NCBI RefSeq assembly: GCF_028714775.1
Contig: NZ_JAQTLS010000007.1
Coordinates: 124,001-188,000 of the forward strand
Direction of reading: 5' to 3'
Length of the DNA: 64,000 bases
DNA from: Thiothrix sp.
GTDB taxonomy: Bacteria > Pseudomonadota > Gammaproteobacteria > Thiotrichales > Thiotrichaceae
The stretch's first letter is position 1; every line of letters begins with the position of its first letter. Shown one piece after another: positions 1-64,000 of the stretch. Both the position numbers and the translations under genes were made by a program. A model generated the notes under the pieces. That model was given only the letters and a program-made list of their open reading frames with translations. It had not been told where the DNA came from and ran no database searches.

Positions 1-732
1 CCGGCTGGCTGTTTCTCGGGAATCAATCTGTACCCGCCCGATTTTTTCCCCCACCATGTCACGCAATACCCGCAATACCAAGGGCAGGTCGGAATAAACC
101 AGCGTCGGCGCAGGCGATTCCGCCGAAATTTTAGCGATGCCTTGCCATAATTTACGCAGGAACGACATATCCCGGCGCAACTCTTCTTCGCTGATGCCAT
201 CAGCCGCAGTGCGCACAATATAGCCGTAATCATCGTTGAACTCGGTACGTAGCTGCTCGATCAGCACCCGCAGGCGTTCACGTTCTGCACCCTCTTCAAT
301 CTTGCCGGAAACACCAATGTTGTTATTGTCGGGCATCAACACCAGAAAGCGCGAAGGGATAGTAACGTGCGTGGTCAGGCGTGCGCCTTTCGTCCCTAGC
401 GGGTCTTTAATGACCTGCACCAGCAATTTTTTGCCTTCGTACAGCAATTCGCTGATTTGCACAGTGGGATGGGGGATGGTGTTACCGTTGAATTCTTCCA
501 ACGAGGGGTGGGTCAGGTCAGAGGCGTGTAAAAAAGCAGATTTTTCCAAACCGATGTCGATGAACGCAGCCTCCATCCCCGGCAACACGCGGCAGACTTT
601 ACCTTTGTAAATATTGCCGACAATGCCTTTACGGGAAGTGCGCTCAATAAGCACCTCCTGCAAAGAGCCATTCTCAAGCAATGCTACCCGTGACTCTTGC
701 GGGGTAACATTGATTAATAATTCTGCGCTCAT
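1..732 (-). CDS. rng: Ribonuclease G, N-terminal part (cut by window edge)
   Basis: Endoribonuclease of the RNase E/G family, which trims the 5' end of 16S rRNA and decays mRNA. The reading frame opens at an ATG at 732 (protein begins MSAELLINVTPQESRVALLE) and stays open to base 1, giving 244 codons of a protein usually near 490 residues. The S1-like RNA-binding segment is seen at about residues 35-120, with RKGIVGNIYKGKV and AAFIDIGLEKSAFLHASDL, both typical of the family. The catalytic aspartates and the Zn-link lie outside the window. It follows maf by 20 bases in the same direction, the order found in many gammaproteobacteria. RNase E itself is a possible alternative, but the short N-terminus and the maf neighbour favour RNase G. 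Confidence 0.92.
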   Translation of the reverse strand, partial: MSAELLINVTPQESRVALLENGSLQEVLIERTSRKGIVGNIYKGKVCRVLPGMEAAFIDIGLEKSAFLHASDLTHPSLEEFNGNTIPHPTVQISELLYEGKKLLVQVIKDPLGTKGARLTTHVTIPSRFLVLMPDNNNIGVSGKIEEGAERERLRVLIEQLRTEFNDDYGYIVRTAADGISEEELRRDMSFLRKLWQGIAKISAESPAPTLVYSDLPLVLRVLRDMVGEKIGRVQIDSRETASR

Positions 733-752
733 GATCTGCCTTGGTGGTTTTT

Positions 753-1346
753 TTACAATGTTTTTATACTTGCCGTTGCCAGCAGTTGTGCTGTTTCAAA
801 TAAGGGTAAGCCCATGACCCCAGAATAGGAACCTTCCAACCGTTCGATGAAGACTGCGCCGCGCCCTTGGATGGCATACGCGCCCGCTTTGTCTTGTGGC
901 TCCCCAGTTTCCCAGTATGCCAAAATTTCCATATCGGTGACTGAACGGAATTTGACCTTGCTGCGGTTTACCCGCACTTGCGTACCGTTTGCCGTGGTTA
1001 AAGCAATAGCGGTGAAAATCTCGTGCCAGTTACCGGACATGCGGCGCAACATGCGCTGGGCATCGGCAAAACTGCTGGGTTTCACCAGCAATTCACCCTC
1101 AAATAGCCCCAAGGTATCCGCGCCGAGCACGGGTAAAATGGGTGTATGCAATACGCCCCTACGGGCATTCCATACGGCTTCCGCCTTGGATTTGGCTAGG
1201 CGTTCGACCAAGGCTTCGGCGGCTTCACCCGGCAACGGGGTTTCATCCACGTCAGCGGTTTGCACCTCAAAACGGATGCCAATTTGTTCCAGCAATTCGC
1301 GGCGGCGCGGGGAGGCGGACGCCAAAATAATCTGCGGCTGCCCCAT
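753..1346 (-). CDS. maf: Maf-like nucleotide pyrophosphatase (YhdE type)
   Basis: House-cleaning hydrolase that converts non-canonical or excess nucleoside triphosphates to monophosphates plus pyrophosphate in the cytoplasm. The 197-residue length is normal. Family motifs are visible: the N-terminal SASPRR (residues 10-15), GADTLG (75-80) with the presumed catalytic Asp77, SGNWHEIFTAI near 105-115, and the AGAYAIQGRG segment near residue 155. It sits between rlmH and rng, and the maf-rng pairing matches the E. coli yhdE-rng order, so the YhdE (dTTP/UTP) subtype is more likely than YceF. Substrate choice is inferred from context only. Confidence 0.9.
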   Translation of the reverse strand: MGQPQIILASASPRRRELLEQIGIRFEVQTADVDETPLPGEAAEALVERLAKSKAEAVWNARRGVLHTPILPVLGADTLGLFEGELLVKPSSFADAQRMLRRMSGNWHEIFTAIALTTANGTQVRVNRSKVKFRSVTDMEILAYWETGEPQDKAGAYAIQGRGAVFIERLEGSYSGVMGLPLFETAQLLATASIKTL

Positions 1347-1351
1347 TTACG

Positions 1352-1825
1352 TTAGTCTCCGCGATGGTAGGGGTGGTTCGTGAGAATGCTCCAAGCGCGG
1401 AATAATTGTTCTGCCACCACAATACGCACTAACGGATGTGGGAACGTCAGCGGCGACAGCGACCAGCTTTGCTCAGCACGTTGCAAACAAGCGGGGGAAA
1501 GCCCTTCCGGGCCACCCACCAATAAACTCACATCGCGCCCTGACATCAACCACTGGTCAAGTTGCTGGGAAAGTTGCTCCGTTGACCACGGTTTGCCTTT
1601 CACATCCAAAGTAATGACAAGGCTGCCATCGGGAACCGCTGCCAGCAGCTTTTCACCTTCGGTCTGGCGGATGCGCTGCAAATCACTGTTTTTGGTGCGC
1701 TTCTCGGCAGCAATTTCGCGGATCAACAACTGACATTGCGGCGGCATCCTTCCGGCGTATTCATCCGTGCCGGTATTCACCCACGCAGGCATTTTCGTGC
1801 CAATTGCCAGCAGGTGGATGCGCAT
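1352..1825 (-). CDS. rlmH: 23S rRNA pseudouridine-1915 N3-methyltransferase RlmH
   Basis: SPOUT-class methyltransferase that methylates pseudouridine 1915 in helix 69 of 23S rRNA on assembled 70S ribosomes. The 157-residue protein has the usual RlmH length. The SAM-binding knot is marked by [10 protein letters not shown] (residues 101-110), and the C-terminus ends in the conserved PYHRGD. The gene starts one base before rsfS ends, in the frequent rsfS-rlmH pair, so both act on the large ribosomal subunit from one transcript. Identification is secure. Confidence 0.95.
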
Positions 1826-2182
1826 TTAGGCAGTGCCTTCCCGGCTTTGCGGAATGCCCTGCCCCATTTCCCACAGCTTTTCGAGGTTGTAGAAATCGCG
1901 GGTGCTGGCGAGCATTACGTGCAAGATAATGTCGTTAAGGTCAACCAGCACCCATTCGGCATCCTGTTCGCCTTCGATACCCAACGGCGGCATCCCGGCT
2001 TCTTTGGCTGCGAGTGCAACGCTATCAGCAAGGGATTTTACGTGGCGGCTGGAGTTACCCGTGGCAATAATCATCATTTCAGTGATGGGAGAACGACCAC
2101 GCACATCGACAGCTACGATGTCCTGTGCTTTCATATCTTCCAGTTTTTCAATAACTAAGGCTTTAAATTGTTCAAGTTCCAT
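1826..2182 (-). CDS. rsfS: Ribosomal silencing factor RsfS
   Basis: Binds ribosomal protein L14 and blocks subunit joining when nutrients are scarce. The 118-residue protein has the Iojap/RsfS signature: the N-terminal helix followed by [22 protein letters not shown] (in two strands, about residues 22-43), [10 protein letters not shown] and the C-terminal DWVLVDL-like strand, here [14 protein letters not shown]. Its start overlaps the nadD stop by one base (TAATG), so translation is probably coupled to nadD. The order nadD-rsfS-rlmH is very common in bacteria. Confidence 0.95.
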
Positions 2183-2805
2183 TAAATTTCACAATACAGT
2201 TGGTGGGATTGAATATAGTCGAGAACGCTGTCCGGCAACAAGTAACGGGGATTTTTCCCTTGCTGCAATGTTGCGCGTAATCGGGTGGAGGAAATATCCA
2301 GTGCCGTGACAGCTAGGGAATAAATCCGGCCTGCCGGGGTACTGCACAGGTCGTCGGGATTCGTGCCCAAACGGTTTGTGTACCAGCCAGCGGGGGGCAG
2401 ACTATACCCCGGACGGTGGACGACGACCAGATGTGTTAGTTGCAAAATCGCTTCCCAACGATGCCAGGTTTGGAATGCCAAGAAAGCGTCAACGCCAAGG
2501 GTGAAGAGAATTGGGCATTCATCACCCACTTCAGCACGGAAAGATGCCAAGGTATCCACGCTATAGGAATACCCTTCCCGGTGTAATTCCCGTTCATCCG
2601 CGTGCAAACTTGCTTCATTGGCAACCGCCAGTTGCAGCATCGCCAGCCGTTGTTCCGCGTTGGCAACAGGTTGCGGACGGTGCGGCGGCACTTTGCCGGG
2701 AATCAGGCGCATGTCGGCAATGCCGAAATGTTCCGCCACTTCCAATGCAGTGCGCAGATGTCCGTGGTGGATGGGATCGAATGTGCCGCCGAGGATGCCG
2801 ATCAC
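2182..2805 (-). CDS. nadD: Nicotinate-nucleotide adenylyltransferase NadD
   Basis: Adenylates nicotinate mononucleotide to deamido-NAD, a required step in NAD synthesis. The nucleotidyltransferase motif [13 protein letters not shown] lies at residues 6-18 and the second motif ISSTRLRA near residue 175. The 207-residue length fits the bacterial NadD family. It overlaps proA by four bases upstream and rsfS by one base downstream, so it belongs to a single minus-strand unit from proA toward rng. Confidence 0.94.
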
Positions 2806-4058
2806 TGGCGGATATGACCATCGCCCAGCACGATATATTTCTGCGAAGTCAGCCCTTCCAAACCCACCGGCCCCCGCGCATGAATTTTATCGGTACTGAT
2901 GCCAATTTCCGCACCCAAGCCGTATTCAAAACCGTCAGCAAAACGTGTGGAAGCATTCACCATCACCGAACTGGAATCCACTTCACGCAGGAAAGCCCGC
3001 GCCCGTGTGTAGTTTTCGGTAATAATCGCGTCGGTATGGTGCGAACCGTAGTGGTTAATGTGCACAATCGCCGCCGCCATGTCCGGCACGATACGGATGG
3101 AAAGGATCGGGGCGAGATATTCAGCGCTCCAATCTTCCTCGCTTGCAGGCGTACACGCAGGCAAGATTGCGCAGGTTTTTGCGCAGCCGCGCAGTTCCAC
3201 GCCCTTAGCAGTATATTGTTCTGCCAATGCGGGCAGCACTTGTCCGGCAATGCTTTCCGCCACCAGCAAGGTTTCCATCGCATTGCACACGCCGTAACGG
3301 TGGGTTTTGGCGTTGATTGCCACTTTGATGGCTTTATCGAGGTCGCCTTGGTCGTCGATATAGACGTGGCAAATGCCGTCCAGATGTTTGATGACGGGAA
3401 TGCGTGACTCGGCGCTGACACGCTCAATCAAGCCTTTGCCACCACGCGGCACGATCACATCCACGTATTGCGACATGCGTAACAGCTCGCCAACAGCGGC
3501 ACGGTCGGTGGTTTCCACCACTTGCACACCCGCCGCAGGCAAGCCTGCCGCTTCCAGCCCGTCACGTACACACGCGGCAATCGCTTGGTTGGAATGGATG
3601 GCTTCAGAACCGCCGCGCAAAATGGTGGCATTGCCGGATTTCAGGCACAGCGCCGCCGCATCCACGGTGACGTTCGGGCGCGATTCGTAAATGATGCCGA
3701 CCACGCCGAGTGGCACGCGCATTTTCCCCACCTGAATCCCGGAAGGCCGGTAATTAAGGTCAGTAATTGTACCAATCGGGTCAGCCAGCGTGGCGACTTG
3801 GCGCACACCTTCTGCCATCCCCGCGATGGTTTTATCGTTCAGGGTCAGGCGGTCAAGCATCGCTGCATCCAGCCCTTTCTCACGCCCCGCTGCCAAATCT
3901 TTGGCATTTTCGCTTTTGAGCCAATCCGCACGTTCCAGCAGTGCATCCGCAATGCGCAGTAAGGCGTCGTTCTTGGCTTTCGTATCGGCATTGGCTAGGA
4001 TTTGCGCGGCTTGTTTTGCCCGCTGACCAACGCCTTGCATGTATTCAATAATGTCCAA
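2802..4058 (-). CDS. proA: Gamma-glutamyl phosphate reductase ProA, TTG start
   Basis: NADPH-dependent reduction of gamma-glutamyl phosphate to glutamate-5-semialdehyde in proline synthesis. Family motifs include [33 protein letters not shown] and the nucleophile region [10 protein letters not shown] with the catalytic Cys. The open frame extends to 4169, but homologues are about 417 residues long and a TTG at 4058 gives 418. That TTG is preceded by GAGGA at a 7-base spacing on the minus strand, and the longer frame would run into the divergent gene's start at 4169. I therefore place the start at TTG 4058. No proB is in the window. Confidence 0.9.
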
Positions 4059-4168
4059 ACCGGGTTCCTCGTGGTTCGCAGTTACTTTGTGGCGCATAAT
4101 AGCACGGGAAGTGACTTGTACCGTGTTTTCTGCTACAACTACGCCATTTTTTACTGGAGCCATGCACA

Positions 4169-4501
4169 TTGAGCGACCGTATCTACCGCATTTCCTTCGT
4201 CAATCAAGACAGGATTTATGAAATTTTTGCCAAACAGGTTTACGAATCAGACCTGTACGGCTTCGTGGTGGTAGAGGAAATCGTATTCGGTACGCAAAGC
4301 AGCGTGGTGATTGATCCGGGTGAAGAGCGCTTGAAAACGGAATTCGACGCGGTTAAACGCAGTTTCATCCCGATCCATTCCGTGATCCGCATTGACGAGG
4401 TGGAAAAGCCGGGTGTCAGCAAAATCCACGCGATGGATGGCAGCACCAATACTAACGTCAGTCCCTTTGCCCGCCCCGCCAGCAACAAAAAGAAAGATTA
4501 A
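4169..4501 (+). CDS. DUF1820 family protein, TTG start
   Basis: Small cytoplasmic protein of 110 residues whose sequence ([20 protein letters not shown] at the N-terminus, then [13 protein letters not shown] and a [14 protein letters not shown] segment) matches the DUF1820 family found in gammaproteobacteria. The function is unknown. The start is a TTG at 4169 preceded by GGAGC at an 8-base spacing. It is divergent from proA, and the 110-base gap must hold both promoters. The last 20 residues are Ser/Lys-rich and probably disordered. Confidence 0.8.
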
Positions 4502-4618
4502 GCGTGCATCCGTATCTTGCTGTTTCAGGTCAAGAATCGGATCAGTGGTAGCAATATTAAGATAAGGTAGTTCAGCGAAAAACTGTTATTATGCCGCAAT
4601 GAAAACCCTAGTGTCTGG

Positions 4619-5863
4619 ATGGAGTGGATGGGACGAAAATTAGCGCGTTTCGTACAGACCACATTGGTGTTGGCTGCTATCCTGTTCGGCTATACCACAG
4701 TCTCCGATAGTGAATTTGATCTGTGGAAAGGCCAGTTTAAGACCTTGGCTGTTGCCCAAGGCATTCGCGCAGAAACGGTGGATTTGGCATTTCGTGGGTT
4801 GCTGCCCGATAGCAAAGTCTTGCGATTGGACAGCAAACAGCCCGAATTTACCAAAACTGTCTGGGAATATCTGGAATCAGCCGCCTCCAAAGAACGCATT
4901 GCCGTAGGGCAGGATCGTTTGCGCGAATACGCCCCGCTGCTAGACCGACTTTATGTCCAATACGGCGTCCAGCCTGAATACTTACTAGCGATCTGGGGTT
5001 TGGAAAGTGATTTCGGGCGCTTCACAGGCCGCCACAGCACCATCCGTTCCCTCGCCACACTGGCCTACGCAGGCAATGAGGAACGGCGGGATTTCTGGGG
5101 CAAACAACTGCTTTCTGCCCTGCGGATTCTGCAACACGGCGATATGTCCTTGGTAACGATGCGCGGTTCATGGGCAGGCGCTATCGGGCACACCCAATTT
5201 ATCCCCACCACGTTTGAAGAATATGCCGTTGACTTTGATGGTGATGGCAAACGCGATTTGGTCAACAGCATTCCTGATGCACTGGCCTCTACTGCCAATT
5301 ACTTAGCCCAATCGGGGTGGGAACGGGGCAAACCGTGGGGCGAAGAAGTCCGCTTACCCCCCCAGTTTGACTGGAGCAAATCCGACCCTAACTATTGGTT
5401 GCCGACCGAAACGTGGGCATCCGAAAACCGCGTGGCGCTGGCGGATGGTACTTTATTGTCGGGCACTGGCACTGACTGGGCGTTCTTGTTCTTGCCCGCC
5501 GGTTATCGTGGCCCGGCGTTTCTGGCATTCCACAATTTCAATATCATCCTCAAATACAATAATGCGCAGAACTACGCGCTGGCGGTGGGTTATCTGGGCG
5601 ACCGTATCCGGGGAAAACCTGCCTTGCTGGGTACGTGGCCTCACGATGAAGAACCGTTAAACCATACGCAAAAGGCTGAGTTACAAGCATTACTCACGGC
5701 GGCGGGCTACAGCACCGACGGGATCGACGGAAGGATAGGCCCGAACACCCGTGCGGCCTTACGCCGCTGGCAGATGGATTCGGGCTTTCCTGCCGATGGC
5801 TATGCCACGCAGGAACACCTGAGCTTCCTGCGCAAGGAGGCTACTGAACCTCCCGCGCAATAA
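4619..5863 (+). CDS. MltB-type lytic murein transglycosylase with C-terminal peptidoglycan-binding domain
   Basis: Cleaves the MurNAc-GlcNAc bond of peptidoglycan to give 1,6-anhydromuropeptides in the periplasm. The N-terminus holds a hydrophobic segment (residues 12-26) that acts as signal or anchor; no lipobox Cys is present. The SLT_2 domain covers about residues 32-325, with the catalytic Glu129 in AIWGLESDFGRF and the motifs GSWAGAIGHTQFIP and YNNAQNYALAVGYL. A PG_binding_1 domain follows at about 345-405 (YSTDGIDGRIGPNTRAALRR). At 414 residues it matches the MltB/SltB2-like group with the extra domain. It ends 6 bases before the convergent aminotransferase gene. Confidence 0.92.
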   Translation: MEWMGRKLARFVQTTLVLAAILFGYTTVSDSEFDLWKGQFKTLAVAQGIRAETVDLAFRGLLPDSKVLRLDSKQPEFTKTVWEYLESAASKERIAVGQDRLREYAPLLDRLYVQYGVQPEYLLAIWGLESDFGRFTGRHSTIRSLATLAYAGNEERRDFWGKQLLSALRILQHGDMSLVTMRGSWAGAIGHTQFIPTTFEEYAVDFDGDGKRDLVNSIPDALASTANYLAQSGWERGKPWGEEVRLPPQFDWSKSDPNYWLPTETWASENRVALADGTLLSGTGTDWAFLFLPAGYRGPAFLAFHNFNIILKYNNAQNYALAVGYLGDRIRGKPALLGTWPHDEEPLNHTQKAELQALLTAAGYSTDGIDGRIGPNTRAALRRWQMDSGFPADGYATQEHLSFLRKEATEPPAQ

Positions 5864-5869
5864 GTTAGC

Positions 5870-7054
5870 TTACTTTGCGTTGAACACTGCTTTGGCAGCA
5901 GGGACAGCAACACTGGAATTGATCGGTGCATTCATGCCAGACAACACGGCATCCAGCGCCCCCAGACAATTCAGTACGTTCTTTTCATTGCTGGCAAAAC
6001 CCATCAGGCCAAGACGCCAGATTTTCCCCGCCAATGCGCCCAAACCAGCACCGATTTCGAGGCTGTAACTGTTGAGCAATTCACTGCGGACAGCGGCTTC
6101 GTCCACACCTTCAGGGATGGTGACAGAGTTCAGTTGCGGCAAGCGGTAGGCTTCTTCCACCACGAAACGCAACCCCATCGCCTCGATCCCGGCTTTCAGT
6201 GCCTCATGATTGTGGGCGTGGCGTGCCCAAGCATTTTCCAGCCCTTCTTCTTGCAATATCACCAGTGATTCGTGCAAAGCGTACAAGGTGTTGACGGGCG
6301 CGGTGTGGTGGTAAGCGCGTTTCGTGCCACCGCCCCAGTAACCCATGACCAAGTTCATATCCATGAACCAGCTTTGTACTTTGGTTTGGCGGTTTTTGAT
6401 GCGTTCAACCGCACGTGCACCGAAACTGACCGGGGAAATGCCGGGAACGCAAGACAGGCACTTTTGCGTGCCGGAATAGATTGCGTCGATGTCCCATTCG
6501 TCCATTTTCAGCGGTGTGCCGCCCAATGAAGTAACGGCATCAACGATGGTCAGGCAGTCATGATCATGCGCGAGCTTGACCAGCGCTTGGGCGTCAGATT
6601 GTGCGCCAGTGGAGGTTTCTGCGTGGACGAAGGCGACCAATTTGGCATCTGGATGGGTTTTCAGCGCATCTTCCAGCTTGTTTGGGTCGACTGGCTTGCC
6701 CCAGTCATCCAGCACCATGATCGGGGTAGCGCCGCAACGTTCCACATTTTCTTTCATGCGCCCGCCGAAAACACCGTTTTGGCACACGATTACCTTGTCA
6801 CCCGGCTCGACCAGATTGACGAAACAGGTTTCCATGCCCGCTGAACCGGGGGCGGAAACAGGCATGGTCAACTCGTTTTTAGTCTGGAAGGCGTACTGCA
6901 ACATGCCTTTCACTTCGTCCATCATGCTGACGAATACGGGGTCAAGATGCCCAAGGGTTGGGCGTGACATCGCCTCAAGGACACGCGGGCTGACATCGGA
7001 AGGGCCAGGCCCCATCAAGGTACGGACTGGCGGGTGGAAAGATTTAGCGGTCAT
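5870..7054 (-). CDS. Alanine/serine-glyoxylate aminotransferase family enzyme
   Basis: PLP-dependent class V aminotransferase that probably transfers the amino group of alanine or serine to glyoxylate. The PLP lysine is Lys198 in YSGTQKCLSCVPG, and the ring-binding Asp172 lies in TIVDAVTSLGG. The N-terminal GPGPSDVSPRVLEAM is characteristic of the AGXT/PucG group. The 394-residue length is normal. It could serve photorespiratory-type glyoxylate removal or purine (ureidoglycine) metabolism; no purine-catabolic genes are nearby, so a general glyoxylate role is favoured. It is the last gene in a minus-strand run, 81 bases after the helicase gene. Confidence 0.88.
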   Translation of the reverse strand: MTAKSFHPPVRTLMGPGPSDVSPRVLEAMSRPTLGHLDPVFVSMMDEVKGMLQYAFQTKNELTMPVSAPGSAGMETCFVNLVEPGDKVIVCQNGVFGGRMKENVERCGATPIMVLDDWGKPVDPNKLEDALKTHPDAKLVAFVHAETSTGAQSDAQALVKLAHDHDCLTIVDAVTSLGGTPLKMDEWDIDAIYSGTQKCLSCVPGISPVSFGARAVERIKNRQTKVQSWFMDMNLVMGYWGGGTKRAYHHTAPVNTLYALHESLVILQEEGLENAWARHAHNHEALKAGIEAMGLRFVVEEAYRLPQLNSVTIPEGVDEAAVRSELLNSYSLEIGAGLGALAGKIWRLGLMGFASNEKNVLNCLGALDAVLSGMNAPINSSVAVPAAKAVFNAK

Positions 7055-7135
7055 GCGTTCAGTTCCATTTTGTGCAAAAGCACAATCATACTATGGACAG
7101 CCGCCCGCTTAAAGACTCAGCGTTTCTATCGGAAA

Positions 7136-10024
7136 TTAAACAGCGTCCTGAATCTTACGCAATTCCTGTTCGCAAAGCAGCTTCAGCATCGACAACGCAT
7201 CGTTCAGTAATTCACCGCGTACCCTTTGAAGCTGCTCCTGCAAGTAACCACGCCCCTCGCTAAGCATCTCATCCCAATACGCTTGATGACGGCTATCCCA
7301 CCACGCCGCAACATTTTCAGGCCGGTAAGCGAGCTTATTGAGCTTAAGCAAGTCATAAATGTTTACCCATTCACCCTCCACCCGCAACATCAGGCTGGGG
7401 TTGAACACATAATGCCCTTGCCGCAGCCGGTAGAACAGTTTGCGGTTGTAACGGTCATCGCGGAACATCTCGTTTTTCGATAAAATACTGGAAATATAAG
7501 CACGTTGCTTGCGCCGCAACGGCAAGATACTCGGCGGGAAATGCTCCACGGCATCAATGATTTCTTGCGTACCAAACGCCCCCCGATGAACCAGCTTGGC
7601 AGGCAACACGCGGTAAAATAGCGCCATCATCAGGTTCAGCAGGAAAAATTCCATGCTGTGTTTGTCCAGTTTCACCAGCTTGCCATCGACTTGGATGCTG
7701 ATACTGTCGGGTTCAAGCTGGCGGTAAATATTGCCTAAATGTTGGCGGGCGTATTTGTCATCCTTACTGGCCTGCTGCAAAGCGATCTGGAAAGCGGAAA
7801 AACCATTATTATCAATATGCTCTGTATCTGCGCCAGCGCCTGCCAACTCCTGCACCAAGAGCGGATTACCCAGCCATGCTGCCACCATCAACGGCGTTTG
7901 GTTGAATGGGTTACGGAAATCCACGCCAAATTTGTTTAACTGGTTGCGTAATGCCACCGGGTTTTTAGCCTGATACGGCAGGTAATATTTCTGCTGGAGC
8001 TGCTTGATGCCGTTTTCAGGATGGCGGGCAGGTTTGAAATCAACCACCAATAAATCCCGCAGGAATTGGAGGTCTTCGTATACCAGCGCATATTCAAACA
8101 ACGCGAGGCGGGCTTTTTTGTCACCTTGCTGGATGGCTTGGTTATGCAGTTTGTCGAGGCTATCCCCCGTGTAAACCTCCCAATCCGGCACTTGTTGTTT
8201 GAGGATTTCGCGGCGGATACGGTCAGCTTGTTCCTGTTTGCCCTGCAATTCGAGCTTGTGGGCTTCGTGCTGCCATTCTTCAAGGCTGGAATTCTGGTTC
8301 GCCATATCCAGCGTTTCCAGCGCATTGTGCAAACCGAGCAAATCCAACAGGCGTTGCTTAGGATCGGCTTCAATCCAATATAAATTGCGCACCGCACGAG
8401 TCAGGGCAACGTACAAGGCATTAATGTAAAACTTATAAACTTCCAGCGACTTATCGGTTTTGTCTTTGGCTCGGGCGTATTTCAAGTCCTGCTGCAAATC
8501 GGCGGGTGTCACGCCGTTGCTAATTTCTCGGAAACGCTTATCTTCTGATGAGAGAAAATTGTAGAGGATGATATTTTCGTATTCCAAGCCCTTGGCTTCT
8601 TGGATCGAAAACACCAGCGGCGTATTGAAGTGCTGCTGCGCTTCGGCCTTTTGCTCCGCGTGCATCACCACCACCGCGAAACGGGTGGAGGTGCGGGTTT
8701 TGGCATCGAGTTCACGGCGGATATTATCGCGGTCTTGCAGGAACACCACTTGCCCTTGCACATGCCCGTTACTTTGCACCAAATAATTGCTTTCTTTATC
8801 AATCGAGCCGAAACGGGCATTTTTCAGCAATAAAATGCGGTTCGCTAACTCAGTGACTTGCGGCGAATTACGGTAATTCGTGCTTAAAATGCGGATCAGG
8901 TCGGCATCGGCTTGCAACTCGCCGTGGGTGTAAAACAGGCTTTTGAGCTTGCTCCACGAGAAAAAGTTGGGGTGGACAATCTGGTTGGAATCACCGCACA
9001 ACAAAAACCCAAGCGGATCACGCAGCGATTTGAGGATCAGGAAAAGCTGGATATTGGTCAAATCCTGCACTTCGTCCACCACCACGAAATCGTAGCGCGG
9101 CACAATCTGGCTCAGGTAACTATGGCTGAGGATATTGCTGTCGTAGTAACGGTTTTCCTGCAAAAACGCCAGATAGCGGGTGAAAATATCGTAAACGGCG
9201 GCGCGTTCTTCCTGCAAAAAGATCGACTGCTTGACGCCGAGATTGAGGTATTCCTCACGTCCCAAATACGCTGCGTCCACCGATGGGCCAGTCAGTACGC
9301 CTTTGAATTCCTCGAACAGCTTATGTGCGTCTTTAATTGCGCAACGCGGTTGGCGATTAAACCAGTAGGAAAAATCGCGAAAAGTGACGGGCTTGCCCGC
9401 AGGGACACGGATACTTTCGAGAAATTCCTGAAACGAAAGGAAATCAACATTCTGCTGCTCGTTTTCATAGCCGTGCGCGTAATACAAGTCGCGGGAATTT
9501 TTCACCAAGTAAGGCGAATGCGTGACATACAGCACATCACCGGGAGCGGCTTTCATCTTTTCCAGCGTGAGTGCGGTTTTGCCGCTGCCTGCCGAACCGA
9601 TGATTACCAACGGCGGTTGCAGGGCGTACACATCTTGTTGCGCATCGTCGAAGGAAATGATTTTGTCCAGCAGGTTGAAACGCCCGTGCAGCGGGTTGAC
9701 GTAAGCCAACGACGGTGCGTCTTCCGGTACTTTTTCCAGCACCGGGATTTTGTCTTCATCCAAAGCCACGACACCGCGCAAGAAACGCGAACTGTCGTAA
9801 TCGTGGCTTTTCAAGTATTCCAACACCAAGGCATAACGTGCGCCCTGATACTGATGGAAAGACAACAACAGGCGGTCACTGCGGTTAAGGCGGGCGCGGT
9901 AAAGGTTGTCGCCGATTTTTTTTACGTCGGCAGATTTGAGGTCGTCGGCTTCCATCAGCTTTTGCCATTTGGTGAAGCCAGTGATGGATTTGGGGTTTAA
10001 TTCGTTATAGAGCAGGACGTGCAT
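7136..10024 (-). CDS. Large fusion: RelE-like N-terminus, UvrD-like superfamily 1 helicase core, ankyrin repeats
   Basis: 962 residues. Residues 1-85 (KKIGDNLYRARLNRSDRLLL, then ALVLEYLKSHDY) resemble the RelE/ParE toxin fold in pattern. A UvrD-type ATPase core follows: Walker A GSAGSGKTA (143-151), Walker B/II DEVQD (317-321), GDSNQ (344-348), TNYRNS (382-387), EAKGLEYENIILY near 475 and YVALTRAVRNLYW near 540. Residues about 700-755 form ankyrin-like repeats (TPLMVAAWLGNPLLVQELAG, then AFQIALQQA). The last 200 residues are not recognised. The ATG is preceded by AAGGA at 6 bases. It lies directly after the M20 gene (9-base gap) among housekeeping genes. RNA or DNA unwinding is inferred from motifs; a defence or toxin role is only a guess. 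Confidence 0.8.
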   Translation of the reverse strand: MHVLLYNELNPKSITGFTKWQKLMEADDLKSADVKKIGDNLYRARLNRSDRLLLSFHQYQGARYALVLEYLKSHDYDSSRFLRGVVALDEDKIPVLEKVPEDAPSLAYVNPLHGRFNLLDKIISFDDAQQDVYALQPPLVIIGSAGSGKTALTLEKMKAAPGDVLYVTHSPYLVKNSRDLYYAHGYENEQQNVDFLSFQEFLESIRVPAGKPVTFRDFSYWFNRQPRCAIKDAHKLFEEFKGVLTGPSVDAAYLGREEYLNLGVKQSIFLQEERAAVYDIFTRYLAFLQENRYYDSNILSHSYLSQIVPRYDFVVVDEVQDLTNIQLFLILKSLRDPLGFLLCGDSNQIVHPNFFSWSKLKSLFYTHGELQADADLIRILSTNYRNSPQVTELANRILLLKNARFGSIDKESNYLVQSNGHVQGQVVFLQDRDNIRRELDAKTRTSTRFAVVVMHAEQKAEAQQHFNTPLVFSIQEAKGLEYENIILYNFLSSEDKRFREISNGVTPADLQQDLKYARAKDKTDKSLEVYKFYINALYVALTRAVRNLYWIEADPKQRLLDLLGLHNALETLDMANQNSSLEEWQHEAHKLELQGKQEQADRIRREILKQQVPDWEVYTGDSLDKLHNQAIQQGDKKARLALFEYALVYEDLQFLRDLLVVDFKPARHPENGIKQLQQKYYLPYQAKNPVALRNQLNKFGVDFRNPFNQTPLMVAAWLGNPLLVQELAGAGADTEHIDNNGFSAFQIALQQASKDDKYARQHLGNIYRQLEPDSISIQVDGKLVKLDKHSMEFFLLNLMMALFYRVLPAKLVHRGAFGTQEIIDAVEHFPPSILPLRRKQRAYISSILSKNEMFRDDRYNRKLFYRLRQGHYVFNPSLMLRVEGEWVNIYDLLKLNKLAYRPENVAAWWDSRHQAYWDEMLSEGRGYLQEQLQRVRGELLNDALSMLKLLCEQELRKIQDAV

Positions 10025-10033
10025 CGTTTTCCT

Positions 10034-11215
10034 TTAACCGCAAAGATGCTGCACCAGCCGTATCCAATAACTCGCCCCCAACGGCAAAATGGTATCGTTG
10101 AAATCGTAGTGCGGATTGTGCAGCGGGCGGCTTTCCCCCGCATCCCCATTCCCGATCCAGATATAAGCCCCCGGACGTTGTTGGAGCATGTAGGCGAAAT
10201 CCTCAGCCCCCATACTGGGCGGCGGGTTCCATGCTACACAGGCTTCGCCGACCAATGCCATCGCCACCTGATAACAGGCTTGTGCATTCGCCGGACGGTT
10301 GATCGTGGCAGGATAGCCGGGGATAAACGTGACGCTAGCTTGTGCATCAAACGCCAGCGCGGTGTGTTCCACCAATTGGCGCAGGCGTTGCTTGATCAGG
10401 CTGCGTTGCGCCTCCGCTAAGGTGCGGATCGTGCCGTGCAGGGAAACGGTTTCGGGGATCACATTGTAAGCGCCACTTCCGCCTACCATGTGGGTAATGC
10501 TGATCACGCCGCTGTCCACCGGACGCAGGTTACGCGCCACAATGCTTTGCACGGCGGTAATGATATGCCCCGCCACTAACACCGGGTCAGTCAAGGTATC
10601 GGGCATCGCCGCATGACCGCCCTTACCCGTAATCGCAATATCAAAGGAATCGGTGGAAGCCATCACCGCGCCCGGATGCACAGCAAATTGTCCCGCCGGA
10701 ATCCCCGGCCAATTGTGCATCCCGTACACTTCCGCGATGGGAAAACGCTCGAACAGCCCATCTTCGATCATGCGCCGCGCCCCTGCCCCGTTTTCTTCGG
10801 CAGGCTGAAAAATGAAATAGACTGTCCCAGCAAAATCGGGATTTTCCGCCAACGCCGTCGCCGCGCCCAGCAGCATGGTGGTGTGCCCGTCATGCCCGCA
10901 ACCGTGCATTTTTCCGTGGTGGCAGGACTTGTGGTCAAAAGTATTCAATTCGGTCAGCGGTAAGGCATCCATGTCCGCCCGCAGGCCAATGTGCTTATCA
11001 CCGGGACGTTTGCCGTGCAACACACCCACCAAACCCGTTCCACCCAAACCCGTGTGGACTTCCATCCCCAGCGTGCGCAAATGCGCAGCGACGAACTCGC
11101 TGGTACGGAATTCTTCATACGCGGTTTCAGGATGCTTGTGGATGTCGCGCCGCCATTGCTGCATATCCGTGTGCAATTGGATCGCGGCGGCGGTAGGGTC
11201 AAGTTTGACGGTCAT
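10034..11215 (-). CDS. M20 family amidohydrolase (hippurate hydrolase-like)
   Basis: Metal-dependent cytoplasmic hydrolase that removes N-acyl groups from amino acids or related amides. Metal-binding motifs are clear: [37 protein letters not shown] and the C-terminal [11 protein letters not shown] place the start at ATG 11215, because it forms an ATGA overlap with the tsaD stop and gives [11 protein letters not shown] and 393 residues, normal for the family; the frame is open a further 15 codons upstream inside tsaD. Substrate cannot be told from sequence; IAA-amino acid hydrolase or N-acetyldiaminopimelate-type activity is possible. Confidence 0.88.
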
Positions 11216-12231
11216 GCGGCTGCTCCGGCGCTTAAGGTTTGCAACTCGGTCAAAGGCCAACGCGGGCGGGCATTGATCACCGCCGCTTCGCTTGCCCCCG
11301 CCTGCAAACGCAATGCCCCCGCATAAGCAATCATCGCGCCATTATCGGTGCAAAAAGCCAAACGCGGGAAATACACGTTAGCGTTTAACTCCGCCAACCT
11401 TGTCCGCAAACGCTTGTTTGCCCCTACCCCGCCTGCAACCACCAGCCGTTTGCGCCCAGATTGTTCCAACGCCCGACGGCATTTGATGAATAAGGTATCA
11501 ACCACTGCCTCCTCGAAAGCCAGCGCAATGTCAGCCTTATCTTGTTGCGTTTGGGTGGAGTTTTGCCAAGTGGTAAGCGAAAAGGTTTTCAAACCACTGA
11601 AACTGAAATCACAACCAGGGCGGTCAACCATCGGACGTGGAAATTTATAGCGCCCCGCTGTGCCCTGTTCCGCCAGCTTTGCCAGCAAGGGGCCACCGGG
11701 ATAATCCAGCCCCATCAGTTTGGCAGTCTTGTCAAAGGCTTCCCCGGCAGCATCGTCAACGCTTTCACCAAGAATGTGGTATTCGCCGATTTGCGGCACA
11801 TCGACCAATAGGGTGTGACCACCGGATACCAGCAACGCGACGAAAGGGAGTTCGGGTGGGTTTTCTTCCAACATGGGAGCTAACAAATGGCCTTCCATGT
11901 GGTGTACGCTCACTGCGGGGATGTTCAAACCCCACGCCATCGACCGCGCAATCGACGCACCCGTCAGCAATGCACCGATCAGGCCGGGGCCTGCGGTGTA
12001 GGCAATGCCATCAATATCCGTCAGTTGCAAGCCTGCATCCACCAATACTTCGCGCAATAGCGGTAATACCCGGCGGATATGGTCGCGAGACGCCAATTCC
12101 GGCACAACCCCACCGTATTCCGCGTGCATGGCAATTTGGCTGAACAGGCGGTGTGCCAGCAAGCCTTTATCCGTATCGTAAATGGCGACACCCGTCTCGT
12201 CGCAGGAGCTTTCTATACCCAGAACGCGCAT
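11212..12231 (-). CDS. tsaD: tRNA N6-threonylcarbamoyladenosine synthase subunit TsaD
   Basis: Transfers the threonylcarbamoyl group to adenosine 37 of ANN-decoding tRNAs, together with TsaB and TsaE. The N-terminal [16 protein letters not shown], the metal ligands His111 and His115 in HHMEGH, and the [11 protein letters not shown] motif near residue 135 are all present. The 339-residue length is standard. It is the first gene of a minus-strand run with the M20 hydrolase (ATGA overlap) and helicase. tsaB and tsaE are not in the window. Confidence 0.96.
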
Positions 12232-12281
12232 CCGTAGCCTTCATCCATCATGGCAGCAAAGCCGCCAGTATAGCAAAAAGC

Positions 12282-13343
12282 TCAAGCCACCGCTGACATG
12301 CTCCCCGGCATTTCACTGTAACCCAAACTGGCAACTTGGGTTGGTTCCAAATCCTGATTGCCGGTCGCGGTGTACGAACCTGTCAATTTGAAATCCATCG
12401 CCTTGTTGTTACTGACGGTGTTTTTCCAACTTTGGCGCGTGGTTTTGGTGGTGGCAATCATGATCCACGGTTGGCGTACACTGCTTGGATCGCTGCCGAT
12501 GACAGTATTGCCGCTAATCGTGCAATATTCCGCAACACCCAAAGTAATGCCGTGGTAATGGTCAGTCTGCACCAGATTATCGCGGATCAAGGCGCGGCGG
12601 ATTACCCCATCGAAACAACCAATACCCTGCATGTCGCGCATCCCACCCGGATCGCGGGAACGGTTGTAAATGCGGTTACGCTGGATAATCACCCCGTTCA
12701 AAATACCATCCGCCGGATTCGCCGCCGCCGCACTCCACAACTGAATCGCATCGTTATGGTTGCTGGGGTTCCCGGTAAACGAATGCATGATGATATTGTC
12801 CGAAGCGGTAGTGTAATCCGCCAACATGCGGATGCCATCCACGCAGAAACCATCAATCGAGTTGGACATCGCATCACTGCCCCAACCGCGTAAAGTAATG
12901 CCGGTTCGCACGTTTAGCAGAGTATTGTTGCTGACTTTGCAATCATCGCCAGTCACCAACACGCCATCCCGCGCTTTCAACCATTGTGCTGGTTGCCACC
13001 CAGCGCGGCTAGCGGCGGACTGGATGTAACACCACTGCAAAACGTTGCCCTGCCCACCCAGAATAGATGCCAGCGGAACATCTGCCGAGACAGCACCCTT
13101 AGTGCGGATGGTCGTTTTACCTTTACCGTTGAAAACCAAATTCGTGCAGGTGTTGATGACCAATCGGTTGAGGCTGATTTGCGCCCCCGCTTCTGGCATG
13201 ACATTCACCAGTGCTGTGTGGTCGCCGACATTGTTGATGATTAAATCACCGTGATCGCCAGATTTGAGGAACACCATGTCCCCCGCTTTGACCCGGTTCC
13301 AAGCAAATGCTGTACCCGGTGTAATAGAATGTGTAGTAGCCAT
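12282..13343 (-). CDS. Right-handed parallel beta-helix protein
   Basis: 353 residues from an ATG at 13343, preceded by AGGGGA at a 6-base spacing; the frame extends 46 codons further but without a comparable ribosome site. From about residue 120 on there are repeated short strands with NN turns (CKVSNNTLLNVRTGITL, ASDNIIMHS, VIIQRNRIYN, LIRDNLVQT, CTISGNTVIG), the pattern of pectate-lyase-like beta-helix folds. No signal peptide is seen, so it is cytoplasmic or exported without one, or a surface/tail-like protein. The divergent neighbour encodes a secreted carbohydrate esterase, which hints at polysaccharide binding or cleavage, but no catalytic residues could be assigned. Confidence 0.7.
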   Translation of the reverse strand: MATTHSITPGTAFAWNRVKAGDMVFLKSGDHGDLIINNVGDHTALVNVMPEAGAQISLNRLVINTCTNLVFNGKGKTTIRTKGAVSADVPLASILGGQGNVLQWCYIQSAASRAGWQPAQWLKARDGVLVTGDDCKVSNNTLLNVRTGITLRGWGSDAMSNSIDGFCVDGIRMLADYTTASDNIIMHSFTGNPSNHNDAIQLWSAAAANPADGILNGVIIQRNRIYNRSRDPGGMRDMQGIGCFDGVIRRALIRDNLVQTDHYHGITLGVAEYCTISGNTVIGSDPSSVRQPWIMIATTKTTRQSWKNTVSNNKAMDFKLTGSYTATGNQDLEPTQVASLGYSEMPGSMSAVA

Positions 13344-13594
13344 GACAAGTCCCCTAAGAGCCATGTGCTGCATACCAATAGAACAGGAATTTACGGCGGA
13401 TTGTCGATTGACTGCCTTGTCTTGCCCAAAACTTCCGTGTGTGCGCCTTAAGCCCCTGTACCCCTGTTCGGGACGCAACACGATAAAACCATGAAATTTG
13501 ATTATACCCCTGTCAAGAAGTTCCCGGAAGGTAATGATAAAATAGGGCTTGAATATGCTAGAGTTGAGCGGTTGACATCATGGTAAGGAAACAC

Positions 13595-14335
13595 ATGCGT
13601 ACTTTCTGGAACTTAGGGCTGTTGCTGGTTCTGTGCTTACAAATACCGGCTAGCTGGGCACAAGACCGGCTGATTATTATGGCAGGGCAATCCAACATGA
13701 TGGGGCGCGGCACGACTTATAGCTTACCCGATGCTTACAAACAGACGCCCAAAAATATCAGTTTCTTTTATCAAGGACGACCCCACAAATTAGCGGAGTT
13801 TGCTTTTTTCGGCCCAGAAGTGGCGTTTGCCCATGACGTTGCCCGTGCGTTTCCCCACGACCATATCATCTTGGTCAAACAGGCCGTTACGGGCAGTTTC
13901 ATCAAACAATGGCTACCGGATGGCCCCTTGTACAATGGCTTGCTACGCCAAGTCGGCTTCGCTACGGATGAACATCCCGCCAAAGTCGATGCCTTCCTGT
14001 GGATGCAGGGGGAAAGCGATGCCCGCAGCAACCCGCAAGAAGCCCAGCAGTACGGCTCGCGGTTAGAAGCATTGGTGCAACGCTTACGTGCCGATACCCA
14101 CGCCCCGCAAAGCCTGTTCATCTTGGGGCAAATCAACCCAGAACATCCCGCTTTCCTGATGACCGAAAGCGTCAGGCAACAACAGCAGCAAATCCAGCAA
14201 GAACTGCCGAATGCGATGGTCATTTCAACCGATGGCTTGGGTAAATTGCCTGACAGGATCCACTACGATGCGGATGGGCAAATCCAGCTAGGAAAACGCT
14301 TTGCCGAGGCGTATATCAAGCGGGCGAGGTCGTAA
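13595..14335 (+). CDS. Secreted SGNH-type carbohydrate esterase (SASA / sialate O-acetylesterase domain)
   Basis: 246 residues with a cleavable signal peptide (residues 1-22, ending ASWA). The nucleophile is Ser33 in IIMAGQSNMMGRG, and the GESD motif (FLWMQGESDARSN) and the C-terminal DRIHYDADGQ with the catalytic His follow the SASA-domain order. It should remove acetyl groups from sugars in the periplasm or outside. The ATG at 13595 has AAGGAAAC just upstream; an in-frame ATG five codons earlier is less well placed. It is divergent from the beta-helix gene. Substrate is unknown. Confidence 0.82.
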   Translation: MRTFWNLGLLLVLCLQIPASWAQDRLIIMAGQSNMMGRGTTYSLPDAYKQTPKNISFFYQGRPHKLAEFAFFGPEVAFAHDVARAFPHDHIILVKQAVTGSFIKQWLPDGPLYNGLLRQVGFATDEHPAKVDAFLWMQGESDARSNPQEAQQYGSRLEALVQRLRADTHAPQSLFILGQINPEHPAFLMTESVRQQQQQIQQELPNAMVISTDGLGKLPDRIHYDADGQIQLGKRFAEAYIKRARS

Positions 14336-14345
14336 AGACAAGGCT

Positions 14346-14375
14346 AGAAAAAAGGCGTGACCGGAAATCACGCCT
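14346..14375 (-). terminator. Intrinsic terminator between esterase and exporter genes
   Basis: Eight-base perfect stem AGGCGTGA/TCACGCCT with a 7-base loop. On the minus strand it is followed by TTTTTTC; on the plus strand it is preceded by the A run and followed by AAATAAAG, so it acts best on minus-strand transcripts. It may also stop read-through from the esterase gene 18 bases upstream on the plus strand. Confidence 0.6.
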
Positions 14376-14451
14376 AAATAAAGTACATTGTGACCATGAC
14401 GAGTCACCGTACAATCTTCGCCCGTCTCCCTCGAAAGAAGTAGGGGCGAAT
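14346..14451 (-). ncRNA. Candidate small RNA ending in an intrinsic terminator
   Basis: On the minus strand a TATAAT hexamer (14459-14454) is followed about 7 bases later by an unannotated stretch of about 100 bases with three stems. They are TTCGCCC/GGGCGAA (14450-14444 with 14424-14418 region), GTGAC/GTCAC around 14408-14388, and AGGCGTGA/TCACGCCT (14375-14368 with 14360-14353), the last followed by a run of T residues (14352-14347). That is the layout of a stand-alone sRNA. No good -35 box is seen at 17 bases. No open frame of useful size lies inside. It could instead be a plus-strand leader of the exporter gene; the T run favours the minus strand. Confidence 0.4.
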
Positions 14452-14511
14452 AAATTATAGACAATGACCGTCGATAAATCCATTTAATCCACAAGCTTTT
14501 AGGCTGATTTC

Positions 14512-15249
14512 ATGTTACTCGACTTTGGTATTTTCCAAACAGTGCTGGCTATCCTGTTATTTATTTGGGCAGGGTTTGTCCGCACAGGCTTAGGTTTCGG
14601 TGGGGCTGCGTTAGGTCTGCCGCTGATGCTGTTCCTGAATAATGATCCCTTGTTGTGGTTGCCCATGATAAGCGTCCATTTATTGCTTTTTTCTGGGATG
14701 ACTTTACGCACCCGCCTGCATAACGTTGACTGGAAATATTTACGTTATTCAGCCTTTTATATTATTCCACCAGCGATCATTGGCGTGTTTGGCTTGGTTA
14801 ACCTACCAACCTTATGGCTGAATATCTTTATTTATTCCATCACCCTCTTCTACGGGTTTATCTGGCTGCTCAACCGTACCATTGAAAGCAACCATCCGTG
14901 GGTAGATAAGGTCTTGCTGATGCTCGGCGGTTATGTCGCAGGTACATCACTGACCGGCGCACCGCTGATGGTGGCGGTCTACATGCGCAATGTCAGTAAG
15001 GAAAAATTACGCGATACCCTGTTTGTGCTGTGGTTCGTGTTGGTCAGCATCAAAATGACCACGTTTGTCGCGCTATCCGTCGAGTTGCATTTCGTAACGG
15101 CACTTTTGCTGCTGCCCGGCGCGGCGGTTGGGCATGTGTTGGGGCTGAAAACCCACGACCTCATCATGCGTAATGATTTGCTCTTTAAACGCTGGGTCGG
15201 CGGTGGCCTCGTCCTTGTCAGCTCCTTGGGGTTGTGGGCGCTGCTCTAA
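14512..15249 (+). CDS. TauE/SafE family (TSUP) membrane exporter
   Basis: 245-residue inner-membrane protein with about seven to eight hydrophobic segments and the family glycine pattern GLGFGGAALGLPLMLF near residue 25 and a second half GGYVAGTSLTGAPLMVAVYM near residue 145. TSUP proteins export sulfite, sulfoacetate or other organosulfur anions. In a sulfur-oxidising organism sulfite export is plausible, but no sulfur-oxidation gene is adjacent. The stop overlaps the stop of the convergent methyltransferase gene by three bases. Confidence 0.85.
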   Translation: MLLDFGIFQTVLAILLFIWAGFVRTGLGFGGAALGLPLMLFLNNDPLLWLPMISVHLLLFSGMTLRTRLHNVDWKYLRYSAFYIIPPAIIGVFGLVNLPTLWLNIFIYSITLFYGFIWLLNRTIESNHPWVDKVLLMLGGYVAGTSLTGAPLMVAVYMRNVSKEKLRDTLFVLWFVLVSIKMTTFVALSVELHFVTALLLLPGAAVGHVLGLKTHDLIMRNDLLFKRWVGGGLVLVSSLGLWALL

Positions 15250-16805
15250 TTGTCCAGTAATCCATGACGCGCAAATACTGTCAGCAGGTGATGCACATTA
15301 TCGCCGACTTCCTTTTCCAGCCCCTTGTCGCTGGTTTGCGCTTGTTTGCCTCCCGGCACTGCCAACTTACCTGCCTTTATTTCGGTAAATAACTGCTGGG
15401 TAATTTCTGCGGCGGTAAGCTGCCCGTCCAAGTACTTCAACAAATGGCTGGCAAAAGCATCAATGCTTAAGCCCAAATGGTGCACTGTCGCAATACTGCT
15501 CCAATCTTGCGCGGCCTGTAAGCGGGCAAGAGCCGTGGCTTGCGGACGTTCCGGCAAATTTGGTTGCAACAAACAAGGCTGCAAATGCCCCAATACGGCA
15601 CGGTAACTGTATAAACTGAACAATTCGCTCACCAGCTCACTGCGTTGCCCCGCGAATTTACCGCCACCTGCATCGCTTACCCGCTGGACAGCCTCTGCCA
15701 ATAAAGTAGCAAAATCAGGGGTATGCGGATGCACATCCCGCAGGTACAACAACGCCGCTTTGGTCAACGGATGGGCAACATTCAGTTCCGTATTGTCCGG
15801 GTAGAGGAACGTTGCTGGCTTCATATTTTCCAGCAGTGCTTTGCCCTTGAGCCGCAGGTTGGCGCTAAAGAAAAAGGTGGTGAACACATCCACATCAATT
15901 TCACGTTCCAACGGCAAATCGGCACGGAATAACAGGCTCTGGCGGAAAGTACGCATCCGTACAAAATCCATCCACTGCTCGTGTTGCAAAGGGTCTTCGA
16001 TAGCCGCCAGTGCATTCTGCGCAGGCGGCGGCAAAGTGGTATCAAACAGGGTATGCAGGTCAGTTTCACATAAGTATTGCAAGCCGTGACACTGAATGTC
16101 GGCGAGAAATTCAGTGAACAAGAATGCATTATTTTCACCCGCCAGATATTCGTGCAGCACATAGCTGGGGTGGGCTTTGAGCAAATAGCTGATTTCTTTC
16201 TGGACGTAACGGTTGCTGTCGGCTTCCGCCCCCTGCAAAGCTTGTTGCAGACGTTCCAGCGCTGTAATGGCTGCTTGGTATTTGGCATTTGCGCCCAGCA
16301 CATCGTGGGTGGCGTATAACAGCAAGTCCCGCAAGCTGCCGCGCATTCGCCAACCGGGCAACACGTTGTAGCTAATGTAAGCAATACCATTAGGCGTGAG
16401 GCATTCCCGCGCCAGTTGCAGGATTTTTTCCCGCACCACTGTTGGAACCCAAGAATACACGCCGTGGGCAATGATGTAATCGAACTGCCCGATTTCCGTT
16501 GGGTCAAGCTCAAGGATGTCGCCAACGTCCAAGCGGATATTGGGCAAGCCGAGTGCCGTGATGATGCTTTGCCCGATTGCAACCTGCGGCGCGGAAAGCT
16601 CAATGCCGAGAAACTCGCTGTGCGGCAGGTTCCATGCCATCGGAATGATGTTACCACCCGTGGCGGAACCCAACTCCAGAACCCTGCATTGCTGCGCCAA
16701 CGGCGTTTGGATACCAAACAAACGGCCTAACGCAGCAAGGTTGCCCGGATGCGTTTCGGGAAAAGGGTTAGTTTCGTAAGTGAACTCATCATAGAAATCG
16801 ACCAT
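15246..16805 (-). CDS. SAM-dependent methyltransferase with regulatory domain (PKMT-like)
   Basis: 519 residues. The N-terminal Rossmann fold has motif I VLELGSATGGN (residues 42-52), motif II LGIELSAPQ, and the post-I acidic residue in DVGDILEL. The central part (about 220-310, with KEISYLLKAHPSYVLHEYLA) matches the methyltransferase regulatory domain found in rickettsial and other bacterial protein-lysine methyltransferases. The C-terminal 150 residues resemble their winged-helix part. By family it may methylate lysines on a surface or cytoplasmic protein; the target is unknown. It overlaps the exporter gene's stop by three bases, tail to tail. Confidence 0.8.
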   Translation of the reverse strand: MVDFYDEFTYETNPFPETHPGNLAALGRLFGIQTPLAQQCRVLELGSATGGNIIPMAWNLPHSEFLGIELSAPQVAIGQSIITALGLPNIRLDVGDILELDPTEIGQFDYIIAHGVYSWVPTVVREKILQLARECLTPNGIAYISYNVLPGWRMRGSLRDLLLYATHDVLGANAKYQAAITALERLQQALQGAEADSNRYVQKEISYLLKAHPSYVLHEYLAGENNAFLFTEFLADIQCHGLQYLCETDLHTLFDTTLPPPAQNALAAIEDPLQHEQWMDFVRMRTFRQSLLFRADLPLEREIDVDVFTTFFFSANLRLKGKALLENMKPATFLYPDNTELNVAHPLTKAALLYLRDVHPHTPDFATLLAEAVQRVSDAGGGKFAGQRSELVSELFSLYSYRAVLGHLQPCLLQPNLPERPQATALARLQAAQDWSSIATVHHLGLSIDAFASHLLKYLDGQLTAAEITQQLFTEIKAGKLAVPGGKQAQTSDKGLEKEVGDNVHHLLTVFARHGLLDN

Positions 16806-16873
16806 AGCGACAGGATTCCCTCGTTTGTATCCCGCTATTCTGGCTGATTTTAGCTTGGTGGTATAGGGCTGGC

Positions 16874-17365
16874 TCAGTTAGCGGGCAAGGCGAGCACCAT
16901 CTGGAACTCTTCGTGCTGACCATCCGCCTGCTTTACCCAGAAGTTTTGCACTGCCACCCGCACATTACCTACCTGCGAGAGCTTCATGGCGTAATCGCCT
17001 TGCACTGCTTGGGTTTCAAACTGGCGCGGGGCAGACGCAGCACCCCATGCCAAGGTGTGGCGGCTGAGGCTGAGGATATAGGCGGAAGCCTCCTGCCCGT
17101 CGAGTTTGTTGCTGGCAACCATTCCGGCAAGCTCCTGTGACATGCGCGGATCATCGACCGGGACGAACTTGCCATCAGCGGTATATTCCAGCCTGCCGAG
17201 CATATCGTCCAGTAGTTGGGCTTGCGTTCCCTCCTGACCCGCACTGGCTTTGGGCGAGAAAAACGTCAAAAAAATTGCCAACAAAATGTAAATAAGTATC
17301 GCAAGCCACACAACATGGCGGATAGACGGCGATGACGGAGGAGATGAGTGTGGGGCGGAACTCAT
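16874..17365 (-). CDS. Unknown single-pass membrane protein
   Basis: 163 residues with a Ser/Pro-rich cytoplasmic start, one transmembrane helix at about residues 18-36 (VVWLAILIYILLAIFLTFF) and a periplasmic domain rich in Gln and Ala. No known family is recognised. The helix followed by SPKASAGQ could also be an uncleaved signal. It is alone on the minus strand, 68 bases from the methyltransferase start and 99 bases from the peptidase stop. Confidence 0.6.
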   Translation of the reverse strand: MSSAPHSSPPSSPSIRHVVWLAILIYILLAIFLTFFSPKASAGQEGTQAQLLDDMLGRLEYTADGKFVPVDDPRMSQELAGMVASNKLDGQEASAYILSLSRHTLAWGAASAPRQFETQAVQGDYAMKLSQVGNVRVAVQNFWVKQADGQHEEFQMVLALPAN

Positions 17366-17464
17366 ACGGACATCCTTGATTTTTAACTAACACCCCACGA
17401 GTATAGGTCATCATTAGAAAACTGAATAGCTGCTGAACGAGATAGTTTCTGTTTCTAGCCCAGC

Positions 17465-18835
17465 CTAGGGATAAACGGTTTCTAAATAACGATAAACTGC
17501 GAATAAACCCATCGCCTCACCGCCTATCGGACGACCTGCTCGGGCGCGGGTATTCCACGCCATCACATCAAAATGTGCCCAACGGATGCCTTCGGGAACA
17601 AATTCGTTCAGGAACAGCGCGGCAGTGATTGCCCCACCGTAACTACCACCGCTGTTCAGGAAGTCGGCGAAATGGCTTTTCATTTGCGCGAAATAAGGCT
17701 TATGCAATGGCAAATTCCAGATCAATTCGCCAGTGGTTTCTGCGGCTGCTTGAAGTTGCGTGGTCAGTTCTTTGTTATTGCTGAAGAAAACTGGGATTTC
17801 CGTACCCAACGCTACCCTCGCCGCACCCGTTAGCGTGGCAAAATCAAGGATCAAACCGGGTGTTTTTTCTGCTGCGGCAGCCAATGCATCGCACAGGATC
17901 AAGCGGCCTTCGGCATCGGTATTATCCACTTCCACATGCTTGCCTGCGCGGGTCGCAAGGATGTCACCGGGGCGGAAAGCATCCCCGCCAATGGCATTAT
18001 CCACCGCCGGAACCAAGACCCGCAGGCGTACCGGCAACTGCATTTGCATGACCAGTTTCGCCAGCCCTAATACATGCGCAGCACCGCCCATGTCTTTTTG
18101 CATAAGGCGCATGTATTGCGAAGGCTTAATGTCCAGCCCGCCGGTATCGAAGCAGACGCCTTTGCCCACCAACGTCAGCGCAGGATCAGATTCGTTGCCC
18201 CACTGGAGTTCGAGCATACGTGGCGCATGGGCGCTGGCACGTCCGACCGCGTGAACTGCCGGGTAATTTTGTGCCAATAAGTCTTCGCCGACGATTTCAC
18301 TGAAAATAGCGGAATATTCACCTGCCAATTGGCGCATCACGCCGGACAAATGCTCTGGCATCATGTGGTTAGCGGGTAAATTGATCAGGTCACGCACCAA
18401 AGTCACGGCCTGGATGAAAGCATCCGCACGTTGGATGTCAGCATAGGCAAACAACAGCGGACGCGGTTTGTCATCTGGCTGGCGAAACTGGTTGAATTGG
18501 TAGTAACCCAAACCCCAGCCAATCGCGGCTTGGGTGCATTCCGCCTTATCCCAAGCGCAATCCAGATGGTATGCACCCGCTGGTAATTTATCCGGTAGTG
18601 CAGCAAGCGCCCATAATTTACCCTCGGCTGCATCATAGGCCGCCAATACTTTGCCAATACCCCCCTGACTGTCTGGCAATAAACACAGTTGCCCCGCTTT
18701 GCCGGTAAAACCATTCAGGTTTGCCCAATGCCGCTGGGTTTCAGTGAGGGTAGTTTGTAGCGCTTCCCAATCGTTGGCAGTCACAGGAACAATGCTGATG
18801 GAATCGGTCGACCGTATATTTATGAACATTTTCAC
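17465..18835 (-). CDS. M17 leucyl aminopeptidase family protein
   Basis: Cytoplasmic di-metal aminopeptidase of 456 residues. The family signature NTDAEGRL lies near residues 303-310, with the upstream ligand segments VGKGVCFDTGGLDIKPS and LMQKDMGGAAHVLGL (Lys and Asp ligands). The N-terminal domain is shorter than in PepA, closer to the PepB-like branch common in proteobacteria. It is divergent from the RDD gene. Substrate specificity is not readable from sequence. Confidence 0.9.
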   Translation of the reverse strand: MKMFINIRSTDSISIVPVTANDWEALQTTLTETQRHWANLNGFTGKAGQLCLLPDSQGGIGKVLAAYDAAEGKLWALAALPDKLPAGAYHLDCAWDKAECTQAAIGWGLGYYQFNQFRQPDDKPRPLLFAYADIQRADAFIQAVTLVRDLINLPANHMMPEHLSGVMRQLAGEYSAIFSEIVGEDLLAQNYPAVHAVGRASAHAPRMLELQWGNESDPALTLVGKGVCFDTGGLDIKPSQYMRLMQKDMGGAAHVLGLAKLVMQMQLPVRLRVLVPAVDNAIGGDAFRPGDILATRAGKHVEVDNTDAEGRLILCDALAAAAEKTPGLILDFATLTGAARVALGTEIPVFFSNNKELTTQLQAAAETTGELIWNLPLHKPYFAQMKSHFADFLNSGGSYGGAITAALFLNEFVPEGIRWAHFDVMAWNTRARAGRPIGGEAMGLFAVYRYLETVYP

Positions 18836-18913
18836 CCTATCGCTTTCCGGTTGACATCCGGCGTATTGGATTGCATTCTCTGGCTGAAAATTATTAAGGA
18901 TAACCCATCCCGG

Positions 18914-19600
18914 ATGCGTCTGGATACCACCTACACCGTCAACACGCCTGAAGGCATTGCCTTACAGCTTTCCCCCGCAGGGCCAATTCCGCGCCTGCTG
19001 GCGTGGTTGCTGGATTTGCTATTGCGCAGCGCAATCAGCCTGTTATTGGTCATTATGTTGGCCTTCCTTGGTAAGCTCGGCATGGGCATTTCCATGATCC
19101 TGATTTTCCTGCTGGAATGGTTTTACCCGGTGTATTTTGAACTGCGCCACCAAGGACAATCGCCGGGTAAGAAAATGCTGCAACTGTACGTTGCCCAAAC
19201 TGACGCCAGCCCTGTAACACCGTCGGCTTCCATCGTGCGTAACCTGTTGCGGGTCGTGGATTTTTTGCCTGTGTTATACGGTTTTGGCTTTGCTAGCATG
19301 GTATTAAACCGACGTTTCCAGCGTTTGGGCGATTTGGCGGCAAATACCGTGGTCTTACACAAAACCAACCATAACGGGCATTACACCCACATCGAAGCGG
19401 AACCCCTACGCCCGGAAGTAACCCTGACCTTGCCAGAACAACAAGCCATCATGCTATTCGCCCAGCGCGGCAATACCCTGACCGATTCACGTTTGGAAGA
19501 ACTCGCCCGCATGACCGGCCCGTTGGTGGATAAACAAGAAAATGCCACCAGCTACCTGCAAGGCATTGCCCACTGGCTGACCGGAGGGCGCAAGGCATGA
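18914..19600 (+). CDS. RDD family membrane protein
   Basis: 228 residues from ATG 18914 (MRLDTTYTVNTPEGIALQL); the frame opens at 18851 but the extra 21 residues are not typical. The RDD domain is seen as PRLLAWLLDLLLRSAI, HQGQSPGKKMLQLYV and RFQRLGDLAANTVVL, with two or three membrane helices. Function is unknown; ion exchange has been shown for some relatives. It is the first gene of a six-gene overlapping operon and ends in an ATGA overlap with the SpoIIM-like gene. Confidence 0.82.
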   Translation: MRLDTTYTVNTPEGIALQLSPAGPIPRLLAWLLDLLLRSAISLLLVIMLAFLGKLGMGISMILIFLLEWFYPVYFELRHQGQSPGKKMLQLYVAQTDASPVTPSASIVRNLLRVVDFLPVLYGFGFASMVLNRRFQRLGDLAANTVVLHKTNHNGHYTHIEAEPLRPEVTLTLPEQQAIMLFAQRGNTLTDSRLEELARMTGPLVDKQENATSYLQGIAHWLTGGRKA

Positions 19601-20592
19601 AACAGGAACAGTTCATCCAGCAATACCAGCCGCAGTGGGATGCCTTTGAAGCATGGTTGGATTACCAGCAAGTGCCGAAAAAGGAACGTGAACGCCAAGA
19701 TTTGCAAGAACCAGCGCTGGATTTCCCGCGTACTTACCGCCAGCTTTGCCACCATTTGGCCTTGGCGCAATCACGCATGTACAGCCCGCTGCTGATCCAG
19801 CAACTCAACCAATTAGTGGTGCGCGGGCATAACTGCTTATATACCTCGCGGCTGCATTTCCTGCACCACATTGCGGAATTTTACCTGCGTGGTTTGCCAC
19901 AACTGGTCAGGCAATCATCGAAAGCCCTATTGTTATCTGCGGCACTGTTTTTCGGCAGTTTCTTTGTCATGCTGGTGGCAGTGCAAGTGGAGCCGGAACT
20001 GGTGTATTCGGTCATCAGCGGCGAGCAAGTGGCGGGTATGGAAGAGATGTACGACCCGCAACGCACTACCCGTTTCGGGCGCGAACGCGAAGCTGACAGC
20101 GATGTCTTCATGTTCGGGTTTTATATCCGTAACAATACCGGGATTGGTTTCCAGGTATTCGCGGGAGGCTTGTTGTACGGCTTGGGCAGTTTGTTTTTCC
20201 TGTTATTCAATGGCTTGAGCATTGGGGCGGTCGCGGGGCATTTGACCCACGTGGGTTACATTGACAGCTTCTGGGGATTTGTTGCTGGGCACAGTGCCTT
20301 TGAGCTGACTGCTATCGTGCTATCGGGTACAGCAGGCTTCAAACTGGCGGAAGCGTTGATCATGCCGGGGCGTAAATCGCGCTTGCTAGCCTTGCGCGAT
20401 AACAGTCAGGATGCCATCCAGATTGTGTACGGTTCCGCCACGCTGTTTATTATGGCAGCATTTGTGGAAGCCTTTTGGTCATCGCAAATCTGGATTCCCA
20501 TCGTCATTAAATACACCGTTGGCATTTCCCTGTGGCTGCTGGTCATCAGCTATTTCACCTTTGCAGGACGGGGACAGCGCGATGAAGCTTGA
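19597..20592 (+). CDS. SpoIIM-like (stage II sporulation M / DUF95) membrane protein
   Basis: 331 residues with a soluble N-terminal third and about five membrane helices from residue 105 onward. The DUF95 core is visible as FYIRNNTGIGFQVFAGGLLYG, GAVAGHLTHVG and AGHSAFELTAIVLSGTAGFKLA. In non-sporulating bacteria this family travels with MoxR, DUF58 and RDD genes, as here. It overlaps both neighbours (four bases with RDD, eleven with DUF4129). The role is unknown, probably as a membrane part of the MoxR complex. Confidence 0.84.
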   Translation: MKQEQFIQQYQPQWDAFEAWLDYQQVPKKERERQDLQEPALDFPRTYRQLCHHLALAQSRMYSPLLIQQLNQLVVRGHNCLYTSRLHFLHHIAEFYLRGLPQLVRQSSKALLLSAALFFGSFFVMLVAVQVEPELVYSVISGEQVAGMEEMYDPQRTTRFGREREADSDVFMFGFYIRNNTGIGFQVFAGGLLYGLGSLFFLLFNGLSIGAVAGHLTHVGYIDSFWGFVAGHSAFELTAIVLSGTAGFKLAEALIMPGRKSRLLALRDNSQDAIQIVYGSATLFIMAAFVEAFWSSQIWIPIVIKYTVGISLWLLVISYFTFAGRGQRDEA

Positions 20593-22114
20593 CGACATCA
20601 CCACCCTCATCCGCCTACGTACCCCATGGGAAGCTGCCGATCTCGGTTTTGCGATGGTGCAAAACAACTGGCGCGGGATATTTCCGGCGTGGACGTTGTT
20701 ACTGTTCAGCCTCAGCCTGATTATCTGGCTACTGATGCCTTCCGACTACACGGGGTATATTCCCATCCTGTTGTGGTGGTTAAAGCCGGTATACGACCGG
20801 ATATTGCTGCACATTTATAGCCGCCAGATGTTCAGCCAGCCGTTATCAACGGCGGATATTTTTTCTGCCCTGCCGGGGTTAATCTGGAATACGGGCTTGT
20901 TGGGGGCGCTAACTTGGCGGCGATTTTCGGCATCACGGGGTTTCAACCTACCTATCTGGCAACTGGAACAACTAAGGGGAACGCCGCGCAAAGAACGGCA
21001 GAATTTGCTGCACCTGCAAGCCCATTCCTATGCGGTGTGGCTGACGGTTGCCTGCTTGCATCTGGAATACACCGTCATTTTCAGCTTGTATGCCCTGATC
21101 CTGTTCTTTGACCCCACGGAGCGCGTTTGGGACTACTTAGTGAGTGCCTTTGTGGAAAATCTGGATGTCGAAGTCCAATACTGGGGCAGCCTCATTTACG
21201 TGGTGCTTTATACGCTGACCGTATGGCTAATTGAACCGTTTTACATGGCTGCCAGCTTCAGCTTGTACTTAAACCGCCGCACCCAACTGGAAGCATGGGA
21301 CATTGAACTCACTTTCCGCAGCTTGGGCGACCGCCTGCGTGGCTTAACCCAACACGCTTTCGGCATTGCGCTGGCAGTGATGCTGGCTTTATCCGCCCTG
21401 CCCCCTGCCCCGGTGTTTGCAAGTGAACAGGCTGAACAGGAATATCTGGCAGGCGAAGCATTACCTGCGGAAGATTCTGCCGAACAGATCAAGGCCATCA
21501 TGCAACTGGATGAGTTTTCCCAAGTCCGCACGGTAAAACGCTGGATGCCAAAAGAAAAGGATGAGGACAAAACCGATAAAAATCTGTTCGAGCTAAGTGA
21601 ATCGGTACAAGTGCTGTTTGCCAGCGCCATGAAAGGCATGTTGTGGATTGCCGTAGTGGTGCTGCTGGTGTTGGCATTTGTTTATCGGCGGCAAATACTG
21701 GCGATGTTGAAACCGTTACAACGCAAAGCCGCGAAACAGCCCCCGCCGGACATCCTGTTTGGCATGGACATCCGCCCCGAATCGCTGCCAGACGATATTG
21801 CTACTGCTTGCCGCCGCTTGTGGGATACAGGCCAGCAACGCGATGCATTGAGCCTGTTGTACCGCGCCGCACTGATGCGCTTGACCCGCCATGACCATAT
21901 ACAGGTACAAGATAGCCACACGGAAGGTGACATCCTGCAACTGGCTCGCCCACACCTTGCTGGACAGCGTATTGCGTGGCTGACTGCTGTTACCCGTGCA
22001 TGGCAGGAAATCGCTTACGCCCACCGTATCCCGCCGAATGAGCGGATATACCCGCTGTTTGATGACTGGCTTAATTTCGGTGCAACCCAAGCAACGGTGG
22101 AGGCACAAGCATGA
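20582..22114 (+). CDS. DUF4129 domain membrane protein
   Basis: 510 residues starting at ATG 20582 inside the end of the SpoIIM gene; the open frame begins earlier at 20411 only as an overlap. It has several membrane helices in the N-terminal half, a helix near 350-365 and a further one near 410-430. The C-terminal DUF4129 domain (about 440-505) shows TACRRLWDTGQQRDALSLLYRAAL and AYAHRIPPNERIY, the usual pattern. It is co-translated with its neighbours. Function is unknown; the family often links to transglutaminase or MoxR systems. Confidence 0.8.
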   Translation: MKLDDITTLIRLRTPWEAADLGFAMVQNNWRGIFPAWTLLLFSLSLIIWLLMPSDYTGYIPILLWWLKPVYDRILLHIYSRQMFSQPLSTADIFSALPGLIWNTGLLGALTWRRFSASRGFNLPIWQLEQLRGTPRKERQNLLHLQAHSYAVWLTVACLHLEYTVIFSLYALILFFDPTERVWDYLVSAFVENLDVEVQYWGSLIYVVLYTLTVWLIEPFYMAASFSLYLNRRTQLEAWDIELTFRSLGDRLRGLTQHAFGIALAVMLALSALPPAPVFASEQAEQEYLAGEALPAEDSAEQIKAIMQLDEFSQVRTVKRWMPKEKDEDKTDKNLFELSESVQVLFASAMKGMLWIAVVVLLVLAFVYRRQILAMLKPLQRKAAKQPPPDILFGMDIRPESLPDDIATACRRLWDTGQQRDALSLLYRAALMRLTRHDHIQVQDSHTEGDILQLARPHLAGQRIAWLTAVTRAWQEIAYAHRIPPNERIYPLFDDWLNFGATQATVEAQA

Positions 22115-23157
22115 ATACCCAACGTGTCCTTCTCACCGTTTTCACGATCTTGGTCATGATCGCGGGTACATTGTGGTTCCTCAACACCTTTGAGCTAAAG
22201 GAAAGCGAAGAGCAAATCGGGTTCCGAGGTGAAGCTAAAACCAACAGCCTGTACGCCGCCCGCCTGTTCCTCAAGCGTATGGGCGTACCGGCGGAACGTA
22301 AAGACAGCCTCAGCACCCTGCCGGATACCGATACCGTGCTGGTCATCGACACCCAGCGTTACACCCTTTCGCGCCAGAAAATTGACGAAATCCTCGCGTG
22401 GGTCAAGCAGGGTGGGCATCTGATCACCCGTGCGCGAGTCCCCGAAGACAACATCGGCTTGTACGGGAAAAACCATGATGAAAATGACGACGATAAACCG
22501 CCAGCCAAAGTTGACCTGTTGCAAACCGCCTTAGGTATCCGCACCGGGGAACACATTATCCCAGAAGATGATGACCTGCCCATCACGGCAAAATTGTCCG
22601 GCATGGACGACACGCTGGAGGTTGACCCGCAATTTTTCTACGCCCTAGAAACCGATAATGATGAAGACGGCGAGGCTTCCCAACAATACAAAAAATCCAC
22701 ATGGCTGCTGGAAAAAGACTGGGGTGAAGGGCTGGTCACACTCGCTGCCAACCTTGATTTCATTGAAAACCAAGCCATTGACGATTACGACCATGCCGAA
22801 TTTCTCTGGCAAATGGTACATGCCCGCCACGATAAACCCACGTCCGTCTGGCTCGTCCACCAAGACGATATGCCGCCGCTATGGAAACTCATATGGAAAC
22901 ACGCATGGGCGCTGGTGCTGACATTGGCAATGCTGATTCCGCTGACCTTACTGGCACTCAGCCCGCGCTTTGGCCCCATGATTCCCAAACCACAACCCGG
23001 ACGCCGCCGTATTCTGGAACACATCCACGCCAGCGGCCTCTTCATGTGGAAACGCCATAAACAAGGTGATACCCAGTATCAAGGTTTTGCCGATTCCGTC
23101 GAACAACTTTCCCCAAGCACAAGGAAAACCCATGACAAACAACAGCCTGACGCTTGA
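22111..23157 (+). CDS. DUF4350 domain protein
   Basis: 348 residues with an N-terminal membrane helix (residues 6-24) and another near 268-288. The DUF4350 region covers about residues 38-230 (NSLYAARLFLKRMG, VLVIDTQRYTLSRQKIDEIL, WVKQGGHLITRARVPED), a fold related to glutamine-amidotransferase-like domains. It contains an acidic stretch near residue 120-135. It starts in an ATGA overlap with the DUF4129 gene and overlaps the MoxR gene by 26 bases. The role is unknown. Confidence 0.8.
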   Translation: MNTQRVLLTVFTILVMIAGTLWFLNTFELKESEEQIGFRGEAKTNSLYAARLFLKRMGVPAERKDSLSTLPDTDTVLVIDTQRYTLSRQKIDEILAWVKQGGHLITRARVPEDNIGLYGKNHDENDDDKPPAKVDLLQTALGIRTGEHIIPEDDDLPITAKLSGMDDTLEVDPQFFYALETDNDEDGEASQQYKKSTWLLEKDWGEGLVTLAANLDFIENQAIDDYDHAEFLWQMVHARHDKPTSVWLVHQDDMPPLWKLIWKHAWALVLTLAMLIPLTLLALSPRFGPMIPKPQPGRRRILEHIHASGLFMWKRHKQGDTQYQGFADSVEQLSPSTRKTHDKQQPDA

Positions 23158-24106
23158 ACAGGCCAGCGCACTGGCTGAACGTATCCGCCTTGAAATCAGC
23201 AAAGGGCTGATCGGGCAACAGCAAGTGGTGCGCGAAACCCTCGTGGCACTGCTGGCAGGTGGGCACGTCCTGATCGAAGGCGTCCCCGGCCTTGGCAAAA
23301 CCTTGCTGGTACGTGCCTTGGCGCAAACCATTTCCGGGCAATTTGCACGCATCCAGTTCACCCCCGACCTGATGCCCGCCGACATCAGTGGGCATGTGCT
23401 GTTCGACATGCAAAACCAAACGTTCAACGTGCGCAAAGGCCCGGTATTCACCAACCTGTTACTGGCGGACGAAATCAACCGCGCCCCCGCCAAAACCCAG
23501 TCCGCACTGCTGGAAGTCATGCAAGAACAGCAAGTGACCATCGAAGGCAAGCCTTACCCCGTACCGCTGCCTTTCATGACGCTGGCAACCCAGAACCCGC
23601 TGGAACAGGAAGGCACATACCCCTTGCCGGAAGCCCAGCTTGACCGTTTCCTGCTGAAAGTATTCATCGGCTACCCGACGTTGGAAGAAGAAGCGGAAAT
23701 GGTCGCAGTCGTCACCGACCAGCAAATCGGCGACCGTTTCAACCTTGCCAGCTTGCAAGCCATTGCATCTCCCGAACAAGTGCTGGAAATGCAAAAAGTC
23801 GCCGCCAATATCGCGGTGGATGTGGCAGTACTGGATTACGCCGTGCGCATTACCCGTGCTACCCGCCAGTGGCAAGGTTTGCGCTTCGGTGCAGGGCCGC
23901 GTGGTAGCTTGGCGCTGATCCGTGCTGCCCGTGCCCATGCCCTGTTGGAAGGCCGCGATTTCGTGCACCCGGATGACATCAAGCAGGTTTGCCTGCCGGT
24001 ATTGCGCCATCGGGTTTCACTTGCGCCGGAAATGGAGTTGGAAGGCTACACTGCCGACCATTTGCTGGCAGCCGTGCTGGAAAAAACCGAAGCGCCGCGC
24101 AAATGA
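23132..24106 (+). CDS. MoxR family AAA+ ATPase
   Basis: 324 residues from ATG 23132, preceded by AAGGA at 7 bases. Walker A EGVPGLGKT lies near residues 50-58, Walker B LLLADEINRAP near 110-120, and the sensor region TLATQNPLEQEGTYPLPEAQ near 150-170. MoxR proteins act as chaperone-like ATPases that work with von Willebrand or DUF58 proteins and often insert metals or assemble periplasmic complexes. Its stop overlaps the DUF58 start (ATGA). Confidence 0.94.
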   Translation: MTNNSLTLEQASALAERIRLEISKGLIGQQQVVRETLVALLAGGHVLIEGVPGLGKTLLVRALAQTISGQFARIQFTPDLMPADISGHVLFDMQNQTFNVRKGPVFTNLLLADEINRAPAKTQSALLEVMQEQQVTIEGKPYPVPLPFMTLATQNPLEQEGTYPLPEAQLDRFLLKVFIGYPTLEEEAEMVAVVTDQQIGDRFNLASLQAIASPEQVLEMQKVAANIAVDVAVLDYAVRITRATRQWQGLRFGAGPRGSLALIRAARAHALLEGRDFVHPDDIKQVCLPVLRHRVSLAPEMELEGYTADHLLAAVLEKTEAPRK

Positions 24107-25410
24107 TCCTGCCCGCCCGCCGCACGTTTTATTTGCTGGGGGTAAACGCCGCTGTTGCCTTGTGCGCCAGCATCGTTCCCGACCTCCTGCCGCTGTGGTA
24201 CGCCAGCGTTGGCTTGAGCCTGTTTGTGGGCTTGGTCGACCTGTTGCGGGTAGTCACGGAACCCGCCCCCCAAGCGGAACGTTTCGTACCGCAATCACTG
24301 CCGTTGGGGGTGAAACGCACCATCCGCTTGCGCATCAAAAATACCAGCCAGCGTCCGCTGAGCCTTGCGTTGTATGACCATTTTCCGTTGGAAACGCGAG
24401 TTTCCGGTTTTCCGCTCAAGCTGGCGTTGAAACCGGCTGAGTTTGCCGAACCGCTGTATGAATTGACTGCCGACGAACGTGGCAAACTGGTGTTCCCTTG
24501 CCTGCAAGTGCGCATCCTTTCGCCCCTGCAACTGTGGTGGCATGACCTGAAGTTGCCGGTAGTTTCCGAAGTTAAGGTTTACCCCAACTTTGCGGCGGTG
24601 GCGCAATATGCACTGATGGCGACCGACCATCACTTGAGCCACATGGGGATCATGAAAAAACGCCGCCGGGGTGAAGGGCAAGATTTTCACCAACTGCGCG
24701 AATACCGTGCCGGTGACAGCCTGCGCCAGATCGACTGGAAAGCCAGTGCGCGGATGCACAAAGCCATTTCCCGCGAGTATCAGGACGAACGCGACCAAGA
24801 AATCATCTTCATGTTGGATTGCGGGCATCGGATGATGGCGAAAGACGGCACACTCTCGCATTTCGATCATACTTTGAATGCGATTTTGCTGCTGACTTAC
24901 GTGGCGTTGCGCCAAGGCGATGCGGTGGGTTTGGGGAGTTTTGCTGGGGCAAACCGCTGGCTACCCGCACACAAGGGGCAACACAACGTCCAACACATGC
25001 TGAACGCCCTGTACGATTTACAGCCGACCACCTACGCCCCGGATTACGCTCAAGCCGCCACCGAACTGCTGGTGCGGCAAAAGAAACGCGCCCTCGTAAT
25101 CCTGCTGACCAACCTGCGCGATGAGGATTTGGACGACCTGTTGCCTGCGCTGCACATCCTGCGCAAACGCCATCTGGTATTGCTTGCCAGTATGCGCGAA
25201 CAAGCTATCGACAAGGCACTGGAAGCGCCCACCGATAATTTGGAAGAATCGTTAAACAAAGCAGCCGTGCAACATTACCTACACACGCGGGAAGCGACGC
25301 TAGAACGCATCCGCGCTGCCGGAATCCGTTGTTTGGATGTGCCCCCGCCAGAAATGTCGGTAGGGTTGATCAACCACTACCTCGACATCAAGCGCAGTGC
25401 TGTGTTGTAG
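24103..25410 (+). CDS. DUF58 domain protein
   Basis: 435 residues from ATG 24103 in an ATGA overlap with moxR. Two membrane helices lie at residues 8-48, then a beta-rich region, then the DUF58 core near 175-235 (GEGQDFHQLREYRAGDSL, RQIDWKASAR) and a vWA-like domain starting IIFMLDCGHRMM. DUF58 proteins are the regular partners of MoxR ATPases. This is the last gene of the six-gene operon; the next gene is convergent and ends two bases away. Confidence 0.9.
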   Translation: MILPARRTFYLLGVNAAVALCASIVPDLLPLWYASVGLSLFVGLVDLLRVVTEPAPQAERFVPQSLPLGVKRTIRLRIKNTSQRPLSLALYDHFPLETRVSGFPLKLALKPAEFAEPLYELTADERGKLVFPCLQVRILSPLQLWWHDLKLPVVSEVKVYPNFAAVAQYALMATDHHLSHMGIMKKRRRGEGQDFHQLREYRAGDSLRQIDWKASARMHKAISREYQDERDQEIIFMLDCGHRMMAKDGTLSHFDHTLNAILLLTYVALRQGDAVGLGSFAGANRWLPAHKGQHNVQHMLNALYDLQPTTYAPDYAQAATELLVRQKKRALVILLTNLRDEDLDDLLPALHILRKRHLVLLASMREQAIDKALEAPTDNLEESLNKAAVQHYLHTREATLERIRAAGIRCLDVPPPEMSVGLINHYLDIKRSAVL

Positions 25411-25412
25411 GC

Positions 25413-25868
25413 TTACTTGGTTGCTTTCTCAGCAGCTTCCCGCAATGCGGCCTGCACTGCCCGCACGGTAGGGTAAAGATGTTCCACTTCGTCTTCAATC
25501 CGGTTCAGCACCAGTTGGAACATTTCGCGGGTATCTTTGGCAAATTGGTCGTGGTTATTGATGCGCAGGCCACGGCTACGACTCCAGCGTTTCAGGTATT
25601 GCCCGAATACGCGCTTGATTTCACCGGAACCTGAGAGGAATTTGTTCGCAGTTTGGCGGATCGTTTGGTCACTGTGCAACAGCATGGACTGGTACAGTTC
25701 GCGTTCTTCCAAGTCCAGATGCTCTTTCACCTTATCGACATAAGCGAAAAACAGGTTGCCGATTACCCGTGTATCCCAAATGGAACGCTCGTCAATCAAG
25801 AGGCCGAGTACATTGGACAGTTCAGTAATTGTGTCGTTTTGCTGATTCAGTTCAGTAAATGAAACCAT
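25413..25868 (-). CDS. Hemerythrin-like (HHE) protein, copy 1
   Basis: 151-residue four-helix protein. Candidate di-iron ligands are the HLDLEERELY segment (an HxxxE motif), HDQFAKDTREMF and EVEHLYPTVR. Family members bind O2 or NO or repair iron centres. It is a paralogue of the gene at 25991-26428, with which it shares LEERELYQ, FLSGS.EIKRVF, QYLKRW and TREMFQLV. The pair looks like a local duplication. Function in this organism is unknown; NO or O2 sensing or detoxification is inferred. Confidence 0.75.
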   Translation of the reverse strand: MVSFTELNQQNDTITELSNVLGLLIDERSIWDTRVIGNLFFAYVDKVKEHLDLEERELYQSMLLHSDQTIRQTANKFLSGSGEIKRVFGQYLKRWSRSRGLRINNHDQFAKDTREMFQLVLNRIEDEVEHLYPTVRAVQAALREAAEKATK

Positions 25869-25990
25869 GGTATCGCCTTTAATATCCTTTCATGTAAATT
25901 ATGTCGTCCCCATACGGGCGGTAGGGAAATCTACCCCAAATGTGCAAATTTTGCAGCATTATTCCGATAGGAGCAGCCCCATTTGCATAA

Positions 25991-26428
25991 TCAGGCAGCA
26001 AATTGGCTGCCTTCGACTTCGCGTACAGTGGGGTAAAGTTGTTCCACTTCGTCCTGAATCCGCTTCATGACCAACTGGAACATTTCGCGGGTTTCGGTAA
26101 CGAACTGGGTATGATGTTTGGCACGCACGGCCTTATCTTTGCACCAACGCTTCAGGTATTGGCTGAAAACGCGCTTGATTTCCGCCGAGCCTGACAGAAA
26201 TTTCTGCGCCATGCCCTGCACTTGTTGTCCGCCGTGCGTCAGCAAGGTTTGGTATAGCTCGCGCTCTTCCAACTCCAGATGCTCCTGCACTTTATCCACG
26301 TACATGGAAAATAGCTCGCAGGTTACTTCTGTATCGCAGATGGATCGGTTGCCCACTAGATAACCAAGCACATTGGAAAGCTCGGTAATCTTGTCATTTT
26401 GTTGTTGTAAAACCGTAAAAGGAACCAC
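25991..26428 (-). CDS. Hemerythrin-like (HHE) protein, copy 2, GTG start
   Basis: 145 residues beginning VVPFTVLQQQND, aligned with the MVSFTELNQQND start of copy 1. I place the start at GTG 26428 because AGGAG lies 7 bases before it on the minus strand; the frame is open back to 26509. Ligand motifs: HLELEERELYQ (HxxxE) and HHTQFVTETREMF; the last His of copy 1 (EVEHLYP) is here EVEQLYP, so one ligand may be lost. A FNR/DNR-type box lies 74 bases upstream. Metal content should be tested before calling it an O2 carrier. Confidence 0.75.
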   Translation of the reverse strand: MVPFTVLQQQNDKITELSNVLGYLVGNRSICDTEVTCELFSMYVDKVQEHLELEERELYQTLLTHGGQQVQGMAQKFLSGSAEIKRVFSQYLKRWCKDKAVRAKHHTQFVTETREMFQLVMKRIQDEVEQLYPTVREVEGSQFAA

Positions 26429-26495
26429 TTGCCAACTCCTGTGACGCATAAGAATGGTTGCCTGCGCAGGGTAGCTTTTCCCCCTAATTACCGAC

Positions 26496-26509
26496 TTGAC
26501 AAATGTCAA
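26496..26509 (-). promoter_or_regulatory. FNR/DNR-type operator before hemerythrin copy 2
   Basis: Perfect dyad TTGAC-AAAT-GTCAA, extended to CTTGACA..TGTCAAG. It matches the FNR-family half-site TTGAY. Its centre (26502.5) predicts a class II start site near 26461, and TACCCT at 26473-26468 sits where the -10 box should be. The GTG start is 33 bases further. The GTCAA form is also accepted by NO-responsive DNR/NnrR relatives. Which regulator binds is inference. Confidence 0.55.
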
Positions 26510-26664
26510 GCCAAGATCGTCAACTGGAGGCTAATCCTTAGAAGCATGACGTTTATCGGAAAAATCCTCCCCCACAGACGTTTTCCCACAGAACCCCTTA
26601 TAACCAGCTAAAATAGGTGCGTGCTTTATGGGCATAGTTTTTATGGATGAAAACGGAGATATGT

Positions 26665-27060
26665 ATGAGCTTTATCAGTGAATTTAAAGAATTTGCCATG
26701 AAAGGCAATGTAGTGGACTTAGCCGTTGGTGTCATCATCGGCGGCGCATTCGGCAAGATTGTTACCTCCTTCGTGGGGGATGTGGTCATGCCCGTCATCG
26801 GTACGCTGGTGGGTGGGGTTAATTTCAGCGATTTGGCGATTGTATTACAGCAAGCACAAGGGGAAGCCCCGGCAGTGCTACTCAAATACGGCGCGTTCCT
26901 CCAAACTGTTTTTGACTTTTTAATCATTGCTTTGGCTATTTTCCTTGCGATCAAAGCGATGAATAAATTCAAACGCAAAGAGGAAGCTGCCGCCCCGGCT
27001 GCCCCTTCCGCCGAAGCAGTCCTGCTGAGCGAAATCCGCGATTTGTTACAACACAAATAA
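26665..27060 (+). CDS. mscL: Large-conductance mechanosensitive channel MscL
   Basis: 131-residue inner-membrane channel that opens under osmotic down-shock. The start [20 protein letters not shown] and the first helix [20 protein letters not shown] are diagnostic; the second helix is near residues 70-95, and the C-terminal bundle ends [13 protein letters not shown] use ATG 26665 (GGAG at 7 bases upstream); an in-frame ATG six codons earlier is less likely. A hairpin follows at 27086-27114. Confidence 0.95.
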
Positions 27061-27085
27061 TTCACACGGGTGTTCCCCTAAAGAA

Positions 27086-27114
27086 AGAAGGAGTCAGGAC
27101 ACCTGATTCCTTCT
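27086..27114 (+). terminator. Hairpin after mscL
   Basis: Thirteen-base stem AGAAGGAGTCAGG / CCTGATTCCTTCT with one G-U pair and a 3-base loop, starting 26 bases after the mscL stop. The T run expected of an intrinsic terminator is absent, so it may be a weak terminator or an mRNA-stabilising end. Confidence 0.5.
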
Positions 27115-27143
27115 ACACTTAGAAAAAATCAGGGAGCACCGCT

Positions 27144-28580
27144 ATGAGCACAACTTTACTTCACCCCGCCCGCCGCAAATTCCTGCTGGATTCCCTAGCA
27201 ATCGCCGCGAGCATACCTGCCTTTTACCACCCCATCAGCGCAAGCGCTGACAATGCCGCCGTTTCCAACAGCAATGTGCGTTTCTTGTTGCGCAATGACG
27301 CCGACTACCTCAAACACCGCCAGATTTTCAATAAGCGCATTACTGCCATGCCCAAAATCATCGCGGTTTGCGCCAATGAAAAAGGGGTGCAAGAAGCGAT
27401 CCTGTACGCACGTCAGGCGAACTTGCCAGTCGCGGTCAAAAGTGGTGGGCACAGCTTTGAAGGCTTTTCCACCAATGACGGCGGGTTAATGATTGACCTG
27501 TCGGGCATGAACATGCCGCGCTACGACCAAGCCAGCAAAGTGCTGACCGTGCAACCGGGGGCGAAACTGGAAAACGTGTACGGTTTCCTAAATATGCACG
27601 GGCGTTTACTGCCAGCGGGTTCTTGTGCAAGCGTCGGGGCAGGAGGCTTAACCTTGGGCGGCGGCTATGGCTTTTTCGCCCGCCAATACGGCCTGACTTG
27701 CGACCACTTGCAACGGGTACGCCTAGTCGATGGCAAAGGTAACTTGCTCGACTCCAAGGATGACCCGGAACTGCTATGGGCGTGCAAAGGCGGCGGCAAT
27801 GGTAATTTCGGCATCATTACCGAGATGGAATTCAAAACCCAACCCGCACCCGCGACCTTTAGCGGCTACCGTTACAAATACCGCAACTTGACGCCCGAAG
27901 CTGCTACCCAATTGGCGGAACGCTGGTTTGGGCTGATGAAAACCTTGCCCAATACCTGCTATTCGGCATGGGTGCTGAACGGCAAACAACTGACTGTGTT
28001 GCTGACCGACACCAACCCTACCCCAACGGCGGAACTCAAAATTATCCTTGCCAAGCTGAAAACCGGCGCAAGTGACATTATGACGCCGCGCCAAGATCAG
28101 TTCCTCACTGGCATCCAGCGTTACCGGGGCGGTACGGAACCGATGTATTTCAAAAACGTCTCCGCTGGTTATTACAACGGTTTCAATGACCTGAAAGCCT
28201 TGCTGCCCGCCATTTGCAAGAAAATCGCCGCCCCCAAAATGACCACGCTGTTGCAGATCAACACCTTGGGCGGGGCAATTAACAACCCGGCGCTGGAAAG
28301 CACGGCAGCTTACCCACACCGTAAATTTGGCTTCTTGGGCGAATTGCAGACCTATTACGACAAGCCCACCCAAACCAAGGACGCGGAACAGGTGGTGCGT
28401 GAAATACAGGGGATGTTCGCGGCAGGTGGTATCAAGGCGCATTACCGCAATTACCCCGACGTGGAAATCAAGGCGTGGGAAACGGCGTATTACGGGGCGA
28501 ATTATCCGCGCTTACAGGCGCTGAAACGCAAGCTTGACCCGGATAATGTGATCCGGCATCCGCAGAGTGTGCGTGTGTAA
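27144..28580 (+). CDS. Tat-exported FAD-binding oxidase (BBE / PCMH type)
   Basis: 478 residues. The N-terminus has a twin-arginine signal (Arg10-Arg11 in PARRKFLLDSLAIAAS, cleavage near residue 34), so the folded flavoprotein is exported to the periplasm. The PCMH FAD domain follows (AVKSGGHSFEGFSTNDGGL near residue 100 and GAGGLTLGGGYGFFARQYGL near 165). The C-terminus has the berberine-bridge-enzyme segment YYGANYPRLQALKRKLDPDN. Relatives oxidise sugars, alcohols or alkaloids; the His-Cys double flavin link is only half visible (His in GGHSF). Substrate is unknown. Confidence 0.85.
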   Translation: MSTTLLHPARRKFLLDSLAIAASIPAFYHPISASADNAAVSNSNVRFLLRNDADYLKHRQIFNKRITAMPKIIAVCANEKGVQEAILYARQANLPVAVKSGGHSFEGFSTNDGGLMIDLSGMNMPRYDQASKVLTVQPGAKLENVYGFLNMHGRLLPAGSCASVGAGGLTLGGGYGFFARQYGLTCDHLQRVRLVDGKGNLLDSKDDPELLWACKGGGNGNFGIITEMEFKTQPAPATFSGYRYKYRNLTPEAATQLAERWFGLMKTLPNTCYSAWVLNGKQLTVLLTDTNPTPTAELKIILAKLKTGASDIMTPRQDQFLTGIQRYRGGTEPMYFKNVSAGYYNGFNDLKALLPAICKKIAAPKMTTLLQINTLGGAINNPALESTAAYPHRKFGFLGELQTYYDKPTQTKDAEQVVREIQGMFAAGGIKAHYRNYPDVEIKAWETAYYGANYPRLQALKRKLDPDNVIRHPQSVRV

Positions 28581-28603
28581 AAAGCAGAAAGCCGCAAACC
28601 ATA

Positions 28604-28634
28604 GGCTACGGCTTGATCCAACAACACCGTAGCC
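28604..28634 (+). terminator. Inverted repeat after the FAD oxidase gene
   Basis: Perfect 8-base stem GGCTACGG/CCGTAGCC with a 15-base loop, 24 bases past the stop. No T run follows, so its role as a terminator is uncertain. The rest of 28581-28778 shows nothing else I can name. Confidence 0.3.
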
Positions 28635-28778
28635 ATCCCTTTATCCAAAACGTTACTGCGGGCAGTTTCCCAGTAAAACCCGTAACCCGCACACCGTTAC
28701 GAACAAAACCGCCTAATAAATTCCCCCCTTAACATTACGCCTTGGTAAACTTACCCCATCTTTTCTGCGAGACCGCGT

Positions 28779-31180
28779 ATGCCAGCTCCCAGCCATCGCC
28801 GTAGTTCATTCACTGCCAAGCGCATATTCACCGACCGTGATGAAGCCCGTGCTTTATTTGCCACGCAATACAGCACACGGCAAGCAGCAGATGAATACCG
28901 GGTGCTGAACTTTTCCGGGATCGGTGGGCAAGGTAAATCAGCACTGTGCGGGCAGTTTGAACAATACCTCCAAACTGTCCCCACCTCAGACACGCAACAG
29001 CACGCATGGGCAAAACTCGATTTTGAGGATGGCAACAAACGCCACCCCATTGCAGCATTACTGGCATTGCGCCTGCAATTGGCAGAAACCAGTAAGTTGT
29101 GGTTTCCTGCTTTTGACACAGCATTTGCGCGTTACTTCGCCATCACGCAGGCAGGACGTAATCTGGAAACCAGCCACCCCGAACTGTTCCGGCAACCACA
29201 CGATTTGTTGCAAAGTTTAGCATCCATTGCTGAAACCGTGACAGGTTTACCATTGATCAGCAAAGCCATTGAGCGTCTGAAAAACGCATCCTGCAACAAT
29301 GGCTGGAACGGCGCGGCAATGACTTGTTGCAAGGGCTGGAAGCACTGCCCCAATACCAACTGGAAGAAAAATTGGTGGTGTACTTCGGTGCAGATGTAGA
29401 CGGCTGGTTACATAACACTGTCAATGCCCCGCAACGGCGCATCGTGTTGCTGTATGACACCTACGAAGCCTTGTGGCGTGACAGCCCCAACAAAACCGAC
29501 CCGTTAGTGGATAAGTGGGTGCGGAAACTGGTTGGAGAAACACCCGGTGTGTTGCACGTCATGTTAGGACGCGAAACACTCACTTGGGCAAACCATGACC
29601 CGGCTGAGTGGCAGGACATCATTACGCCCTACCCACTCGATAACCTGACAGATACGGATGCCGACAGCTTCTTGCAAGCCGTACCGATTGTGGAAGATGA
29701 CATCCGCACCCGGATTGTGGAAAGTGCCAAAGGTGTTCCATTTTACCTCAGTTTGCAGGTTGACCAATACGAAGGCAGCAAACGGCGCGGCATCATTCCG
29801 CAAGTGCAAGATTACGGAGGCAAAGAACCCGAAATACTCGCCCGCTTCATCAGCCACTTGCCGGACGCCATGCGCAGTGCCTTGCGGGTTGCCGCTTATC
29901 CGCGATGGCTAGATGCAACCTTGTTCCTCAATTTATCGGGAAAATTTCTGGGTGGCGCAGCCGTCATCAGCTTGCATGAACTGACCACTTATTCCTTTTG
30001 GACGAAACAAGCAGATCGGTATTTCCTGCACGCGGTCATGCGTGATTACCTGCAAATGGAATACCTTGAACGCGAAGCAACTCTTTACCGCAATATCCAC
30101 CAATACTTGTTCGAGCACTATGACCGCAAGCTACAGGCCCTCACATCAGCCCGCGAATTGACGGAAGAACACACGGAAGCCATCAACGAAGGTGCGTACC
30201 ATCTGGAAGCCATTGCCCGTCCCAAAACCCCCTATTGGGTAGGCAAATACCGTGAAATGTTCCACCTAGCTGGGCAATGGATAACGTTAGAACCACTACT
30301 AACACGTTCACTCCAGATTTTGGAAGAAATCGGCGACCAATTCGGCGAGGGCACGACGATCAACAATATCTCGCAAATCTACTGTACTCGTTGCGACTAT
30401 AACACCGCGCTTGACCTCTTCAATAAATCAATCATCATTCAACAGAAAATCGACGACAAATCCGGCGAAAGCATAACACTCAACAATATCTCGCAAATCC
30501 ATCATAACCGTGGCGACTACGACACGGCACTTGAGTTCCTCAAAAAGTCACTTGCCATTCAACAGAAAATCGGCGATAAATTCGGCGAAGGCATAACACT
30601 CAACAATATCTCGCAAATCCACCATGATCGTAACGACTACGACACCGCACTCAAGTTCATAAAAAGGTCGCTCGCTATTCAGCAGAGAATAGGTGACAAA
30701 TTTGGTGAAAGCACCACGCTCAACAATATTTCACGAATCTATTATGCTCGCGGCGACTTCGATGTTGCCCTCGAATACTTTAAAAGATCACTCAGCATTA
30801 CGCAGGAAATTGGAGATAAAAAAGGCATGGGCATAACGCTCAATAATATCTCACAAATCTATGACATACGCGGCAACTACAACACTGCTCTCGAATACCT
30901 GCAACAGTCACTCGTCATTCAGCAGGAAATTGGAGATAAGGCAGGTTTATGTGCAACCTTGTTTAACATCGCAGCTATACACTGGAAAAATTGTGAACAA
31001 GACGAAGCAAAACGGAAATGGCTCAAAGTCTACAGCATCGCTAAACAGATTAATTTAGCGCAAGCACTTCAAGCACTGGAAAGTATAGCTGGACAACTCA
31101 GCCTATCCGATGGGCTGCAAGGCTGGGAGATGCTGGCACAACAGATGGAGCAAACGGAAGAGCCAGAAACATCGGGCTGA
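28779..31180 (+). pseudogene. STAND-type NTPase with TPR repeats, split by a frameshift
   Basis: Two frames together encode one protein. Frame 1 (28779-29399) has Walker A GIGGQGKS (residues 47-54) and stays sensible up to KAIERLK. After the A run at 29280-29284 (five A) the sense continues one frame back with EKRILQQWLERRGNDLLQG, then Walker B RRIVLLYDTYEAL and, from about 30300 on, six TPR units to 31180. One extra A would restore an 800-residue protein. No effector domain precedes the NTPase. It could be a broken gene, an assembly error, or a slippage site (G AAA AAC is only a poor slippery heptamer). Such NTPase-TPR proteins often act as signal sensors, some in phage defence; that role is inferred. 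VapBC follows. Confidence 0.75.
30340..30960 (+). repeat. 120-base tandem repeat coding for TPR units
   Basis: The phrase CAACAATATCTCGCAAATC recurs near 30361, 30481, 30601, 30721 and 30841, exactly 120 bases apart, with drift to the right. Each unit encodes 40 residues (LNNISQIHHNRGDYDTALEF pattern), the longer TPR form found in NTPase-linked repeats. High DNA identity between units points to recent expansion. Confidence 0.9.
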
Positions 31181-31260
31181 AAATCGACTTACAGGCTTAT
31201 TCACTTCCTTACATTCTGCTACACTAAAATTCAGTAAGAAATGATAAGGCAGGTAAGATT

Positions 31261-31494
31261 ATGCTAGCAACATTGACCAGCAAAGGACAAGTCACCATCC
31301 CCAAAACGGCACGGGATGCCCTGCATTTAAATCCCGGCGACCGTATCGAATTTGTGTTTGCCGACAACGGACGCCTGTTCCTACTGCCTGTCACACGCCC
31401 GGTACGCACCTTGAAAGGAATGCTGCCCAAGCCTGCCAAACCAGTAACACTGGAGGCCATGGATAACGCCATCACGCAGGCCATCACCCCATGA
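31261..31494 (+). CDS. vapB: VapB/AbrB-type antitoxin
   Basis: 77-residue protein with an AbrB/MazE swapped-hairpin DNA-binding domain (TLTSKGQVTIPKTARDALHL, PGDRIEFVF). The C-terminal tail (residues 50-77) should neutralise the toxin. ATG 31261 has AGGCAGG about 8 bases upstream. It forms an ATGA overlap with the PIN-domain toxin gene, the usual antitoxin-first order. It probably represses its own promoter in the 80-base upstream gap. Confidence 0.9.
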   Translation: MLATLTSKGQVTIPKTARDALHLNPGDRIEFVFADNGRLFLLPVTRPVRTLKGMLPKPAKPVTLEAMDNAITQAITP

Positions 31495-31889
31495 TCGGCT
31501 TGGATACCAACGTATTGGTGCGCTATCTCACGCAAGATGACCCCGCACAGGCAGAAGTAGCAAGTGCTTTCATTGAACAGCAGCTTTCCTCCAACAGCCC
31601 CGGCATTATCAGTCATATCGTGCTGTGCGAAGTGGGCTGGGTGCTTTCACGCGCCTATCACTATTCGCGGGAACAAGTGGCAGAAACGCTGAATGCCATT
31701 CTCACCTGCCAAGAGTTTCAGGTGGAATCGGCAGATTTGGCTATTCTGGCATGGCAAGATTATGTGCAGGGCAACGCCGACTTTTCCGATTACCTCATCG
31801 GACGCACTCATCAACGCCTAGGTGCAAGCCATACCGTCACATTTGACCGCAAAGCGGCTGGCGCAGCCACCTTCAAACTGTTGGGTTAA
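31491..31889 (+). CDS. vapC: VapC PIN-domain ribonuclease toxin
   Basis: 132 residues. PIN-domain acidic residues are visible: Asp5 in MIGLDTNVLVRYL, Glu near 46 in VLCEVGWVLSRAY, Asp near 97 in ADFSDYLIG and Asp near 117 in TVTFDRKAAG. The enzyme would cleave tRNA or rRNA when the antitoxin is lost. Co-translated with vapB. It sits between the frameshifted NTPase gene and radC, so it marks the end of a small accessory patch. Confidence 0.92.
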   Translation: MIGLDTNVLVRYLTQDDPAQAEVASAFIEQQLSSNSPGIISHIVLCEVGWVLSRAYHYSREQVAETLNAILTCQEFQVESADLAILAWQDYVQGNADFSDYLIGRTHQRLGASHTVTFDRKAAGAATFKLLG

Positions 31890-31900
31890 GCTAGAACCTC

Positions 31901-32572
31901 CTACAACATCCCCCTCTCCGCAAACGACACCACCTGATCCCCCACCACAAAGTGATCCAGCACCCGCACATCAATCAGGTGCAGCGCATCTTTCAGCTTT
32001 TTGGTGATGCGTTCATCCGCTTGGCTGGGTTCCGCCACGCCGGACGGGTGGTTATGCGCGAAAATTACCGCAGCAGCATTGTGGTGCAGCGCCCGCCGCA
32101 CCACTTCACGCGGATGCACCGATGCGCCATCAATCGTGCCCCGGAACATTTCCTCGTACTGGATCACCCGATGGCGGTTATCCAAAAACAGGCAAGAAAA
32201 CACCTCGAAATGGTAATCACGCAGCTTGGAAGTCAGGTAGAAACGCACCGCCTCCGGGTCAACCATCGGGTCGCCACGCCGCAGCTTTTCCCCCAGATAG
32301 CGGCGTGACATTTCCAGCACCGCTTGCAGTTGCACATACTTGGCTTCGCCCATACCTTGCACTGCACAAAATTTTTGTGCGTCTGCATCAAACAATTGTC
32401 GTAAACTACCGAATCCTTGCAATAGCTCGCGAGCCAGATCAACGGCGGTTTTGCCCCTGATCCCGACACGCAGGAAAATTGCCAGCAATTCCGCATCGGA
32501 CAAGGCGTGTGCACCGCGTGACAGCAGTTTTTCACGCGGACGTTCATCCAAAGGCCAGTCAGTAATTGCCAT
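31901..32572 (-). CDS. radC: RadC-family JAB/MPN domain protein
   Basis: 223 residues from ATG 32572 ([17 protein letters not shown], the conserved RadC start); an open frame of 12 more codons exists upstream. It has a helix-hairpin-helix part ([15 protein letters not shown]) and the JAMM metal motif [14 protein letters not shown] near residue 170-185. Historical assignment as a DNA repair protein is doubtful; the metalloprotease-like domain has no proven substrate. It is divergent from coaBC, with a 41-base gap. Confidence 0.92.
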
Positions 32573-32613
32573 AGTGTTTCGCTTTTTATTTATTGGGTTC
32601 GGACGCAAATCTT

Positions 32614-33834
32614 ATGTCATTCCTCCCCGGCAAAAACATCCTTTTAGGGATAAGTGGCGGTATCGCCGCCTATAAATCCGCCGAACTGGTACGCCTGTTA
32701 CGCAAGCAAGGCGCAAACGTGCGGGTGTGCATGACTGCCGCCGCGCAAGAATTCATTACCCCGCTGACCCTGCAAGCCCTGTCCGGCAACCCGGTACACA
32801 CCGAATTGCTCGATCCGCAAGCCGAATTGGGCATGGGGCATATTGAGCTGGCGCGTTGGGCGGATGCCATCCTGATTGCCCCGGCGACAGCGAATACCTT
32901 GGCACGCCTGACTTACGGGCTGGCGGATGATTTGTTGAATACGGTTTGCCTTGCCAGCAAAGCACCGCTGGCGGTTGCGCCCGCCATGAACCAGCAGATG
33001 TGGAGAAACCCCGCAACCCAGCACAATATCCGCATCTTGCAGGAACGCGGCATCCGTGTCTTTGGCCCCGGTGAAGGCGAACAAGCCTGCGGTGATACAG
33101 GTTTGGGGCGGATGTTGGAAGCTGCCGAATTGGTGCAAACACTGGAAACCTGTTGCGCCACCAGCCAAGCGTTGCACGGCACGCGGGTGCTGATTACCGC
33201 AGGTCCGACCCGCGAACCGATTGACCCGGTACGTTTCCTCACCAACCGCAGTTCCGGTAAGATGGGTTACGCCGTGGCATTAGCCGCCGCTAAAATGGGT
33301 GCGGAAGTGGTGCTGGTTTCCGGCCCGGTTGCGCTCGAATGCCCGCCGGGGGTGAAGCGCATCCTCACCGAATCCGCCGCCGACATGCTCAAAGCCACCT
33401 GCGAACAGGCACAACAGGCGAACCTGTTCATCGCCACCGCCGCCGTTGCCGATTACACCCCGATGGAAGTCGCGGGACGCAAAATCAAAAAGAATGCCGA
33501 AACCTTAAGCATCGAGATGAAGCGCACCACCGACATACTGGCGACCATCAAGCGCGAACACCCGCACCTGTTTACCGTAGGCTTTGCGGCTGAAACCCAC
33601 GACCTGATGGAATACGCCCGCAGCAAACTGGAACGCAAAGGCATCGACATGATCGCCGCCAATTCTGTCGCAGATGGCAAAGCCTTCGACCAGCCTACCA
33701 ATGCACTGGAAGTTGTGTGGAAAGACGGGCATCATTCGTTCCCAGAAATGAGCAAGCAACGCCTTGCCGAAGAATTGATGGCACTCGTCGCCGCACACTA
33801 CAAGCAACGGAAAACCTCAGATGACCCGGATTGA
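32614..33834 (+). CDS. coaBC: Bifunctional phosphopantothenoylcysteine decarboxylase / synthase CoaBC
   Basis: Makes 4'-phosphopantetheine from phosphopantothenate and cysteine in coenzyme A synthesis. The FMN-dependent CoaC half (residues 1-190) shows [19 protein letters not shown] and PAMNQQMW; the CoaB half shows [20 protein letters not shown] and [10 protein letters not shown] use ATG 32614, which gives [11 protein letters not shown]; a TTG seven codons earlier is also possible. It overlaps dut by 14 bases, a common gammaproteobacterial pairing. Confidence 0.95.
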
Positions 33835-34276
33835 ATACAAAATCCTCGACCCCCGCATCGGCACTGCATTCCCCCTCCCCGACTACGCCACCGCTGGCTC
33901 CGCAGGTATGGACTTACGCGCCTGCCTCGACGACGCCATTGTGCTGAATCCAGGGGACACCACGCTAATCCCCACCGGGCTTGCCATCCACATCGGCGAC
34001 CCCGGCCTTGCGGCGGTGATTTTGCCGCGTTCTGGGCTTGGGCATAAACACGGCATTGTGCTGGGCAATTTGGTGGGTTTGATCGACTCCGACTATCAGG
34101 GGCAGTTGCTGATTTCCTGCTGGAACCGTGGCAAGGACAGTTTCACCATCCAACCCGGCGAACGTGTTGCGCAACTGGTATTCGTGCCAGTGGTGCAAGT
34201 CGCGTTGCAACAAGTGGAAGATTTCGACCAATCACACCGGGGCGAAGGCGGCTTCGGGCATTCAGGGACACATTGA
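33821..34276 (+). CDS. dut: dUTP diphosphatase
   Basis: Trimeric dUTPase of 151 residues that hydrolyses dUTP to dUMP and pyrophosphate. All five motifs are seen: [36 protein letters not shown] and the C-terminal [10 protein letters not shown]. Starts inside the end of coaBC and is followed after two bases by the DUF3144 gene. Confidence 0.97.
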
Positions 34277-34278
34277 AT

Positions 34279-36065
<1,787 letters not shown>

Positions 36066-36093
36066 GGTTTAGAATTTTTATTATAAACCCCGC

Positions 36094-36134
36094 ATCCCAC
36101 CCGGCTTTCCCTCGAAACCGGATGGAAGCGGGAT
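36094..36134 (-). terminator. Possible terminator after the SPOR lipoprotein gene
   Basis: Nested inverted repeats CCGGCTTTC/GAAACCGG (36101-36109, 36114-36121) and ATCCC/GGGAT outside, starting 17 bases beyond the stop. A T-poor tail makes this a weak call. Confidence 0.3.
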
Positions 36135-36150
36135 ACACTCACACAAACGA

Positions 36151-36747
36151 TTAGCGGGTGGTGTAGAAGGCGTCCGGCACTGTAGAACGGACGCGCCCTA
36201 AGCTGGCTTTAGCTTCACTCGCGCTGCTGTAAGGGATACGCACTTTATAGTAACCGCCAACCTGATCAATCACAGCAGTAAAACCGGCTGATTGCATCTG
36301 GCTGCGCATTGCTTCGGCGGTATTGCGGTTCGGGCTGGCAATTACTTGCACAGCGTATGAACCTGTTGCACTGCCATTGCTACCGCCGCCGGAACCGTAA
36401 GAAGACGAACCGGAACCGCTGTAGTCATAGTAACTGCCGGAAGTACCAGACGTGCCAGTAGTGCTGCTGCCACCGTAATAGCTGTCGTAGCCAGAACCAG
36501 ACGTGCTTCCGCCTGTCGTCGAGCCGTTGCCATAATCGTAGTAAGATGAACCCGTACTTGCAGCAGGAGCCGTTGTGCCCGTGCCGTAATCATACCCAGT
36601 CGATCCACCCGCATTATAGGCCGTGCTGGTATTACCGTAGTCACCCGTTGCAGATGCCTGCGGAGTAGCTCCCGGCATCGGTGCGCAACCAGACATAAAT
36701 ACCGCCAGAGTAAGGCTGGCTGCCCCCAATTTTGCTTTGCTTTGCAT
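36151..36747 (-). CDS. SPOR-domain lipoprotein with Gly/Ser/Tyr-rich linker
   Basis: 198 residues. The lipobox FMSGC puts the lipidated cysteine at residue 21. Residues 25-128 are a low-complexity Gly-Ser-Thr-Tyr linker with repeated SYYDYG blocks. The C-terminal SPOR domain (about 129-198, SYAVQVIASPNRNTAEAMRS, GYYKVRIPYSSASEAKASL) binds denuded glycan strands at division sites. It should be an outer-membrane lipoprotein spanning to the septal peptidoglycan; RlpA-type activity is absent because no double-psi barrel is present. Confidence 0.85.
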   Translation of the reverse strand: MQSKAKLGAASLTLAVFMSGCAPMPGATPQASATGDYGNTSTAYNAGGSTGYDYGTGTTAPAASTGSSYYDYGNGSTTGGSTSGSGYDSYYGGSSTTGTSGTSGSYYDYSGSGSSSYGSGGGSNGSATGSYAVQVIASPNRNTAEAMRSQMQSAGFTAVIDQVGGYYKVRIPYSSASEAKASLGRVRSTVPDAFYTTR

Positions 36748-36819
36748 AAGTTTTTTCGCCCTAAGTAGTTGTAGTTTTGATAGACAATCTTATATTTCCA
36801 AAGTTTCCTAAACAAGGAT

Positions 36820-37773
36820 TCAATTCGAGGAAAAGTGATCGTATCCACGCCTTTTATCAGAAAAAGCGTAATTCACCAACAATCCCTGTTGATTCTTATC
36901 CATTTTTCCAATAGCGGTAATTTTAACACCCAGCTCACCTGCTGCTTGCTGAACTTGCCCGAATGCTTCCGCTGGCAAGGTAAACAGCAATTCATAATCA
37001 TCACCGCCCGTCAGGGCAAACCCCAAACGTTGTTCTTCCGGCAGTTGCAACAAAGCGGGTGAAAATGGCAAACAAGCGTGATCCAGCCGCGCCCCCAACC
37101 CTGAAGCCTTGAGGATATGCCCCAAATCCCCCAGCAGACCGTCAGAAATATCCATACAAGCATGGGCATATTCGCCCAAAACACCTGCCAACACATTGCG
37201 CGGCGTCGGGTAATTGAGCCGCCTGACGCAGTATTCCGCAGCCTCCACAGGCATTTGCAACCGCTGTTGCACCACTGCTAAACCTGCTGCCGCATCCCCC
37301 AATGTGCCCGAAACGCAAATCAGGTCGCCATCCTGTGCGGCACTGCGTAACAACCCGCCCCCTGTCGGCACAAACCCCATCACCTGCACGGTAATGCTCA
37401 ATGCGCCACGGGTGGTGTCTCCCCCAATGAGAAAAATGCCGTGCTGTTGCGCCAATTCCCGCATCCCACGGGCAAATTCGCTGATCCACTCGCGGTTCGC
37501 CTCGGGCATGGAAATCGCAAGCGTAAACCACGCAGGCTCTGCCCCCATCGCCGCCAAATCACTTAAGTTTACCGCCAAGGCTTTGTAACCAATCGCGTGG
37601 GGCGGCGTTTCGGGTGGGAAATGGATACCCGCATTAAAGGTATCGACAGAAATGACCAGCTCACGCTTGGGCGGAAGGCGCAGGATAGCAGCATCGTCAC
37701 CAACACCGATGCGCACGGAATCTGGCGCACCTTGCCAGTGGAAATAATCGCGGATGAGGTCGAATTCAGACAT
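36820..37773 (-). CDS. thiL: Thiamine-monophosphate kinase ThiL
   Basis: Phosphorylates thiamine monophosphate to the active diphosphate. 317 residues from ATG 37773 (MSEFDLIRDYFH); the frame is open 32 codons further. AIR-synthase-like motifs include GVGDDAAILRLP, SVDTFNAGIHF, GGDTTRGALSI, MDISDGLLGDLGHIL and ALTGGDDYELLFT. The next gene, lolD, ends 7 bases upstream, so thiL follows the Lol genes on one strand. Confidence 0.95.
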   Translation of the reverse strand: MSEFDLIRDYFHWQGAPDSVRIGVGDDAAILRLPPKRELVISVDTFNAGIHFPPETPPHAIGYKALAVNLSDLAAMGAEPAWFTLAISMPEANREWISEFARGMRELAQQHGIFLIGGDTTRGALSITVQVMGFVPTGGGLLRSAAQDGDLICVSGTLGDAAAGLAVVQQRLQMPVEAAEYCVRRLNYPTPRNVLAGVLGEYAHACMDISDGLLGDLGHILKASGLGARLDHACLPFSPALLQLPEEQRLGFALTGGDDYELLFTLPAEAFGQVQQAAGELGVKITAIGKMDKNQQGLLVNYAFSDKRRGYDHFSSN

Positions 37774-37780
37774 GGGAATT

Positions 37781-38464
37781 CTAACGTTCCCGCGCCAACA
37801 CCCCATCCGTAATCCGGTAAATGGTATCCATCCGGCTCGCCAATTGCAGGTCATGGGTGACGACCACAAACGCGGTTTTCAGCACATCGTTCAGACCTTG
37901 CATCAAGTTGAAGACATTTTCAGCAGTGTTTTGGTCGAGATTGCCGGTTGGTTCATCGGCTAACACCGCTTGCGGACGTGTGACCAACGCCCGCGCAATC
38001 GCCGCACGTTGGCGCTCACCGCCGGAAAGTTGCGCCGGTTTATGCTCCAAACGCTCCCCCAAACCCACTTTGTCTAGGATGCTGGCGGCTTGCTGGCTGG
38101 CATCCGCGACTTTTACACCCCGGATCAACAAGGGCATGGCAACATTTTCCAGCGCGGTGAATTCTGGCAGCAGATGATGGAACTGGTAAATGAAGCCCAT
38201 CGACTCGTTACGTAATATCCCACGTTCGGTGTCAGAAAGCTGATCCATGCGCTTGCCCAACACCTCCACATGCCCGCTGGAGGGTAAATCCAGCCCGCCC
38301 ATGATGTGCAGTAAGGTACTTTTACCGCTGCCGGAACTGCCCAAAATGGCAACCTTTTCACCGGCATGTACCTGCAAATCAACGCCGCGCAATACATGCA
38401 CATCCAAACGGCCTTCCTGAAAACGTTTCCCGACTTTTTCGCAGGAAATGATCACATTACTCAT
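37781..38464 (-). CDS. lolD: Lipoprotein-releasing ABC transporter ATPase LolD
   Basis: 227-residue ATPase that drives release of outer-membrane lipoproteins from the inner membrane to LolA. Walker A LGSSGSGKST, signature LSGGERQRAAIARAL, Walker B AVLADEPTGNLD and the LolD-typical H-loop VVVTHDLQLA are seen. I use ATG 38464, which gives MSNVIISCEKVGKRF and overlaps the permease stop by 8 bases. The partner permeases lie directly upstream. Confidence 0.95.
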   Translation of the reverse strand: MSNVIISCEKVGKRFQEGRLDVHVLRGVDLQVHAGEKVAILGSSGSGKSTLLHIMGGLDLPSSGHVEVLGKRMDQLSDTERGILRNESMGFIYQFHHLLPEFTALENVAMPLLIRGVKVADASQQAASILDKVGLGERLEHKPAQLSGGERQRAAIARALVTRPQAVLADEPTGNLDQNTAENVFNLMQGLNDVLKTAFVVVTHDLQLASRMDTIYRITDGVLARER

Positions 38465-39722
38465 AGCGCAGAGCCTCCGCAGGTTGGACTTTGGACGCAC
38501 GCCATGCCGGATAAAGCGTCGCCAGAATGGACATAAGCAGCGAACTGAAGGCAATCAACACCACATCGCTGACGTTAACGCGCGACTCCAGTTCACTAAT
38601 GAAATAAACATCGGAATTAATGAAATGGGTATCAAACAAACGTTCCAGCAACGGCACAATCACATCCAGATTAGCCGCCAACAATACCCCCAACACTACT
38701 CCAACGGCTGTACCAACCACGCCAATCAGCGTGCCTTGCACCATGAAAATTTTCATCACCCGCCCGGAAGACAAGCCCAGCGTGCGCAAGATGGCAATAT
38801 CACCTTCTTTATCTGTGACCACCATCACCAGCGTAGATACCAGATTGAATGCAGCTACCGCGACGATCAGCAGCAGGATAATGAACATCACCGACTTCTG
38901 TGACTGGATGGCTTTGAATTGGTTTTCGTTCAAATGCGTCCAATCGCTGACCCACATATCTGTCCACGTCTGCCCCATGCGGTCTAAAATGGCTTTGGCG
39001 GTTTTCGGTGCGAGGTATAGATCATCCAATTTCAAACGCAAGCCCGTAACTTCACCGCCCAGATCGAACGCGGTCATAGCATCATCCAGATGGATATAGG
39101 CAAACGAAGAATCGTATTGCTGCATGTCCACGCGGAAAATCGCGGCGATGCTGAAACGTTGCAACACCGGCAACTCACCCGTTTCCAACGCCCCTTCGGT
39201 CGGGCTGATCAAGGTCAGGGAATCGCCCACGTCAACTTTGAGTTCCCGCGCCAAGGTTGAACCAATGGCAATCTTGAAACTGCCCGATGTCAACGCCTGC
39301 ATATCGCCTTTGATGACGTGCTTGAAAACCGCACTGACTTGGCTTTCCAGTTCCGGTCGCACACCTTGCAACAGCGCACCACGAGCTTCATCACCCTGAT
39401 TCAGCATTGCGGGCTTTTCCACAAACGGGGAAACAGCTTTTACGTGCGGAAACTCCAACAACTTGCCGCGCACAGCCTGCCAATCCGCGACCGAAGCATC
39501 CGCTTCCGAGACTGTTACGTGGGCAAACATACCCAGCACACGCTCACGCATGGTCTGTTCAAAGCCATTCATCACCGACAGCACCGTGATCAGCACCAAT
39601 ACGCCAATCGCAATCCCAGTCATGGAGGCCAAAGAAATGAAAGAAATGAAATGCTTTTGCCGCCGCGCACGGGTATAGCGCCAGCCAACCGACAACTCCA
39701 GCGGGTGGAACAAACTATTCAT
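38457..39722 (-). CDS. lolE: Lipoprotein-releasing transporter membrane subunit LolE-like
   Basis: 421 residues from ATG 39722 (MNSLFHPLELSVGWRYTRAR); an extended frame to 39923 overlaps the upstream permease. Four membrane helices: one near residues 25-48 and three in the FtsX-like C-terminal domain (MFIILLLIVAVAAFNLVSTL, GTLIGVVGTAVGVVLGVLLA and the last near 385-405). The large periplasmic MacB-like domain separates them. Which of the two permeases is LolC and which LolE is by order only; it is a paralogue of the next gene. Confidence 0.88.
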   Translation of the reverse strand: MNSLFHPLELSVGWRYTRARRQKHFISFISLASMTGIAIGVLVLITVLSVMNGFEQTMRERVLGMFAHVTVSEADASVADWQAVRGKLLEFPHVKAVSPFVEKPAMLNQGDEARGALLQGVRPELESQVSAVFKHVIKGDMQALTSGSFKIAIGSTLARELKVDVGDSLTLISPTEGALETGELPVLQRFSIAAIFRVDMQQYDSSFAYIHLDDAMTAFDLGGEVTGLRLKLDDLYLAPKTAKAILDRMGQTWTDMWVSDWTHLNENQFKAIQSQKSVMFIILLLIVAVAAFNLVSTLVMVVTDKEGDIAILRTLGLSSGRVMKIFMVQGTLIGVVGTAVGVVLGVLLAANLDVIVPLLERLFDTHFINSDVYFISELESRVNVSDVVLIAFSSLLMSILATLYPAWRASKVQPAEALRYE

Positions 39723-40962
39723 AACGCAATGACTCCGCTGGCTGGATTTGGGCGGCACGCCGCGCCGGATAAACCGTTGCCAGCACCGATGCAACCAACG
39801 ATGCGATGGTAATCCACGCCACGTTTTCCCAACGCAAATCGGACGGGATTTCACTGATGTAGAACAAATCAGCGGAGAACACCTTGAAGCCAAAGGTTGC
39901 CTCCAGCCATGCCATGACCACACTGATATTGAGTGACAGCAATACGCCCAAGGTCACACCCACGACAGTGCCTACCACGCCGATAATGCTGCCTTGTATC
40001 ATGAAAATCCGCATCACACGCTGCCCTGACATGCCGAAGGTGCGCAGGATAGCAATGTCCGATTCCTTGTCATTCACCGCCATCATCAGCGATGCCACCA
40101 GATTGAACAACGCCACGCACACTACCAAGAACAGGATCATGGTCATGGCAATGCGTTCTGTTTTGACCGCACGGAACAGGCTGCCGTGTTCCTCACTCCA
40201 ATCTGTGACCTTGTAGGCGTCGCCCAATTCGGCTTGCAAATCTGCTTTCAAACTTTGCGCCGCAAACAAGTTATCCAGCTTCAGGCGGATACCACCGACA
40301 TCTTCACCCAAACGGAACAGGCGCGATGCATCCCCCAACTCAACAAATCCGGTCATGCCATCGTATTCAGGATGCCCAATCTGATAAATCCCCACCACGG
40401 TAAATCGGCGGATGCGCGGCAAAATCCCAGCAGGCGTCACCTGCACTTGCGGCACGATTACCGTTACCTTGTCACCAGGCATAACGCCCAAGCCTGAGGC
40501 GACTTCAACGCCCAAGACGATGCCGTATTCGTGCGGTTTGAGATTGAAGAAACTGCCATCCAACATACTGAAATCAACGTCACTGACCTGTCCCTGCTGC
40601 GCGGGGTCAACCCCGTTCAACATCACGGCACGCATCTTAGTGCCATTGGTCAGCATGACTTGTTTTTGTACGTAGGGAGCCGCACCAATAACATGCTTGG
40701 TGTTCCTTAGCCGCTCCATTTGCGCCGTCCAGTCGGAGAGTTGCCCATTTGTCCCCGAAACCGTGACATGCGCAACCACACCCAGTATCTTGTCCCTGAG
40801 TTCCTTTTCAAAACCGTTCATGATCGACAAAACAGTGATCAGCACCATAACGCCCAGCATGATGCCGAGCATCGAGGCGAACGAGATGAACGAGATGAAA
40901 CGGTTGCGCCGCCGTGAGTGCGTGTAACGCTGACCGATAAATAATTCGAGTGGTGTAAACAT
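39715..40962 (-). CDS. lolC: Lipoprotein-releasing transporter membrane subunit LolC-like
   Basis: 415 residues. MFTPLELFIGQRYTHSRRRN is the typical start of LolC/E proteins. It has one N-terminal helix, a periplasmic domain and three C-terminal helices (ILFLVVCVALFNLVASLMMA, GSIIGVVGTVVGVTLGVLL). It overlaps the second permease by 8 bases. The gene order here is C-E-D, whereas E. coli has C-D-E. It is the first gene of the Lol-thiL run. Confidence 0.88.
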   Translation of the reverse strand: MFTPLELFIGQRYTHSRRRNRFISFISFASMLGIMLGVMVLITVLSIMNGFEKELRDKILGVVAHVTVSGTNGQLSDWTAQMERLRNTKHVIGAAPYVQKQVMLTNGTKMRAVMLNGVDPAQQGQVSDVDFSMLDGSFFNLKPHEYGIVLGVEVASGLGVMPGDKVTVIVPQVQVTPAGILPRIRRFTVVGIYQIGHPEYDGMTGFVELGDASRLFRLGEDVGGIRLKLDNLFAAQSLKADLQAELGDAYKVTDWSEEHGSLFRAVKTERIAMTMILFLVVCVALFNLVASLMMAVNDKESDIAILRTFGMSGQRVMRIFMIQGSIIGVVGTVVGVTLGVLLSLNISVVMAWLEATFGFKVFSADLFYISEIPSDLRWENVAWITIASLVASVLATVYPARRAAQIQPAESLRYE

Positions 40963-41047
40963 GGCTGGCGATTGTACCGTGACAACAATAAAAACACAGC
41001 ATTAACTGATGAGTGTCATCTAATAAAATAAATACGGGAGATAAGAC

Positions 41048-41296
41048 ATGCGTCTATCCAAATGGTTTGCCGCTTTTTTACTTTGCGTGCCATTTTTTGT
41101 AACTTCTGCCTTTGCCGACTACCCCGACCGTGGCATGAAAATGAGTGCCGTCAAGGCGCAGTACGGAGCACCCTACTCCGTGCGCGTCTCCAAAGGCAAG
41201 GTCAAAAAGCAATGGCCACGCATTACGGTGTGGCATTATGGCAAATTTTCAGTGTACTTTGAACGCAATACCGTGCTGCATACGGTCGTGCGGTGA
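41048..41296 (+). CDS. Small exported BamE/SmpA-like protein
   Basis: 82 residues with a signal peptide (residues 1-23, ending AFA). The mature part GMKMSAVKAQYGAPYSVRVS followed by ITVWHYGKFSVYFERNTVLHTVV has the pattern of the small BamE/SmpA fold (a G-x-V-x-x-x-x-G-x-P helix, then a W-x-Y-x-x-F-x-V-x-F strand). No lipobox Cys is seen, so it is periplasmic rather than lipidated. The ATG is preceded by GGGAG. It ends 5 bases before the stop of the convergent ATP-grasp gene. Confidence 0.65.
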   Translation: MRLSKWFAAFLLCVPFFVTSAFADYPDRGMKMSAVKAQYGAPYSVRVSKGKVKKQWPRITVWHYGKFSVYFERNTVLHTVVR

Positions 41297-41301
41297 GAAT
41301 T

Positions 41302-42162
41302 TCAGGCCAGTAACCAATCCAGCATAGCTTCACACAATGCCCCATCGGCAGCTTGGTCGAAACCGGCAAACATGGGGTTGGTGTTGATTTCCAGAAATTG
41401 CAGCTTACCCCTGGCGGGGTCGGTTTTGAAGTCCGCTGCGGCAAAATCCAACCCCAAACAGTCGGACAGTTTGCCCATTTTGTCCTGAAGCTCGGCAGGC
41501 ACGGTGGTTTGTTCCAGCCGTGTGGTTGCTGAAGTGCGGTAATCCAGCGCATCTGAAACGACCCAAAACCCAAACCACGCATCCCCTACCCGGAACACGC
41601 GCATTTCCGGCTGCTGCAACTTACGCTGCACAATCTGCGGATGCGACAACGGAAATGCCCAGCCGGAAACTGCCAACTCCTCGCAATGCGCACCACCTGT
41701 CACGGGCTTACCGATCCAGTCGTGTGTCGCAGCCAGCCGATCCATCAACGTACCATCATTAGTAACGCCAGTATCCGCGATGTCCAACCCTACTGACAAA
41801 GCAAGGTGCAGCACATGCGGCTTGTTGACCCCGCCCCGCCCGAGGTAGAGGCGGTTGAATACCTTTACGTCTGGGGAAGCTAGCAACCAGCCTGCAACAG
41901 TAGCGTACCATTCGCGGGCAGCAATCTGATCCTGCGGATTATTGCTTTTCAAGTAGCCGAACACATCCTGACGGATGAACGCGGCCTTCGGTTTGATTTC
42001 CCGCTTACCGTCCACCAGCCGATGCGCCTTGATGTCCCAACGCAAACAGGGCAGCCCTGATTGCCCCGTCAACAAGGTGTCAACAGCTATCCCCATCCTT
42101 GCGGCATACCGGAGTAAGCGGAGAATCTGCAAATCGGCGTCACCGCCAGCGAGTAATAGCAT
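41302..42162 (-). CDS. ATP-grasp ligase, probable graspetide (omega-ester peptide) synthetase
   Basis: 286 residues. The central and C-terminal parts match the MvdC/MvdD-type ATP-grasp ligases that make side-chain esters or amides on a precursor peptide: AREWYATVAGWLLASPDVKV, NRLYLGRGGVNKPHVLHLAL, LDIADTGVTND and the metal-binding LDFAAADFKTD with LQFLEINTNPMF. The first 45 residues (MLLLAGGDADLQILRLLRYA) do not look like the usual MdnC start. It lies 33 bases after a precursor gene with TTxxxxEE cores, on the same strand, and AAGG stands 9 bases before ATG 42162. Predicted reaction: Glu carboxyl phosphorylation and ester closure to Thr hydroxyls. Function is inferred from the pair. Confidence 0.82.
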   Translation of the reverse strand: MLLLAGGDADLQILRLLRYAARMGIAVDTLLTGQSGLPCLRWDIKAHRLVDGKREIKPKAAFIRQDVFGYLKSNNPQDQIAAREWYATVAGWLLASPDVKVFNRLYLGRGGVNKPHVLHLALSVGLDIADTGVTNDGTLMDRLAATHDWIGKPVTGGAHCEELAVSGWAFPLSHPQIVQRKLQQPEMRVFRVGDAWFGFWVVSDALDYRTSATTRLEQTTVPAELQDKMGKLSDCLGLDFAAADFKTDPARGKLQFLEINTNPMFAGFDQAADGALCEAMLDWLLA

Positions 42163-42195
42163 CAGGGCTTACCTTGCTAAAACAAAGGGTTGTTA

Positions 42196-42651
42196 TTATT
42201 CCTCACCCAACGCCATGGTAGTAAATGTACCGGGTGGTAAGGGTTTGGGCAGCGGTGGATCACAGACGACAGGTGGTTTTGGCACGGGTGGATCGCAAAC
42301 CACTGGCGGCTTGGGTGGTTTTGGCTGGCATCCTGTCCCGCCATCTTCCTCACCCACCATCATAGTCGTAACATCCGTTGGCGGGCGCGGCTTAGGTTTT
42401 TCCGGTTTACAGCCCGTGCCGCCGTCTTCTTCACCCACCATCATGGTCGTAACATCGGTTGGCGGTTGCGGTTTAGGGCTGCAACCCTTGGAATGCTTAG
42501 TGTTGGCAATCAATTGCTGCATCAAATTTTGCACAGCTTCCATCTGTCCATGCAGCAGGTCAACCCCAGTACCACAGCCTCGGATTGAGTGCTTAGCGGT
42601 TTCCGTCTGGATGGGGCTGCAAGTGGGTCTGTTTTGCGAAATTCTATCCAT
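42196..42651 (-). CDS. Graspetide precursor with three TTxxxxEE cores (plesiocin-like)
   Basis: 151 residues. The leader (about 1-55) contains a helix VDLLHGQMEAVQNLMQQLIA. Three core motifs follow: TTMMVGEED (42450-42427), TTMMVGEED (42369-42346) and the terminal TTMALGEE (42222-42199). Cores 1 and 2 are 27 residues apart in near-identical units (DVTTMMVGEEDGGTGC); linkers are rich in Pro, Lys and Cys (PKPPVVCDPP twice). TTxxxxEE is the core of plesiocin-group graspetides, where Thr and Glu form two esters per hairpin. ATG 42651 is preceded by AGGAG at 9 bases; the gene ends in two stop codons. Six or more Cys may form disulfides, an unusual extra. No protease or transporter gene lies nearby. 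Confidence 0.85.
   Translation of the reverse strand: MDRISQNRPTCSPIQTETAKHSIRGCGTGVDLLHGQMEAVQNLMQQLIANTKHSKGCSPKPQPPTDVTTMMVGEEDGGTGCKPEKPKPRPPTDVTTMMVGEEDGGTGCQPKPPKPPVVCDPPVPKPPVVCDPPLPKPLPPGTFTTMALGEE
42346..42450 (-). repeat. 81-base direct repeat carrying graspetide cores 1 and 2
   Basis: The stretch encoding PPTDVTTMMVGEEDGGTGC occurs twice with a period of 81 bases and only a few third-position changes (for example AGT against GGT on the plus strand). It indicates core duplication within the precursor. Confidence 0.85.
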
Positions 42652-42741
42652 GAGGCATCACTCCTTAATCGCTTTTTGTCGATAACAAGCTGACGGCGAT
42701 CCTTCGCACATCAGCACTCCCAGAATACTCCGAAACGATCA

Positions 42742-42770
42742 ATAAAAGGCCAACATCCTGACGCGGGCAA
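42742..42770 (-). promoter_or_regulatory. Possible promoter of the graspetide operon
   Basis: On the minus strand TTGCCC (42770-42765) and TTTTAT (42747-42742) are 17 bases apart, each 4/6 to the sigma-70 consensus. It would give a leader of about 85 bases before the precursor. The 194-base gap also holds the aguA promoter on the other strand. Confidence 0.3.
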
Positions 42771-42845
42771 TGCTTTGTCCGACTGACGGCAAACCCTGCA
42801 ATCCGCTATACTCGCCAATTTCTTTAGGGTAGCCACGAAAATACT

Positions 42846-43874
42846 ATGGATACACGCAGCTTCCTTCCCGAATGGCATCCGCAATGGGGTGTCCTGCTCG
42901 CATGGCCCCATCCAGACACCGATTGGGCAGACAACCTCAATGAAGCAGAAACCTGTTACACCCAGATTGTGCAAGCCATCAGCCAGCGCGAAAACGTGCT
43001 GTTGCTCTGCCATGACGCGCAACATCAGGCGCATATCGAGGCGGTATTGGGCAAAACGGCGCAAGTGCATTTCGTGCAAATGCCTTACAACGACACATGG
43101 GCGCGGGATTTTGGCTTCATCACAGTCATGCGCGACGGCAAGCCGCTGCTGCTGGATTTCACCTTCAATGCATGGGGTGGGAAATTTGATGCGGAACTGG
43201 ATAATGCGGTGAATGCGCAACTGGCAACGCACCCACTGCTGACTGGCAACGCTCTGGAAACACACCCACTGGTCATGGAAGGCGGCAGCCTCGAAACCGA
43301 TGGGCAAGGCACATTACTGACCACTGAAATCTGCCTGCTCAACCCCAACCGCAACCCGACACTAGACCGCACCGCCATTGAAGCACTGTTACACGAATCG
43401 CTGGGGGTAGAACGCATCCTGTGGTTGGCGCACGGACATCTGGAAGGCGACGACACCGACGCGCACATTGACACTCTTGCCCGTTTTGCCGACCCGCAAA
43501 CTATCGTGTACATGAGTTGCGACGACCCGACAGATTCGCATTACGCTTCCCTGCAAGCGATGGAAGCCGAACTCAAGGCATTGCGCCAAGCTAATGGCGA
43601 ACCTTACCGCTTATTCCCGATTCCGCTGCCTGCGGGCATTTACGACGAAGGCCGTCGCCTGCCCGCCAGTTACGTCAATTTCCTGATCATCAATGGTGCG
43701 GTGCTGCTGCCCGTTTATGCGGATGAAAGCACTGACCCGCTTGCCATTGCCCAAATGCAAAGCGCTTTCCCCCAGCACCAAATCATCCCAATTGATTGCC
43801 GCGCCCTGATTGCACAGAACGGCAGCCTCCACTGTGTCACCATGCAAATCCCGCAAGAGGTCGTAAGCCAATGA
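42846..43874 (+). CDS. aguA: Agmatine deiminase
   Basis: Converts agmatine to N-carbamoylputrescine and ammonia in the cytoplasm. 342 residues of the PPAD fold; the catalytic Cys330 lies in NGSLHCVTMQIP, with the guanidinium-site segments NDTWARDFGFI (near 80-90) and WLAHGHLEGDDTDAH (near 195-210). It forms an ATGA overlap with aguB. Together they make putrescine from agmatine; no arginine decarboxylase is in the window. Confidence 0.93.
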   Translation: MDTRSFLPEWHPQWGVLLAWPHPDTDWADNLNEAETCYTQIVQAISQRENVLLLCHDAQHQAHIEAVLGKTAQVHFVQMPYNDTWARDFGFITVMRDGKPLLLDFTFNAWGGKFDAELDNAVNAQLATHPLLTGNALETHPLVMEGGSLETDGQGTLLTTEICLLNPNRNPTLDRTAIEALLHESLGVERILWLAHGHLEGDDTDAHIDTLARFADPQTIVYMSCDDPTDSHYASLQAMEAELKALRQANGEPYRLFPIPLPAGIYDEGRRLPASYVNFLIINGAVLLPVYADESTDPLAIAQMQSAFPQHQIIPIDCRALIAQNGSLHCVTMQIPQEVVSQ

Positions 43875-44758
43875 GCCGCAAACTGAAAGTCGCCGTTGTC
43901 CAGCACAGCAACAGCGCCGATTACCACGCCAATCTGGAAAAAAGCATCGCAGGCATACGCCGCGCCGCCGCCCAAGGTGCGCAACTGGTGATGTTGCAGG
44001 AATTACATACCGGCCTGTATTTCTGCCAAGTGGAAAACACTGACTACTTTGACCTTGCCGAAACCATTCCCGGCCCCAGCACCGATACGTTGGGGAAACT
44101 AGCAGCAGAATTAGGCATCGTGATCGTCTGTTCGCTGTTTGAAAAACGCGCTACTGGCCTGTACCACAATACCGCCGTGGTGTTGGATACCGATGGCAGC
44201 ATCGCGGGGAAATACCGCAAGATGCACATCCCCGATGACCCCGGTTACTACGAGAAATTCTATTTCACCCCCGGTGACTTGGGCTTTACGCCGATCAAAA
44301 CCAGCCTAGCCACCTTGGGCGTATTGGTTTGCTGGGATCAGTGGTATCCCGAGGCAGCGCGTTTAATGGCACTGGCTGGTGCGGAGCTGCTGCTCTACCC
44401 CACAGCCATTGGCTGGAACCCACAAGATACGGCGGAAGAGCAAGCCCGTCAGCGCGATGCATGGATTACCGTGCAGCGTTCACACGCCATTGCCAACAAC
44501 ATCCCAGTACTAAGCGCCAACCGCGTTGGCTTTGAAGGCGACCCCAGCGCACAGACCGCAGGCAGCCAATTCTGGGGGTCTAGCATGGTGGTCGGCTGGC
44601 AAGGTGAGTTGCTGGCGCAAGCTGACACTGCCAGCGAAACCGAGTTAGTGGTTGAACTGGACATGAGCCGTACTGAGCAAGTGCGCCGTTGGTGGCCCTA
44701 CTTGCGTGACCGGCGCATTGACGCTTATCAGGACATTACCCGCCGTTATCGGGATTAA
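43871..44758 (+). CDS. aguB: N-carbamoylputrescine amidase
   Basis: Nitrilase-superfamily enzyme that releases putrescine, CO2 and ammonia. 295 residues from ATG 43871. The catalytic triad is Glu44 (LQELHTGLYF), Lys117 (KYRKMHIPDD) and Cys154 (GVLVCWDQWYPEAA). The YFCQVE and YEKFYFTPGD segments are specific to this group. Translationally coupled to aguA. Confidence 0.94.
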   Translation: MSRKLKVAVVQHSNSADYHANLEKSIAGIRRAAAQGAQLVMLQELHTGLYFCQVENTDYFDLAETIPGPSTDTLGKLAAELGIVIVCSLFEKRATGLYHNTAVVLDTDGSIAGKYRKMHIPDDPGYYEKFYFTPGDLGFTPIKTSLATLGVLVCWDQWYPEAARLMALAGAELLLYPTAIGWNPQDTAEEQARQRDAWITVQRSHAIANNIPVLSANRVGFEGDPSAQTAGSQFWGSSMVVGWQGELLAQADTASETELVVELDMSRTEQVRRWWPYLRDRRIDAYQDITRRYRD

Positions 44759-44859
44759 TAGACCGCGCATCGGGCACTGCCATTATCTTTCCATCAAATG
44801 CATTTATGTGAACTAAGCTCTACCTATAGGTACGCTCAGTGAAAGTAAAGGGAAAGATA

Positions 44860-45195
44860 ATGGCCAATAAATACAAACTGACAATCATCACCGTGCTTGT
44901 CGTAGCGTGTATTTCCTCAAACACGTTTGCAATGTCCCGCACGCTTCACCTTGAGCGGCTCAGCCTACCTTCTGACAAACAGGCCGAACTCAGGCTCCCA
45001 TCAGAGCAGAATTCTTACATCGTCGCGTATAAACAGCTTGCCAAACTGTTCGGCTACAGCTTGTACCAACGGATGCTGGAAAACGACAATTTCCTTAAAA
45101 TACAGGAAATCGCATTAGGTCTTCTGGCGAATAAAGCTACAAAACGCTCTTCTCAAACTCGGCTTTCAGGATGCTGTAATGCCGCTCAAACATGA
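44860..45195 (+). CDS. Small secreted protein of unknown function
   Basis: 111 residues from ATG 44860 (GGGA at 7 bases upstream); a GTG seven codons earlier is possible. A signal peptide covers about residues 1-25 (LTIITVLVVACISSNTFA). The mature part has no recognised motif; it ends with CCNAAQT. Its last 59 bases overlap the convergent gene at 45137, so one of the two 3' ends may be mis-set. Confidence 0.5.
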   Translation: MANKYKLTIITVLVVACISSNTFAMSRTLHLERLSLPSDKQAELRLPSEQNSYIVAYKQLAKLFGYSLYQRMLENDNFLKIQEIALGLLANKATKRSSQTRLSGCCNAAQT

Positions 45196-45532
45196 GTTCC
45201 AGTTCGTCGATGATATGCGCTGCCGCTTTGCCGTGGATAACGTGCGCGGTCATTAAGCTGGAGGTTTCATTCAACAGGCGATCCCTGTCGACCATCGGGT
45301 AAGTGGCAGTCAAGCGCTTGATAGCTTTGACCACACTTTCTTGTTCGGGGCGGGGAATGGCTTCCGGTTGCGGAAATTCGGTCATGGTTTCGGTCACTTC
45401 CGACGGCGAAGTCGCAAGAAATTCCGCAAAACGCAGCAAGCTTGCCTGATCTTGCGGGTTCATGGTGCGGAATAACTTGCGTAGACGCTTTTCGTCGGCT
45501 GTGCCAGATTGTTGGGGTATACCGGGTAACAT
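45137..45532 (-). CDS. Conserved unknown helical protein
   Basis: 131 residues, cytoplasmic, mostly helical and acidic, with KLFRTMNPQDQASLLRFAEF near the start and HIIDELELMFERHY near the end. No family is recognised. GGAG lies 7 bases before ATG 45532. It is transcribed in the same direction as the LysR gene, 64 bases downstream of it. Confidence 0.55.
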   Translation of the reverse strand: MLPGIPQQSGTADEKRLRKLFRTMNPQDQASLLRFAEFLATSPSEVTETMTEFPQPEAIPRPEQESVVKAIKRLTATYPMVDRDRLLNETSSLMTAHVIHGKAAAHIIDELELMFERHYSILKAEFEKSVL

Positions 45533-45596
45533 GCTCGCTCCCTGATTTGTTGAGGCTAGGCTAAAAAATCAGGGCGCATCTTACCACAGCACGGCA

Positions 45597-46502
45597 TCAG
45601 TCCTTGGCATGTTTTTCACAGTAGCAACGGGCAAACTCCAGCAACTCTTCCATCGCCCGGACTTTGAACTTCTGGCGCTGGCGCACAAACGAGAAGTCGC
45701 GGGACAGTGGCGGATCAAGTGGAATGGATACCAGCGATCCCAGTTTCAGCTCTTTGGTAATGCTGGCGCTGGAAACAATGGTGACACCCATGCCAGCTTC
45801 CACCGCGCCCTTGACCGCTTCTGGGCTACCCAGCTCCAGACAGGTATTCATCGCGTGCTTGTCCATCCCCAAGCTGTAGAGGTAATCAAGGATGACCTCA
45901 CGTGTGCCTGAGCCTTCTTCGCGGCAAATGAAGGGGTAATCCATGATGTCTTTGAGCTTGATGCTATCGCGCTTAGCCAACTCGTGTTTAGGCGGGACAA
46001 TCAATACCAGTTCATCTTGACGGCAGACTTCCACCAGCAAGTTTTTGTTGTTGACCAGACCTTCCACCACACCCAAATCAATGATGTTATTTTCCACCAT
46101 CGACACGATCCCTTCGGTATTGGAAACGCGCAAGCGCAAGCGCACATCGGGATTTTTCGAGTTAAACTCACCCAGCAAGGCTGGCAGCATGTACTCAGAA
46201 ATGGTGGTGCTTGCCCCAATTGTCAGCGAGCCACTAATATCATCTGTCATTTCCCGGATGGCATTTTCCATTTCTGCGTATTGCTCAAAAATTTTCTCAG
46301 CATACTCAAAAACGATCCGGCCTGCTTCCGTTAGGGAAACACGGTTGTGGGTACGGTCAAACAAACGGGTATCAAACTGCTCCTCCAGTTGACGGATTTG
46401 GAACGTAACTGCGGGCTGCGTCATGTGCAGCACTTCCGCCGCTTTAGTAAAACTTAACAACCTAGCGACTGCGTGAAAGACTTGTAATCTTCTGTCCGAC
46501 AT
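45597..46502 (-). CDS. LysR-type transcriptional regulator
   Basis: 301 residues. The winged helix-turn-helix covers residues 1-60 (LLSFTKAAEVLHMTQPAVTF, RLFDRTHNRVSLTEAG), followed by the periplasmic-binding-like effector domain (SGSLTIGASTTISEYMLP, FICREEGSGTREVI). The effector part resembles CysB/CbbR-like regulators of the CysL (YwfK) branch. The target is not known; two dyads in the upstream 299-base gap are candidate sites. Confidence 0.9.
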   Translation of the reverse strand: MSDRRLQVFHAVARLLSFTKAAEVLHMTQPAVTFQIRQLEEQFDTRLFDRTHNRVSLTEAGRIVFEYAEKIFEQYAEMENAIREMTDDISGSLTIGASTTISEYMLPALLGEFNSKNPDVRLRLRVSNTEGIVSMVENNIIDLGVVEGLVNNKNLLVEVCRQDELVLIVPPKHELAKRDSIKLKDIMDYPFICREEGSGTREVILDYLYSLGMDKHAMNTCLELGSPEAVKGAVEAGMGVTIVSSASITKELKLGSLVSIPLDPPLSRDFSFVRQRQKFKVRAMEELLEFARCYCEKHAKD

Positions 46503-46801
46503 ACGGCTACCTATTCTCCTTAATCAACGTCATCCAGCCCAAGGAACCCCGACAGCAAAGTATCTGATGATTTTATACGCCTGAATTTCCCTGCCGGTCA
46601 TCCATTACCGGATATTCATCCCTAATCTACCGATTAAAAACACTTGCTGATCCAAATATTGTGATATTTGCGTGTTTGTTCCACATAGAATAGAACAATT
46701 CCTGAAGTATGCCTGCGTATGCCTAGAATATACTCAAAAAATTCGACAGAGTGTCGAAATAAGGGCATTAACTGTAGTGTTATAGTGATTGATGCGGTAA
46801 T
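46503..46801. promoter_or_regulatory. Control region between LysR gene and ccoS, with two dyads
   Basis: No gene is seen in these 299 bases. Two perfect dyads stand out: CAAATAT-TGTG-ATATTTG (46653-46670), which contains the T-N11-A pattern of LysR sites, and TTCGACA-GAG-TGTCGAA (46742-46758). A repeated GTATGCCT also occurs near 46707 and 46718. The first dyad is about 150 bases before the LysR start and may serve autoregulation. Which protein binds is inference. Confidence 0.4.
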
Positions 46802-46990
46802 TCAATCGGTTTTTTTATCATTCTTTTGCTTCTGACCGGGGATGAGTGGGTCATCATCATCCATCAAAATACGGTGCGCAGGGCCTTCCAGATCATCGTA
46901 TTGACCACTTTTTACCGTGTAAATAAAGGCAATCACCACCACCACCATGACCCCGAGCGCAATCGGGATCAACAAGTACAAGGCTTCCAT
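46802..46990 (-). CDS. ccoS: cbb3 oxidase assembly protein CcoS
   Basis: 62-residue single-pass membrane protein with helix [20 protein letters not shown] and the typical [19 protein letters not shown] segment. Needed for insertion of cofactors into CcoN. It is the last gene of the ccoGHIS unit. Confidence 0.95.
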
Positions 46991-47038
46991 AATCCATTCC
47001 CCAATGAAAAAAACAGTTTTGATTATACTGGTAAAGGA

Positions 47039-49453
47039 TCAGTTTTTCAGGCGCAATGCGTTAAGCACCACAATCAGGGAGCTGGCGGACATGCCAATCG
47101 CTGCCATCCACGGTGAAATGATGCCGCAAGCTGCTAACGGAATAGCCAGCAGGTTGTAAAGGATAGTCCACGCAAAGTTCTGCTTAATGATGGTTTGCAT
47201 CCGCCTTGAGGTCTGGACAGCAAACGGCAGTTGGTGCAGGTTCTCCGACAACAGCACCATGTCAGCGCTGGCCTGCGCCAATTGTGAGCCACTGCCCATC
47301 GCAATCGACACCTGCGCCCCAGCAAGCACTGGCGCGTCATTTACGCCATCGCCGACCATCGCCACCACCGCGCCCTGTTCCTGTAGTTTTTTCAGGTAAG
47401 CCAGTTTGCCTTCAGGTAATTGCCCGCCAAAGGCATGGGGAATCCCCAATTGCTGCGCCACCCCTTCGACCACTGTCGGGGCATCACCGCTCAGCAAGGT
47501 CACATCAACCCCCAAGGCACGCAGTTCCTGCACCACGCTGGCAGCTTCCTCGCGCAAGCGGTCAGCCAATGAAATCAGCGCCAACCAACCGTCTTCTGAG
47601 CCAAGGAAAATTTCGGAACGTTCGGTATTGCGCGTGGTTTCCGGCAGGTTTACGCCGGTCAGCTCGCGCACAAAACTTTCCGTACCGATGCGGTAACGTT
47701 TCTGCTGGTAAATGCCTTTCACCCCGCGCCCCGACTCGGAAGTCAGGTTAGTAAACACGGCGGGGCTGTCGCTCAGGCGTATGATCGCATGGGCGACCGG
47801 ATGTTCTGAGGCGGTTTCCAAGCCTGCGGCTACATGCTTGCAGAAGCTCGTGGTGGCATTACCCAAGACTTGGAAGCCAACGACTTCGAGTTGTCCGTGG
47901 GACAGCGTGCCAGTTTTGTCGAAAATGATGTGGTTAATACGAGCCAGTGTTTCCAGCGCGTGTCCGCGTGTGGTCAGCACGCCCTTAGAAGTCAGCAGCC
48001 CTGTAGCAGCAGTCAAGGCTGCCGGAGTTGCCAGCGAGAAAGCACAGGGGCAAGTCACTACCAAGACCGACAAAGCGATCCAGAATGCCTGTGAAGGCTC
48101 GTGCTGATACCACCAGAAGAATACACCCGCCGCAATCACTAAGATGATCGGCACAAAGCGCGAAGCCACTTTTTCTGCCATCCGTGCCAGTTCTGGCTTT
48201 TCCGACTGGGCGCGTTCCAGCAAGCGGATGATGGAAGCCAGCACGGTGTTATCGCCGACTTTTTCCACGCGCATGGTTAGCGGGCTTTCGATATTGACCG
48301 TACCACCGACCAGCGCATCGCCCACGTGTTTCTGGCAGGGCAAACTTTCGCCTGTTAACAGTGATTCATTGGTACTGCTCGCGCCGTCAATGACCATACC
48401 ATCGGCGGGCACGACTTCACCCGGCCTAATCAGCACATGATCTCCGGCTTCAAGCTGGCTGACCGGAATCACTTCCTGTTCGCCATCACGCACACGGGTG
48501 GCGGTGGCAGGCATTAGCCGGACGAGTTCTTCTGCCACCTGCCCTGCTTTGTGCCGCGCTGCCATTTCCAAATAGCGCCCACTCAACAGCAGGAAGGTAA
48601 ACATGCTGACCGAATCAAAATAGACTTCCCCGCCGCCGGTCACGGTTGCCCAGACACTGGCGCTAAAGGCAATCCCAATCGCCAGCGATACCGGCACATC
48701 CATACCAAAACGCCTGCGCCGCAAATCACGCCAAGCGGAGGTAAAAAAGACTTGAGAGGAATAAAAGACCACCGGGGTAGTCATGATCAGGCTGATCCAA
48801 CGCAGGAAATCCCGCATCCCGGTATCCATGTCGGAAACCGCGCCGATGTACATCGCCACCGCGATCATCATCACCTGCATCATGCCCAAGCCTGCGACCG
48901 CAATCCGGCGCAAAGCCACGGACTTTTCCTTTTTTTGCAGGGATTCTAAACGGCCCGGATCAAACGGGTGGGCATGGTAGCCGATCTCAGAAATAGCTTT
49001 CAGCACATCACTTAAGTGGATGATGCTGTTGTCCCATTTCAAGGTGGCTCGGTGGGTGGAATAGTTGATGCGGAATTCAAGGATACCCGCCAACTGCTTG
49101 ACATGGTTTTCGTTCAACCACACACAAGCAGCGCACACAATCCCCTCCAGAATCAATGAGGCTTCGCGGATATTGCCCGTGCCATCGGTTGCACGCACAA
49201 ACGAGCGCTGCAATTCCGGTGCATCGTAGACCTGCAATTGGCGCAAGGCTTCGGGAACCAAGTCTTCCGGCTTGCTGCTGATTTCGGTACGGAAACGGTA
49301 ATAATCTGTCAGGTTATTTTCGACAATGGCCTGTGCGACGGCATTGCAGCCGGTGCAGCACATTTCCCGCTCGACACCATCAATGGCAACCGGGTAATGC
49401 GCACCCACCGGAATCGGTTGCCCGCAGTGAAAACAATCAGACGCGCCGCTCAT
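47039..49453 (-). CDS. ccoI: Copper-transporting P1B ATPase CcoI (FixI)
   Basis: 804 residues. Supplies copper for the CcoN binuclear centre. The N-terminus holds CFHCGQPI and a MCCTGCNAVAQ metal site, then an HMA-like domain with AACVWLNENHVK. Membrane helix CPC motif near residue 468 (VTCPCAFSLATPA), phosphorylation motif DKTGT near 511, and GDGVND near 705 are present. It overlaps ccoH by four bases. Confidence 0.95.
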   Translation of the reverse strand: MSGASDCFHCGQPIPVGAHYPVAIDGVEREMCCTGCNAVAQAIVENNLTDYYRFRTEISSKPEDLVPEALRQLQVYDAPELQRSFVRATDGTGNIREASLILEGIVCAACVWLNENHVKQLAGILEFRINYSTHRATLKWDNSIIHLSDVLKAISEIGYHAHPFDPGRLESLQKKEKSVALRRIAVAGLGMMQVMMIAVAMYIGAVSDMDTGMRDFLRWISLIMTTPVVFYSSQVFFTSAWRDLRRRRFGMDVPVSLAIGIAFSASVWATVTGGGEVYFDSVSMFTFLLLSGRYLEMAARHKAGQVAEELVRLMPATATRVRDGEQEVIPVSQLEAGDHVLIRPGEVVPADGMVIDGASSTNESLLTGESLPCQKHVGDALVGGTVNIESPLTMRVEKVGDNTVLASIIRLLERAQSEKPELARMAEKVASRFVPIILVIAAGVFFWWYQHEPSQAFWIALSVLVVTCPCAFSLATPAALTAATGLLTSKGVLTTRGHALETLARINHIIFDKTGTLSHGQLEVVGFQVLGNATTSFCKHVAAGLETASEHPVAHAIIRLSDSPAVFTNLTSESGRGVKGIYQQKRYRIGTESFVRELTGVNLPETTRNTERSEIFLGSEDGWLALISLADRLREEAASVVQELRALGVDVTLLSGDAPTVVEGVAQQLGIPHAFGGQLPEGKLAYLKKLQEQGAVVAMVGDGVNDAPVLAGAQVSIAMGSGSQLAQASADMVLLSENLHQLPFAVQTSRRMQTIIKQNFAWTILYNLLAIPLAACGIISPWMAAIGMSASSLIVVLNALRLKN

Positions 49454-50271
49454 TGCCCTGCCTCAATCCACGTTTCACCTTTGACTTCGTGGACTTCCTC
49501 ACCCCGGTTGACCACGATAACCATTGCCCACGCGCCCGGCGCTGGCAGGCTAATCGGTAAACCGTAATAACCGGGGGCTATTTCCAGCAGGTCAAATTGC
49601 TGATCCAAACTCTTGTTGGAAGGGCGCAAGAACGATAGCCGCGCTGCCCCCCCCGTTACTGCTTGCCCATCCTTATCCAATACATGGATACGGAACAGTG
49701 CGGATTTACCCATACGCGGCTTTTCTTGCCAGCCTTCGCTGACCTTCCAACCGCGTTCGGTTTGCGTTTTTAGCTGCGAAAGGTAGTTGTTGTACTGGTC
49801 GTACTTCTTTTGGAAATCGTTGGAAACCGTGCCCGGAAACGCCGAAGTCACATTGGTAGCATCTGGACGCTTCGGTACTGGCAGGAATTGACGGATAAGG
49901 TCAGCACTCGCGCCGCTGTTAGCCAAGCTGATAATGGTCGAATCCACGACCACCAAGATCATGAAAAAGCCAATCAGCACACCATGAACCCAGTGAAACC
50001 CGCTTTTGCCGCCCGTTTCGCCATCACGACCACTCACAATGATACCCAGCACCACCGCCGTCATGGTAAAAAACGCGAAATGGATAGCAAATACATCCAA
50101 CCCTGCCCAATGCGTTGCCGCCAGCGGGATATAGATAAGCTCCACGATCAGGATAGTCAGCAAAGCTGCCAGTTTGCCTGACTGGCGCAGTCCTTTGAAA
50201 AAAACGAAAAACAGGGTGAACGACGTAAGTACGCCCACCCCGAGTGTCAGCAATAAGCTCTGATTTTCCAT
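49450..50271 (-). CDS. ccoH: CcoH (FixH) with extra N-terminal membrane helices
   Basis: 273 residues, against about 150-170 for usual CcoH. Residues 1-82 add three hydrophobic helices (near 7-26, 34-52 and 60-80); the normal FixH helix (VHGVLIGFFMILVVVDSTII) and periplasmic beta domain (FRIHVLDKDGQAVTGGAARL, APGAWAMVIVVNRGEEV) follow. It helps assemble cbb3 oxidase with CcoI. The extension may be a fused small membrane protein; it is in frame and has no obvious break. Confidence 0.88.
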   Translation of the reverse strand: MENQSLLLTLGVGVLTSFTLFFVFFKGLRQSGKLAALLTILIVELIYIPLAATHWAGLDVFAIHFAFFTMTAVVLGIIVSGRDGETGGKSGFHWVHGVLIGFFMILVVVDSTIISLANSGASADLIRQFLPVPKRPDATNVTSAFPGTVSNDFQKKYDQYNNYLSQLKTQTERGWKVSEGWQEKPRMGKSALFRIHVLDKDGQAVTGGAARLSFLRPSNKSLDQQFDLLEIAPGYYGLPISLPAPGAWAMVIVVNRGEEVHEVKGETWIEAGQ

Positions 50272-50278
50272 TCATCCA

Positions 50279-51685
50279 TCACGGTAAAATAAAGTGCGAA
50301 GGGATGATGACCGCTTCTTTGACCTTGCCCTCCAGTGGCGTTAACTTGAACTGGAATTCACGGTTTTTCTGCGTGTCACCGGGCTGCACAGTATAACGGA
50401 CTTTTGCGAGAATGCGTATGCTCGAATCCGGCTTCAAACTGATGTCACTGAACTGCCCCAAATCCATTTCAGCACTTGGCAGATTTTCCAGCTCCAGCTT
50501 GTAACGGGCAGCTTCCATGGTCTTGTTATTGATCTTAACTTCGTAGCTGTTTTGGATACGCCCATCAGACATCTGTACAAACAGCGGGCTGCGGATTTGG
50601 ATAGCATTCACTTCCAGCAACTTGCTGCTACCGATACTCCAGACCAGATACATACTGGCCAACAAGGTAGCAACACCATAGCCCACGGTACGCAATTTCA
50701 GCACTTTGGTTTTCTTACCTTGCAGCCCATGATCAGAGGTATAGCGGATAAGGCCACGTTCCCAGCCTTGCTTGTCCATAATGCCATCGCAAGCGTCAAT
50801 GCACAGGGCGCAATGGATGCAACCAATTTGCAACCCTTTACGGATGTCGACACCTGTCGGGCAAACTTGCACACACAGGCCGCAATCAATGCAATCGCCA
50901 TGCCCTGCTTGCTGGCGGGCTGCTTGGTCACGCATGTCTTTGATCGGTTTGGTACGCCCAGCCGTGCCTTCACCACGATTTTTGTCATAAGAAATGATGA
51001 CGGTATCTTCGTCAAACATGACGCTTTGGAAGCGTGAGTAAGGGCACATGTGCAAGCACACGTATTCTTTCGCCCAACCTGCGGTCAGGTAGGTGGTCAT
51101 CATCAAAATGAAGGATGCACCGTACATGGCAGTCGGCGCATTGCCAGTGAAAAACTGTTTGGTCAGTTCAAACGCATCGCCCCAGTAGAGGGAGAAACTG
51201 ATACCTGTCCACAGTGCCAACGCCAACCACAGCAGGTGTGTTGAACCTTTCTTAAGAATTTTCTCGGCATTCCACGCTTGTTTATCCAAACGCAGACGCG
51301 CCACCCGGTCGCCTTGAACAAATTTTTCAAGCAAGCGGAAAGCATCTGTCCACAAGGTTTGGAAGCAGAAATAGCCGCAGAACACCCGTCCCAACAAGGT
51401 CGTGACAAAGAACAGTAAAACTGCTGCCAAGAACAGCAAGGCTGTCAGCCAGAAAATGTCCTGTGCGTGCATTACAATGTTAAAGATGTAATAACGCCGC
51501 CCCGGAATATCAAACAGGATTGCTTGGTCAGGCCCTACAACCCTTTCCCAACGCAGCCACGGCAGCAGGAAAAACACTGAATAGGCAAGTACCAGAATGC
51601 CCGTTTTGAGGTTACGGAAACGCCCCTCAACCGAACGCGGCTGTAGGCTGCTTTTAGGTTCAACAACTTCGTCAATGTTCATCAT
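50279..51685 (-). CDS. ccoG: CcoG (FixG / RdxA) ferredoxin-type assembly protein
   Basis: 468 residues with about five membrane helices and two 4Fe-4S sites (CIDCGLCVQVCPTG near 268-281 and CIHCALCIDACD near 290-301), plus the FCGYFCFQTLWTD pattern near 115. A cupric reductase role has been proposed for the family. The C-terminal Ig-like domain is periplasmic. Start is at either of two adjacent ATGs. Confidence 0.93.
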   Translation of the reverse strand: MMNIDEVVEPKSSLQPRSVEGRFRNLKTGILVLAYSVFFLLPWLRWERVVGPDQAILFDIPGRRYYIFNIVMHAQDIFWLTALLFLAAVLLFFVTTLLGRVFCGYFCFQTLWTDAFRLLEKFVQGDRVARLRLDKQAWNAEKILKKGSTHLLWLALALWTGISFSLYWGDAFELTKQFFTGNAPTAMYGASFILMMTTYLTAGWAKEYVCLHMCPYSRFQSVMFDEDTVIISYDKNRGEGTAGRTKPIKDMRDQAARQQAGHGDCIDCGLCVQVCPTGVDIRKGLQIGCIHCALCIDACDGIMDKQGWERGLIRYTSDHGLQGKKTKVLKLRTVGYGVATLLASMYLVWSIGSSKLLEVNAIQIRSPLFVQMSDGRIQNSYEVKINNKTMEAARYKLELENLPSAEMDLGQFSDISLKPDSSIRILAKVRYTVQPGDTQKNREFQFKLTPLEGKVKEAVIIPSHFILP

Positions 51686-51767
51686 TTGCTATATCCAATC
51701 GTTCTACTGGGAATGCGCATCATACGTTAGTTATGCCCTATTGCCTTGCGTATGCTCAAAATAACGC

Positions 51768-51795
51768 AAAAAGGCCGGAACATGTCCGGCCTTTT
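51768..51795 (-). terminator. Strong intrinsic terminator after ccoP
   Basis: Stem GGCCGGA/TCCGGCC with a 5-base loop, flanked by A and T runs (TTTTT on the minus strand at 51772-51768). It starts 19 bases beyond the ccoP stop and separates ccoNOQP from ccoGHIS, which then needs its own promoter before 51685. Confidence 0.85.
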
Positions 51796-51813
51796 GCTGT
51801 GCTTGCTAACTAC

Positions 51814-52752
51814 TTATTGGGCAGTTGCGCCAGCAGACATTTGCTTCAGGTAAGCAACCAAAACCTTAACTTCGGTATCATCCAAACGTGCAGCCCAAGC
51901 AGGCATCTGACGTTGTACACCTTTCTGGACAACAGCTTTCACTGCTGCCAATTTAGCTTCAGGCGTTTCAGCCCCAGCCACGTTGGCGATAGTCCATACC
52001 TTGTCAGTCAGGTTAGCAGAACCTTGGGCGTGCATACCTTTACCTTCTTTGGTGTGGCAGTAGTAGCAACCAGCGCCTTCACCTTCAAAGATTTTTTGGC
52101 CTTCAGCCGCTGCGGCTTTATCCGCAGGTTCACCCGCCAAGCTCAGCACGTAGTTGGCAACTTGCGTTACCTGTGCATCGTCCAGCACGTTGCTGAAACC
52201 AGGCATGTAGCCTAAACGACCGTTACGGATAGTGGTTTCAATCGTCTTGGTATCACCACCCCACAACCAGTCATCATCGACCAAGTTCGGGTACTGACCA
52301 ACCACGCCTTGCGCACCGGACTGATGGCAAGCTGCACAGTTGTCACCGAACATACCAACGCCGTAAGAACGGACAAAAGCAGACATATCAGGGTCTTGTG
52401 CGATTTGCTCATAAGAAGCAGCGCCAACCTTACCCAAGTATTCTTTCTGCTTAACCGCCTCTGCACCATTTTGCATGTCGTGAGCCAGCAGCGCACGCAT
52501 GTTCCAGTGGGTAGATTTCTCTTCGCCCGCATCGGTCTTATAGGTAATGTTGTTACCAACACCTTTCAGGAAAGTATTCCCGACAGGCCAAGAAGGATAC
52601 ATTACCCAATAAACGATTGCGAAGATGATCGTGCCGTAGAATGTCCACAACCACCAGCGCGGCAACGGGTTGTTAAACTCTTGCAGCGTTTCATCCCATA
52701 CGTGGCCGGTGGTTTCCGCGCCAGTTAAGGGGTCTTTTACAGGATTAGCCAT
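51814..52752 (-). CDS. ccoP: cbb3 oxidase diheme cytochrome subunit CcoP
   Basis: 312 residues. N-terminal membrane helix (LWTFYGTIIFAIVYWVMYPS) and two c-type haem sites, CAACH near residue 135 and CYYCH near 227. It passes electrons from cytochrome c to CcoO/N. The N-terminal GHVWDETLQEFNNPLPRWW is a family marker. Three bases separate it from ccoQ. Confidence 0.97.
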   Translation of the reverse strand: MANPVKDPLTGAETTGHVWDETLQEFNNPLPRWWLWTFYGTIIFAIVYWVMYPSWPVGNTFLKGVGNNITYKTDAGEEKSTHWNMRALLAHDMQNGAEAVKQKEYLGKVGAASYEQIAQDPDMSAFVRSYGVGMFGDNCAACHQSGAQGVVGQYPNLVDDDWLWGGDTKTIETTIRNGRLGYMPGFSNVLDDAQVTQVANYVLSLAGEPADKAAAAEGQKIFEGEGAGCYYCHTKEGKGMHAQGSANLTDKVWTIANVAGAETPEAKLAAVKAVVQKGVQRQMPAWAARLDDTEVKVLVAYLKQMSAGATAQ

Positions 52753-52754
52753 AA

Positions 52755-52979
52755 CTATTTTTCACCTTTAGCCTGGGAAGCTTCTGCGGCCTTGACCTTA
52801 CGGTCGGCATCGTCTTCGTCCATCAGCGGCATGTAGCGGTAGGACTCAAGCCTCTCGCTACGTTTGCGGCTGGAATAGACGTAAAGCACGATACCGATGA
52901 AGGTCGTAAAGAAGATCAGCAATGCAACAGTTTTACTGTTACCCAGATCCATGATCCATGTCCAGAAATCTGTCAACAC
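52755..52979 (-). CDS. ccoQ: cbb3 oxidase subunit CcoQ
   Basis: 74 residues, one helix (VALLIFFTTFIGIVLYVYSS) and a charged tail with MPLMDEDDADRKVKAAE. Stabilises the complex. Lies between ccoO and ccoP in the normal order. Confidence 0.93.
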   Translation of the reverse strand: MLTDFWTWIMDLGNSKTVALLIFFTTFIGIVLYVYSSRKRSERLESYRYMPLMDEDDADRKVKAAEASQAKGEK

Positions 52980-53017
52980 CTACTTAATCTCCTCGGCTGC
53001 AAAACTTCATCCAAAAA

Positions 53018-53776
53018 TTAACGGAACTGGATGAAGTGGTCTTCATCGAACTTGCTGAAATCAACCATCGTGCCCAGCACTTGCAGGTAAGCAACCAGCG
53101 CATCCATCTCGCTTACGCCAGATGCATTGCCGTCATAGTTACCAGCCTGTGCTTGAGCCAACAGTGTGTTTTCCGCAGTGTTGATGTCGAGCGTCTTCGC
53201 GGTTTCTTCACCAAACCTTTTGACGTTGGCATCGTACTCAACCTTGGTCTGTGAGTAAGGGACACCCACACGCTTCAAGGCAATCATACGGTCTTGGACA
53301 TCAGAGTAATCCAGCTTGGTTTCTTTCAACCACGGATAGTTTGGCATGATGGATTCCGGTACAACGGAACGCGGTGCGGTCAAATGCGCCACTTGCCATT
53401 CGTTGGAATACTTGCCGCCAACACGTGCGAGGTCAGGCCCAGTACGCTTGGAACCCCATTGGAATGGGTGGTCGTACTTGGATTCAGCCGCCAGTGAATA
53501 GTGACCATAACGCAGGTCTTCATCACGGAACGGACGGATCATCTGTGAATGGCAGGTATAGCAGCCTTCACGGATGTAAATGTCACGACCGCGCTGTTCC
53601 AACGGTGAATAGGGATGGATAACATCCAGACCTGTTGCCGGGTCTTTCACGTCTTCCACCGTTCCATTGAGGTAATGCAACGGGACGATTTCAACCAAAC
53701 CACCGATACTGATCGCGACCATCGTCAAAACGATCAACATCGCGGAGTTGGTTTCAATACTTTCGTGTTTAAACAT
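53018..53776 (-). CDS. ccoO: cbb3 oxidase monohaem subunit CcoO
   Basis: 252 residues with an N-terminal helix (residues 10-27, MLIVLTMVAISIGGLVEIVP) and one haem site CYTCH near residue 73 followed by SQMIRPFRDE. Axial Met comes from PNYPWLKE-adjacent region. Member of the CcoNOQP complex. Confidence 0.97.
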   Translation of the reverse strand: MFKHESIETNSAMLIVLTMVAISIGGLVEIVPLHYLNGTVEDVKDPATGLDVIHPYSPLEQRGRDIYIREGCYTCHSQMIRPFRDEDLRYGHYSLAAESKYDHPFQWGSKRTGPDLARVGGKYSNEWQVAHLTAPRSVVPESIMPNYPWLKETKLDYSDVQDRMIALKRVGVPYSQTKVEYDANVKRFGEETAKTLDINTAENTLLAQAQAGNYDGNASGVSEMDALVAYLQVLGTMVDFSKFDEDHFIQFR

Positions 53777-53792
53777 GTGTCACTCTCCCTAC

Positions 53793-55238
53793 TTATGCTT
53801 TGGCAGCAGCAACAGCAGAAACACCTTCTTCCTGCTTCGCACGCGCGATAGTCATGTAAATGTTGTAGGCCATTACCAGCATACCGGACAAGAAGAACAA
53901 GCCAGCAACAACACGCGCAACCAATGGGCCATGCATGAAGGCAACGGTTTCAACGAAGGTGTACGCCAAGTTGCCGTACTCGTCGAAGGCACGCAGCATC
54001 AAACCTTGACCGATACCAGATACCCACAGTGCAGTGATGTACAGCACAGTACCGATAGTTGCCAAGAAGAAGTGAGTGTAAACCAGTTGCAGACTATACA
54101 GCGTGGTGTTCCACAGGCGTGGGATCATGTGATAGAAGGAAGCGATGGAAATCATAGCAACCCAGCCCAGTGCGCCGGAGTGAACGTGACCAACAGTCCA
54201 GTCAGTGTAGTGTGACAGGGCGTTGACGCTCTTCAGGGACATCATCGGGCCTTCAAAGGTAGACATACCGTAGAAAGACAGCGCAGTGATCATGAACATC
54301 ATGATTGGGTCAGTACGCAGCTTATCCCATGCGCCGGAAAGCGTCATGATACCGTTGATCATACCACCCCAAGATGGCATCAACAGCAGGATAGAGAAGG
54401 TCGCAGCCAGTGTGGAAGTCCAGTCAGGGATCGCAGTCCAGTGCAGGTGGTGAGTACCTACCCACATGTACATGAAGCTCAGCGCCCAGAAGTGGATGAT
54501 AGACAAACGGTAAGAGTAAACCGGACGGCCTGCTTGCTTAGGAACGAAGTAGTACATCATCCCCAAGAACGCTGCTGTCAGGAAGAAACCTACCGCGTTG
54601 TGACCGTACCACCACTGCGTCATCGCATCTTGCGCACCTGAGAACAGGCTGTAAGAAGTCGCAGAAGTCAGGCTAACCGGCACTGCCAAGTTGTTAAAGA
54701 TGTGCAGCAACGCAGTCGCCAAGATGAACGACATGAAGAACCAGTTAGCAACATAGATGTGCGGCTGGTTACGCTTGACCAAGGTGACGGTGTAAATCAG
54801 GAAGTAAACAACCCAAACAACCGTAATTGCGATGTCGACGAACCATACTGGCTCTGCGTACTCACGCCCTTGCGTGTAGCCGAACAGGTACAGCAGGCCC
54901 GCGATCAAGACAGACAGGTTCCAACCCCAGAAGGTAAACGTCGGCCAGAAAGTGCCACCAGCCAAACGGGTCTGGCAAGTACGTTGCACAATGTAGTAGG
55001 AGGTTGCAAACAGTGCGTTACCGCCGAAACCGAAAATAACACCGCTGGTGTGCAACGGACGCAAACGTCCGAACGTAATCTGGGCAATATCAAGGTTCAG
55101 GAATGGCCAAGCCAATTCTGACGCGATATAGACCCCGGCGATCATGCCGAGGATACCCCAGAAGATTGAAGTTATCGCGAATTTCTTCACGATATCATAG
55201 TTGTATTGCTCTGAAGAGAGTGCAGCACTATGAGCCAT
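53793..55238 (-). CDS. ccoN: cbb3 oxidase catalytic subunit CcoN
   Basis: 481 residues from ATG 55238 ([15 protein letters not shown]); the frame is open 25 codons further, into the promoter region. Twelve membrane helices with haem/copper ligands: [20 protein letters not shown] near 60, [20 protein letters not shown] near 210, TSHHLH-like [15 protein letters not shown] near 260 and [14 protein letters not shown] near 345. It reduces O2 to water with high affinity and pumps protons. First gene of ccoNOQP. Confidence 0.97.
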
Positions 55239-55382
55239 CGTATGCCCTCTGGTTAACAAGATTGAAAAAATGGAGATAGTTTTATAGCCCGGCAAGCATA
55301 CAGGAAAATGCAAGTTAAGAAAATGTTAATATTGCTGCGAAACCGCACTGCAACGCCATTTCCCTAAAACCGGATTGCCACA

Positions 55383-55396
55383 ATGATATACATCAA
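55383..55396 (-). promoter_or_regulatory. FNR/Anr box of the ccoNOQP promoter
   Basis: TTGAT-GTAT-ATCAT on the minus strand, 9/10 to the FNR consensus TTGAT-N4-ATCAA. It overlaps the dgkA stop codon and lies about 145 bases before the ccoN start. A class II start site would be near 55348; the -10 region there (TAGGGA near 55366-55361) is poor. Oxygen control of ccoN by FNR/Anr is well established in other proteobacteria. Confidence 0.65.
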
Positions 55397-55752
55397 AAAA
55401 GCATGAAGAACCAGACCAAAACAACGTTCAAGATGGCAACCGTGACGGCCGCCGAACCCATGTCTTTCGCCCTGCCAGACAACTTATGCGGCTCCATCCC
55501 GGTGCGGTCTACCACCGCCTCCACCGCCGAGTTCAACAGCTCCACGATTAACAACACTAATAGACTGCCGATCATCAGTGCCTTTTCAATACCATTTTCA
55601 CCCAACCACAAGGCCAGCGGCACTGCGATTAACAGCACCCAAACCTCTTGGCGGAAGGCTTCCTCGTGCTTGTAAGCAGCCCGGAAGCCCTGCCATGAAT
55701 ATTGCCCCGCCTTGATGATCCGCGTCAGCCCGGTGTTACCGCTGTATGCCAT
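55393..55752 (-). CDS. dgkA: Diacylglycerol kinase DgkA
   Basis: 119-residue inner-membrane protein with three helices. Motifs: RIIKAGQYSWQGFRAAYKHE, FRQEVWVLLIAVPLALWLG and ELLNSAVEAVVDRTG (catalytic Glu and Asn). Recycles diacylglycerol from lipid and glycan modification. Stop codon sits inside the ccoN FNR box. Confidence 0.95.
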   Translation of the reverse strand: MAYSGNTGLTRIIKAGQYSWQGFRAAYKHEEAFRQEVWVLLIAVPLALWLGENGIEKALMIGSLLVLLIVELLNSAVEAVVDRTGMEPHKLSGRAKDMGSAAVTVAILNVVLVWFFMLF

Positions 55753-55791
55753 GTATGTCCGCCTTCAACCCTATTTACTTAATGTTGTGCT

Positions 55792-56544
55792 TTATGCCAC
55801 ATCTGCGGGCGGCGGGGCAACGTCAGCCAGCGGCTCTTCCGTCGTTTCCGCCGCTTCTGTTTCCGCTGCTGCTTCTGGCGCAGGAACGACCACATCCCCG
55901 CGTTTGAAGGCCAGATAGGCTTCCGCCGTCATCTTTTCGCCCTCTTTAATGACGTGGGTGCAGATGCCGCGTTTGCACATTTCCAGCGTCCCGAACCAGA
56001 AATCTTGCCCGATCAGCATCCTAGCGAATTCATCTTGGCTCAAAAATTTCTGCACGACGAGGATCGACTCGAAAAATTCGCGCAAATGCTTGGAGTAATG
56101 CACAGCCCGCGTTTCAATTTCACCGCCCTTGCCATAGAAAACGGAGGAATAGTCATGGAACATCAGCTCGGAATATTCATACGCAATCCGTTCGCTGCAC
56201 ATGCAGAACGCCATCGCGCCAGCGGAGTAGCCGTGATTGTTCAGGATGGAGGTGCTGCGCCCTTTGAAACGGTTGGTCACGATGTTGTAGAGCGTCAACA
56301 ATTCATCCACCAAGCCGCCATTGGAGGAAATTTCCAAGCAAATCTCATCATCGGCATCCGCTTTGGAAAGCTCATGGTAAATTTTGTGCAGCCCGTTTTT
56401 GTTTTCGGAAAAACTGTCGATGTACAAGCGGAACTGTCTGCGCTTGGGTTTGATGACCTTGGTTTCTTCGTCTAAGGTCGTGACAAAAAGGGTGTGGTAG
56501 TCATTATTGAGCGTGACCCCATCATTTTTTCCAGCTTGGCTCAT
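55792..56544 (-). CDS. ClpP-like serine protease
   Basis: 250 residues. ClpP/crotonase-fold motifs: EISSNGGLVDE near 71-81 (oxyanion loop), Ser107 in NNHGYSAGAMAF and His130 in SELMFHDYSSV. The C-terminal 40 residues are an Ala/Glu/Pro tail. Sequence is divergent from housekeeping ClpP, and the neighbour is not clpX, so it is of the ATP-independent or phage-like type. Substrate is unknown. Confidence 0.75.
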   Translation of the reverse strand: MSQAGKNDGVTLNNDYHTLFVTTLDEETKVIKPKRRQFRLYIDSFSENKNGLHKIYHELSKADADDEICLEISSNGGLVDELLTLYNIVTNRFKGRSTSILNNHGYSAGAMAFCMCSERIAYEYSELMFHDYSSVFYGKGGEIETRAVHYSKHLREFFESILVVQKFLSQDEFARMLIGQDFWFGTLEMCKRGICTHVIKEGEKMTAEAYLAFKRGDVVVPAPEAAAETEAAETTEEPLADVAPPPADVA

Positions 56545-56580
56545 GTCTCTCTCTCGGTAGTCCTGTTTTGTTATCTAACC

Positions 56581-57282
56581 TTAGCGCAGATTTTTTATCA
56601 TGGAGACGCTATTTTCAACGATGGTGGCTGCTGTCTTTTCCAGCATTGCCTTGTCGAACAAAATAGCCCCTCCTGATGCGGATGCCACCTCGGCATTGAG
56701 TGGCGGCAGGTGAATGAAACCTCGCGGGATGTCCTTCCCATCAGGGCTGCGCATCAAGGTATAGAACACCGCATTGCAGAGGAAAGTTCCGGCATCATCG
56801 GAAGATTCGACGGGAATGCCCGCTTTACGTAACTGTTCTGCTATCCCGCTCAATGGCAAGCTTGAATCCAACGTCGCAGGGCCACGCACATCCATCACCG
56901 CACTTTCCGGTACTGCACCGGCATTGTCAGCTATTTTACCGCGCACATTGTGGGCAGTCGTTTCCAAGCGCACGGGTTCACGGCCTGCTTGACCGAAGCT
57001 GATCACCAGTTGCGGTTTGTAGGTTTGGATGAGCGTGTGCAATTTCGCTTCAGCCTTGCCCCACACCACTGGCAGTTGGGCAACGACCACGGTGGCATCG
57101 CCAAAATGCTTGCCATCCAAGGCTTGCACGGCCTCCCACGAGCTGTTGGTGACATCGCCACCAAAAGGCTCGAATCCTGTCACCAGTACCATACGCTGCC
57201 CTGCCTGTAGCGGCGTGATAAAGCTCATGAACAGCCACACCGCCACCGCAAAGAAACGGCGGCTCACATTCAAAATGATCAT
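56581..57282 (-). CDS. pcp: Pyroglutamyl-peptidase I with signal peptide
   Basis: C15 cysteine peptidase, 233 residues, that removes N-terminal pyroglutamate. Catalytic residues Glu102 (FGQAGREPV), Cys169 (AGTFLCNAVFY) and His191 (RGFIHLPPL) are all present. Unlike the usual cytoplasmic form it begins with a signal peptide (residues 1-27, ending LQA), so it is predicted to be periplasmic. An extra Cys at no conserved site is absent, so disulfides are unlikely. Confidence 0.85.
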   Translation of the reverse strand: MIILNVSRRFFAVAVWLFMSFITPLQAGQRMVLVTGFEPFGGDVTNSSWEAVQALDGKHFGDATVVVAQLPVVWGKAEAKLHTLIQTYKPQLVISFGQAGREPVRLETTAHNVRGKIADNAGAVPESAVMDVRGPATLDSSLPLSGIAEQLRKAGIPVESSDDAGTFLCNAVFYTLMRSPDGKDIPRGFIHLPPLNAEVASASGGAILFDKAMLEKTAATIVENSVSMIKNLR

Positions 57283-57293
57283 GACCGACGCGG

Positions 57294-57605
57294 CTAGTTA
57301 ACGCTATTGCATTGGTCGAGCAAGGCTTTGTTTTCTTTTTCGCTCCACGTCATGCCTGCGTCATTATAATAATAATCAAGCCCGCCGACTTGCGCAGACA
57401 GCTCTTGGCAAACTGCCATGTTTAAGCCTTTGCCGTAAGGCCCTGTCAGGACACAAGTTCCGCCACTGCATTCCCAAACCAAACCGCTCGTTTCCACACT
57501 GCCGGTGTAGGTTGTCCCTGCGTACCATGTGTGTGTTTCCCCGGCAAACGCGGCAGCATTAAGGGAAAAGAAAAACAACAACCCCAACACACTACGATTT
57601 TTCAT
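57294..57605 (-). CDS. Small secreted cysteine-containing protein
   Basis: 103 residues from ATG 57605 with AAGGA 7 bases upstream; the frame is open to 57803 but the longer form lacks a start site. A signal peptide covers residues 1-22 (ending AFA). The mature part has four Cys (WECSGGTCVLTG, AVCQELS, LLDQCNS) that may form two disulfides. No family is recognised. It ends 11 bases before the pcp start, so the two may be co-transcribed. Confidence 0.6.
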   Translation of the reverse strand: MKNRSVLGLLFFFSLNAAAFAGETHTWYAGTTYTGSVETSGLVWECSGGTCVLTGPYGKGLNMAVCQELSAQVGGLDYYYNDAGMTWSEKENKALLDQCNSVN

Positions 57606-57815
57606 GATTGTTCCTTTGGCGAATGAGCAATAATTTGACTGTTTTATCTCCCCGTGACGGGAGCGTGAAGCCTTGTTTATAACGCATCTATAGGGAAGAA
57701 GATAGCCCGCCGCTGGATACCCAAGCGAGCACCCAACAATTTCCATTGCATCCCTCTGCCCAAATTCATACCATCGTCCTGAGCATCCACCACCCACACC
57801 CAACGGGAAAACCGC

Positions 57816-60494
57816 ATGTCAGAGCTAGCCCTGCAACTCATCGAAAAAGAAAAACAAGAACGGACTGGAACACTTAATATCAGTCGATGTGGACTAACCG
57901 AAATACCGGAAGCTGTTGCTGAATTGTCATGGCTGAAAATATTAATAATCGAAAACTCCAGCCACATAAAAACAGAAGATGGCAAATGGGTAGAAAACCC
58001 AAACAAAGGTAAATTCAACCTCATTTCTGACATCACTCCGCTGGCTAGCCTTCTGAACCTGCAACTGCTTGACTGCTCTTCAACACAAGTCGCTGACCTC
58101 GCTCCGCTGGCTAACCTTCTGAACCTGAAAGAATTACGCTGCCATTCAACACAAGTCGCTGACCTCGCTCCGCTGGCTAACCTTCTGAACCTGAAAACGT
58201 TAAACTGCTCTTCAACACAAGTCGCTGACCTCGCTCCGCTGGCTAACCTTCTGAACATCCAACTGATTAACTGTTCCTCTACACAAATCGCTGACCTCGC
58301 CCCGCTAGTTAACCTTCTGAACCTGCAACAGCTTGGCTGCGGCTCAACACAAATAACTGACCTCGCTCCGCTGGCTAACCTTCTGAACCTGAAACTGCTT
58401 GTCTGCAATTCAACACAAGTAACTGACCTCAGACCTGTAAAACATATACTGGAAGCTGGTTACATCCTTTTTGATGAGTGCCCACTGGTTTCTCCACCGA
58501 TGGAGTTTGCAGAAAAAGGAAAGGAGGCAATTCTCGAATATTTTGAACAGTTGGATGTTGATAGTAGAAATCTGAATGAGCTAAAAGTCATCTTCCTCGG
58601 CGAAGGTGCATCGGGGAAAACCTCGCTGATCCGACGTTTGCGTAAAGAGGACTTTAACCCAAAAGAAAATCAGACGCACGGCATCCGTATCCGTAAGACC
58701 CCATTCGACATTGATGGCGAGACGGTTGATGCCCATTTGTGGGATTTCGGTGGGCAGGAAGTGATGCACGCCACCCACCAGTTTTTCTTATCGCAGCGCT
58801 GCATCTACGTGTTGGTATTGAACAGCCGTACCGATGATAAGGCCGAATATTGGCTCAAACACGCCAACAGCTTCGGTGGCAAGTCGCCTGTCTTGGTGGT
58901 GTTGAACAAGATCGACGAAAACCCGTCCTTTGAGGTCAACCGCAAGGTACTCAGCGAAAAATATCCGCAGATCAAAGGCTATTACCGCCTTTCTTGCCAA
59001 ACCGATGTAGGCATTGGGGAGTTTGAGCAAGCCTTACAGGAACAGATTCGCCAGTCTGATACCCGCCGCACGCCTTTCCCAACGGCATGGCTGGCGGTCA
59101 AAAATCATTTCGCAGACATGGATAAAGACTACATCGAGTCGGCAGAATACCGAGATGTTTGCATCCAAAATGGTGTAGATAAACCTTTCAGCCAAAACGT
59201 GCTGCTGCAATTCCTGCACGATCTCGGCGTCATCATCAATTTCCGTAACCTGAAAAATTTTGACACTCAAATTCTCAACCCGCTATGGCTGACCAATGGT
59301 GTTTACCGCATCATCAACTCACAGAAAATTGCCGATAATAAAGGTTTGCTGCATGAGAATGACTTTGATGCCGTTATCAATGATCCGCGCTATGTGAACG
59401 GCAATACCACGGACAAAGTTTTCTGTTACCCGCGCAACAAACTGCAATACATCGTGCGGGTCATGCAGGAGTTCGAGTTGTGTTTCCCACTGGATAATTG
59501 CCAATACGTCATTCCGCAGTTGCTGCCCGTCGCAGAACCAGAGTTCAACTTGAATGGCGCAGTCCTGCATTTCGTCGTGCGTTTCCCTGAATTTTTGCCT
59601 GACAGCATTTTCCCGCGCCTGATGGTGAAACTGCACGGTTTTATCAAAGATGATTTACGCTGGCGTTCCGGCATGGTGCTTTCCAAACCATCTGTATTCA
59701 AAGCAGAAGCCCGCATCCGTGCAGACCGGGAAGACCAGAAAATTACGATTGATGCTTGTGGTGAAGAGCCTCGCCGTTTATTGAGCTTCATCCGGGAAAC
59801 ACTGAAGGAAATTATCGAAGGATTTACTGATTTGCCGTTTGAGGAAATGGCACAGATTCTGGGAACTAAAGAATTCTGGGATTACCAATGGTTGGTCGAA
59901 ATGGAAAAAGCGGGCGAAACTGAGTTTTTCGTGCCACAAATTCGCAAACGCATACGGGTTGCCGACATGCTGGACGGCGTGGAAGAGCCGTCGATGCGCG
60001 ATGAAGTGGCACAACTGCCGGTCAAGGCATTCATCTCCTACTCCCGCAAAGACTACGAACACATGCGTGAGCTGCAAGCAGCCCTGTCCCCATTGGTGCG
60101 ACTAAATAGCCTGAAACTTTGGCATGACCGTGATATTGATGCAGGCGAAGCATGGGAAAAAGAAATTATGCAACAACTGGAAGAGGCAGACATTGTACTG
60201 TGCTTGGTCAGTCATGATTTTACCAACTCAAATTTCTGCTACAAGCAAGAATTCCTAACTGCACTCGAAGCCCACCAGCGTGGAGAAAAGACTATTATTC
60301 CTATCCGGTTACGTTCCTGTAATTTGGCGAGCCTGCCATTAGCCGACATTCAAGGTCGGCCTGACAATTGGATCACATCGTCACCGAACGCGGATGAAGC
60401 TTGGACAGAGGTAGCAAAGGGTTTGGAACCCGTCATTGAAAAGACCCAACAACGTAAAAAGAGATTGCTGGAAGAACAAGGCGTTCTGAAATAG
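57816..60494 (+). CDS. LRR-Roc-COR-TIR protein (bacterial Roco with C-terminal TIR)
   Basis: 892 residues. Leucine-rich repeats occupy about 70-210 (22-residue units, TQVADLAPLANLLNL). The Roc GTPase follows: P-loop LGEGASGKTS (261-270), switch II WDFGGQE (309-315), NKID (364-367). The COR domain spans about 415-720 (LLQFLHDLGVIINF, DLRWRSGMVL). A TIR domain begins at residue 736 (VKAFISYSRKDYEHM), with FCYKQEF near 807-813; Glu812 is a candidate catalytic Glu for NAD hydrolysis. TIR-linked multidomain proteins act in bacterial immunity, so a phage-sensing role is possible but unproven. It starts 210 bases from a divergent small gene. Confidence 0.88.
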   Translation: MSELALQLIEKEKQERTGTLNISRCGLTEIPEAVAELSWLKILIIENSSHIKTEDGKWVENPNKGKFNLISDITPLASLLNLQLLDCSSTQVADLAPLANLLNLKELRCHSTQVADLAPLANLLNLKTLNCSSTQVADLAPLANLLNIQLINCSSTQIADLAPLVNLLNLQQLGCGSTQITDLAPLANLLNLKLLVCNSTQVTDLRPVKHILEAGYILFDECPLVSPPMEFAEKGKEAILEYFEQLDVDSRNLNELKVIFLGEGASGKTSLIRRLRKEDFNPKENQTHGIRIRKTPFDIDGETVDAHLWDFGGQEVMHATHQFFLSQRCIYVLVLNSRTDDKAEYWLKHANSFGGKSPVLVVLNKIDENPSFEVNRKVLSEKYPQIKGYYRLSCQTDVGIGEFEQALQEQIRQSDTRRTPFPTAWLAVKNHFADMDKDYIESAEYRDVCIQNGVDKPFSQNVLLQFLHDLGVIINFRNLKNFDTQILNPLWLTNGVYRIINSQKIADNKGLLHENDFDAVINDPRYVNGNTTDKVFCYPRNKLQYIVRVMQEFELCFPLDNCQYVIPQLLPVAEPEFNLNGAVLHFVVRFPEFLPDSIFPRLMVKLHGFIKDDLRWRSGMVLSKPSVFKAEARIRADREDQKITIDACGEEPRRLLSFIRETLKEIIEGFTDLPFEEMAQILGTKEFWDYQWLVEMEKAGETEFFVPQIRKRIRVADMLDGVEEPSMRDEVAQLPVKAFISYSRKDYEHMRELQAALSPLVRLNSLKLWHDRDIDAGEAWEKEIMQQLEEADIVLCLVSHDFTNSNFCYKQEFLTALEAHQRGEKTIIPIRLRSCNLASLPLADIQGRPDNWITSSPNADEAWTEVAKGLEPVIEKTQQRKKRLLEEQGVLK
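58029..58440 (+). repeat. 66-base tandem repeats coding for the LRR array
   Basis: The phrase ACAAGTCGCTGACCTCGCTC recurs at 58085, 58151 and 58217 and again in diverged form (ACAAATCGCTGACC, ACAAATAACTGACC) at the same 66-base spacing, six or more units. Near identity of the middle units suggests recent expansion or conversion. Confidence 0.9.
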
Positions 60495-60507
60495 GAAGTT
60501 GGGGAAA

Positions 60508-60535
60508 GTGTGCAGGATGCCGCCACCCTGCACAC
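60508..60535. terminator. Hairpin between Roco gene and hisD
   Basis: Nine-base perfect stem GTGTGCAGG/CCTGCACAC with a 10-base loop, centred between the two convergent stop codons. Works in either direction in principle; no long T run is present. Confidence 0.55.
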
Positions 60536-60542
60536 AACCACA

Positions 60543-61844
60543 TCAGTCTTTAATCCGATATTCCGCAGACCGCGCATGAGCCGTCAGCCCTTCGCCGTGC
60601 GCAAGGATCGAGGCAATCTTGCCCAGCTCCGAAGCGCCTTCCGCCGAGCAATCAATCAGCGATGAACGTTTCTGGAAGTCATAAACCCCCAACGGGCTGG
60701 AGAAACGCGCCGTGCGTGAAGTCGGCAGCACGTGGTTTGGCCCCGCGCAGTAATCGCCCAAGGCTTCCGCCGTGTAACGCCCCATGAAAATCGCGCCCGC
60801 ATGACGGATTTGCTTGGCGAGTTCGCGCGGATTTTCCACGGAAAGCTCCAAGTGTTCCGGCGCGATGTAGTTGGCGACTTTCACCGCCTCATCCATGTCT
60901 TGCGCCACGATCAGCGCCCCACGGCCTTCCAGTGACTTGCGGATGATTTCCTTGCGCGGCATTTCCTCCACCAGCCGGTCGATGCTGGCTTTGACTTGTG
61001 CCACGAACTCCGCATCCGGGCACACCAGAATGGATTGCGCATCTTCGTCGTGTTCGGCTTGCGAGAACAAATCCATCGCAATCCAATCCGGGTTGGTTTT
61101 ACCGTCACACACCACGAGGATTTCGGAAGGGCCTGCGATCATGTCGATGCCGACCGCGCCATACACCATGCGCTTTGCGGTAGCGACGTAGATATTGCCG
61201 GGGCCAACTACCTTATCCACTTGCGGTACGGTTTGTGTGCCGTAAGCCAGTGCCGCAACTGCTTGTGCGCCACCGATGGCAAACACGCGGTCAACGTTGG
61301 AAATCGCCGCTGCTGCCAGCACCAGTTCATTCACTTCGCCTGCCGGGGTTGGCACAACCATGATCAGCTCTGGCACGCCCGCGACTTTCGCAGGCACGGC
61401 ATTCATCAGCACGGATGAAGGGTAAGCCGCCTTGCCGCCGGGAACATACAAGCCCACGCGGTCAAGTGCCGTGACTTGTTGCCCCAGCAATGTGCCGTCA
61501 GCTTCGGTGTAGCTCCACGAATCCATTTTCTGGCGTTCAGCATACGCTTTGATGCGGGCTGCGGCCTGTTCCAAGGCACTGCGCTGTTCCGGCGTGATAT
61601 TTTCCAGCGCCTGTTGCAGACGTACCAGCGGGATTTCGAGTTCCGCCATACTGCCCACGTTCATGCGGTCGAAACGGTTGGTGTATTCCACCACTGCGTC
61701 ATCGCCACGTTTACGCACGTCTTTCAGAATACCATTGACGGTATTGAATACCGCGTCATCGGAAACGCTATCCCACGCCAGCATCGCGTCCAGTTTCGTC
61801 CAGAAATCGCTGGCGGTGGTGTTCAATTCGGTAATGTTGAGCAT
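60543..61844 (-). CDS. hisD: Histidinol dehydrogenase HisD
   Basis: Oxidises histidinol to histidine with two NAD. 433 residues from ATG 61844 with AGGAG 12 bases upstream; the frame begins earlier at 61871. Motifs: [43 protein letters not shown] (Zn/catalytic His and Glu) and YIAPEHLEL. It is downstream of hisG and the DAHP synthase gene, with a palindromic repeat between. Confidence 0.96.
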
Positions 61845-61862
61845 AAAAGGGATACTCCTGTT

Positions 61863-61970
61863 ACCCCTCACCCCAACCCCTCTCCCTCAGGGGGAGAGGG
61901 GCTAAGATAGGGAAAATTTCTCTTGTTCCCCCTCGCCCCTTGAGGGAGAGGGGGCTAGGGGGTGAGGGGT
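61863..61970. repeat. Intergenic palindromic repeat (REP/MITE-like)
   Basis: ACCCCTCACCCC and ACCCCTCTCCCTCA at the left are mirrored by TGAGGGAGAGGGGG and GGGGGTGAGGGGT at the right, around a 45-base centre with its own CTCCCTCAGGGGGAGAGGGG palindrome. It fills almost the whole hisD-aroG gap. Comparable C/T-rich palindromes occur in many gammaproteobacteria as dispersed extragenic elements; no second copy was found in this window. It could attenuate transcription. Confidence 0.75.
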
Positions 61971-63682
<1,712 letters not shown>

Positions 63683-63689
63683 TCATTTT

Positions 63690-64000
<311 letters not shown>

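Follow-up and report, generated by a model that had tools for sequence, protein, structure and literature searches.

What does the two-gene locus described here make, and does its product leave the cell as small peptides or as a tail on whole proteins? The locus lies in a stretch of 64,000 nucleotides (the window) from a sulfur-oxidising Thiothrix and consists of two adjoining ORFs, a precursor gene followed after 33 nt by a ligase gene. We read this pair as a plesiocin-type graspetide locus, with a probability of roughly 87%, on the basis of the gene pair itself, the homology of ligase and cores, conservation among relatives and the predicted fold of the ligase. Both genes are on the minus strand, as are all features for which coordinates in the pair are given below.

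The precursor ORF (42196-42651) encodes 151 aa with three TTxxxGEE cores and was assigned from the frame itself, the motif count and homologous precursors. Cores 1 and 2 (TTMMVGEE at residues 68 and 95; 42427..42450 and 42346..42369) are each followed by D, and core 3 (TTMALGEE at residue 144; 42199..42222) forms the final eight residues of the protein. Cores 1 and 2 each sit in a copy of an 81-nt tandem repeat (42306..42467), the two copies being 79% identical by DNA comparison, and the linkers between cores appear by eye to be rich in Cys and Pro. A Shine-Dalgarno-like AAGGAG (42661..42666) stands ahead of the precursor start, and the ligase start codon is preceded by AAGG. The preliminary description had reported a 151-residue gene with three TTxxxxEE motifs and a 33-base gap, and NKP...TGVTND and FLEIN motifs in the ligase; the frames and motifs are present as it described them, the latter two both in the 286-aa ORF.

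It might be argued that such short motifs arise by chance. However, in 100,000 residue shuffles of the window precursor three TT....EE motifs were never obtained. Written as a DNA pattern, TTxxxGEE matches three times in the 4.3-Mb genome of the host, all inside the precursor gene. The backwards control pattern likewise matches three times, so it is the clustering in one gene that is informative and not the count. When searched against its own genome the precursor matches once, and the ligase gives one strong match together with two weak ones (E 0.1 and 0.5). A scan for promoters and terminators gave four promoter-like sites against 1.4 expected and two terminator-like sites against 2.3 expected. 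No domain is recognised by Pfam in the window precursor (E<=0.01). With the whole window precursor as query PsnA2 was not matched in the PDB; a match to lactoferrin at E 1.2 was set aside as chance.

A 26-position core profile built from five sequences has PsnA2 as its sole match among 177,635 PDB sequences at E<=10. The match (residues 14-38, core TTLAIGEE) is weak at E 0.12 because only eight residues align, and this PsnA2 core is identical to the cores of several Thiothrix precursors. We compared 18 distinct precursors, from which same-genome duplicates and a truncated copy (L019) had been dropped. Here [ST]T stands at plesiocin spacing before 46 of 46 GEE triplets. Conversely, 47 of 64 EE pairs are preceded by [ST]T, and EE stands at +6 of 44 out of 58 TT pairs. 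Separate column counts over the cores are partly forced by the motif search expression, and positions that it leaves free are conserved too (A4 in 39/46, D9 in 41/46). The earlier assignment to the plesiocin group is supported by the profile match to PsnA2 and by PsnB as the nearest solved ligase. Upstream of the cores, alignment of leaders outlines a putative leader segment at residues 31-50 (DLLHGQMEAVQNLMQQLIAN; 42502..42561); with five of 14 relatives the score of the window leader exceeds that of each of 2000 shuffled leaders, and with the remaining nine it does not.

The second gene (41302-42162, 286 aa) is assigned as an ATP-grasp graspetide synthetase from profile searches, invariant residues and an AlphaFold2 model compared by Foldseek. 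In a single-sequence search its best PDB match is PsnB (2.3e-13), followed by MdnB (0.015) and a threonyl-tRNA ligase (1.6). A profile of 12 ligases matches six PDB sequences at E<=0.01, namely PsnB (1.6e-25), AMdnB, CdnC, MdnC, MdnB and PruB. All six, PruB included, are graspetide synthetases, and no RimK-like PDB sequence is found at this threshold. The preliminary description had proposed a profile search and named placement with RimK or glutathione synthetase as evidence against its reading; with PsnB first, the opposite was observed. Among the NCBIfam families GRASP_SAV_5884 comes first (2.5e-17) and then MvdC and MvdD, families fitting a graspetide synthetase but all matched well under the curated cut-offs; the match to TIGR04187 reaches 63 of 350 bits, far under its cut-off, and counts against the assignment. 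Pfam gives no match for the ligase.

Results at the level of structure point in the same direction. The AlphaFold2 model of the ligase (from eight sequences) has a pLDDT of 90.2, and Foldseek ranks 1 to 31 are all chains of PsnB, PruB, AMdnB, CdnC, MdnC and MdnB; the top match is PsnB (E 1.2e-19, TM 0.77, rmsd 4.7). Ten residues are invariant in the 12 ligases (K152, G156, G157, R188, D207, R209, D244, K246, E258 and N260) and align in the profile alignment with identical residues of PsnB; in line with ATP-grasp enzymes in general, they would serve ATP, metal or substrate binding. The window ligase falls 48 aa short of PsnB in length, and the two share 22-24% identity in structural alignment. 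PsnB is the nearest among the solved ligases, and in the tree the window clade stands apart from the distant ligase of another family genome (G050), which is itself closer to PsnB.

By sequence profile and predicted fold, the window ligase is graspetide-synthetase-like and does not belong with the RimK or glutathione synthetase families. This bears on the proposal that the enzyme adds amino acids to a Glu-rich tail as RimK does, or cross-links separate molecules, so that intramolecular esters would not form. The ATP-grasp fold is common to both kinds of enzyme, the RimK family is among the weak NCBIfam matches (0.0043), and ArgX, LysX and RimK chains appear among the fold matches of the model at rank 32 and beyond (a further MdnB chain follows at rank 36). 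Nonetheless, we consider this proposal very improbable, given that 31 graspetide-ligase chains outrank the first RimK-like chain by fold, that the profile finds no RimK-like PDB sequence at E<=0.01 and that paired Thr accompany the Glu residues in 46 of 46 cases.

In the mechanism that we propose the ATP-grasp enzyme would bind an N-terminal leader helix of the precursor, phosphorylate the Glu side chains of each TTxxxGEE core and join them to two Thr hydroxyls. This would give one bicyclic hairpin per core and up to six esters in the window precursor; we infer the leader function and the formation of two esters per core from sequence. The locus resembles plesiocin (PsnA2/PsnB, graspetide group 2) in its core type, its repeated cores and its single ligase. 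By analogy, a secreted inhibitor of serine proteases is the most likely product, and the pair may constitute a complete minimal pathway, as was proposed earlier.

At E<=1e-8 the ligase is matched in 16 of 63 family genomes, 14 of which belong to the same genus; in 15 the ligase is close (58-100% identity), in the remaining one (G050) it is distant (29%). A core-bearing ORF adjoins the ligase in all 16. Of the 17 pairs measured, 16 have gaps of -32 to 79 nt between the two genes and one has a gap of 547 nt. Precursors can also have a single core (STMACGEE in L011, TTMVVGEE in L012). When about 20 kb was compared for the 14 genus loci, no ORF clusters other than precursor and ligase occurred at every locus, and the next most frequent cluster occurred at nine. 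Among 13 relatives only one (G054; L081/L013) shares the surroundings of the window, with agmatine deiminase genes and LolCDE; in two further genomes an agmatine deiminase gene is found about 6 and 9 kb away. Convergent with the window ligase is an 82-aa ORF (41048-41296) that is 81% identical at the syntenic L081 locus and has no NCBIfam match at E<=1e-5.

The scan of the class gave matches in three of 369 genomes including the own genome, and in the short flanks of the other two (L041, L042) no such core-bearing ORF is visible by eye. The scan of the phylum gave six of 398, again including the own genome, and among the others TTxxxGEE cores in L095 only; the motif expression finds nothing in L096, L097, L098 or L099.

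A comparison of the precursors reveals what the window copy is lacking. In the 18 precursors Pfam recognises (E<=0.01) DUF6174 in 14, RTX repeats in four and DUF3060 in one, with the RTX match just under the Pfam cut-off in at least one of the four, a protein of L010. The DUF6174 carriers were assigned by genome positions in 12 cases, by domain search for L005 and by alignment for L007. Those without DUF6174 are the window precursor, both L010 proteins and the precursor of L025. In all 14 other precursors examined from family members with a window-type ligase, DUF6174, at times together with RTX repeats, follows an N-terminal leader and precedes the cores, of which the C-terminus holds one to four; this order is taken from alignment, with domain positions computed for L005, L011 and L013. 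The L013 precursor, for example, is 303 aa long and has four cores. The leader of these precursors is Ser/Gln-rich and predicted at low confidence to be helical. An AlphaFold2 model of one of them (L006) was too poor for use (pLDDT 51).

In the ligase tree (25 rows, midpoint root) the window ligase groups with L011, L012 and L013 (support 96/99), all three of which have DUF6174 precursors. A wider group of 18 rows (100/100) includes the other Thiothrix ligases and the long branches of L010 and G708. The DNA of window and L013 can be aligned across the upstream gene (84% over 347 nt) and again, starting inside the ligase, downstream (75% over 1388 nt), and within the precursor only short core stretches align. 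Since the window ligase nests among those of DUF6174-type loci and its locus is syntenic with one of them, the simplest reading is that the window precursor is most likely a reduced form that has lost DUF6174 on its own line. An alternative would be replacement by a short precursor similar to that of L025, because the latter is the best protein match (E 2.5e-21, a value that comes partly from repeats with the composition correction off).

L025 (1408-3182) is itself a genus member without a window-type ligase. It has another ligase that is closer to PsnB (PDB E 1.4e-29), and its precursor, with six cores, resembles that of the window; a PDB search with this precursor gave no match.

Given a loss of DUF6174, the question arises whether the window copy is decayed or recombined and its precursor no longer functional. 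The syntenic L013 retains the domain, and the precursor DNA aligns with it in short core segments only, as might be expected of such a copy. We nonetheless regard decay as unlikely: none of the three cores is damaged, the ribosome-binding sites are still in place with the gene order unchanged, and L025 shows that a precursor of leader plus cores without DUF6174 also exists elsewhere. The ligase moreover combines a high dS with a low dN relative to its relatives, with dS saturated (2.4 to 3.6) and dN at 0.18 to 0.31 in the window pairs. In three close ligase pairs dN/dS values are 0.012/0.130, 0.022/0.141 and 0.014/0.181 (a ratio of about 0.08-0.16), and the ligase is under purifying selection. 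For the precursor, whole-gene dN is lower than dS in four of four pairs, all of precursors other than that of the window; the final 60 codons by themselves do not suffice for a judgement, with zero synonymous change in one pair.

With the reduced but intact precursor as the preferred reading, it remains to be asked how the product would leave the cell. The absence of an adjoining protease or exporter, as claimed earlier, agrees with our scan: among seven neighbouring ORFs we find no dedicated exporter or protease, and the ABC genes at 37781-40962 encode LolD and two LolC/E subunits, the general housekeeping sorter of lipoproteins. This differs from group 2, where a linked NHLM/PCAT transporter is often present according to sections of PMC13097080. 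The protease survey of the genus genomes covered peptidase C39, which is matched in five of 16. Both matches in the own genome are on other contigs; one is an ABC exporter with a C39-like domain, read as HlyB-like, and the other reads by eye as a GNAT-type acetyltransferase protein. A linked C39 transporter was therefore rejected, neither being a linked PCAT. As C39 is patchy and the own two matches are unlinked, the pair is not regularly accompanied by a dedicated leader-cutting transporter.

These observations bring in another account of the product, in which the cores are never released and the mature product is the whole protein, exported intact with a cross-linked C-terminal tail. The hairpins would then serve as an anchored inhibitor or as a protease-proof tail, and the window form would be tail and leader only. 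The frequency of DUF6174 (14/18) and RTX (4/18) among the precursors argues for it, as does the patchy and unlinked C39. RTX proteins are exported by the type I route with a signal that is not cleaved off (PMC3034196, PMC6891781), and in some relatives the repeats suggest export by this route. The window precursor, however, has no recognised domain, and no type I genes are seen beside the window locus. Overall we give this account somewhat less than an even chance.

DUF6174 is found in 16 of 16 genus genomes. In the own genome a subtilase (L027:10-1866; Peptidase_S8 6e-61) ends in DUF6174 (4.3e-21), and a small secreted-looking protein (L026) is formed by this domain. The subtilase fusion also occurs in L009 and L078, and DUF6174 frames of 600-672 aa are present in 12 of 16 genus genomes, the protease domain having been examined in three proteins only. 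In two sister genomes about 5 kb separate such a subtilase-length frame from the graspetide pair, and in a third 30 kb; in the remaining genomes it is farther off or on another contig. One may speculate that the DUF6174-subtilase interacts with the graspetide.

Taken jointly, the observations allow a reading that we put forward tentatively, as one that is more probably wrong than right. The hairpins would modify whole secreted proteins and not small peptides. The leader would recruit the ligase across the DUF6174 (and RTX) stretch, a distance of about 150 residues at least, and the protein would be exported still bearing its cross-linked tail, which would act as an anchored inhibitor of proteases; the DUF6174-ended subtilase in the same genomes could be partner or target. 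The window copy would then be a natural deletion, suggesting that the pair can do without the carrier. If the cores indeed stay on secreted carriers, graspetide chemistry would be a means of finishing extracellular proteins and not only of making peptides. Precursors in the family range from one to six cores (perhaps nine in L095) and come both with and without the inserted domain; with these as natural substrates, leader-to-core distance, core number and the role of the carrier become testable with small two-gene constructs. The uncharacterised DUF6174 also gains a functional context where a serine protease bears the same domain.

Literature searches for graspetides in Thiothrix and for DUF6174 returned nothing, and Thiothrix with RiPP returned off-topic papers only. 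Lee 2020 and Ramesh 2021 are reportedly the founding papers of graspetide genome mining. Graspetide cores on DUF6174/RTX carriers may be unreported, although the founding surveys and supplements could list these loci. Such precursors are not described in the available portions of PMC8939145, PMC13097080, PMC13003496 and PMC12291112. The main text of PMC8939145 does not mention DUF6174, RTX, hemolysin or Thiothrix; the main-text sections of PMC13097080 on large-precursor groups do not mention DUF6174 or RTX, its supplements could contain the clade, and Thiothrix is not mentioned in the portions available.

Some known systems come close. Corallotide group 15 and groups 34, 35 and 41 likewise have long precursors with repeated cross-linked motifs, as sections of PMC13097080 describe, but corallotide has KxxxD isopeptides and an oxygenase, unlike the Thiothrix clade, and groups 34, 35 and 41 are too briefly described there to be matched. 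Cyclisation engineered with ThfB shows a graspetide ligase acting on folded-protein substrates (PMC12291112, in part); those constructs are engineered whereas the Thiothrix fusion is natural. Plesiocin-type chemistry is already known, and it is the carrier-protein architecture that looks new: in contrast to plesiocin, the Thiothrix relatives insert DUF6174/RTX between leader and cores.

A few further loci were encountered in more distant genomes. In another class of the same phylum (G708, L095:1492-3408) a 337-aa precursor with nine matches of the motif expression adjoins a 300-aa window-type ligase. A Melainabacteria MAG (L010:5980-10926) has two window-type ligases and, on the opposite strand, two TTxxxGEE proteins with their cores in mid-protein, one of which matches DUF3060 and, under the threshold, RTX. 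A search of 72,556 plasmid records yielded two distant ligases. On a plasmid of the haloarchaeon Halocatena salina (L093:3183-4531) an unannotated frame ends in TTMAMGEE plus nine residues; next come a PsnB-like ATP-grasp gene and another gene that matches M50 peptidases weakly; judged from these frames it is a possible archaeal plesiocin-type locus. Finally, repeated TKT...SDD/ADD motifs precede ATP-grasp genes on a Sinorhizobium plasmid (L092:3458-4795) and in a member of the window's class (L098:633-2103, motif read by eye), which probably represent another graspetide group.
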